Below, piece after piece: positions 1 through 35,633 of a DNA stretch of 35,633 bases. Where the stretch lies: assembly GCA_945892755.1 (NCBI GenBank), contig CAMDDO010000029.1:1-35633 (forward strand). The letters are read 5' to 3'. This DNA comes from Rhizobium sp. Q54. GTDB lineage: Bacteria > Pseudomonadota > Alphaproteobacteria > UBA828. Each line of letters begins with the position of its first letter. The stretch's first letter is position 1. The translations under genes and the position numbers were made by a program. The notes beneath the pieces were generated by a model, which saw nothing but the letters and a program-made list of their open reading frames with translations, had not been told where the DNA came from and made no database searches.

Positions 1-20
1 AGGGGCCCAGAAGGGCCCCT
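1..20 (-). terminator. Possible hairpin terminator downstream of the small membrane protein
   Basis: A perfect inverted repeat forms an 8-bp GC-rich stem (AGGGGCCC with GGGCCCCT) around the loop AGAA. It lies 24 bases past the stop of the minus-strand gene ending at 45. Any T-run needed for a rho-independent terminator would lie outside the window, so the hairpin is seen but its role is inferred. Confidence 0.4.
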
Positions 21-44
21 CGCACACGTCACTATAGGCGGCCC

Positions 45-200
45 TCAGTGGTGATGCCCGCCACCGCCGCCATCTTTCGGGTCGAGGCCGTCGTCCTGGC
101 GCGCCTTCACGATCAAGCCTTTGGCCGCGATGTAGATGCCGACACTCAAAAGGCCGGTGGCCAATATCACGAGCAGCGGTACGCCCAGATCCCATTCCAT
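45..200 (-). CDS. Small single-span membrane protein, function unknown
   Basis: The predicted product has 51 residues. It starts MEWDLGVPLL, has one hydrophobic segment at about residues 6-29, then a short charged tail (KARQDDGLDPKD) ending in five glycines and three histidines. The start at 200 is chosen because GGAG lies 8 bases upstream, whereas the longer frame to 263 has no better signal. It reads in the same direction as the EamA transporter gene that ends upstream at 303. The Gly/His tail could bind metal, but that is only a guess. I do not recognise a family. Short membrane peptides like this are often accessory subunits of larger complexes, but no partner is visible here. Confidence 0.55.
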   Translation of the reverse strand: MEWDLGVPLLVILATGLLSVGIYIAAKGLIVKARQDDGLDPKDGGGGGHHH

Positions 201-302
201 CGCCAATTCTCCAGCCGTTTCGCACGTTGATCGGTGCTTAGTCCCGGCAATGCCGACTGTCAAGCGCCGGAGTGTCGCACCAGCCCAAGAGCCGCCTTAA
301 AT

Positions 303-1256
303 CTAAGCGTTTTTGGCCGGCCTCGGGCGCAGCACGATCATCAACACGCCCGCAAGCATCAACGCCATCGCGATCCAGACATAGTGGCTGTGCGCCTCGG
401 CGAAGAACACCATGCTCCAGACGAAGCCGAGCACCACCGCGGCGATGTTCATGATCGAGAATTGGAACGCCCCGGTCAGCTTGATCAGGAAATAGAACAG
501 CGGCCACATGATCAGGTTGATCACGACGCCCGCGAGGAGCGCCAAATCGCCATCGAGATCGGGGCCGGGGAAGATGTAGGCCTGCCCTGTCGCCAGCATG
601 AGCGGCAGCAGCATCAGCGCACCGGTCAGCAGCACGCCGGCCGAGAGCGCGAAGGGCGGCGTCGCGGGCGGGTGATAGAGCTCGGTGAAGACGTTGAGCC
701 CGGCAAAACAGGCCGGGACAAATAGTGAGATCAGCGCCCAACCCACCATGTCGGCGCTGGGCAAGCTGCCGCTCGGCACCACAACGAAGAGAATGCCGGC
801 AACGCCGAGCACGAGCCCACCAATGCTCGTCCAATGCAGCCGTTCGGTGCGCGCCATCAGCGAAAAGAGATAGGTGAAGACCGGCGTCAGGATCACGAGC
901 AGGACAGCGATGCCCGAGGGCAGCTTGGCCGCGACAAAGGCAAGCAGCGAAAACGGCGCCGCGTAGCCGAGGAAGCTCGAGACGGCATAGGCGACGAGGC
1001 GGCGCTTGGTCAGCCGCGGCAATTCACGCCGGATCGCCGCGACGACGAGCAGAATGACGCCAGCGCCAAAGGAGTACCAGAACACAAAAGCGAAGAAGGG
1101 CGGGCCGTGCTCGGCGGCCACTCGATTGACCGGGAAGAACAGGCTGAAATTGACGATCGCGATGGCGAGCAGAATATAGGGAAGCATGCGTCGCGCGGTG
1201 CTCGGCCGGGCCGGCTGTGCCGCCTTCTCGCAGCTCAGGGAATGATCGGCTGACAT
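303..1256 (-). CDS. EamA/DMT family transporter (copy 1)
   Basis: The product has 317 residues and about ten hydrophobic segments, from residue 25 to near the C-terminus, arranged as the two five-helix EamA repeats of the drug/metabolite transporter superfamily. Members export amino acids, nucleosides or other small metabolites across the inner membrane; the substrate here cannot be told. ATG at 1256 is supported by GGGAG 7 bases upstream. It shares the landmarks FVFW near residue 55 and a PSG(I/L)V-like pore-helix region with the two other EamA genes at 4784 and 5872, so the three are paralogues. It is divergent from the reductase gene at 1393 across a 136-base gap. The short C-terminal tail is basic. 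Confidence 0.9.
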   Translation of the reverse strand: MSADHSLSCEKAAQPARPSTARRMLPYILLAIAIVNFSLFFPVNRVAAEHGPPFFAFVFWYSFGAGVILLVVAAIRRELPRLTKRRLVAYAVSSFLGYAAPFSLLAFVAAKLPSGIAVLLVILTPVFTYLFSLMARTERLHWTSIGGLVLGVAGILFVVVPSGSLPSADMVGWALISLFVPACFAGLNVFTELYHPPATPPFALSAGVLLTGALMLLPLMLATGQAYIFPGPDLDGDLALLAGVVINLIMWPLFYFLIKLTGAFQFSIMNIAAVVLGFVWSMVFFAEAHSHYVWIAMALMLAGVLMIVLRPRPAKNA

Positions 1257-1392
1257 CGACGGGCTCCCGGCTCCAATGCGGGCGCCAGACTAGGCGGTCT
1301 GAGGCCACCCGCAAAGCCTTTTACCGGTTGCGCCGCGGCGGGGCGGTCAACAAGATGCCGCCTTCTGTATGTGCGGGGTTTGGAGAGCGATC

Positions 1393-2448
1393 ATGGTGAA
1401 GAAGACGGCGTTGGTGCTTGGCGGGCTTGGCGTGATCGGCCGCAATCTGATCAACCACCTCTCGACACTCGATGACTGGACCATCATCGCGGTGTCGCGG
1501 CGCGGGCCCGACGCCGAGATGGCGGCCAAGGCCAAGTTCATCTCGTGCGATATGTTGGACAAGGCCGATACCGAGCGAAAACTCGCGGCCCTGACGGATG
1601 TCACCCACGTTTTCTGTTGCGCGCTTTATGGCGGCATTGATGCCACGACGACCGAGCAGAACCGTCGTCTGGTGGCCTATCCGGTCGAGGTAATCTCGAA
1701 CGTATCGAAGAAGCTCGAGCGCGTCGTACTGCAAGAGGGCTCCAAGGCCTATGGCCGCCAGCTCGGGCCGTTCAAGACGCCGGCGAAGGAGAGCGATTCG
1801 CGCCACATGCCGCCCAATTTCTATTACGACCAGGAAGATTTCCTGATCGAGTTCCAGAAGGGCAAGAGCTGGACCTGGGCGGTGCTGCGCCCCGAAGCGG
1901 TTTGCGGCTTCGCCATGGGCAATCCGATGAATTTGATTCTGTGCTTCGGCACCTATGCCGCGATTTCGAAAGAGCTCGGCATGCCGCTCAAATATCCGGG
2001 CGAAGTCGGTGGCTTCAACGCGATCAACCAGGTGACGGATTCAGGTCTCTTGGCGCGCATGACGGTGTGGGCGGCGACCTCGCCCAAGGCCGGCAACGAG
2101 ATCTTCAACATCACGAACGGCGATAATTTCCGCTACGTCAATGTCTGGAGCGATTGGGCGCGCCATTTCGGCATGGAGGTCGGCCAGCCGCAGCGCATCA
2201 TTTCGGCGCAAGTGATGCCCGACAAGGGCCCGGTCTGGGACCGCATCGTCAAGAAGCACGGCCTCTTGCCGCTGCCCTATGAGCAGACCGCCGGCTGGCC
2301 CTATTTCGACTTCAACATGGATACGTCGTGGGACGTGCTGATGTGCGATGCCAAGCGCATCGACCGCGGCTTCACCGAGATGGTCGATACCGAGGCGGTG
2401 TTCCTGCGCCTGTTCGGCGAGTTCCGCCGGCGCAAGGTGCTGCCATAG
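1393..2448 (+). CDS. PRISE-type short-chain reductase (progesterone 5-beta-reductase/iridoid synthase-like)
   Basis: The product has 351 residues and an N-terminal Rossmann fold with the dinucleotide motif GGLGVIG at residues 10-16. Two landmarks point to the PRISE subgroup of extended SDRs: EGSKAYG, with Lys118, and NFYYDQEDFL, with Tyr144/Tyr145. In the plant enzymes the equivalent Lys and Tyr are catalytic and reduce enone C=C bonds with NADPH. Bacterial members are usually called NAD-dependent epimerase/dehydratase or SDR family oxidoreductase, and their substrates are mostly unknown. ATG 1393 has GGAG 7 bases upstream; an in-frame earlier start at 1369 lacks one. The gene is followed by a palindromic repeat and then a dioxygenase gene on the same strand, so a shared pathway is possible but unproven. 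Confidence 0.85.
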   Translation: MVKKTALVLGGLGVIGRNLINHLSTLDDWTIIAVSRRGPDAEMAAKAKFISCDMLDKADTERKLAALTDVTHVFCCALYGGIDATTTEQNRRLVAYPVEVISNVSKKLERVVLQEGSKAYGRQLGPFKTPAKESDSRHMPPNFYYDQEDFLIEFQKGKSWTWAVLRPEAVCGFAMGNPMNLILCFGTYAAISKELGMPLKYPGEVGGFNAINQVTDSGLLARMTVWAATSPKAGNEIFNITNGDNFRYVNVWSDWARHFGMEVGQPQRIISAQVMPDKGPVWDRIVKKHGLLPLPYEQTAGWPYFDFNMDTSWDVLMCDAKRIDRGFTEMVDTEAVFLRLFGEFRRRKVLP

Positions 2449-2478
2449 GGCACATTACGGGCGGCGATGACCCAATAC

Positions 2479-2552
2479 CGTCATGGCCGGGCTTGACCCG
2501 GCCATCCAGGGTACGGCTCACTGGATGCCCGGGTCGTTGCCCGGGCATGACG
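2479..2552. repeat. Double-hairpin palindromic intergenic repeat
   Basis: The outer arms CGTCATG and CATGACG are inverted copies. Inside sit two strong hairpins: GGCCGGG-CTTGA-CCCGGCC at 2485-2503 and ATGCCCGGG with CCCGGGCAT at 2525-2548. The two halves also pair across the element through CATCCAG and CTGGATG. This closely resembles the short palindromic element scattered through Bradyrhizobium, Rhodopseudomonas and related genomes. It sits between the reductase and dioxygenase genes and may weaken or end readthrough. Confidence 0.75.
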
Positions 2553-2597
2553 ATAAGGTAATAGGCGCTCATCACTTCGCTGTTCGAGGGTTTCGCC

Positions 2598-3626
2598 ATG
2601 ACCACACTCGATACGCCGTTTCAGGTTCGCGAAGGGCTGCACGCGACGAGTTTCAAGCGGCTCGCGGTCAATGAAGTGCCGGTGATCGACTTCGGCGGCA
2701 TCTATTCGCCGAGCCTGGCCGAACGCCAGAAGGTGGCGGCGGCGATCCGCGAGGCGTGCCGGCATATCGGCTTCTTCTACATCAAGAACCACGCCTTTCC
2801 GACCAGCGTGATCAAGCGCGCGCATGAGGCGATGCAGCGCTTCTTCGCGCTCCCGGTCGATGAGAAAATGCGCATCCATTATCTCGCCTCGCCCAACCAT
2901 CGCGGCTATGTGCCGTTGAAGGGCATTCAGGCCGATCACTCGCTGAAGGGTGGCGATCTGCACGAGGCGATCGAGATGGCGCATGATCTCTCGACCGACG
3001 ATCCGCATTACAGGCGCGGCATACGTTTCTACGGGCCGAACAATTGGCCTGCCAACCCGCCCGATTTCCGCTGGGCGCTCGGTACCTATTTCGATTGCCA
3101 GCTCGAGCTCGGCGCGCACATCTGCCGCGCCATGGCGCTCGCGCTCGACATGCCGGAGGACCATTTCCTCAAGCTCTATACCAAGCCGATGTCGCGCCTC
3201 AGAGTCTGCTATTACCCGCCGCATGAAGGTAAGATCGACCCGGCGTTCCTGGGCATCGGCGCCCATACAGATTACGAGTGCTTCACGACGGTTTGGCAGG
3301 ACGAGCCGGGCCTCCAGGTGCTGAACGCGGCCGGCGAGTGGATCGAGTGCCCACCGATCGATGGCGCCTTTGTGGTCAATCTCGGCGATCTGATGCACCA
3401 ATGGACGAATGATCAATTCGTCTCGACCATGCACCGCGTGATCAATCTCTCCGGTAAGCCGCGCTATTCGCTCGCGCAGTTTTTCGGCGTTGATTATGAC
3501 GTCGAGGTGCATGGCCTGCCGACCTGCTGCTCGCCCGACAATCCGTGGCGCTACAAGCCGATCACGGCCGGCGCGCATACCGAGCAAATGGTGGCCAAGA
3601 CCTATCACTATGACGGCAAGGCGTAG
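2598..3626 (+). CDS. Isopenicillin N synthase-family Fe(II)/2-oxoglutarate-type dioxygenase
   Basis: The product has 342 residues. It has the N-terminal DIOX_N region (VPVIDFGGI near residue 28, then a GFFYIKNH segment) and the C-terminal double-stranded beta-helix oxygenase domain. The iron ligands are visible as His223-x-Asp225 in AHTDYE and His279 in STMHRV. Arg289-x-Ser291 (PRYS) is the usual 2-oxoglutarate carboxylate anchor. Length and layout match bacterial isopenicillin N synthase-like oxidoreductases, which hydroxylate or oxidise small molecules; true IPNS uses a tripeptide instead of 2-oxoglutarate. The substrate is unknown. ATG 2598 has GAGGG 7 bases upstream. The next gene starts 18 bases after the stop, so the two are probably cotranscribed. 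Confidence 0.88.
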   Translation: MTTLDTPFQVREGLHATSFKRLAVNEVPVIDFGGIYSPSLAERQKVAAAIREACRHIGFFYIKNHAFPTSVIKRAHEAMQRFFALPVDEKMRIHYLASPNHRGYVPLKGIQADHSLKGGDLHEAIEMAHDLSTDDPHYRRGIRFYGPNNWPANPPDFRWALGTYFDCQLELGAHICRAMALALDMPEDHFLKLYTKPMSRLRVCYYPPHEGKIDPAFLGIGAHTDYECFTTVWQDEPGLQVLNAAGEWIECPPIDGAFVVNLGDLMHQWTNDQFVSTMHRVINLSGKPRYSLAQFFGVDYDVEVHGLPTCCSPDNPWRYKPITAGAHTEQMVAKTYHYDGKA

Positions 3627-3644
3627 CTGGCTCGGGGCACGCTG

Positions 3645-4787
3645 ATGCGCCGCGCGCGGCGGCGCCGGACAGGGCTGATGGCGGTCGCGTTGCTAGTCGC
3701 CGCGCTGCTTGGGGCCGGCGCGGCGAGTTGCTCGCCAGCGCGCGTGATCGAGGCCGCGCGCGTGATGCAGGACGTCGCGGCCGGCGAGGCGGCGAGCACC
3801 CTCAAGGAGGGCACTCCGGCGCCTACTCGTCGCTCAATCGGCTATCGGGTTGAGGATCGCGTCTATGAGGCCGATCTATACACGCCGGGCGAGGCAAAGC
3901 CCGAGGGCGCGCTTGTTTTGGTACCGGGCGTGTCGCCCTCGGGGCGTGATGATTCGCGGTTGGTCGCCTTCGCCACCACGCTGGCGCGCGCCCGCTTTCT
4001 CATTCTCGTCCCCGAATTGCTCAATTTGCGTCGGCTGCGTGTAGGGCCCGACGATATTGTCGCGATCGCCGACGCGCTGCGCCATTTGAAGGGTGAGACC
4101 GACACGCCGCTTGGCCTCGTCGCGTTTTCCTACGCGGCGGGCCCAGCACTGCTCGCCGCGCTCGAGCCCGATATCGGCGCAAGCCTGAGTTTCGAGTTTC
4201 TGGTCGGGGGCTATCGGGATGTCGAAGCACTCGCCACCTTCGTGACGACCGGGAATTATCGCAGCGATGAACGAGCGCCTTGGCAGCGTGCCGAGCCCAA
4301 CCCACGCGGCAAATGGCTCTTCCTGCTCTCCAATGTCGAGCGGGTCGAGAATGCCGAGGATCGCGCTTTGCTGCGTGAGATCGGCGAAACCAAGTTCGAT
4401 GACCCGGTGGCGGATGTCAGTGCGTTGGTCGCGCGCTTAGGGCCCGAGGGCCGCGCCATCGATGCTTTTCTTTCAAACCGAGAGCCCGAGGCGGCGCCCG
4501 GCCTAATCGCCGGCCTGCCGCCCGGCGTGCGGGCTGACATGGCCGCGCTCGACCCGGCAAAGCGCGATCTATCGAAGCTTCGGCCGCGCCTCTATCTCGT
4601 CCACGGCAAGGATGATTCGGTCATTCCCTATACCGAGAGCGAGGCATTGGCGAAGGCGGTGCCCGATGCGGTGCTGTTCAGGGTCGACAGCCTCGCCCAT
4701 GTCGATCTCGGGCCATCGAGCTGGCTCGACGCACTGACGCTTTGGCGCGCGGCCTATTTGCTGCTTTCGGAGCGTGAGCCCCGCTAG
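3645..4787 (+). CDS. Exported alpha/beta hydrolase
   Basis: The product has 380 residues. It begins with a strongly basic n-region (MRRARRRR) and a hydrophobic stretch ending in GAASC at residue 29, so it is exported and possibly a lipoprotein, although the lipobox is weak. The body is an alpha/beta-hydrolase fold. The likely nucleophile is Ser162 in VAFSYAAG, the acid Asp323 or Asp324 in HGKDDS, and the base His352 in LAHVD. The nucleophile elbow departs from the usual G-x-S-x-G, having Ala in the first and last glycine positions. It follows the dioxygenase gene by 18 bases and ends in a 4-base convergent stop overlap with the EamA gene at 4784. No substrate is evident. Confidence 0.75.
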   Translation: MRRARRRRTGLMAVALLVAALLGAGAASCSPARVIEAARVMQDVAAGEAASTLKEGTPAPTRRSIGYRVEDRVYEADLYTPGEAKPEGALVLVPGVSPSGRDDSRLVAFATTLARARFLILVPELLNLRRLRVGPDDIVAIADALRHLKGETDTPLGLVAFSYAAGPALLAALEPDIGASLSFEFLVGGYRDVEALATFVTTGNYRSDERAPWQRAEPNPRGKWLFLLSNVERVENAEDRALLREIGETKFDDPVADVSALVARLGPEGRAIDAFLSNREPEAAPGLIAGLPPGVRADMAALDPAKRDLSKLRPRLYLVHGKDDSVIPYTESEALAKAVPDAVLFRVDSLAHVDLGPSSWLDALTLWRAAYLLLSEREPR

Positions 4788-5737
4788 GTGATGGCGCGCG
4801 TGGCGGCGAGATTGCGTCGCATGCCAAGACTGTGCAGCGCCAGCCCGAGCACCATCAGCGCGGCGGCGCCAAGCACATAGAGTGAATGCTCCTCGCCGAA
4901 CAGGAGCGCGCCCCAGCCAAAGCCGCATAGAATTACCAGATAATTGAACTGCGAAACGAAGACCGATCCGGCGCGGCGCACGATGGCGAAGAAGGCGACG
5001 TAGAAGCCGCCATTGACCGCGGCGGCGGCGAGCGCCGTCCAGGCTCCTTCGGGCGCGAGGCCGGGATAGAGATACATCTGGCCGGTGCCGAGCGCGATCG
5101 GCGCCATCATCACGGTCGAGGCCACCATCACGCCGGCCGCCATCGGGAACGAGTTGACCGCCGGCGGCCTGAGCAAACTGCCCGCTATGTTGGTCGCGGC
5201 GAAGAACACGGGGGCCAGGAATGCGAGCAGCAGCCAGCCCAGCATGTCGGGCGAGGGCAGGCTCACGCTCAGCACCACGACGAGGAGAACGCCGCCGAGC
5301 CCGAGCGCGATGCCGGCGATGCTGAATAGATTGCGCCGCTCCATGCGAAGCAGGAGCGCGAAGACGTAGGTCAGAAGCGGCGACAGCACGACGACGAGCG
5401 TCACCAGCCCGGCCGGGAGTTTAGCCGAGACATAGGCAAGCAGCGAGACCGGCGCCGCGGTACCGAGGAAGCCGAGCGCGATATAGCCGCGCAGATGAGC
5501 CCAACTCGAGCCCGGAAGGTCACGCCTGACCAGGCAGATCGCCAACAATCCGAGCGCGGCCAGCAATGAGTGCCAGAACACGAAGCCGATCGGTGGCACA
5601 CCGGCTTCGGCGGCGATCTTGGTGACCGAGAAGAGCAGCGGGTAGATCACGCCGCAGCCGACCAGCAGAACATAGGCGAAGGGGTCTGCGCCGGCTTCTT
5701 TGGAAGGCGTGAACGCAAAACGATCGGTCGCGGCCAT
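4784..5737 (-). CDS. EamA/DMT family transporter (copy 2)
   Basis: The product has 317 residues and ten predicted membrane helices in two EamA repeats. It closely resembles copy 3 just upstream on the same strand: both have GVIYPL at the first helix, FVFW in the second, AKLPAGLVTLVVVLSPL or its NKLPAGL variant before helix 4, and SLLRPPA in the middle loop. This suggests a tandem duplication. The ATG at 5737 has GGAG 7 bases upstream, whereas a longer frame to 5812 does not. The stop codon overlaps the convergent hydrolase stop by 4 bases (CTAG). The family exports small metabolites; the substrate is unknown. Confidence 0.9.
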   Translation of the reverse strand: MAATDRFAFTPSKEAGADPFAYVLLVGCGVIYPLLFSVTKIAAEAGVPPIGFVFWHSLLAALGLLAICLVRRDLPGSSWAHLRGYIALGFLGTAAPVSLLAYVSAKLPAGLVTLVVVLSPLLTYVFALLLRMERRNLFSIAGIALGLGGVLLVVVLSVSLPSPDMLGWLLLAFLAPVFFAATNIAGSLLRPPAVNSFPMAAGVMVASTVMMAPIALGTGQMYLYPGLAPEGAWTALAAAAVNGGFYVAFFAIVRRAGSVFVSQFNYLVILCGFGWGALLFGEEHSLYVLGAAALMVLGLALHSLGMRRNLAATRAIT

Positions 5738-5871
5738 GGTGGTGCTCCGCGCGTCGATCTCCTGCCCCCGGCCATAATCGCCGATGGCGGCCCTGGACGG
5801 TGCGCGGCACAACGTCGCAGTACGCCGCGACCGCGCCGCTCATACCAAAGCCTGGCGGTCGGCACGGCTCA

Positions 5872-6834
5872 TCAAGACAAAGCGTTCATTTCGCCAGACC
5901 GCGCCGCGCGGCTCAGGCTCAGCGTGTGCAGGGCGAGGCCGATCAGCGTGAGCGCGGCGGCGCCCCAAACATAGGCGCTGTGGCTCTCGCCAAAGAATAC
6001 CGCGCCCCAGCCGAAGCCGGCGAGCACCACCAGATAATTGAATTGCGCGAAGAACACCGGGCCGACCATGCGCACGATCTCGAAGAAGCTGACGTAGAAC
6101 GCGGCATTCACCGCGGCGGTGGCGAGCGCGGCCCAGAGCGCCGGGCCGGGACCGGGGAGCGCATAGGCCTGGCCGGCAACGAGCGAGACCACGGCCATGA
6201 TTACGGCGGTCACCATCACCATGCCTGTCGCCATGGCGACCGAGCTAGCGGCGGGCGGGCGCAACAGACTCGCGGTCACGTTGGTCATCGCGAAGGAGAC
6301 CGGTGCGAGGAAGGCAAGTAGCAGCCAGCCGACCGTTTCCGGCGTCGGCAGGCTGACCTCCGGCACGGTCATCAGCAGCACGCCGCCAAAGCCAACCGCG
6401 ATGCCGGCAATGGACAGAGCGCGCGGCCGGTCGAGCTTGAATGCGATGGCAAACAAGTAGGTGAAGAGCGGGGAAAGCACGACCACGAGCGTCACCAAGC
6501 CAGCCGGCAGCTTGTTCGAGAGGAAGGCGAGGAGCGAAATCGGCCCCGCAATGCCGACGATTCCGATCACGACATAGGAGCGTAGATGCGCACCGCTGAA
6601 GCGCGGCAGCTCGCGGCGTAACGCCGCCACCACGCCGAGCGCGATCCCCGCGAAGGTGAGCTGCCAGAACACGAAGCCGAGCGGCGGCGTGCCAGCATCG
6701 GTCGCGATCTTGGTGAAAGAGAACACCAGCGGGTAGATCACCCCGGTGGCGACGACAAGGAACGCCGGCAGGGCCATCGACGCCCGTCGGGCGGGCATGG
6801 CCGCGGCACCCGGCTCGGGCATGGTTTGGCTCAC
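5872..6834 (-). CDS. EamA/DMT family transporter (copy 3)
   Basis: The product has 320 residues and ten hydrophobic helices in the two-repeat EamA pattern. A GTG start at 6834 is preferred because AAGGA lies 7 bases upstream; an ATG four codons in (6822) would leave that site too far away. It lies 134 bases upstream of copy 2 on the same strand, so the two may be cotranscribed. It is divergent from the glutamine-synthetase-like gene across about 110 bases. The three EamA paralogues differ enough that they probably carry different substrates, but this is inference. Confidence 0.9.
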   Translation of the reverse strand: MSQTMPEPGAAAMPARRASMALPAFLVVATGVIYPLVFSFTKIATDAGTPPLGFVFWQLTFAGIALGVVAALRRELPRFSGAHLRSYVVIGIVGIAGPISLLAFLSNKLPAGLVTLVVVLSPLFTYLFAIAFKLDRPRALSIAGIAVGFGGVLLMTVPEVSLPTPETVGWLLLAFLAPVSFAMTNVTASLLRPPAASSVAMATGMVMVTAVIMAVVSLVAGQAYALPGPGPALWAALATAAVNAAFYVSFFEIVRMVGPVFFAQFNYLVVLAGFGWGAVFFGESHSAYVWGAAALTLIGLALHTLSLSRAARSGEMNALS

Positions 6835-6943
6835 GGGTCGATCCTTTTCACAAGGCAGCTTGTCAGGACCTCAGCCGACGGTATCTTGCAGGGCCGACAG
6901 GCGAGCCGTCCGCAGTGGCGGACCGTAGCAGAAGGGCTTGGCG

Positions 6944-8290
6944 ATGACGACCGAGAAGCAATGGCCGGTCAGGTTCACGGGCGACCCGTCGAATGCCGTG
7001 CCCTGGCTCAAGGACCACGGCGTGGAGCGCGTGCGCCTCGAATGGGTGGACTACAATGGCATCGCGCGCGGCAAGGCGTTCACGCTCGCCCAGTTCGAGC
7101 GCGGGCTCGGGGGCAGCTTCGCCTATTGCGCGACGGCGCTCGCCTTCGACACGCAGGCTAATGTCGTGCCTGGCACCGACTTCGCCGAGACGATCGGCTA
7201 TGGCGATTTCGTCGCGGTGCCTGATTTTTCATCCATGCGCCTGCTCAAGCATGAGAGTGCGGCCGCGCTCGTAATGGGCGATTTGGTCTGGCCGGACCAT
7301 CGACCGATCGAGGCCGAGCCGCGCCGGGTGCTGAAACGAGTGGTGGGCGAGACCAAGGCGCTTGGCTTCGAGGCGATGGCGGCGGCCGAGTTCGAGTTTT
7401 ACTTGCTCGACAAGGACCATCGCCTCGTCGATAGCGGCACACAGGCCTATTCGAGCCAAAAGCGCGCGCAATGGCTGGCCGAGGAATACGCCCTGCTCGA
7501 TGCCGCCCAGGCGCATGCCGAGATCGAGGCCGGCCATTACGAATACGGGCCGGGTCAATACGAGATCAACATCCTCTATCGCGATATTCTTGGCGCCGCG
7601 GACGACAGCCATTTGTTCCGTGCCACCATGAAGGAGGCCGCGCTGGCGATTGACCGGCGCGTCACCTTCATGGCCAAACCGTTCGACAAGAAAACCGGCA
7701 ATTCCTGCCATGTCCATCTGTCGCTGTGGCGCGATGGGGTCAACCTGTTCGCCGATCGGGGCGCGCCGATGAAGATCAGCGAGACCTGCCGGCATTTCAT
7801 TGGCGGAACGCTCGCGCACATGAAGGAGTTGACTGCGATCTATTTTCCGAACGCGAACTCCTACCGGCGCTTGGTGCCCGGCCTGTTCGCGCCGATCTCG
7901 CTCGCCTGGGGGGTGGACAACCGGACCGCCTCGGTTCGCGTCATCAACGAGACCGCGTCGGGTACGCGGGTCGAGCTTCGGGTCTGCGGCGGCGACGCCC
8001 ATGTCCATCTGGTGTTTGCCGCCTACCTCGCGGCCGGGCTTGATGGGATTAGGAATCGCATTGAGCCGGGGCCGGTGGCCACGGGTGACCTTGATGTTGA
8101 CCGCAAGGCGGAGCGACTGCCGGACGATTGGGGTCGTGCGCTCGACGCCTTGGAGGCGTCGAGCTGGGCGAAAGCCGCGCTCGGCGAAGCCTTTATCAAG
8201 AATTACCTCGCCGTGAAGCGCTACGAATATGACAATTGGCGGCGCACCGTCACCGACCAGGAGCGCGACATTTACATCGAGTGGCTCTGA
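6944..8290 (+). CDS. Glutamine synthetase family protein (glutamate-amine ligase-like)
   Basis: The product has 448 residues. The N-terminal beta-grasp part contains WVDYNGIARGK near residue 35. The C-terminal catalytic part shows AAEFEFYLLD, the EYGPGQYEIN glutamate cluster, the ATP/ammonia-site motif GNSCHVHLS, a late SYRRLVPG glutamate-binding segment and VDNRTASVR. This pattern fits the GlnT/PuuA-type subfamily, which joins glutamate to ammonia or an amine such as putrescine or ethanolamine. The adenylylation-site region of housekeeping GlnA (NLYDLP) is absent, so the main nitrogen-assimilation enzyme is unlikely. ATG 6944 has AGAAGGG 7 bases upstream; a TTG at 6938 would be too close to that site. 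No puu genes lie nearby. Confidence 0.87.
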   Translation: MTTEKQWPVRFTGDPSNAVPWLKDHGVERVRLEWVDYNGIARGKAFTLAQFERGLGGSFAYCATALAFDTQANVVPGTDFAETIGYGDFVAVPDFSSMRLLKHESAAALVMGDLVWPDHRPIEAEPRRVLKRVVGETKALGFEAMAAAEFEFYLLDKDHRLVDSGTQAYSSQKRAQWLAEEYALLDAAQAHAEIEAGHYEYGPGQYEINILYRDILGAADDSHLFRATMKEAALAIDRRVTFMAKPFDKKTGNSCHVHLSLWRDGVNLFADRGAPMKISETCRHFIGGTLAHMKELTAIYFPNANSYRRLVPGLFAPISLAWGVDNRTASVRVINETASGTRVELRVCGGDAHVHLVFAAYLAAGLDGIRNRIEPGPVATGDLDVDRKAERLPDDWGRALDALEASSWAKAALGEAFIKNYLAVKRYEYDNWRRTVTDQERDIYIEWL

Positions 8291-8419
8291 GCGCCGGCTC
8301 GAACCAAGGATCCCTGACGCCCGTGCCGTAAATCGACTTCACAGTCGCGGCGCGGTTGCGCGTAAGCTCGGGGTCCCGTCATCGCTCTGGAGGACGGGGC
8401 GAACCCAGTGTCGTGCGCC

Positions 8420-10132
8420 ATGCCCCAACACTCACCGCTCATCGCGACCATCGTCATCGGCATCGGACTCGCCTTCGTGCTGGGGGCGATCGCCAATCGG
8501 CTGCGCATCTCGCCATTGGTCGGCTATGTGCTGGCCGGCGTCGTGGTCGGTCCGCATACGCCAGGCTTCGTCGCGGACCAGGCGATGGCGAGGGAGCTTG
8601 CCGAGATCGGCGTCATCCTTCTCATGTTCGGCGTCGGGCTGCATTTCTCGTTGAAGGACCTGCTCTCGGTGCGGCGACTCGCGATTCCCGGTGCCTTGGC
8701 CGGGATTGCCCTCGCCACCATGCTCGGTGTCGCGGTTTCGCAGGCGATCGGGTGGAATTTCAGCGCCGGCGTTATGTTCGGCGTCTCGATTTCCGTCGCC
8801 AGCACGGTCGTCCTGACACGCGCGTTGCAGGAACGCCGCTTGCTCAAGACCGAATGGGCGCGCGCGGCGGTCGGCTGGCTGGTGGTCGAAGACCTTGCCA
8901 TGGTGCTGGCGCTGGTGCTCATGCCGGCGCTCGCCGCGCTCAACGGAGCCGGCGAAGCGACTTCCGGCGGGCGCGTGGCGCCGGGGCCCGATCTCGGCGG
9001 CGTTCTCCTTACCCTGGGCATCACGCTAGGCAAGGTTGCCGGCTTTATCGTGGCCACGCTGGTGATCGGCCGGCGTGTCATTCCGTGGATCCTGCACTAT
9101 ATCGCGCACACCGGCTCGCGCGAGCTGTTCCGTCTCGCGGTGCTCACCGCTGCGCTTGGCGTCGCCTTCGGAGCGGCCTTGCTATTCGACGTGTCGTTCG
9201 CGCTAGGCGCATTTCTGGCCGGCATGATCCTAAGCGAATCGCAATTGAGCCAGCGCGCGGCGGACGAGACCCTGCCGCTCAGAGATGCGTTCGCGGTTCT
9301 GTTCTTCGTCTCGGTCGGCATGCTGATCGACCCCGCGATCATCGTGCGCGATCCCGGGCCGGTGATCGCGACCGTCGCGATTATCTTGCTTGGCAAGCCG
9401 GTCCTGGCATTTTTTATCATGCGCGCCTTCCGTCATGGGCCGATGACGGCATTGACCATGGCGGCGAGCCTCGCCCAGATCGGTGAGTTCTCCTTTATTG
9501 TCGCCGGCCTTGCAGTGGCGCTCGGCATTATGCCAGTCGAAGGGCGCGACTATATGCTCGCTGGCGCGATCATCACGATCCTGTTCAATCCGCTCTGGTT
9601 CCTCTTGGTCGAACGCTTTGGGCCGCGCCTCGAGCAACGTCTCCAGGCGCGGTATGGCTCGTCGCTCAGCGCCCAGGCGAGGAGCGAACTGCGGCCGACA
9701 ATGCTGAGCGACCATGCCGTAGTGGTCGGCGGCGGCCGGGTTGGCGGTGTCATCTGCGAGGGCCTGCGCCGGCAAGGCACGCAATATCTCGTGATCGAGG
9801 AACGACAGGAAAAAGCCGACGCGCTGCGCGCGCAGGGCGTCGAAGTGTTATGCGCCAATGCCGCCGAGGCCATCGCGCTCAAGGCGGCCAATGTGGCGGG
9901 CGCTCGCCTGCTTTTCGTTGCCATCCCAAATGGCTTCGAAGCGGGGCAGATCGTCGCGCAAGCCAGCGCGAAGAATCCGTTATTGCGAACCGTGGTACGC
10001 GCGCATTCGGACGACGAGGTCGCCCATCTGCGTCAGCTCGGCGCAAAGCTCATCGTGCTCGGCGAAACCGAAATCGCCACCGGCATGCTCGACGTGGCTC
10101 TTGCCGAGACCGATATTTCGCCGCCGCTATGA
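8420..10132 (+). CDS. ybaL: YbaL/Kef-type K+/H+ antiporter (CPA2 family)
   Basis: The product has 570 residues. About twelve membrane helices fill residues 1-390, including RISPLVGYVLAGVVVGP and LMFGVGLHFSLKDL, both typical of YbaL. A cytoplasmic TrkA-N (KTN) domain follows, with VVVGGGRVGG as the nucleotide-binding loop, and runs to the end with NGFEAGQIVAQA. Kef-type proteins exchange K+ for H+ and are gated by nucleotides or, in KefB/KefC, by glutathione adducts. The start is uncertain. ATG 8420 aligns best with the YbaL N-terminus, but GGAGG at 8389-8393 would fit the GTG at 8408 somewhat better. It is convergent with the broken gene at 10173. A fragment of a second antiporter of this type lies about 0.85 kb downstream. 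Confidence 0.9.
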   Translation: MPQHSPLIATIVIGIGLAFVLGAIANRLRISPLVGYVLAGVVVGPHTPGFVADQAMARELAEIGVILLMFGVGLHFSLKDLLSVRRLAIPGALAGIALATMLGVAVSQAIGWNFSAGVMFGVSISVASTVVLTRALQERRLLKTEWARAAVGWLVVEDLAMVLALVLMPALAALNGAGEATSGGRVAPGPDLGGVLLTLGITLGKVAGFIVATLVIGRRVIPWILHYIAHTGSRELFRLAVLTAALGVAFGAALLFDVSFALGAFLAGMILSESQLSQRAADETLPLRDAFAVLFFVSVGMLIDPAIIVRDPGPVIATVAIILLGKPVLAFFIMRAFRHGPMTALTMAASLAQIGEFSFIVAGLAVALGIMPVEGRDYMLAGAIITILFNPLWFLLVERFGPRLEQRLQARYGSSLSAQARSELRPTMLSDHAVVVGGGRVGGVICEGLRRQGTQYLVIEERQEKADALRAQGVEVLCANAAEAIALKAANVAGARLLFVAIPNGFEAGQIVAQASAKNPLLRTVVRAHSDDEVAHLRQLGAKLIVLGETEIATGMLDVALAETDISPPL

Positions 10133-10172
10133 AGGGGTGGGGCGCGCCGTTTGTGGAGGCGGTCGCGCGAGT

Positions 10173-10686
10173 CTAACGCCGCCGCGACATGTTCGACCAC
10201 CAATCTGGCATGGCCGGGTCGGCGGCCAGGCTCCCAAGCGGTGTCGGTGCCGGCGGCGCGGCCGGAGCGGCCGTGGCGGGAGGGGCGATTGGAGCGGCCA
10301 GGGTAGCCCGATCAGAGCCGCGCTCGGCCGACGCTCTGGGCAAGTTCGAGACGTCCGTGGGCGGGATATTGACGTGCATCGCGATGCCATCGCCAGCTCG
10401 CACCAAACGCTTCTTGGCACTCCGCGGCAGCGGGATGCGCGCCTCTCGACATAGCCTGATGAGCGCGGCGCTCAGAACTTCGGAGGTCAAAGGCAATTCC
10501 CGTGGTTTGGCAGCGTCTTTGATCATGACGCTCAGCATGCCGGCGATCTTATCGCCGACCTCGGTAATCCGAAGTGATAAGGACCTTGCTATGAGCCGGC
10601 AGCACGCCGTGATGGCTCATCACGTCGGTCACGGCGTACGTGATCTCTTCGATCGTGAATGTGATCTGGCGATGTTCCGAGGGCAT
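10173..10686 (-). pseudogene. Small conserved-looking gene split by a one-base frameshift
   Basis: Two minus-strand frames join into one plausible protein. The first runs from ATG at 10686 (MPSEHRQITFTIEEITYAV) and stops after TSDYRGRR near 10550. The second continues, one base shifted, as EVGDKIAGML and then PLTSEVLSAALIRLCREARI to a stop at 10173. Removing one T of the GATTACC at about 10563-10569 restores an open frame of 171 codons (170 residues plus the stop). The first part resembles a small alpha/beta domain. The second ends in an Ala/Pro-rich tail. I do not recognise a family. Alternatives are a sequencing error, or a real 121-residue gene starting at ATG 10538, which has no good ribosome binding site. 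Confidence 0.5.
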
Positions 10687-10884
10687 GGCCGATAACCGAA
10701 AAAGTGCCGCTGTGGGCGAATACGCAGAAATTAGCGGGCCGAGGTTAATGTGCCGTTACCCGAGCGCCCTCGGAGCGCGGATCCAAGTGCCAAAGGCCCG
10801 CCGAATGACCCGAATTACGGCGGCGCCGGAGCCACCTTAACCGACCTGACAGGGCTCAACCGTCCCGCGCCGACGCTATTTCAG

Positions 10885-10959
10885 CAGGTCTCCGACCAGG
10901 CGATGCACGACATGCTGGACGGGTGGCCGGCCATGGCCCCGGAGAATGCGGCACCCGTC
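10885..10959. repeat. Left copy of the 75-bp direct repeat flanking aqpZ
   Basis: This stretch matches 11921-11995 at 71 of 75 positions in the same orientation, with no gaps (offset 1036). On the minus strand it encodes a degenerate C-terminal end (AMAGHPSSMSCIAWSET, then an early stop) of the hypothetical protein at 11911-12483. It is therefore an orphan copy of that gene's 3' end. Confidence 0.85.
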
Positions 10960-10962
10960 AAC

Positions 10963-11095
10963 GCCGACCTTCTCGCCGCGGCGAACGTGGCCGACGCGCG
11001 CTTCATCTTCCTCGCGATCGCCAACGGATTCGAGGCCGGTCAGATCATCGCGCAGGCGAATGCGCTCAATCCCACGTTTCGTGTGTACGCCGAGC
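10963..11095 (+). pseudogene. Fragment of a Kef/YbaL-type antiporter KTN domain
   Basis: A plus-strand stretch reads LLAAANVADARFIFLAIANG followed by FEAGQIIAQANALNP. It lines up with the KTN domain of the intact antiporter at about residues 491-533 (KAANVAGARLLFVAIPNG, FEAGQIVAQASAKNP), with roughly 27 of 43 residues identical by eye. There is no upstream membrane part, and the homology stops before the aqpZ stop codon. The difference from the neighbouring gene suggests a remnant of a diverged paralogue, not a recent copy of the intact gene. Confidence 0.72.
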
Positions 11096-11112
11096 GTAAA
11101 GGCCTCGCCGCC

Positions 11113-11823
11113 TTAGCTTTGTGCTGCCTTCCAGCCGCCAAGCAACCTGTAGGCGACGCCGCCGAGCACGCCGCCCGCGATCGGCGCGAGCCAGAACAAC
11201 CAAAGCTGGCCGATCGCCCAGTCACCGACGAATAGGGCTGGCCCCGTGCTGCGCGCCGGGTTGACCGAGGTGTTGGTGACCGGAATGCTGATCAGGTGGA
11301 TCAGGGTCAACGCGAGGCCGATCGCGATTGGCGCGAAGCCCGCCGGCGCACGCTTGTCGGTCGCACCCATGATCACCACGAGGAAGCCGGCTGTTAGCAC
11401 GATCTCGATGATCAGCGCAGAGACCAGACTGTAGCCGCCGGGTGAGTGATCGCCGAATCCGTTCGAGGCAAGGCCGCTCGCGATGTCAAAGCCAGCTTTG
11501 CCAGAAGCGATGGCGTAAAGCAGGCCAGCGGCGATGATGGCGCCGACCACTTGCGCAATGACATAAGGGATCACGTCCTTTGCCGGAAATCGCCCACCAG
11601 CGCAAAGCCCGATCGTGACAGCCGGATTCAAATGGCATCCCGAAATATGGCCAATAGCATAGGCCATGGTCAGAACCGTGAGACCGAAGGCAAGCGAAAC
11701 GCCGAGCAGACCGATCCCAACCTCGGGAAACGCGGCAGCGAGGACCGCGCTGCCGCAACCGCCGAACACCAGCCAGAACGTACCGATCAGCTCAGCGAAT
11801 AAGCGCCGCGACATTTCGGTCAT
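11113..11823 (-). CDS. aqpZ: Aquaporin Z, water channel
   Basis: The product has 236 residues and six membrane helices plus two half-helices with the signature NPA motifs (NPAV at residues 66-69, NPARS late in the protein). The selectivity-filter landmarks of water-specific AqpZ are present: [19 protein letters not shown] supplies the His, Thr and Arg. Long stretches match E. coli AqpZ, for example [17 protein letters not shown]. Cys63 replaces the usual Gly three residues before the first NPA. ATG 11823 is preceded by a run of six G at a 5-base spacing; the ATG at 11811 is an alternative nearer the E. coli start. The gene is bracketed by a 75-base direct repeat and may have been inserted next to the hypothetical gene. 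Confidence 0.93.
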
Positions 11824-11910
11824 CACATCCCCCCAATTTGAGACGGGCGCGCCTCGATCGCCCGCCTCGACTTTGTCCTCACGTGTTGAATCTGGAAACG
11901 TCGCGCCCGC

Positions 11911-12483
11911 TTATTGTAGCCAGGTCTCCGACCAGGCGATGCACGACATGCTGGAGGGGTGGCCGGCCATGGCCTCGGGGAATGTGGCACCCGTCGCCGC
12001 GCGGCCGTTGACCGAGAGGCTCGCGCTCGCGGCCGGTATCAGGCAGCTATAGACGCCCCACGCCCCGGTCATCGGGTTATTGGGCTCGACCCGCATAATG
12101 TAGGGCTGGCCGATCTCATGCCAGTTCAAGACAACCCGGCCCTCGGCCGATTCGGCGATTTCGCTATAACCGCTTCGCGTGTCGCCGGCGCGCGAAAAGC
12201 GTGCGGTCACGATCGGCAGACTCTGATCGGAAAATGGCTTCCGATTGACCACGCCTTCGAGCACCTGCACCCAGCGTGCGAATTCGACATTGTCGGAATA
12301 GACCTTGATGCGGCCATCGGTCGCGTCCGAGCGCAAGAACAGCACATGGCCCGGCCCATGCGGCGAGAGCAGCGCGCGCCAATGCGAGCAGTTCGTGGTT
12401 TCCTCGCTCTTGGCGTCGACCTTAAGACGCAGGAACGAGTTTTCGCCGGTGAAGACCACTCGGTTCGGATCGATCGGGGTCAT
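11911..12483 (-). CDS. Hypothetical protein coupled to a molybdopterin oxidoreductase
   Basis: The product has 190 residues, no signal peptide and no membrane helix. It starts MTPIDPNRVVFTGENSFLRL and is rich in beta-prone segments (GHVLFLRSD, GRIKVYSDN, GRVVLNWHE, YIMRVEPNN). I do not recognise its family. ATG 12483 has AGGGAG 10 bases upstream and lies 62 bases inside the end of the molybdoenzyme gene, so the two are probably translated from one message. This suggests a role linked to that enzyme or its substrate. The last 75 coding bases or so occur again, slightly changed, on the other side of aqpZ, so the 3' end has been part of a rearrangement and the true C-terminus may be altered. Confidence 0.75.
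   Translation of the reverse strand: MTPIDPNRVVFTGENSFLRLKVDAKSEETTNCSHWRALLSPHGPGHVLFLRSDATDGRIKVYSDNVEFARWVQVLEGVVNRKPFSDQSLPIVTARFSRAGDTRSGYSEIAESAEGRVVLNWHEIGQPYIMRVEPNNPMTGAWGVYSCLIPAASASLSVNGRAATGATFPEAMAGHPSSMSCIAWSETWLQ
11921..11995. repeat. Right copy of the 75-bp direct repeat flanking aqpZ
   Basis: This copy lies within the 3' end of the hypothetical gene (its coding strand is minus) and matches 10885-10959 at 71 of 75 positions. The four differences are scattered and two or three would change residues, so the left copy appears free of coding constraint. Confidence 0.85.
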
Positions 12484-14602
12484 GTGCGTTCGTCTCCCTG
12501 TTGATTTTCACGGGTGCTTCGGCGCGACGCACCCAGATCGCGTTGTCGTGAAACGCCGCGCCGCCGATCGGCGCGACTGTGTCGGCCCCGGTCAGCGCGT
12601 TCGTGTTCATGCCTTCCTCGAAGGCGCCGTTCGGCATCACACCTTCGACCACCACGACGCCCGGTCGCAGACCGTCGAATAACTCCGCGTACACGACCAC
12701 CGTGCCACGCTTGTTGCCCAGCCTGATGCGTGCGCCATCATCAATACCCAACCGCTTCGCATCCTCTGGATGAATCTTGGCGCGCGGCCGGCCCTCGCGG
12801 TCCTGCGAGGTCGGCGTCTCGGTGAAGCTCGAATTGAGCGTGTTGCGCGCCGGCGCGGTGATCAGCCGAAACGGCATGTCGTCGGTCGGCTTTTCGATCA
12901 CGTCCCAATGATCGGGCAGGTTCGGCATATCGGGTGGCGCGTCGGCCAAGCCGTAGGCGCGCGGCACATATTGCTTCCAATTCGCCTTGAAATGGAACTT
13001 GCCGTCCGCGTGGCCAAAGCCCTTTACATAATGCGCGGTCTCGAAGGGCGGTTGCACGTCGATCCAGCGCTTCGCCTTCAAGGTCACCGCATCGGGATAG
13101 CCCGAGGCCTTCAACGTGTGGTCGATCAAGTCCCACGCGCTCATCTCGAAGCCGGGATGCTTGGCGCCGAGGCGCTTGGCGAGCGCGCAAACGACATCGT
13201 GATTGGACCAGCATTCGCCCGGCGGCTCGATCAGCTTCGGCCCGAACATCACATGCTGATGGCCGCCGCCCGAATAGATGTCGTCATGTTCGAGGAACAT
13301 GGTGGCCGGCAACACGATATCGGCCATCGCCGCCGTATCGGTCATGAATTGCTCATGCACGCAGGTGAACAAATCCTCGCGCGCGAACCCCTTGTGCACC
13401 GCGTTCAGGTCGGGCGCGACGCACATCGGGTTGGTGTTCTGAATCAGGAGTCCGGTCACCGGCGGGCCGCCGCGCAAGGCCTCGCGCTCGCCGAGCAAGA
13501 TCGCACCGACGCGCGATTGATCGAGCCAGCGCACGCTTGAATCGCGCGCATCCAAGCCCTCGATCAGTGTGCGATCCCAGGTATAAATCGCCTCATTGTT
13601 CTTGAACGCGCCGCCGCCTTCATATTGCCAGGCGCCGGTCACCGCCGCGATCGAAAGCGCGGCGTGCATATTGACCGGGCCGTTGCGGCTCCGGGTGAAG
13701 CCGAAGCCGAGTCGGAAGAAGGTCCTCTTTGTCGTGCCGACGAGGTGGGCGAAGGCTTCGATCTCGCCGACGCCGAGGCCGGTCAGCGCGGCCGCCCATT
13801 CGGGTGTGCGTGTCTTCAGATGTGCCTCGAGCTCGCGCGGGGCATCGGTGTAACGCTCAAGATAGGCGCGATCCGCAAGGCCGTCGCGGAAGAGCACATG
13901 CATGACGGCGCAGGCGAGCGCGCCATCGGTGCCGGGCCGGACGCACAGGTGCATATCGGCCTGTACGGCGGTCGCGTTGCGATAGACATCGACAACGACA
14001 AGCTTGGCACCACGCTCTTTCCGCGCGCGCATCGCGTGCGTCATGACATTCACTTGAGTGTTGACCGCGTTGGTGCCCCAGATCACCACCACGTCGGCGC
14101 GCGCCATTTCGCGCGGGTCCGAGCCCATCAGTTTGCCGGTGCCGGCCTCGAAGCCGAGCCAGGCCGGATTGACGCAGATCGTCGACCACCAATTCGAATA
14201 GCGTTTTACGTTCCGCAGCCGCTCGATGCCGTAGAACATCAGCTGGCCCATCGTGCCGGCGAAAAAATAGGGCCAGATGGTTTCCGCGCCATATTGTTTC
14301 TCGCGTGCCAGAAACGCCTCGGCGGTGCGATCGAGCGCTTCGTCCCAGCCGATGCGCGTGAATTGGCGCGAGCCCTTCGGTCCGCTGCGGCGGAGCGGGT
14401 GGAGCAAGCGATCAGGGTGGTGAAGTCGTTCCGCGTAGCGCGCGACCTTGGCGCAGATCACGCCGGCGGTATAGGAATTGTCCGCCGCGCCGCGCACCCG
14501 CCCGATCCGATCGGGCCCGAGCAGCTCAACCTCGAGTGCGCAGGTCGACGGGCAGTCGTGCGGGCAGGCGCTGTAGCCAAGCGTCGGCGCGGCGTTGGGC
14601 AT
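12422..14602 (-). CDS. Cytoplasmic molybdopterin oxidoreductase with one 4Fe-4S cluster
   Basis: The product has 726 residues and belongs to the DMSO reductase superfamily. The N-terminus binds a 4Fe-4S cluster through CPHDCPSTC (residues 10-18) and a later Cys in GVICAK. The central molybdopterin domains include FFAGTMGQ, VVIWGTNAVNTQ and GLLIQNTNPM. A C-terminal molydop-binding domain contains KIHPEDAKRLGI and RGTVVVYAELF. A Cys in STICVNP may be the Mo/W ligand, but this is tentative. There is no twin-arginine signal, so the enzyme should be cytoplasmic. Substrate and electron partner are unknown; no electron-transfer or membrane subunit is adjacent. ATG 14602 is preferred over the TTG at 14638, with GGGGGA 10 bases upstream. 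It is divergent from two usp genes across an FNR-like box. Confidence 0.88.
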   Translation of the reverse strand: MPNAAPTLGYSACPHDCPSTCALEVELLGPDRIGRVRGAADNSYTAGVICAKVARYAERLHHPDRLLHPLRRSGPKGSRQFTRIGWDEALDRTAEAFLAREKQYGAETIWPYFFAGTMGQLMFYGIERLRNVKRYSNWWSTICVNPAWLGFEAGTGKLMGSDPREMARADVVVIWGTNAVNTQVNVMTHAMRARKERGAKLVVVDVYRNATAVQADMHLCVRPGTDGALACAVMHVLFRDGLADRAYLERYTDAPRELEAHLKTRTPEWAAALTGLGVGEIEAFAHLVGTTKRTFFRLGFGFTRSRNGPVNMHAALSIAAVTGAWQYEGGGAFKNNEAIYTWDRTLIEGLDARDSSVRWLDQSRVGAILLGEREALRGGPPVTGLLIQNTNPMCVAPDLNAVHKGFAREDLFTCVHEQFMTDTAAMADIVLPATMFLEHDDIYSGGGHQHVMFGPKLIEPPGECWSNHDVVCALAKRLGAKHPGFEMSAWDLIDHTLKASGYPDAVTLKAKRWIDVQPPFETAHYVKGFGHADGKFHFKANWKQYVPRAYGLADAPPDMPNLPDHWDVIEKPTDDMPFRLITAPARNTLNSSFTETPTSQDREGRPRAKIHPEDAKRLGIDDGARIRLGNKRGTVVVYAELFDGLRPGVVVVEGVMPNGAFEEGMNTNALTGADTVAPIGGAAFHDNAIWVRRAEAPVKINRETNAHDPDRSEPSGLHRRKLVPAS

Positions 14603-14664
14603 GGCCCCGGGGTCCCCCGAAAGAGCTTGGCGCACCAAGCGTCTCGGCCATTGTCCTCGGCTCC

Positions 14665-14678
14665 ATGATTTGGATCAA
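14665..14678. promoter_or_regulatory. FNR/FixK-like binding site
   Basis: ATGAT-TTGG-ATCAA matches the consensus TTGAT-N4-ATCAA at 9 of 10 defined positions and is followed by AGGC-like bases often seen with such boxes. It lies in the divergent gap between the molybdoenzyme (ATG 14602) and the first usp gene (ATG 14738). Its centre is about 66 bases from the usp start codon and about 70 from the other, so it could act on either. Control by an oxygen-sensing CRP/FNR regulator is inferred. Confidence 0.62.
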
Positions 14679-14737
14679 GGCATAGCGCGCCCGACAGGGC
14701 GAGATTACGGCGACATATACGGAATGGAGGTCGCCCC

Positions 14738-15181
14738 ATGTTCAAGCGAATCGTGCTCGCCTATGACGGCTCGACCCATGCCAAGCGGGCGTTAGACGCT
14801 GCGATCGAGATCGCGACCAAATTCGGCGCCGCCCTCGATGTCGTGCAAGTCGTCACCCACGCCCACGCCCCCGAGGCCGTGGCGGCGTTCGCGCGGGCCG
14901 AGCAGGTCGAGAACCCCGATCAGATCGAGCTGGCCAAATGCGCGGCCAGCAATCTTGCGCCGGCCGCGACTCAAGCCAGGAAGAAGGGGGTCAAGTCCGT
15001 CAATGTTGAAGTTCTGCGCGGTGAAGCGGCCGGCGAGACGCTGAATTATGCCAGAGCCAATGGCGCCGATCTCATCGTGCTCGGCCGGCGCGGCTTGAGC
15101 CGGGTCGGCGGCCTCATGCTCGGCAGCGTCTCGGCCAAGATCGCCGGGCAGGCCGACTGCGCGGTCTTGACCGTCAAATAG
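14738..15181 (+). CDS. Universal stress protein UspA family (first of two)
   Basis: The product has 147 residues and a single Usp domain. The N-terminal strand reads FKRIVLAYDGS, with the Asp that contacts ATP. The C-terminal ATP-binding loop LGRRGLSRVGGLMLGSVS matches G-x2-G-x9-G-S, so this is the nucleotide-binding type. Usp proteins are cytoplasmic stress and starvation factors, and in many proteobacteria they are induced by low oxygen. ATG 14738 has GGAGG 7 bases upstream. The second usp gene starts 18 bases after the stop, so both are likely one operon, probably under the FNR-like site about 60 bases upstream. Confidence 0.93.
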   Translation: MFKRIVLAYDGSTHAKRALDAAIEIATKFGAALDVVQVVTHAHAPEAVAAFARAEQVENPDQIELAKCAASNLAPAATQARKKGVKSVNVEVLRGEAAGETLNYARANGADLIVLGRRGLSRVGGLMLGSVSAKIAGQADCAVLTVK

Positions 15182-15199
15182 CCGGTCGCGGAGGTAGAA

Positions 15200-15625
15200 A
15201 TGTTCAGGCACATCCTGCTGGCCTATGACGGCTCGGTCCATGCGAAGCACGCTTATGACACCGCGGTCGATCTGGCGTTGAAGTTTGGCTCGAAGCTCGA
15301 GATCGTCCAGGTCGAGGCGCACCCGGTCGCCTCGAACTGGGTGGTCGAGGTCGGCCGGAGCCCGGTCGGCGAGATGGCCAGATGCGCGGCCCTCGCGCTC
15401 GCGCCGCTTTGGAGCGAAGCGCGCTCGCGCGGCGTCAAGGACGTCAGCGGCGATTTGCTTCATGGCGAGCCGGCGCACGAGATCGCCAGCTACGCCAAGC
15501 AGAGCGGCTGCGATCTGATCGTCATGGGGCGGCGCGGTCGCGGGCGAGTCGAGGGCTTGTTGCTCGGCAGTGTCTCGGCCCACCTGACCGGCCACACGGA
15601 TTGTCCGGTGCTGACCGTCAAATGA
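15200..15625 (+). CDS. Universal stress protein UspA family (second of two)
   Basis: The product has 141 residues and one Usp domain beginning FRHILLAYDGSVHAKHAYD. The ATP-binding loop MGRRGRGRVEGLLLGSVS is intact. It is a paralogue of the preceding protein, and the two could form homo- or heterodimers. ATG 15200 has GGAGG 5 bases upstream, and only 18 bases separate the genes. The stop is convergent with the DUF427 gene ending at 15636. Confidence 0.93.
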   Translation: MFRHILLAYDGSVHAKHAYDTAVDLALKFGSKLEIVQVEAHPVASNWVVEVGRSPVGEMARCAALALAPLWSEARSRGVKDVSGDLLHGEPAHEIASYAKQSGCDLIVMGRRGRGRVEGLLLGSVSAHLTGHTDCPVLTVK

Positions 15626-15635
15626 CGTGGCCCGC

Positions 15636-15920
15636 TTATTTGCTGACGGTGACGCCCTTCCAAAACGCGACATAGCCCTTGATGTTGGCGGCTTCCGGCT
15701 TGGGGTCGGGGTAGAACCACGCCGCGTCGGGGTTCTCCTGACCGTCGACCACGAGCGTGAAATAGCTCGCCGTGCCTTTCCAGCCGCACACCGTGTGAGT
15801 TTCGCTCGGCTTGAAATGGGCCGCCTTGATCGCCTCGCGCGGGAAATAGACATTGCCCTCGACGATTTCGTAGGTCGGTGATTCCGCGACCACCGCCCCG
15901 TTCCACATCGCTTTCGCCAT
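15636..15920 (-). CDS. DUF427 domain protein
   Basis: The product has 94 residues, which is the full length of a single DUF427 domain. It starts MAKAMWNGAVVAES and contains YFPREAIKAAHF, the conserved TVCGWKGTASYF and AWFYPDPKPEA segments of this beta-rich family. The biochemical role of DUF427 proteins is not established. ATG 15920 has GAGGAG 6 bases upstream; the longer frame to 15971 lacks a comparable site. The gene stands alone, convergent with the usp pair and divergent from the hydrolase gene at 16034. Confidence 0.88.
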   Translation of the reverse strand: MAKAMWNGAVVAESPTYEIVEGNVYFPREAIKAAHFKPSETHTVCGWKGTASYFTLVVDGQENPDAAWFYPDPKPEAANIKGYVAFWKGVTVSK

Positions 15921-16033
15921 CGCACGCTCCTCTATTGAACCCAAACTAGGGCGCCACCGGCGCGCCGGCAAGGCACCGGACTTTACAGAAGATCAAGAGA
16001 CGCGCGAGGATCGGCCAAACACGGGAGGCGGCC

Positions 16034-17044
16034 ATGGCGGACTACAAGGTCTTCAAATGCGGCGACGTCGTGCTGCAGCGCGGCGCCACGCTCCGGAACG
16101 CATTCATCGCCTATAAGACCTTCGGCACGCTCAACAAGGCGAAGTCGAACGTCGTGGTGATGCCGACCTGGTATTCAGGCCAGCATCAGGACACCGAATG
16201 GATGATCGGCAAGGACAAGCCGCTCGACCCGTCGCGCTTTTTCATCATCATTCCGAACCTGATCGGCAATGGGCTGTCGTCCTCGCCCTCGAACACGCCC
16301 GAGCCCTATGACCGCGCGCGGTTTCCGAACGTCACGTTCTACGACAACGTGACCCAGCAGCATCGCCTGGTCACCGAGGTATTCGGCATCAAGAAGATCG
16401 CGCTGGTGACCGGTTGGTCGATGGGCGCGGCACAGACCTATCAATGGGGTTGTCTCTATCCCGAGATGGTCGAGCGCATCGTGCCGACCTGCGGCGCCGC
16501 GCGCTGCGCGCGCCACAATTTCGTGATGCTCGAAGGGGTGAAAGCCGCGCTGACCGCGGACGATGCGTTCAAGAACGGCTGGTATACGCGCCCGCCCACC
16601 AAGGGCCTCCGCGCCCTGGCCAGGGTCTATGCCGGTTGGGGCTTCAGCCAAACCTTCTATCGCGAGAAGGAATACCTCAAACTCGGCTTCTCCTCGATGG
16701 AAGATTTCCTGGTGCAGTTCTGGGAGGGTTTCTTCATCCACAAGGACCCGAACAACCTGCTGGCCCTGTTATGGACCTGGCAGTATGCCGATATCAGCGA
16801 CAACCCGGTGTTCAAGGGCGATTTCGACAAGGCGTTGAAGGCGATCACGGCCAAGGCGATCGTCATGCCGGGCTCGACGGATCTCTATTTCCCGCCGGAG
16901 GACAACGAATACGAGGTCAAGCGCATGCCGAACGCCGAGCTTAGACCGTTCAAATCGATCTACGGCCACTTCGCCTCATCCGCGCTCAACCCGAAAGACG
17001 TCGCATTCCTCAAAAAGGCGATCGAAGACGTGATGCCAAAGTGA
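16034..17044 (+). CDS. Alpha/beta hydrolase of the homoserine O-acetyltransferase (MetX)-like group
   Basis: The product has 336 residues and no signal peptide. The early segment LRNAFIAYKTFGTLN and the IIIPNLIGNGLSSSPSN stretch resemble MetX-type acyltransferases. The catalytic triad is visible as Ser129 in GWSMGA, Asp283 in GSTDLYF and His312 in YGHFAS. True MetX proteins transfer acetyl groups to homoserine, but many members of this shorter subgroup are only annotated as alpha/beta hydrolases, and no methionine genes lie nearby, so the substrate is open. ATG 16034 has GGGAGG 5 bases upstream. It is convergent with the MFS transporter, 21 bases away. Confidence 0.82.
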   Translation: MADYKVFKCGDVVLQRGATLRNAFIAYKTFGTLNKAKSNVVVMPTWYSGQHQDTEWMIGKDKPLDPSRFFIIIPNLIGNGLSSSPSNTPEPYDRARFPNVTFYDNVTQQHRLVTEVFGIKKIALVTGWSMGAAQTYQWGCLYPEMVERIVPTCGAARCARHNFVMLEGVKAALTADDAFKNGWYTRPPTKGLRALARVYAGWGFSQTFYREKEYLKLGFSSMEDFLVQFWEGFFIHKDPNNLLALLWTWQYADISDNPVFKGDFDKALKAITAKAIVMPGSTDLYFPPEDNEYEVKRMPNAELRPFKSIYGHFASSALNPKDVAFLKKAIEDVMPK

Positions 17045-17065
17045 CACCGCGCGCGGCGGACCAAA

Positions 17066-18289
17066 TCAGTTCGGCCGTCGTTCCTCCGGCGCCTTGAGCT
17101 TTCGAAAGCCGCGCCAGAGCGCGAGGTCGTAGGCGATCTTGAGGCCGCCGCACAATACGAACGGCAGGAACGGCGCGGCGGCGAGCAGGCCGCCGGCAAT
17201 GATCGGGCTGAGTGCCGCCGCGAGGCTGCGTGGCACCGCGGTCACGGCCGCCGCCGCCGCTCGCTCGTCGGGCGTCACGATGCCCATGACATAGGAGGTG
17301 CGCGCCGGCACATCCATTTGCGAAAGTGCGCTTCGCAACAGCAGAAACAGCAGCACGAGCCAGAGCGTGGGCGCGAACGCGGCGCCGATCAGGAATAGAC
17401 TCGCCGGCACATGGGTGAAGACCATCGTGTTGATCAGGCCGATGCGGCGCGCGATCGGCACCGCGATCAAATAAGAGCCGGCGCTCACCAGGCCCGACAG
17501 GAAGAAAAACTGGCCGGCCGCCGCCGCGCTAAGGTTGAACTCCTGATGCAGCCAAAGCACTAGGATTGACTGCAAGACGAAGCCGCCGGCGAAGGCATCG
17601 ACGCTGAACAAGGCGGCAAGCTTGAACACGAGGCCGCGCGAGGGTCCGAGCGGCGCCCGTTTCCGCGCCGTCATCGTCGGGACATCGCGCACGCGAAAAT
17701 AGAGCGGCAGGCAGAGCAGGCCGATCAAGACATAGAGCAGGAACATCGGCCTTAGCGCCGCGACGCCCGGTGCCTCGGCGCCCGTGATCAGCTCGGGCAG
17801 GCCGGCGGCAAGCGCGCCGAGCGCCGCGGCCAGCGATCCGACCAGGCTGTAGCGCGCGAACAAGGCGGTGCGATGCTCGGCCGCCGTCGCCTGCGCCAGC
17901 GCGCGTTGTTCGAGCGGCAGGAAGACGCTGACATCGCCCGACGACGGATTGAGCGTGCCGAGGAATGCCACGACCAGGATCGGCCACAGACCATCGAGGA
18001 AGGCGAAGCCGAGGCCGGTCGCGACCATCAGAAAGCAGGCCGCGATCAGAAGCGCGCGTCCGCCGAGGCGATGTCCCATGACGCCCACCAGCAAGGTGAG
18101 CGCCGCCGAGCCCGAAAGCGTCACCGTGCTGATCAGACCGACCTCGAAAACCGAGAAGCCGCGCTCAAGCAAGTAGATCGGCAACAGCACGGCGATGAAG
18201 CCGTCGGCGAAGGCGCGCAAACCGCGCGCCGCGAGAAGGGGTGCGACGACCGCGCTCGTGTTCGGCGGCAGCAGGCGCGGCAATTTCAT
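17066..18289 (-). CDS. Major facilitator superfamily transporter
   Basis: The product has 407 residues and about twelve hydrophobic helices in two halves, with a central basic loop near residue 210 (TARKRAPLGPS). The loop after helix 2 carries GVMGHRLGGR, the MFS motif A region. It lies 35 bases downstream of tRNA-Val on the same strand, so readthrough from the tRNA promoter is possible. The substrate is unknown; the family covers sugars, drugs and organic acids. ATG 18289 is the first start in the frame. Confidence 0.88.
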   Translation of the reverse strand: MKLPRLLPPNTSAVVAPLLAARGLRAFADGFIAVLLPIYLLERGFSVFEVGLISTVTLSGSAALTLLVGVMGHRLGGRALLIAACFLMVATGLGFAFLDGLWPILVVAFLGTLNPSSGDVSVFLPLEQRALAQATAAEHRTALFARYSLVGSLAAALGALAAGLPELITGAEAPGVAALRPMFLLYVLIGLLCLPLYFRVRDVPTMTARKRAPLGPSRGLVFKLAALFSVDAFAGGFVLQSILVLWLHQEFNLSAAAAGQFFFLSGLVSAGSYLIAVPIARRIGLINTMVFTHVPASLFLIGAAFAPTLWLVLLFLLLRSALSQMDVPARTSYVMGIVTPDERAAAAAVTAVPRSLAAALSPIIAGGLLAAAPFLPFVLCGGLKIAYDLALWRGFRKLKAPEERRPN

Positions 18290-18324
18290 CGACGAGTTTT
18301 CGCGCGGCGGGAGTGTGGGGCGGC

Positions 18325-18399
18325 GATGGTGGGCGCTACTGGGATTGAACCAGTGACCTCTCCGGTGTGAACGGAACGCTCTCCCGCTGAGCTAAGCGC
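18325..18399 (-). tRNA. tRNA-Val (anticodon CAC)
   Basis: The minus strand folds into a full cloverleaf of 72 bases plus an encoded CCA. The acceptor stem is GGGCGCT/AGCGCCC, the D arm GCTC-AGCGGGA-GAGC, the anticodon stem TTCCG/CGGAG around the loop TTCACAC (anticodon CAC, reading GUG valine), and the T arm ACTGG-TTCAATC-CCAGT. The variable loop is short (five bases). No integrase or attachment-site duplication is visible beside it. Confidence 0.96.
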
Positions 18400-18422
18400 C
18401 CACGCCGCCGGCGGACGGTCCG

Positions 18423-18451
18423 GGTATAGGGAAACGCGCCCAGCCGGTCAA
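18423..18451 (-). promoter_or_regulatory. Sigma-70-type promoter for tRNA-Val
   Basis: On the minus strand TTGACC (18446-18451) is followed after exactly 17 bases by TATACC (18423-18428), about 24 bases before the mature tRNA. Both hexamers are close to consensus in an otherwise GC-rich stretch. Confidence 0.65.
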
Positions 18452-18464
18452 GACGCGGTCAAGC

Positions 18465-19148
18465 CTATCGGCCATTCGGGCTTAAGAGGCTCAACAACGC
18501 TGCCGGCAGCTCGCTGAAATGCCCGATCACCAAATCGCCGCCGAGCTCATGCGCCGGCACCGGGCTATAGCCATAGGAGACCACCACGACCGGAATGCCG
18601 GCCGCGCGGGCAGCGGCGACGTCGGTCGCTGAATCGCCGACCATCACGGCCTCGTCCACGCGCCGTCCAAGAAGCGCGAGGGCCTCATGAAGGTGGCCGG
18701 CGTCCGGCTTCTTGGCCGCCACCGTGTCGCCGCCAAGCACCGCGCCGAAGAGCGGCGCCAGACCGAAATGGCCGATCAGTGCGTCGGTCGCGGCCTGCGG
18801 CTTGTTGGTGCATATGGCGAGGCTGGCGCCACCGCCACGGAGGCCTGTCAACGTCTCGACCACGCCGGGGAAGGGCCGGCTCTCGACCGTCATGACTTCG
18901 TAGTAGTAGGCGATAAGCTGCTTGACCCGAGGCATGATCTCGTCGTCCGGCGGCACCGGAGCGCCAACATGACCGAGCGCCCGCTGCAGCAGGCGCTTGG
19001 CGCCGTCGCCCGCCAGATTCCGAAATTGCTCTATCGGTACAGACGGATGGTCCATCTCCCGGAGAAGCCGGTTGAGCGCCCCGATGAAGTCCGGTGCGGT
19101 GTCGACCAGCGTGCCGTCGAAATCCAGGAGAATTGCGTGTTGTGCCAT
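18465..19148 (-). CDS. gph: Phosphoglycolate phosphatase, HAD family
   Basis: The product has 227 residues. The HAD motif I DFDGTLVDT (Asp9 nucleophile, Asp11 acid/base) is near the N-terminus. A helical cap domain follows, then ICTNKP (motif II), Lys in AAKKPDAGH (motif III) and MVGDSATDV (motif IV with the Mg-binding Asp). Length and motifs fit Gph, which removes phosphate from 2-phosphoglycolate made during DNA repair or photorespiration. Related HAD phosphatases with other substrates cannot be excluded. ATG 19148 has GAGG 6 bases upstream; the longer frame to 19220 overlaps the divergent glmU start and is less likely. The 44-base gap to glmU must hold both promoters or parts of them. Confidence 0.87.
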   Translation of the reverse strand: MAQHAILLDFDGTLVDTAPDFIGALNRLLREMDHPSVPIEQFRNLAGDGAKRLLQRALGHVGAPVPPDDEIMPRVKQLIAYYYEVMTVESRPFPGVVETLTGLRGGGASLAICTNKPQAATDALIGHFGLAPLFGAVLGGDTVAAKKPDAGHLHEALALLGRRVDEAVMVGDSATDVAAARAAGIPVVVVSYGYSPVPAHELGGDLVIGHFSELPAALLSLLSPNGR

Positions 19149-19192
19149 CAATCGCCTCGAATCGGCCTTGTTCGATCGTAGGATAGCCCGTC

Positions 19193-20590
19193 GTGGCGCT
19201 GGAAAAACCCTTCGAATCAATTGATCATGGCGCCCTGCCGATGAACCGTCTCGCCGCAGTCATTCTCGCCGCCGGGCAGGGCACGCGGATGAAATCGCGC
19301 CTCGCCAAGGTGCTTCATCCGATTGCCGGTCGCCCCATGGTGTGCCATGCGCTCGCCGCCGCCCATGCGCTCGGTGCGTCGCCGCGCGTCGTGGTGGTCG
19401 GAGGCGGCGCTGAAGCGGTGCGCCACGCCGTGCTCGCTTTTGACCCCGATGCCAAAGTCGTCGAACAGATTGAGCGGCTCGGCACCGGCCACGCCATGCG
19501 CTGCGCCGAGCCGGCGCTCAAGGATTTCAACGGCGATGTCGTGATGCTCTATGGCGATGTACCGCTGGTTGAGCCAGCTACGCTCGAACGCCTGATAGCG
19601 GCAAGGCGCGCCAAGCCGGGCGTCGTGCTCGCGGTGCTCGGCATGCGGCTCGAGACTCCAGGAGCCTATGGCCGTCTGGTGACCGACGCGACGGGCGAGC
19701 TCGCCCGCGTCGTCGAGGCGAAGGACGCGACGCCCGATGAACTCGCGATCGGTTATTGCAATGCCGGGCTGCTCGCCGCCGACGCAGGGAGTCTGTGGCG
19801 CCTTCTGGCCCAGGTGAAAAATGCCAACGCCAAGCGCGAATACTACGCCACCGACATCGTGGCTCTAGCGCGCGCCGAGGGGCTCGGCGTTGTTGCGGTC
19901 GAGGCGGACGCGAGCGAGGTGGTCGGCGTGAACGACAAAGTCGAGCTCGCGCGTGCCGAGGCATTGATGCAAACGCGGCTGCGCGCGCGTGCGCTCGAGG
20001 CCGGCGTGACTCTGCTCGATCCCTCGACCGTGTGGTTCGCCGCTGATACGACACTCGGTAGCGATGTGGTCATCGGTCCGTCGGTTTTCTTTGGCCCCGG
20101 CGTGAGCATCGGCGCTGGCGTCGAGATCAAGGCATTCTCGCATTTGGAAGGCGTGCGCGTCGAAGCCGGCGCCGTGATCGGGCCGTTCGCGCGCCTGAGG
20201 CCCGGAAGCCGGATCGGCGAGGGCGCGCATGTCGGCAATTTCGTCGAGCTCAAGGCCGCGACGCTGGGCAAGGGCGCCAAAGCCAATCATTTGAGCTATA
20301 TCGGCGATGCCGAGGTGGGAGCGAATGCCAATATCGGGGCCGGCACCATTACCTGCAATTATGACGGCTTCAGCAAATCGAAGACGGAGATCGGCGCGGG
20401 CGCCTTCATCGGCTCGAATAGTGCTTTGGTCGCCCCAATCAAGATCGGCGCCGGCGCGGTGATCGGCGCGGGCTCCACCATTACCGAAGACGTGCCTGAG
20501 GATGCCATCGCGGTCGCGCGCGGTGCGCAGCTCACCAAGCCGGGTGCCGCCGCCAAACGGCGCGCCCGGCGCAAGCCGAAGGAGGGCTGA
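19193..20590 (+). CDS. glmU: Bifunctional N-acetylglucosamine-1-phosphate uridyltransferase / glucosamine-1-phosphate acetyltransferase
   Basis: The product has 465 residues. The N-terminal uridyltransferase domain carries LAAGQGTRMKSRLAKVLHPI, and the C-terminal left-handed beta-helix has the repeated hexapeptides (IGAGVEIKAFSHLEG, VGANANIGAGTITCNYDG). It makes UDP-GlcNAc in the cytoplasm for peptidoglycan and lipopolysaccharide. The start is uncertain. GTG 19193 has AGGA 9 bases upstream and gives a 16-residue extension; ATG 19241 gives the usual N-terminus MNRLAAVILAAG but has no clear binding site. glmS follows 5 bases later, so the two catalyse flanking steps of one pathway from one operon. 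Confidence 0.95.
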   Translation: MALEKPFESIDHGALPMNRLAAVILAAGQGTRMKSRLAKVLHPIAGRPMVCHALAAAHALGASPRVVVVGGGAEAVRHAVLAFDPDAKVVEQIERLGTGHAMRCAEPALKDFNGDVVMLYGDVPLVEPATLERLIAARRAKPGVVLAVLGMRLETPGAYGRLVTDATGELARVVEAKDATPDELAIGYCNAGLLAADAGSLWRLLAQVKNANAKREYYATDIVALARAEGLGVVAVEADASEVVGVNDKVELARAEALMQTRLRARALEAGVTLLDPSTVWFAADTTLGSDVVIGPSVFFGPGVSIGAGVEIKAFSHLEGVRVEAGAVIGPFARLRPGSRIGEGAHVGNFVELKAATLGKGAKANHLSYIGDAEVGANANIGAGTITCNYDGFSKSKTEIGAGAFIGSNSALVAPIKIGAGAVIGAGSTITEDVPEDAIAVARGAQLTKPGAAAKRRARRKPKEG

Positions 20591-20595
20591 GGCCC

Positions 20596-22419
20596 ATGTG
20601 CGGCATTGTCGGCGTGATCGGCCGGCGCGACGCGGCGCCGTTTTTGATCGAGGGCCTCAGGCGGCTTGAATATCGCGGCTATGATTCGGCCGGCATCGCG
20701 ACGCTGGTCAATGGCGGGTTCGCGATCCGCCGCGCCGAGGGCAAGCTCGATCGGCTTGACGCGCTCGTGCGGGCCAACCCGCCCAAAGGCACGGTCGGCA
20801 TCGGCCATACGCGCTGGGCGACCCATGGCCGCCCCTCGGAATCGAACGCGCACCCGCACGCGACCACGAGGGTTGCCGTGGTGCACAACGGCATCATCGA
20901 GAACTATCAGGATTTGAAAACCGAACTCGCCGCTGCCGGCCATGAATTCGAGACCGAGACGGACACCGAAGTCGTGCCGCATTTGGTCGACCACTATCTT
21001 GCTCTCGGCATGGACCCCGAGAGCGCGGTCGCCGAAGCGCTGCAGAAGCTCGAAGGCGCCTTCGCACTCGGGATTTTGTTCGCCGGCCGGCATGACTTGT
21101 TGATCGCGGCGCGGCGCGGCTCGCCGCTCGCGATCGGTTTCGGCGAGGGCGAAACCATCCTGGCTTCCGATGCGCTGGCGCTGGCGCCCTTCACCCGCAA
21201 GGTCGCTTATCTTGAAGAGGGTGATTGGGCGGTGCTACGGCGTGATGGCGTCGCGTTCCATGATGAAACAGGGCGGACGGTCAAGCGCGCGGTGCGCGAA
21301 ACCGCGCATGACGGAATGGTGGTGGCGAAGGGCAATTATCGCCACTTCATGCAGAAGGAAATTCACGAGCAGCCCGCCGTGATTGGCGACACGTTGACCG
21401 CCTATTACGACCCGGCGGCCGGCGCGATCCGCTTGCCCGAAATACCGTTCGCTCTTGAAAACATCGAGCGGCTCCAGATCGTCGCCTGCGGCACGTCCTA
21501 TTATGCCGGCCTCATCGCGCGCTATTGGATCGAGAGCCTCGCGCGCGTGCCGGTCGATATCGATATCGCGTCCGAATACCGCTATCGCGCGCCGCCCGTG
21601 CAGCCGGGCGGGGCGGCGCTCTTTATTTCGCAATCGGGCGAAACCGCCGACACGCTTGCAGCGCTGCGTTTCGCCAAGGGCGTCAAGCAACGCACCATCT
21701 GCCTGGTCAATGTCAATGAAAGCACCATCGCGCGCGAGGCCGAGGCGATGTTGCGCACCCTTGCCGGGACCGAGATCGGCGTCGCCTCGACCAAGGCGTT
21801 CACTTGTCAATTGACCGCGCTCGCCTGCTTCGCGATCGCGCTGGCGCGCGCCAAAGGCACGATCGACGCGACCGAAGAGGCGCGACTGACCCATGCTCTG
21901 GCCGAAGTACCGGCGCGTGCGCTTGAGGTGTTGCGCCATGATGAGCAGATCGAAGGCCTCGCGCACTCGATCCGCCACGCCACCGACGTCATCTATATCG
22001 GGCGCGGCACGGGCTATCCGGTCGCGCTTGAAGGCGCGCTCAAACTAAAGGAGATCTCGTATATCCATGCCGAAGGCTTTGCCGCCGGCGAGCTCAAGCA
22101 CGGTCCGATCGCGCTGATCGACGCCAAGGTGCCGGTCATCGTGGTGGCGCCGCCCGATGCGCTGTTCGACAAGACGGTCTCGAACATGCAGGAGGTCATT
22201 GCGCGCGGCGCGAAGGTGGTGTTCATCAGCGATGCGTCGGGCATCAAGCGGCTCGGCAGCCTCGCGCATGCCTCCATCGAAATGCCGCGCGTCGATCCCT
22301 TCGTCGCGCCGATCCTTTACACCATCCCGGTGCAATTGCTCGCCTATCATGTCGCGGTCTTGAAGGGCACCGACGTCGACCAGCCCCGCAACCTCGCCAA
22401 GTCCGTGACCGTCGAATGA
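20596..22419 (+). CDS. glmS: Glutamine-fructose-6-phosphate aminotransferase (isomerizing)
   Basis: The product has 607 residues, the normal GlmS length. The N-terminal class II glutamine amidotransferase domain begins MCGIVGVIG with Cys2 as nucleophile and has YRGYDSAGIA and HTRWATHG. Two SIS sugar-isomerase domains follow (ACGTSYYAG, SQSGETADT, STKAFTCQ), ending in PRNLAKSVTVE. It converts fructose-6-phosphate and glutamine to glucosamine-6-phosphate, the first committed step to UDP-GlcNAc. GGAGGG lies 9 bases before ATG 20596. Its last codons overlap the start of the acyl-CoA dehydrogenase gene (ATGA, 22416-22419). No glmS ribozyme is visible, as expected outside Firmicutes. Confidence 0.97.
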   Translation: MCGIVGVIGRRDAAPFLIEGLRRLEYRGYDSAGIATLVNGGFAIRRAEGKLDRLDALVRANPPKGTVGIGHTRWATHGRPSESNAHPHATTRVAVVHNGIIENYQDLKTELAAAGHEFETETDTEVVPHLVDHYLALGMDPESAVAEALQKLEGAFALGILFAGRHDLLIAARRGSPLAIGFGEGETILASDALALAPFTRKVAYLEEGDWAVLRRDGVAFHDETGRTVKRAVRETAHDGMVVAKGNYRHFMQKEIHEQPAVIGDTLTAYYDPAAGAIRLPEIPFALENIERLQIVACGTSYYAGLIARYWIESLARVPVDIDIASEYRYRAPPVQPGGAALFISQSGETADTLAALRFAKGVKQRTICLVNVNESTIAREAEAMLRTLAGTEIGVASTKAFTCQLTALACFAIALARAKGTIDATEEARLTHALAEVPARALEVLRHDEQIEGLAHSIRHATDVIYIGRGTGYPVALEGALKLKEISYIHAEGFAAGELKHGPIALIDAKVPVIVVAPPDALFDKTVSNMQEVIARGAKVVFISDASGIKRLGSLAHASIEMPRVDPFVAPILYTIPVQLLAYHVAVLKGTDVDQPRNLAKSVTVE

Positions 22420-23600
22420 GCCCCATCAGCGAAAATGCGAGCATCGACCTCGATGCCGATCACGATGACCTGCGCGGCGCCGTGCGTGCGCTGTGCACCA
22501 AATATCCCGGCGAATACTGGCGGGCGAAGGATCGCGAGCGCGCCTATCCCACCGAGTTCGTCACTGAGTTGACCAAGGCCGGGTTTCTCGCCTGTTTGAT
22601 CCCCGAAGAATTCGGCGGCTCGGGCCTCGGCATCGGCGCGGCCGCGGCAATTCTGGAGGAAATCCATTCGACCGGTGGCAATGGCGGCGCCTGCCACGCC
22701 CAGATGTACACCATGGGCACCGTGTTGAAGCACGGCTCGGCCGCACAAAAGCAAAGCTATTTGCCCAAGATCGCGACCGGTGAGCTTCGGCTTCAGGCCT
22801 TTGGCGTGACTGAACCAAGCACGGGCTCGGACACAACGCAGCTTCGCACCACGGCCGAGCGCATGGGCAATGGCTATGTTGTGAACGGTCAGAAGGTGTG
22901 GATCAGTCGCGCCGAGCATTCCGATCTTCTGCTGCTGCTCGCGCGCACCACACCGAAGGAGAAGGTCGCGAAACGCACCGACGGGCTTTCGGTATTTCTG
23001 GTTGAGATGAAAGACGCGATCGGTCATGGGCTCACCATTCGCCCCATTCGCACCATGATCAACCACGCGACCACCGAGCTCTTTTTCGACAATCTCCAGA
23101 TCCCCGCCTCGACGCTGGTCGGCGAGGAGGGCAAGGGCTTCTCCTACATTCTCGATGGCATGAACGCCGAGCGTATTCTGATCGCCGCCGAATGCATCGG
23201 CGATGCGCGGTTTTTCATCGAGAAGGCCAGCAGCTATGCCAAGGAGCGCGTCGTGTTCGGCAGACCGATCGGCGCCAATCAAGGCGTGCAATTTCCGATC
23301 GCGCGGGCCTATGCCGAAAGTCAAGCCGCGGCTCTCATGGTGAAAAAGGCGGCGGCGCTGTTGGAGGCCGGCCGCCCGTGCGGGCCCGAAGCCAATATGG
23401 CGAAAATGCTGGCGTCCGAGGCCTCCTGGCACGCCGCCGATATGTGCCTGCAAACCCATGGCGGCTTCGGCTTCGCCGAGGAATATGACATCGAGCGCAA
23501 ATTCCGCGAGACGCGGCTTTATCAGATCGCGCCGATCTCGACCAACCTCATTCTCGGCTATATCGGGCAGCACGTGCTCGGCCTGCCGCGTTCCTATTGA
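22416..23600 (+). CDS. Acyl-CoA dehydrogenase
   Basis: The product has 394 residues with the helical N-terminal domain, the FAD-contacting beta domain (FGVTEPSTGSD, VNGQKVWIS) and the C-terminal helical domain (KERVVFGRPIGANQ, LQTHGGFGFAEEYD). The usual YEGTSEI catalytic Glu region of short-chain enzymes is replaced by YQIAPISTNLI. A Glu in GMNAERIL (Glu252) sits where isovaleryl-CoA dehydrogenase-type enzymes keep their base, so it is probably active on a branched or substituted acyl-CoA. It is translationally coupled to glmS by a 4-base overlap and followed by CoA-transferase and hydratase genes, which supports one degradation route. An electron-transfer flavoprotein partner is not encoded here. 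Confidence 0.92.
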   Translation: MSPISENASIDLDADHDDLRGAVRALCTKYPGEYWRAKDRERAYPTEFVTELTKAGFLACLIPEEFGGSGLGIGAAAAILEEIHSTGGNGGACHAQMYTMGTVLKHGSAAQKQSYLPKIATGELRLQAFGVTEPSTGSDTTQLRTTAERMGNGYVVNGQKVWISRAEHSDLLLLLARTTPKEKVAKRTDGLSVFLVEMKDAIGHGLTIRPIRTMINHATTELFFDNLQIPASTLVGEEGKGFSYILDGMNAERILIAAECIGDARFFIEKASSYAKERVVFGRPIGANQGVQFPIARAYAESQAAALMVKKAAALLEAGRPCGPEANMAKMLASEASWHAADMCLQTHGGFGFAEEYDIERKFRETRLYQIAPISTNLILGYIGQHVLGLPRSY

Positions 23601-23613
23601 TCGAACACGCGCG

Positions 23614-24741
23614 ATGACCTTGCCGCTCGAAGGCATGTTGGTGGTTTCCGTCGAGCAGGCGGTCGCCGCACCCTTGGCCTCGATGCGCCTGGCCGACGCT
23701 GGCGCGCGCGTCATCAAGGTCGAGCGGCCCGAGGGCGATTTCGCCCGCGGCTATGACCATGTGGTCAAGTGCCTTTGCAGTTATTTCGTCTCGCTCAATC
23801 GCGGCAAGGAATCGATCACGCTCGATGTCAAGAACGCGGGCGATGCCGCGCTGCTGCATCGCATGCTCGCGCGGGCGGACGTCTATATTCAAAACCTCGC
23901 GCCGGGCGCGGCGGCGCGCGCCGGCTTCGGTTCGGCCGAGTTGCGCGCGTGTTATTCGCGGCTCGTCACCTGCGACATCTCGGGCTACGGCGAGGATGGT
24001 CCCTATGCCGAAATGAAGGCCTATGATTTTTTGGTGCAGTGCGAGGCCGGGCTCACCTCGGTCACCGGCACGCCTACGGAGCGCGCGCGCGTCGGCGTTT
24101 CGATCGCCGATCTTGGCGCCGGGCTCAACGCCTATGCCGGCATCCTCGAAGCCTTGCTGCAACGAGGCCGTACAGGAATGGGCTCAGGGGTTGCGGTCTC
24201 ATTGTTCGATTCCGTCGCCGATCTGATGAACCATCCCTATTTGCATCAGGTCTATGCCGGTAAACCGCCGGCACGTGCCGGCTTGAGCCACCCGACCATC
24301 GGACCCTATGGCGCGTACAAAGTCGGCGATGGCAAGGAAATCGTCATCGCGATTCAAAACGAGCGCGAGTTCGCGCGCTTCTGCGCCGAGATTTTGGCTG
24401 ATGAAGCGCTCGCGCGCGATGCGCGCTTCGCCAATCATCCGGCGCGCGTCGCCAACCGGCCGGCGCTCGATGCGCTGATCCTCGCGGCCTTCGCCAAACA
24501 TGACGTGGCCAGCCTATCGGCCAAGCTCAGTGCCGCCGGCATCGCCTTTGGCCGCTTGAACGGCGTCGATGGCTTGGCGAGCCATCCGCAGCTCCGGCGC
24601 TTGACGGTGGGGAGCGAGAAGGGCCCGATCGACTTGATCGCGCCGCCCGTTCGCTGGAGCGAAATGCGCCCCGCGCCGAAGCCGATCCCAGCTTTGGCCG
24701 AGCACGCGGCGGCGCTCCGCGCTGAATTTGGCACAGCCTAA
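23614..24741 (+). CDS. Family III CoA-transferase (CaiB/BaiF)
   Basis: The product has 375 residues. The N-terminus LPLEGMLVVSVEQAVAAPLA, followed by ADAGARVIKVE, is the typical opening of CaiB/BaiF proteins. Asp166 in SIADLGAGLNAYAG lies at the place of the catalytic aspartate (Asp169 of formyl-CoA transferase). The family moves CoA between carboxylic acids. Together with the next gene it recalls mesaconyl-CoA C1-C4 transferase plus mesaconyl-C4-CoA hydratase, but the exact substrate is not shown by sequence alone. ATG 23614 lies 13 bases after the dehydrogenase stop and lacks a strong ribosome binding site; an upstream in-frame start inside the dehydrogenase gene is less likely because it adds a non-family N-terminus. 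Confidence 0.9.
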   Translation: MTLPLEGMLVVSVEQAVAAPLASMRLADAGARVIKVERPEGDFARGYDHVVKCLCSYFVSLNRGKESITLDVKNAGDAALLHRMLARADVYIQNLAPGAAARAGFGSAELRACYSRLVTCDISGYGEDGPYAEMKAYDFLVQCEAGLTSVTGTPTERARVGVSIADLGAGLNAYAGILEALLQRGRTGMGSGVAVSLFDSVADLMNHPYLHQVYAGKPPARAGLSHPTIGPYGAYKVGDGKEIVIAIQNEREFARFCAEILADEALARDARFANHPARVANRPALDALILAAFAKHDVASLSAKLSAAGIAFGRLNGVDGLASHPQLRRLTVGSEKGPIDLIAPPVRWSEMRPAPKPIPALAEHAAALRAEFGTA

Positions 24742-24754
24742 AGGGAGCCTCGCG

Positions 24755-25606
24755 ATGAGCGGACGCGTCGATTTGTCGTCATGGGTGGGGCGCGAGCGGG
24801 TGGCGAACGATGTCTTGACCGCCGAACGTCTGGTTCAGTTCAGCGCAACGCTTGACCGCGATGACCTGCCGCCCAAGCCGGGCGATCCTCTGCCGCCCTG
24901 TTGGCATTGGATGTTCTTTCAAGAGACCGCGCCCATGGCCGAGGTTGGGCCGGATGGCCACCCCAAGCGCGGCAGCTTTTTGCCGCCGATCGACAAGCCG
25001 CGCCGCATGTGGGCCGGCAGCCGACTTCGTTTCCCCGACCCGCCGCGCGTGGGCGACGCCATAAAGCGTGCCACGCGGATCGCGAGCGTGACCGAGAAGG
25101 CCGGCAAGACCGGTTCGCTGATCTTTCTTGGCTTGGTCCACGAGATATCGACCGCTCGCGGCCTCGCCATCAGCGAGGAGCAGGACATCGTTTATCGCGA
25201 CATGCCGCCCAAGGGCGCGGAGACACCGGCGCCCCCGCCGGCGCCGTCAGGCGCGGTTTGGCGGCGCACCATCCGGCCCGATCCGGTGCTGCTGTTCCGC
25301 TATTCCGCACTCACTTTCAACAGCCACCGGATTCACTACGACCGGAGCTATTGTAAGGACGTTGAAGGGTACCCCGGCTTGATCGTACACGGGCCGTTGA
25401 CCGCGACGCTCTTGGTCGACCTGGTTCGCCGCGAGCGGCCCGACGCGCGCATCGCCTCATATGATTTTCGCGCTGTTTCGCCCCTGTTCGACACCGCGCC
25501 GTTTGCCGTGGCGGGGGCGCCGAGCGCCGATGGCAAATCCGCGCGCTTGTGGGCCGAGGCGCCCATGGGCGGCCTCGCCATGAGCGGCGATGTCGGTTTC
25601 GCTTAA
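24755..25606 (+). CDS. MaoC/FAS1-like dehydratase, similar to mesaconyl-C4-CoA hydratase
   Basis: The product has 283 residues. An N-terminal hot-dog domain (WHWMFFQETAP, PRRMWAGSRLRF) and a C-terminal hot-dog domain (RYSALTFNSHRIHYDRSY, GLIVHGPLTATLL) form the layout of mesaconyl-C4-CoA hydratase and fungal Htd2-type 3-hydroxyacyl dehydratases. The NSHRIHYD region supplies the hydratase Asp/His pair typical of MaoC folds. It probably hydrates an unsaturated acyl-CoA such as mesaconyl-CoA, though related HTD2 substrates are possible. ATG 24755 has GGGAG 7 bases upstream; a TTG at 24728 is an unlikely alternative. It is the last gene of the glmU-glmS-dehydrogenase-transferase run. No citramalyl-CoA lyase is present in the window. 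Confidence 0.85.
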   Translation: MSGRVDLSSWVGRERVANDVLTAERLVQFSATLDRDDLPPKPGDPLPPCWHWMFFQETAPMAEVGPDGHPKRGSFLPPIDKPRRMWAGSRLRFPDPPRVGDAIKRATRIASVTEKAGKTGSLIFLGLVHEISTARGLAISEEQDIVYRDMPPKGAETPAPPPAPSGAVWRRTIRPDPVLLFRYSALTFNSHRIHYDRSYCKDVEGYPGLIVHGPLTATLLVDLVRRERPDARIASYDFRAVSPLFDTAPFAVAGAPSADGKSARLWAEAPMGGLAMSGDVGFA

Positions 25607-25636
25607 GGAACGCCGGCTAAGGCGCTAATTCGAAAC

Positions 25637-25864
25637 TTAAGATTTGATCCCGAAGTCTTTGAATCTCTTATTGAAACGAGACAGCTGACCGCCCGTGTCC
25701 ATAAGCCGCCGCTGGCCGCCGGTCCAAACCGGATGCGAAAGCGGATCGATATCGAGAGTCAGCGTATCGCCCGCCTTGCCGTAGGTCGACCGGGTCTTGT
25801 AGCTCGAGCCGTCGGTACGAACGACCGTGATCTCGTGGTAATCGGGGTGTATGCCCTTCTTCAT
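25637..25864 (-). CDS. rpmE: 50S ribosomal protein L31
   Basis: The product has 75 residues, starting [14 protein letters not shown] and containing [10 protein letters not shown] and a basic end ([12 protein letters not shown]). It has no cysteine, so it is the zinc-free form usual in Alphaproteobacteria. L31 sits on the large subunit and bridges to the small one. ATG 25864 has a near-perfect AAGGAG 6 bases upstream, and a strong promoter lies about 20-50 bases before it. It is divergent from the ABC exporter. Confidence 0.96.
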
Positions 25865-25889
25865 GATCGGCTCCTTCAGGAAGGCGCGC

Positions 25890-25918
25890 TTTATATAGCC
25901 GGTGCCCCGAGGATTCAA
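25890..25918 (-). promoter_or_regulatory. Sigma-70-type promoter for rpmE
   Basis: On the minus strand TTGAAT (25913-25918) and TATAAA (25890-25895) are separated by exactly 17 bases. Transcription would start near 25883, giving a leader of about 20 bases that includes the AAGGAG site. Confidence 0.65.
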
Positions 25919-26037
25919 GGGCTTCGCTGCGAGGCCGTGCAAACCGGGGATGGGGCCGCTTGTGACCGGGGGCGGCTCTTGCTATACGGGCCGCCTGCCG
26001 CGCCGGAGCATTGGCGCCCCCTAAGTGACGAGGCGCG

Positions 26038-27891
26038 ATGAGTATTTTTGGGCCCGGACGAGCGCGCGGCCGGCGCGAGACGTCGAGCAACGAGCGGCCA
26101 AAAAGCCGAAATATTGGCGCGTTGCGCGCGCTCGCGGCCTATTTGCGCCCCTATCGGCCGGCCGTGGTCGGTGCCTTGATCGCCCTCACGCTGTCGGCCG
26201 CCGCCGTGCTCGCGATGGGTGTCGGGCTCCGCCTCTTGATCGACCGCGGCCTCTCGACCAACGACGCCGGCCTGCTCGATAACGCGCTGCTCTATTTGCT
26301 TGGCATGGTGGTGCTGCTCGCAATCGGCACTTTCAGCCGTTTCTACCTGGTCGCATGGCTCAGCGAACGCGTTGTCGCGGATATCAGGCGAGAGGTCTAT
26401 GGCCGTATCGTCAGACTGAGCCCGGCCTTCTTCGAGGTCACCAAGACCGGTGAAATCCTGTCGCGCTTGACCACCGACACCACTCTTTTGCAGGCCATGA
26501 TCGGCAGCCAGGCCTCGTCCGCGCTGCGCAATCTTCTGCTTTTTGTTGGCGGCGTCGCGCTGCTGCTGGTGACCAGTCCGAAATTGACCGGGTTGGTCGT
26601 GCTGCTGGTGCCGGTCGTGGTGGTTCCTATCCTCGTGTTCGGCCGCCGCGTGCGGCGTCTGAGCCGGGCGAGCCAGGACCGCATCGCCGACGTTGCAAGT
26701 CGTGCCGAGGAGACCTTGAACGCGATCGGCACGGTCCAGGCCTTCGGCCACGAACGGCTCGAGACCGAGCGCTTCGGCGAGCGCGTCGAGGCGGCCTTCG
26801 GCACGGCCGTTCGTCGCGTGCGGGCGCGGGCCTTTCTCACCGCCTTCGTGATCTTCTTCGTGTTTGGCGGGATCGGGCTGGTGCTTTGGGTCGGCGGCCA
26901 TGACGTGGTCGCGGGGCGGATGAGCGGGGGCGAGCTCACCGCGTTTCTGTTCTATGCGATCGTCGTGGCGGGCTCGGTCGGCTCGCTCTCCGAGGTCTAT
27001 GGCGATTTGCAGCACGCCGCGGGCGCCGCCGAGCGCCTTGCCGAGCTCCTTCGCAAATCGCCTGACATAGCTGAGCCCGAGCACCCGACGCCGCTGCCCG
27101 CTCCGCCACGCGGCGCGGTCGAGTTTGATCACGTAGGGTTCGCCTATCCATCGCGCCCCGATCGACCGGCGCTCGCCAATTTTTCGCTGACGATCGGCGC
27201 GGGCGAACGGATCGCGCTGGTCGGTCCCTCGGGCGCGGGCAAGACCACCGTGTTTGGCCTGCTGCTCCGCTTCCATGATCCACGGTCGGGCACGATCAGA
27301 CTCGACGGCGTCGACGTGGCCGCGGCGTCACCGGCCGAGGTGCGCATGCGTTTCGGGCTCGTGCCGCAGGATCCGGTGATCTTCGCGGCCGATGCCTTCG
27401 ACAATATTCGCTATGGCCGCCCCGGCGCGACCGATGTCGAGGTGCGTGCCGCCGCCGAGGCGGCCGACGCGGCGAGTTTTCTCGATGCGCTGCCGGAGGG
27501 CTTCAACACGTTCCTTGGCGAAAAAGGCATGCGGCTCTCGGGCGGGCAGAAGCAGCGCATCGCGGTGGCGCGCGCCATCCTGCGCAACCCGCCGGTGCTG
27601 CTGCTCGACGAGGCGACCAGCGCGCTCGACGCCGAGAGTGAACGCGCGGTTCAAGACGCGCTCGACCGGCTGATGCAGGGCCGCACCACGATCGTCATCG
27701 CGCACCGCCTCGCTACCGTGCTGAAGGCCGACCGCATCGTCGTGATGGACGAGGGCCGCGTCGTCGCGATCGGCCGGCACGACGAATTGATGGGCCAAGG
27801 CGGCCTCTATGCGCGCCTCGCCGCGCTTCAGTTCAATTTGTCGGCGGAGCCGGCGCCGCCGGCCGGCATCGGCGCGGTCGCGGCGAGCTGA
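26038..27891 (+). CDS. MsbA-like ABC exporter (fused permease and ATPase)
   Basis: The product has 617 residues. About six membrane helices occupy residues 35-310 and an ATPase domain occupies about 360-600. The ATPase has Walker A GPSGAGKTT (from residue 396), the Q-loop in LVPQDP, signature LSGGQKQR, Walker B VLLLDEATSALD and the switch His in IVIAHRL. This half-transporter should work as a homodimer and export a lipid, peptide or drug; MsbA-like lipid export is one possibility. A basic, poorly conserved N-terminal stretch precedes the first helix. GAGG lies 4 bases before ATG 26038. The stop TGA shares its last A with the ATG of the next gene (TGATG), which indicates translational coupling to the hydrolase. 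Confidence 0.93.
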   Translation: MSIFGPGRARGRRETSSNERPKSRNIGALRALAAYLRPYRPAVVGALIALTLSAAAVLAMGVGLRLLIDRGLSTNDAGLLDNALLYLLGMVVLLAIGTFSRFYLVAWLSERVVADIRREVYGRIVRLSPAFFEVTKTGEILSRLTTDTTLLQAMIGSQASSALRNLLLFVGGVALLLVTSPKLTGLVVLLVPVVVVPILVFGRRVRRLSRASQDRIADVASRAEETLNAIGTVQAFGHERLETERFGERVEAAFGTAVRRVRARAFLTAFVIFFVFGGIGLVLWVGGHDVVAGRMSGGELTAFLFYAIVVAGSVGSLSEVYGDLQHAAGAAERLAELLRKSPDIAEPEHPTPLPAPPRGAVEFDHVGFAYPSRPDRPALANFSLTIGAGERIALVGPSGAGKTTVFGLLLRFHDPRSGTIRLDGVDVAAASPAEVRMRFGLVPQDPVIFAADAFDNIRYGRPGATDVEVRAAAEAADAASFLDALPEGFNTFLGEKGMRLSGGQKQRIAVARAILRNPPVLLLDEATSALDAESERAVQDALDRLMQGRTTIVIAHRLATVLKADRIVVMDEGRVVAIGRHDELMGQGGLYARLAALQFNLSAEPAPPAGIGAVAAS

Positions 27892-29048
27892 TGGGGTCGC
27901 CCGGCAGGAGGCCGCGGCGCCGCTGGCTCGTTCGTGCTCTGGCCGGTCTCTCGGCACTCTTGGCCGCCGTCGCGATCGCGGTCATCCTGGTGCAAACCTG
28001 GGAACCGGCCTTTGTGCTCTATAAGCGTATCAAGGCGCCGTCACGCTACACCTATGACGAAATCAAGCCTGAATATGCCGCGATCGATCCTGCCCAATTC
28101 CTCTCGATCGAGGCACCGGGCGCGGTGGAACCCTTGCGTGCCAGGCTGCGCGAAATCGTCCGAGGCGGTTGGCCTGGCCCGACCGAATTCGCCGACATCA
28201 CCGGAACGATCGAGATCCATTCCGACGAGCTGCCGACCAAGAGGCTGGCGGAGCTGCGCGCGCTTTCGCCGGTCGCCTCGTTGCGCGCCTTTCGCTTCGA
28301 TTTCGGCGGCGGCACGTTGTCCTACGCGGTGCATCTGCGCCCGCCCAGTACGACCGGCGAGACCGTGGTACTGCAATACGGTTTCGCCGGCGAATTCCAC
28401 GACGGGCGCGACTACATCGAGCGTTTGTTGGCGGAGGGCATTTCGGTCATCGGTCTCAATCTGCTCGCCTATGGCGGCAATTCGATCTACCGCAACAGTT
28501 CGGGCGTCCGAACCAATTTGCATCACCAGGTCAACGATATCCCGGGGGGCCTCTTTCCCCACGTCGCGCAAATCACCTGGGCGATATCGCTGGCGCAAGC
28601 GCTCGATCCGGGCTGGCCGGTGCATCTGGTGGGTTTTTCGATGGGCGCCCATTTGGTGACGCTGGCGGCGGCGATCGATCCGCGCCCGACCGTCGTCTCG
28701 GCCAATTCAGGCATCTATCCGAGCTATTTGCGCGATCGCAAATTGGACGCGCCGGTCGGCGTGGCGACGCATCGTGCGCTGCTCGCCGCGGCGAGCGAAC
28801 TTGACCTGATGTTGCTCGCGGCACTCGGCGAGCGACGCCACGCCATGCAGGTCTTCAACCGCTATGACCGATGCTGCTACTCGAACACCAAGGGAAAGCT
28901 CTACGAGCCGACCTTGCAGGCGCGCATCAAATCGCTTGGTCTGCCCGGCGGCTTTCACGTCGTGATCGACGAGAGTCACGGCCGCCACAAGCTCTCGCCG
29001 CTCGCCGCCGAAGCACTGATCGAGACCATCGCACGTTCGAAGAATTAG
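27891..29048 (+). CDS. Membrane-anchored alpha/beta hydrolase coupled to an ABC exporter
   Basis: The product has 385 residues. A basic N-terminus and one hydrophobic helix (about residues 12-35) anchor it in the inner membrane, with the hydrolase domain probably in the periplasm. The nucleophile Ser250 sits in GFSMGAH, and a C-terminal DESHGRHKLS region may supply the His. A stretch of about 110 residues precedes the hydrolase fold and is not recognised. It overlaps the exporter stop by one base, so its substrate may be what the exporter moves. The stop overlaps the convergent MotB-like gene by 4 bases. Confidence 0.78.
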   Translation: MGSPGRRPRRRWLVRALAGLSALLAAVAIAVILVQTWEPAFVLYKRIKAPSRYTYDEIKPEYAAIDPAQFLSIEAPGAVEPLRARLREIVRGGWPGPTEFADITGTIEIHSDELPTKRLAELRALSPVASLRAFRFDFGGGTLSYAVHLRPPSTTGETVVLQYGFAGEFHDGRDYIERLLAEGISVIGLNLLAYGGNSIYRNSSGVRTNLHHQVNDIPGGLFPHVAQITWAISLAQALDPGWPVHLVGFSMGAHLVTLAAAIDPRPTVVSANSGIYPSYLRDRKLDAPVGVATHRALLAAASELDLMLLAALGERRHAMQVFNRYDRCCYSNTKGKLYEPTLQARIKSLGLPGGFHVVIDESHGRHKLSPLAAEALIETIARSKN

Positions 29049-30454
29049 CGCTGCGTCAGCCTGAGCTCGATCCGCCGATTGCGCCGGAGCGAGGCATCGT
29101 CCTCACCCCGCTCGATCGGCTGGAACTCGCCATAGCCGGTCGCGGATAGGCGATTTGCCGACATGCCTTGCGCGATCAAGAAATTGACCACCGAAATCGC
29201 ACGTGCGGTCGACAGCTCCCAATTCGATGGGAAACGCGGGCTATTCAGGATCGGTCTCCTGTCGGTGTGGCCTTCGACCTGGAGCAGCCAGGGGATCTCG
29301 GCGGGGATTTTCTGGGCGACCTCCTGCAGAACCTGAGCGAAGAGCACGAGGCGCGTCTTGCCGATCTCGCCAAGCTCGGCCGAGGCGGTCTCGAACAGCA
29401 CCTCGGACTGGAACACGAAGCGGTCGCCGACGATGGTGAAGTCCTTGCGGTCGCCGAGCACCTCGCGCAACCGCCCGAAAAACTCCGAGCGATAGCGCGA
29501 CAACTCTTCGACCTTGCTGGCGAGCGCGAGATTGAGCCGGCGACCAAGATCGGCGATCACGACCTCTTGCTCGGTCGATTTCTGTTCCGAGATGCCGAGC
29601 GCCGCTTCGAGGCGCTGGAGTTGATCCCGAAGCGCGCTGATCTGCTGATTGAGCAGCGCGATTTGCTCGCGCTGGCGCTGCGTGGCGTTGCGCTCGGTCG
29701 CGAGCTCGGTTTCCGACGAGCGATAGAGATCGAGCATTTCGGCGAGACGCAGCTCGCGTTCCTCTAGCTCCTTCTGAGCCAAAGCGGTACGCTCTTGCTC
29801 GGTCATCAGGCGCGCCTCGAGTTCCTTCGTGCGGTCGCGCGCGACCGTGAATTCCTGATTGACGGTGGCGAGCGCCTGCTCATTCGCCTCGAGGCTGGCG
29901 GCCATCTGGCTCACCTTGGCCTCGAGTTCGGTCCGAACGATGCGAAGCGCCTCGATATCGCGCTTCAGTCGCTCGATGTCGCCCAGCACGAGGCGCACCT
30001 TATCCTCGCCCGCCTCGGCGCGCAGCAGCGCCTCGGTCAATTTGGCCTCGTTCTCCTGCGCCTCCGCGAGCCTGGCCGAGGTGTCGGCCTTGTAGTCGCG
30101 CAATTGAATATTCAGCGCGTCGCGCTCCTCGGCGGCGTTGGAGAGCTCGCTCGATAGCCGGTCGCGTTCGCCGAGCGAGGCTTCGAGCTGCGCCGAGACG
30201 TCGGCGACGTTGGCGCGCAGATCGGTGTTTGCCGTCCGCTCAAGCGAGAGCAGCTCCGCGAGTTCGCTGACCTGCCGGTTGAGCTCTTCGATCGCCTTGG
30301 TCTGGCCGCTCAGTTGGCGCTGCAAGAAGTGCTGCGCCAGCATGTAAACCACCAGCGTGAAAATCATCACCAGCAGGAGGTTCGCCAGAACATCGACGAA
30401 GCCCGGCCAGATGTCGACCTGGCGGCGAGAGCGGCCGTAGCGCGACATCGGCAT
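29045..30454 (-). CDS. MotB/OmpA-like peptidoglycan-binding protein with a very long coiled coil
   Basis: The product has 469 residues. One membrane helix (about residues 19-42, PGFVDVLANLLLVMIFTL) carries Asp21 at the place of the proton-binding Asp of MotB/ExbD/TolR. Residues about 45-325 are almost entirely coiled coil, with Gln/Glu/Leu/Arg-rich heptads. The C-terminal OmpA-like domain (FQSEVLFE, VEGHTDRRPI, LSTARAISVVNFL, RRNRRIELRL) keeps the Asp and Arg that hold diaminopimelate in peptidoglycan. MotB is usually about 300 residues, so the extra length is the coil. ATG 30454 has GGGA 6 bases upstream. It lies 27 bases after the MotA/ExbB-like gene and probably forms a proton-driven stator-like complex with it. 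No flagellar genes are nearby. Confidence 0.88.
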   Translation of the reverse strand: MPMSRYGRSRRQVDIWPGFVDVLANLLLVMIFTLVVYMLAQHFLQRQLSGQTKAIEELNRQVSELAELLSLERTANTDLRANVADVSAQLEASLGERDRLSSELSNAAEERDALNIQLRDYKADTSARLAEAQENEAKLTEALLRAEAGEDKVRLVLGDIERLKRDIEALRIVRTELEAKVSQMAASLEANEQALATVNQEFTVARDRTKELEARLMTEQERTALAQKELEERELRLAEMLDLYRSSETELATERNATQRQREQIALLNQQISALRDQLQRLEAALGISEQKSTEQEVVIADLGRRLNLALASKVEELSRYRSEFFGRLREVLGDRKDFTIVGDRFVFQSEVLFETASAELGEIGKTRLVLFAQVLQEVAQKIPAEIPWLLQVEGHTDRRPILNSPRFPSNWELSTARAISVVNFLIAQGMSANRLSATGYGEFQPIERGEDDASLRRNRRIELRLTQR

Positions 30455-30481
30455 GGTCGGTCCCGCGGCCCAGCCTTTCGG

Positions 30482-31639
30482 CTAGCGCCGCTGCTCCTCC
30501 TCGGCGATCGCGGCGATGGTGCGCGCGAGCAGGCGTATTTCGTTGCGGATCTCTTGCACCGATTGGGCGCGGCCCTGGCTGACCTCTTCCAACAGGCGGG
30601 CGCCATAGACATCGAGATTGCGCAAATGCGCACGGCTCGCGTCGTCCATGCCGCCTTGGCCGGAGGTCGCGGCCAGTCGCTCGAGCACCGGGCGCATCTG
30701 CATTTGGCTCTCGACCAGCTTGACCATGAGATCCTGCTGCGTCCGCATTTGATCGGTCAGCGTCGCCAGCCGTTCGGAAAGCGCGAGCATGCCGACGCCC
30801 GAGCTCTGCTTGGCTTCTTCGCCGCGTACCAACGTGCGCTGCAGATCGTCGAGGCTGTCGGCGGTCTTTTCAAGGAGCGCGCCGACATAGGCCGGCACCG
30901 ATTGCTCGCCTTCGCCGACCGCCGACGTGCCGCCGCCCAGGCGCGTATAGGAGGAAAGCCAATCCTCAAGTTCGTTGTAGAAGCGGTTCTGCGCCTGGCT
31001 CGCGGTCAGTTCGAGGAAACCCAAAATTAGCGAGCCGGCAAGGCCGAACAGAGATGACGAGAACGCCGTGCCCATACCCTCCAAGGGCTTTTCAAGACCG
31101 CTCTTGAGCTCGCCGAACATCGCGTTGATGTCCTGGCCCGTGGTGCTCAGGCCGCCGATCACGTCGCTGACCGAGTTGACCGTGCCGAGGAGGCCCCAGA
31201 AGGTGCCGAGCAGACCGAGGAAGATCATCAGCCCGATCATGTAGCGAGCAAGCTCGCGCGATTCATCGAGCCGCGCTCCAATGCCGTCGAGCACGCTGCG
31301 GAGCGAGACCGCCGTGAAGGCGAGGCGGCCACGCCGCTCGGCCATCATCGTGGCAAGTGGCGCGAGGAAATTCGGGCTGCGTTCCTCGCGCGCCTCTAGC
31401 GGTTCGTGACCGGGCCGCTCGTCGCGGTGTCGGTCAAGCCAGGCGAGATCCGGCACGATGACCAGCACCTGGCGAAAGATATAAACGATGCCAACGACCA
31501 GCGCGCCGATGATCACGCCGTTCAGCACCGGGTTCGCCATGAAAATGCGAGCGATGGTTCCGCCGAGCGCGGCGCATACCGCGACCACGATCAGGATGAA
31601 CGCGATCATCCGCAAAATGAAGACACGTTGCTTTTGCAT
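30482..31639 (-). CDS. MotA/TolQ/ExbB-like proton channel protein
   Basis: The product has 385 residues. Two early hydrophobic segments (about residues 10-60) are followed by a cytoplasmic stretch, then two more helices (about 130-155 and 185-210), with LGLLGTFWGLLGTVN and FSSSLFGLAGSLILGF as the conserved pore-helix motifs of this superfamily. A cytoplasmic tail of about 175 residues, mostly helical, follows and is longer than in ExbB or TolQ. It should conduct protons together with the MotB-like protein encoded 27 bases downstream. The order A then B, with no flagellar, Tol or TonB genes nearby, means the machine it powers is not identified. Confidence 0.87.
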   Translation of the reverse strand: MQKQRVFILRMIAFILIVVAVCAALGGTIARIFMANPVLNGVIIGALVVGIVYIFRQVLVIVPDLAWLDRHRDERPGHEPLEAREERSPNFLAPLATMMAERRGRLAFTAVSLRSVLDGIGARLDESRELARYMIGLMIFLGLLGTFWGLLGTVNSVSDVIGGLSTTGQDINAMFGELKSGLEKPLEGMGTAFSSSLFGLAGSLILGFLELTASQAQNRFYNELEDWLSSYTRLGGGTSAVGEGEQSVPAYVGALLEKTADSLDDLQRTLVRGEEAKQSSGVGMLALSERLATLTDQMRTQQDLMVKLVESQMQMRPVLERLAATSGQGGMDDASRAHLRNLDVYGARLLEEVSQGRAQSVQEIRNEIRLLARTIAAIAEEEQRR

Positions 31640-31680
31640 GCGCTGCCTTCCTCGACGACCTAGGTAGTCCGGCGGGTCTT

Positions 31681-31701
31681 ATCGGGTGATTGTGACCCGA
31701 T
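31681..31701. repeat. Inverted repeat in the gap before the MotA-like gene
   Basis: ATCGGGT and ACCCGAT form a perfect 7-bp stem around a 7-base spacer. It lies 42-62 bases upstream of the MotA-like start and 60-80 bases past the OmpA-like stop. No T-run follows on the minus strand, so an operator or a weak processing hairpin fits better than a terminator. Its role is unknown. Confidence 0.4.
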
Positions 31702-31760
31702 TGTGGTAGGGGCCGCCCTCGATTTGGCCAATAGCGGAGCCCCCGCCGACATCATGCGCC

Positions 31761-32708
31761 TCAGCCTCCGCTTCGCTGCATGACAAGAACGTCGACGCGA
31801 TCAGGCGGAGTCTCCTCTGTTTGGCTGCCGAGCGCGCGCACATCGATGCGGGTCGAGCGCACGCCAGCATCGATCAGCGCGCCGCGCACGGCAAGCGCCC
31901 GGTTCAGCGAGAGCCGGCGCGACTGGCTCGCGGTCTCCTTGGTCCCTGCCGCGTAAGCGAGCAGCTGGAGGCGAAGGCTCGGCTCGCGTGACATCAGTGC
32001 GGTGATCTCGCCCACCGCCGTTTCCGCCGACTCAGGCAGATCGGCCGCACCGGGCGCGAAATGAATCCGTATCGATTCCTCGCTGAGGGTGACTGCCGGC
32101 GCAGGCGGCGTTGCGGCGATTTGGGGCTCTGCGGGTGCCGCCGGCGCGGCGTTCGCATCGGATGTGCTCGGCGCCGAAATTGCCGCTGGCTTAGTCTCCA
32201 CGACGACAGGGATGTCGGCTGGTGGGGTGGGCGCGGGCTTAGGTTCAAGCCCTGTCGATACCGAACCGGTCGGCAGCACCTCGGCCAATCCCTCGTCGAG
32301 GTCGGCGGAAACGTCGACCCGCCGGGGAGGCTCGATCTTCGCGCCCGGCGTCGTGGCCCTAGGCGTCGTGGCGCTGGCAAGCGCGGTCGGTTTGGGTGGT
32401 GGGGGCAGCGGATGCTTGGTCTTGGCGACTTTCGTCGATGTCTTTTTCCGCGAGATCTTCTTTTTCGCTTTCGCCTTGGCCGTTGTCTTGGCCGCGCTGG
32501 CTTTTTTCTTGGTACTGGTCGCTTGGGCCGGTTTGTTCGCGGGCGCTGCTTCTCCCGTGCTCGAAGTCGCGGCCGGCTTGCTGACGGTCTCGGCCGCCTC
32601 GGCGAAAACGCTACCAGCGCCAAGCGCGAGAGCCCCGGCCATCAAACAACCGAATAGTCCAAGGGCAAAACCGCGGCGTCGATCTTTTGCGCCGCCCATG
32701 ACGATCAT
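31761..32708 (-). CDS. Secreted OmpA-like protein with Lys/Ala-rich and Pro-rich linker
   Basis: The product has 315 residues. A signal peptide covers about residues 1-37 (GLFGCLMAGALALGAGSVFA, then EA). A low-complexity region follows. It is first strongly basic, like histone H1 (AKTTAKAKAKKKISRKKTS), then Pro/Ala-rich to about residue 205. The C-terminal OmpA-like domain starts near IRIHFAPGAADLP and keeps LSLNRALAVRGAL. However, the Asp that normally holds diaminopimelate (in GHTD) is replaced by an AYAAGT stretch, so it may not bind peptidoglycan in the usual way. ATG 32708 has GAGG 6 bases upstream. It precedes the MotA/MotB-like pair on the same strand by about 120 bases and may belong to the same envelope complex. 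Confidence 0.82.
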   Translation of the reverse strand: MIVMGGAKDRRRGFALGLFGCLMAGALALGAGSVFAEAAETVSKPAATSSTGEAAPANKPAQATSTKKKASAAKTTAKAKAKKKISRKKTSTKVAKTKHPLPPPPKPTALASATTPRATTPGAKIEPPRRVDVSADLDEGLAEVLPTGSVSTGLEPKPAPTPPADIPVVVETKPAAISAPSTSDANAAPAAPAEPQIAATPPAPAVTLSEESIRIHFAPGAADLPESAETAVGEITALMSREPSLRLQLLAYAAGTKETASQSRRLSLNRALAVRGALIDAGVRSTRIDVRALGSQTEETPPDRVDVLVMQRSGG

Positions 32709-32807
32709 CGAGGACCTCGCCGGAACCGACGTGGCGGGCGACTCGCCCGCCCGGGAATCCGAGGCCGCACCATAATATGGCGGCGAGGGCACGACAACGC
32801 CGCCCGC

Positions 32808-33638
32808 TCAGGCCGGCGGGGGCGCGTCGGGCAAAGGCAGGCGCCGGGCGCCTTCGACCAATATCTGACGCAGGGCCTCGTGGAGCTGGAGATTGGATGC
32901 GAGGACATCCCCTCGCTTCAGACCTCTCGGGTTTCCGTCGGGGTCGGTCACGGTGCCGCCCGCCTCGCGCACCAAGACAATGCCGGCGGCGATGTCCCAG
33001 GGCGAAAGCGCGAATTCGAAGAACCCGTCAAAGCGCCCGGCCGCGACATAGGCAAGGTCGAGCGAGGCGCAACCGAAGCGGCGCACGCCGGCGGTCGCGC
33101 CCCACACGGCATCGAGCATGTACATATAGGCCGGGTGGCTGGCACGGCCTTTGAACGGCATGCCGGTCGCGATCAGCGAATCGGCCAGGGAGCGGCGCGA
33201 CGAGACACGCAGCCGGCGGTTGTTGACGAACGCCCCGCCACCAGCCTCGGCCCAAAACATCTCGTCGCGCAGCGGATCATAGATGACCCCGGCATGAGGC
33301 TCGCCATCGCGCTCGAGCCCGATCGAGATCGCGAAATGGGGCAGGCCATGGAGGAAATTCGTCGTGCCATCAAGTGGGTCGATCACCCAACGATTGGAGG
33401 TATCCGCCCCCGCTATTTCGCCTCCCTCCTCAAGCAGGAAGCCGAATTTTGGGCGGGCCTTTTGGAGCTCGGCGACGAGGACAGCTTCAGCGCGGTGGTC
33501 GGCCGTGCTGACGAAATCGGCCGGGCCTTTCTGCGAAACCTGGAGCTGCTCGACTTCGCCGAAATCGCGCTGCAAGCCGCGCGCCGCCTTGATCGCGGCA
33601 TTGGCCATGACCGTGATCAGGGGCGAACGTACCGCCAT
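32808..33638 (-). CDS. suhB: Inositol monophosphatase family protein (SuhB-like)
   Basis: The product has 276 residues. The metal-binding motifs are present: a Glu pair in LLEEGGE, WVIDPLDGTTNFLHGLPHF (motif A) and LSPWDIAAGIVLVREAGG (motif B). Family members remove phosphate from inositol phosphates or related sugar and nucleotide phosphates; E. coli SuhB also helps rRNA transcription. It is encoded 27 bases downstream of efp on the same strand, so it is probably cotranscribed with the EF-P genes. The symbol is by family, not proven function. Confidence 0.92.
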   Translation of the reverse strand: MAVRSPLITVMANAAIKAARGLQRDFGEVEQLQVSQKGPADFVSTADHRAEAVLVAELQKARPKFGFLLEEGGEIAGADTSNRWVIDPLDGTTNFLHGLPHFAISIGLERDGEPHAGVIYDPLRDEMFWAEAGGGAFVNNRRLRVSSRRSLADSLIATGMPFKGRASHPAYMYMLDAVWGATAGVRRFGCASLDLAYVAAGRFDGFFEFALSPWDIAAGIVLVREAGGTVTDPDGNPRGLKRGDVLASNLQLHEALRQILVEGARRLPLPDAPPPA

Positions 33639-33665
33639 CGGCCGGCGCCCCGCCCGGGCCCCGCC

Positions 33666-34232
33666 TCAGCTCTTGGCCCGCTCGAGATAGCTACCGTCGA
33701 GCGTCGAGATTACCACGCGCTCGCCGACGCTGATGTGCGGCGGCACGGCGGTGCGCAAGCCATTGTCGAGGATCGCGGGCTTGTAAGAGCTCGACGCGGT
33801 CTGGCCCTTCACCACCGGCTCGGTTTCCTTGATCGTGAAGATCGCCGTGTCGGGCAACTCGATGCTGACAGGCTTGCCTTCGACCAGATCAACCGTGACT
33901 TCCATGCCATCCTGCAAGAAGCGCGCGGGGTCGCCCGCCAGCTCGCGCGAGACCATGAATTGCTCGAAGGTCTCGGTATCCATCATGGTGAGGTTGTCGT
34001 CGTCGCCGAACAAGAAGGTGCAGGTGCGCTCGTCGACGCTGAGCCGTTCAACGGTGTCGGCGGTGCGGAAGCGCTCATTGCTCTTGTTGCCCGACTTGAT
34101 GTCGCGCATTTCGACCTGGACGAATGCGCCGCCCTTGCCGGGGGTGATGATCTGGGACTTGAGCACGGCCCATTGCTTGCCATTGTGCTCGATCAAATTG
34201 CCCGGGCGGATGGAATTGGCGCCGACCTTCAT
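33666..34232 (-). CDS. efp: Translation elongation factor P
   Basis: The product has 188 residues, full EF-P length, with the KOW-like N-terminal domain and two OB domains. Lys33 in TPGKGGAF at the tip of the first domain is where EpmA adds beta-lysine, matching Lys34 of E. coli. EF-P enters stalled ribosomes and relieves arrest at proline runs. ATG 34232 gives the normal N-terminus MKVGANSIRPGN; the longer frame to 34304 would overlap the epmB end. The gene follows epmB by 49 bases, so modifier and target are in one operon. Confidence 0.96.
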   Translation of the reverse strand: MKVGANSIRPGNLIEHNGKQWAVLKSQIITPGKGGAFVQVEMRDIKSGNKSNERFRTADTVERLSVDERTCTFLFGDDDNLTMMDTETFEQFMVSRELAGDPARFLQDGMEVTVDLVEGKPVSIELPDTAIFTIKETEPVVKGQTASSSYKPAILDNGLRTAVPPHISVGERVVISTLDGSYLERAKS

Positions 34233-34281
34233 GAAGCTCACCGTATCGCTGGAACTGGCTGGTTTGGCGGCGCGGAACCTA

Positions 34282-35361
34282 TCAGGTGGGCCCGCGTGGG
34301 GCAACGCGCCGTTTTGACGCCGCTTCGTAGCGGTGACGTTTGCCCTTCGGGTCGGTCAGCACGATCGCGTCGCCTGGTCCGAAGGAGAGGAACTCCGGCC
34401 CGACCGGCACTTTGCCGTGGCCGCCGGGAATATCGACCACAAACGTCGGTTGGGCGAGGCCCGAAAGTCGGCCGCGCAGCTTGCGCATCAAGCCCCGCCC
34501 GGTTTCGATCGAGGTGCGGAAATGCTTGGTGCCGGGCGCCAAATCGCCATGGTGCAGATAATAGGGCTTGATGCGGGCGGCCACCATGGCGCGGAACAAG
34601 GCTTCGAGCGTCGCCGCGTCATCATTGACGCCTTTGAGCAAGACACTCTGACCGAGGAGCGGAATGCCGGCACGAGTCAATCCGAGACAGGCCGCCCGCG
34701 CCGCGTCGTTCAATTCGCGCGGGTGGTTGCAATGAACCGCGACATAGAGCGCCTTATCGGTTTCGAGGGCACGGAGGAGGGCGGCCGTGATGCGCTCGGG
34801 ATCGGCCACCGGCACGCGGCTGTGGAGCCGGATCACTTGCACGTGCGGGATGGCATCGAGCGCCGCGACGATCATGCGGAGGCGGCGCGGCGACAGGATC
34901 AGCGGGTCGCCGCCAGTCAGGATCACCTCCCAAATCGCCTCGTGCACGCGGATATAGTCGAGCGCGGCATCGAGTTCGGCGTCGCTCAGCGCGCCGTCGC
35001 TGCCGAGCATTTCGCGTCGGAAGCAGAAGCGGCAATAGACCGGGCAAACCAAAAGCGGCTTGAGCAGGACGCGATCGGGATAGCGGTGCACGATGCCCTT
35101 GAGCGGCGTATGAACATCATCGCCGATCGGGTCTTCGCGCTCGTCCGGCGTGCGGCGCAGCTCGGCGAGAGACGGGATATATTGACGCGCGATTGGGTCG
35201 TTCGGGTCGCTCGCGTCGATCAGGCCGGCGACCTGAGGCGTCAGCGCCACCTGATAGCGCGCCGCCACCGGCTCGAGCGCGGCCGCCTGGCGCGGCGGCA
35301 CCAGACCGGCGGCGACCAGATCATCGATCGTCCTTAACGTGCGTTTTGTGTGCTGGCTCAT
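34282..35361 (-). CDS. epmB: EF-P beta-lysylation protein EpmB (lysine 2,3-aminomutase-like radical SAM enzyme)
   Basis: The product has 359 residues. The radical SAM 4Fe-4S motif is CPVYCRFC (Cys106, Cys110, Cys113), after the family stretch GIVHRYPDRVLLK. A pyridoxal-phosphate lysine should lie in the later part of the protein, near the conserved DIPGGHGKVP segment. It converts lysine to beta-lysine for EpmA to load onto EF-P. At about 360 residues it is shorter than catabolic KamA (about 415), and its neighbours efp and epmA confirm the role. ATG 35361 is preferred over the TTG at 35370, although neither has a strong binding site. Confidence 0.94.
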   Translation of the reverse strand: MSQHTKRTLRTIDDLVAAGLVPPRQAAALEPVAARYQVALTPQVAGLIDASDPNDPIARQYIPSLAELRRTPDEREDPIGDDVHTPLKGIVHRYPDRVLLKPLLVCPVYCRFCFRREMLGSDGALSDAELDAALDYIRVHEAIWEVILTGGDPLILSPRRLRMIVAALDAIPHVQVIRLHSRVPVADPERITAALLRALETDKALYVAVHCNHPRELNDAARAACLGLTRAGIPLLGQSVLLKGVNDDAATLEALFRAMVAARIKPYYLHHGDLAPGTKHFRTSIETGRGLMRKLRGRLSGLAQPTFVVDIPGGHGKVPVGPEFLSFGPGDAIVLTDPKGKRHRYEAASKRRVAPRGPT

Positions 35362-35436
35362 AATGACCAATTGGGGTCGCGTCGGGCATCATGCCCATGC
35401 ACCGATGTGGATTCGATAAGGCAATCGTGATCAGCC

Positions 35437-35633
35437 ATGGCAAAGCCGAGTGCGGTTCCTTGGTGGCGACCTGACCACTTCGCGCGTCGCCGGCCCTATT
35501 TGGCCGCGCGTCAAGCGATCGCCCACGCGGTGCGCGCCTATTTCGCCGCCGAAGGCTTCGCCGAGGTCGAAACCCCCGCGCTCCAGGTCTCGCCCGGGCT
35601 CGAGGTCCATCTCAAGGCGTTCGGCACCACGAT
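35437..35633 (+). CDS. epmA: EF-P lysyltransferase EpmA (GenX/PoxA), cut by the window end
   Basis: The visible part is the first 65 residues, from MAKPSAVPWWRPDHF to AFGTT, still open at the window edge. The segments RRPYLAARQAIAHAVR, FAAEGFAEVETPALQVSPG and EVHLKAF match the start of EpmA, a lysyl-tRNA-synthetase paralogue without the anticodon-binding domain that attaches beta-lysine to EF-P. It is divergent from epmB across 75 bases containing GGGCAT-C-ATGCCC, a small palindrome. The partial state is due only to the window limit. Confidence 0.9.
   Translation, partial: MAKPSAVPWWRPDHFARRRPYLAARQAIAHAVRAYFAAEGFAEVETPALQVSPGLEVHLKAFGTT

Follow-up and report, generated by a model that had tools for sequence, protein, structure and literature searches.

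At this locus two universal stress protein genes and a molybdoenzyme gene are read away from each other across a short gap, and near the middle of that gap lies a palindrome resembling the target of FNR-type regulators, which raises the question of which neighbour such a site would serve and whether it could serve both. The window, by which we mean the whole 35.6-kb stretch of DNA that was analysed, presents the following arrangement.

12422..14602, minus strand: divergent molybdopterin oxidoreductase, 726 aa, Pfam PF00384, PF01568 and PF04879
14665..14678, no strand assigned: candidate FNR box ATGATTTGGATCAA (ATGAT-TTGG-ATCAA), 9/10 defined positions, matrix score 19.0
14738..15181, plus strand: usp1, universal stress protein, 147 aa, Pfam PF00582, E 5.1e-33
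15200..15625, plus strand: usp2, universal stress protein, 141 aa, Pfam PF00582, E 6.1e-32

The gap between the molybdoenzyme start codon, which ends at 14602, and usp1, which starts at 14738, measures 135 bp (14603-14737). The letters and coordinates that a sequence-only reading had claimed for the box inside this divergent gap are correct, and its single departure from TTGAT-N4-ATCAA is an A for T at the first base. An ATGAT half-site, ATGATgtcgATCAA, is given for ccoNOQP of R. sphaeroides in PMC2908626; a first-position A therefore occurs in bound regions.

Counting mismatches to the plain consensus did not discriminate genome-wide. The window holds one site with at most one mismatch (0.45 expected; at least one in 34 of 100 shuffles) and the 3.27-Mb genome 113, two of them perfect, and the loci inspected among about the first 50 of the 113 listed seemed by a crude test to lie mostly inside long open reading frames; the reversed pattern used as control in the genome scan made an unfair background, TAG being frequent in its words. 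Since mismatch counting was only suggestive, we derived a scoring matrix from FnrL-bound sites of R. sphaeroides, using 24 of 28 rows of the table in PMC2908626 and leaving out four that all scored under 1613.5 in that table. These 24 score between 15.9 and 24.0, and the box, a TTGAY-N4-RTCAA-like palindrome, falls among them at 19.0, with 11.9 for the runner-up in the window; sites like it are expected 0.067 times per 35.6 kb and 0.00023 times per 135-bp gap under a first-order Markov background. We thus predict that the box is very probably a genuine FNR-type site.

Conservation is the strongest sign that the box exceeds chance. In a genome of the same genus, G002 (record VGET01, Alphaproteobacteria bacterium isolate K_Offshore_80m), the order of divergent molybdoenzyme (84% identical), usp1 (80% identical) and usp2 is the same, and the gap, 142 bp long, has diverged from that of the window apart from a single block.

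14665..14682, no strand assigned: conserved block ATGATTTGGATCAAGGCA, 18 bp, identical in G002

The longest common block in 500 shuffled pairs was 12, vs 18 for the window and G002, and on both sides of ATGATTTGGATCAAGGCA the alignment of the flanks stayed within the range of their shuffles. The exact gene arrangement is common to these two genomes only; variants of the box are also present in other genera.

Read across genomes, the sequences place the box on the usp side. From 321 relatives in a scan of genome contigs we kept 80 usp homolog loci, 17 of them alphaproteobacterial, with groups assigned from record titles. A site with at most two mismatches lies within 200 bp upstream of 8 of the 17 alphaproteobacterial loci (0.4 expected), and one with at most one mismatch at three of them (0.02 expected); sites with at most two mismatches occur at 2 of 22 beta/gamma loci (0.6 expected; the twenty-third, L108, was left out for too little upstream DNA) and at 5 of 40 others (3.7 expected). 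Six of the ten alphaproteobacterial usp loci with a promoter of their own score at least 15.9 by the matrix (L085, L087, L090, L091, L099 and L131), all six boxes beginning 67-82 bp upstream of the start codon, and none of the seven loci with a co-directional gene just upstream does so. Intermediate scores were found at L093 (14.2, in the co-directional set), L086 (11.9) and L088 (10.2), and no box by the matrix upstream of L100 and L148, so that four of the ten own-promoter loci fall under 15.9. L085, L086 and L087 are G002, G003 and G007, and L088 is apparently G019; these loci are therefore not additional genomes. FNR and usp1 do not fully track each other, because G014 has three FNR matches and no usp1 match at E<=1e-15.

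The spacing of the predicted promoter elements is that of an activator site for usp1. Aligned on the box, eleven promoters (nine usp, the window included, together with the ccoN and hemN boxes described below) give a -10 profile that peaks at offset 37, that is, 29.5 nt from the box centre, with a mean of 2.73/6; the peak persists without the window and L085, and its height was reached at any offset by none of 5000 shuffles. An initial -10 guess at offset 39 (GATTAC/TATAAC/CATATT) was displaced by offset 37 in these hexamer profiles. A spacing of 29.5 nt corresponds to a class II site at -41.5, and we therefore predict the usp1 start at 14713.

14701..14706, plus strand: predicted -10 of the usp promoter, GAGATT, at class II spacing (29.5 nt to the centre of the box)
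14703-14708, plus strand: alternative -10, GATTAC
14713..14713, plus strand: predicted usp1 transcription start (A), from spacing, with the box centre at -41.5
14726..14730, plus strand: Shine-Dalgarno-like GGAGG before usp1, read from the sequence

GAGATT is weak by itself (3/6), the predicted leader is 25 nt long, and a sigma-70 scan for promoters came up empty on both strands. With usp2 beginning 18 nt after usp1, the two genes are probably on one transcript. The earlier proposal that usp genes are low-oxygen targets of such regulators is in keeping with the recurrence of the box before alphaproteobacterial usp genes, with the class II spacing of the -10 and with a published uspA target.

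A candidate for the regulator is encoded in the same genome. PF13545 matches occur in nine places, four of them above the cut-off, and six of the nine were read (L001-L004, L007 and L009; L005, L006 and L008 were left out). L001 has C-x2-C-x7-C near its N-terminus, differing from the C-x2-C-x5-C of an aligned solved FNR chain, plus another Cys that aligns with a Cys of that chain, and we infer that these cysteines are cluster ligands. Its helix IETVSR aligns to VETISR of the solved chain; E-x-x-SR is the recognition-helix motif of FNR regulators. Among solved structures L001 is closest to FNR chains and to FixK2, with E values from 4.3e-35 (an FNR chain) to 3.8e-33. L001 stays below the NCBIfam cut-offs (FnrL 174.7 vs 300; Fnr 143.7 vs 228), so we name it FNR-type and go no further. 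The helices of L002 and L003 differ from that of L001, and L004, L007 and L009 lack a CRP/FNR look when their translations are read. The box had been described as FNR/FixK-like; the FNR part of that description stands, and because the regulator carries cysteines FNR is a better name than FixK. FNR-type regulators also number two in G007 and three in G014, with a box, ATGATCTGAATCAA, near one in each (L184 and L185).

Similar boxes stand before other genes of the genome. A search for the motif before respiratory genes, suggested in the sequence-only reading, finds one at the ccoN operon, where the open reading frame leading into ccoN is preceded by TTGATGCAAGTCAA (20.6), and further boxes stand before hemN (20.5) and before fnr itself (16.4). 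A second hemN match, L187, which is under the cut-off, has no box, so that three of the four loci examined carry one. At hemN, class II spacing would make the predicted start coincide with its first ATG, which counts against that site or that start codon.

From these observations we consider it very likely that the box is the class II FNR-activated promoter element of a usp1-usp2 transcript. At low oxygen, the FNR-type protein L001 would retain its iron-sulphur cluster, dimerise and bind 14665-14678; the dimer, at about -41.5, would help RNA polymerase to start near 14713, and both universal stress proteins would then be produced, while the molybdoenzyme would not be activated from the box.

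The molybdoenzyme itself is formate dehydrogenase-like in a family search, yet far below every listed NCBIfam cut-off. It has a Cys in ICVNPAWLG and no His there; formate dehydrogenases carry Cys/Sec-His at the position of this Cys. A paralog, 59% identical, is found at G000:C12, and a 190-aa minus-strand open reading frame with no Pfam match (11911-12483) shares about 60 bp with the 3' end predicted for the molybdoenzyme gene. Elsewhere in the window, 10972-11082 encodes 37 residues that match the TrkA-N part of an antiporter (8408-10132) at 70% identity, and this stretch is probably left over from a duplicate.

Regulation of this enzyme from the box, and with it a role for its reaction under oxygen limitation, had been suggested from the sequence. 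Among 27 of 30 molybdoenzyme upstream regions (L049-L051 were left out), only those of the window and G002, one genus, hold a site of at least 15.9. G010 (98% complete) and G016 (86%), in which FNR has no match at E<=1e-20, keep the molybdoenzyme, and G014 has the molybdoenzyme and three FNR matches with no box upstream of the enzyme. The minus-strand hexamers at the class II offset, ACGCTT (window) and TCCCGG (G002), match at 1/6 each, so that no class II -10 is present. Because the box tracks usp, because genomes lacking an FNR match keep the enzyme and because no -10 stands at the class II position on that strand, the box is silent on the enzyme under oxygen limitation and gives no information on whether its reaction matters there; the molybdoenzyme is probably not activated through it. 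An alternative minus-strand promoter can be drawn speculatively around a hexamer nearer the box.

14650..14655, minus strand: speculative molybdoenzyme -10-like GACAAT, offset 24, 4/6, with TTGATC in the box as -35 and a spacer of 17

Neighbouring genomes suggest how enzyme and box came to adjoin. In G007, from another genus, molybdoenzyme, pcm, box, usp and a metX-like gene follow one another, with pcm facing the box, and in G003 pcm lies opposite usp across a degenerate palindrome, ATGACCCAGGTCAT (11.9); the gene is called pcm from a reading of its protein. In G010 usp and box are absent, and the molybdoenzyme is about 250 bp from a metX-like gene, the interval retaining no more than a short pcm-like tail, LPVAFVPFTGSNR. 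Such pcm-like C-terminal tails stand just before the molybdoenzyme at L027 (G010), with LPVAFVPFTGSNR, and at L030 (G014), with STIVPFTGTKS only, and thereby indicate deletions at the locus; usp1 has no match at E<=1e-15 in G010, G014 or G016. The simplest account would be an ancestral block of usp, box, pcm and molybdoenzyme from which pcm was lost in the genus of the window, whereas G010 would have lost usp, box and most of pcm. The molybdoenzyme thus probably adjoins the box because the intervening pcm was lost in this genus.

Three other accounts of the box can be weighed on the evidence already given. That it is a functionless match draws on the mismatch counts, by which a third of window shuffles (34/100) hold such a site and the genome holds 113, but the matrix expectation of 0.00023 per gap, the identity of the box in G002 and the boxes that precede other usp genes, similarly placed and with the same -10 spacing, make chance very improbable. 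A different member of the CRP/FNR family, of FixK or DNR type, might use the site in place of an oxygen-sensing FNR, as PMC2908626 treats the target sequences of FNR, FixK and DNR as shared and has usp products in its DNR and FNR sets; we regard this as improbable, given that L001 alone among the six PF13545 matches read combines an FNR-type helix with cysteines. Low-oxygen activation of the molybdoenzyme together with usp is quite improbable. The box centre lies 66.5 and 69.5 nt from the two start codons, and this near-equidistance means that distance alone is no bar to dual activation; against it stand the 1/6 match at the minus-strand class II position in both genomes, the restriction of the site to two of 27 molybdoenzyme upstream regions in one genus, and G010, G016 and G014, in which the enzyme goes without an FNR match or, in the last, without a box.

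An arrangement with two outputs from one site, in which FNR would activate usp1-usp2 and block a molybdoenzyme promoter so that the enzyme would be produced in air and off at low oxygen, is unlikely, though less so than these three. TTGATC within the box pairs with GACAAT across a spacer of 17 in the window, its G002 counterpart being TTGATC-18-TACAAA (-10-like hexamers 4/6 each), and since the -35 would then be inside the box an effect of FNR there is more likely to be repression, which has precedent in the '-' rows of the table in PMC2908626, where FnrL is negative at some targets. Yet this promoter was drawn post hoc, reaches 8/12 at best, falls below the threshold of the promoter scan (0 found) and differs by 1 in its spacer between the two genomes, and the molybdoenzyme side shows no significant conservation outside the box. 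The historical form of this idea, that loss of pcm put the molybdoenzyme promoter under an ancestral usp box, with one FNR dimer turning usp on and the enzyme off, we hold to be rather unlikely; if true, such a two-way switch would clearly exemplify how regulation can be gained through the loss of a neighbouring gene. Activation of usp1-usp2 from a class II FNR site, the account we prefer, would extend the oxygen-dependent stress response of cultured alphaproteobacteria to an uncultured lineage, and would illustrate that lying between two divergent genes does not by itself make an FNR box informative about both.

An FNR box before a usp gene is an ordinary arrangement in this bacterial class, and the usp part of the locus is already a known type because uspA FNR sites are published (PMC2908626, PMC7713065). 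The core FNR regulon predicted for alphaproteobacteria in PMC2908626 includes uspA, and differential-expression tables for microoxic Bradyrhizobium include several universal stress proteins (PMC6515984). A narrow literature search for a divergent molybdopterin oxidoreductase and universal stress protein with FNR did not find this pairing. Like the window, R. sphaeroides has an FNR box before an alphaproteobacterial usp gene, its uspA (RSP0697) site TTGACatggATCAA lying under an FnrL ChIP peak (PMC2908626). In contrast, the same peak there also covers ccoNOQP, with fnrL close by (PMC2908626), whereas in the window usp1-usp2 adjoin the molybdoenzyme, and neither fnr nor ccoN is on the same contig. 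Similarly, uspA of Sphingopyxis granuli TFA (SGRAN_3353) has a class II Fnr box centred at -41.5, as predicted here, although that usp gene is monocistronic and its site is supported by expression, while the one in the window is predicted (PMC7713065). Further parallels are G007 (SI073_bin108) and G003 (CSMAG_1188), which share with the window the same usp family, a box before usp and a metX-like gene further downstream, but in which the divergent gene is pcm, followed in G007 by the molybdoenzyme and separated from usp in G003 by a box degenerate to 11.9.
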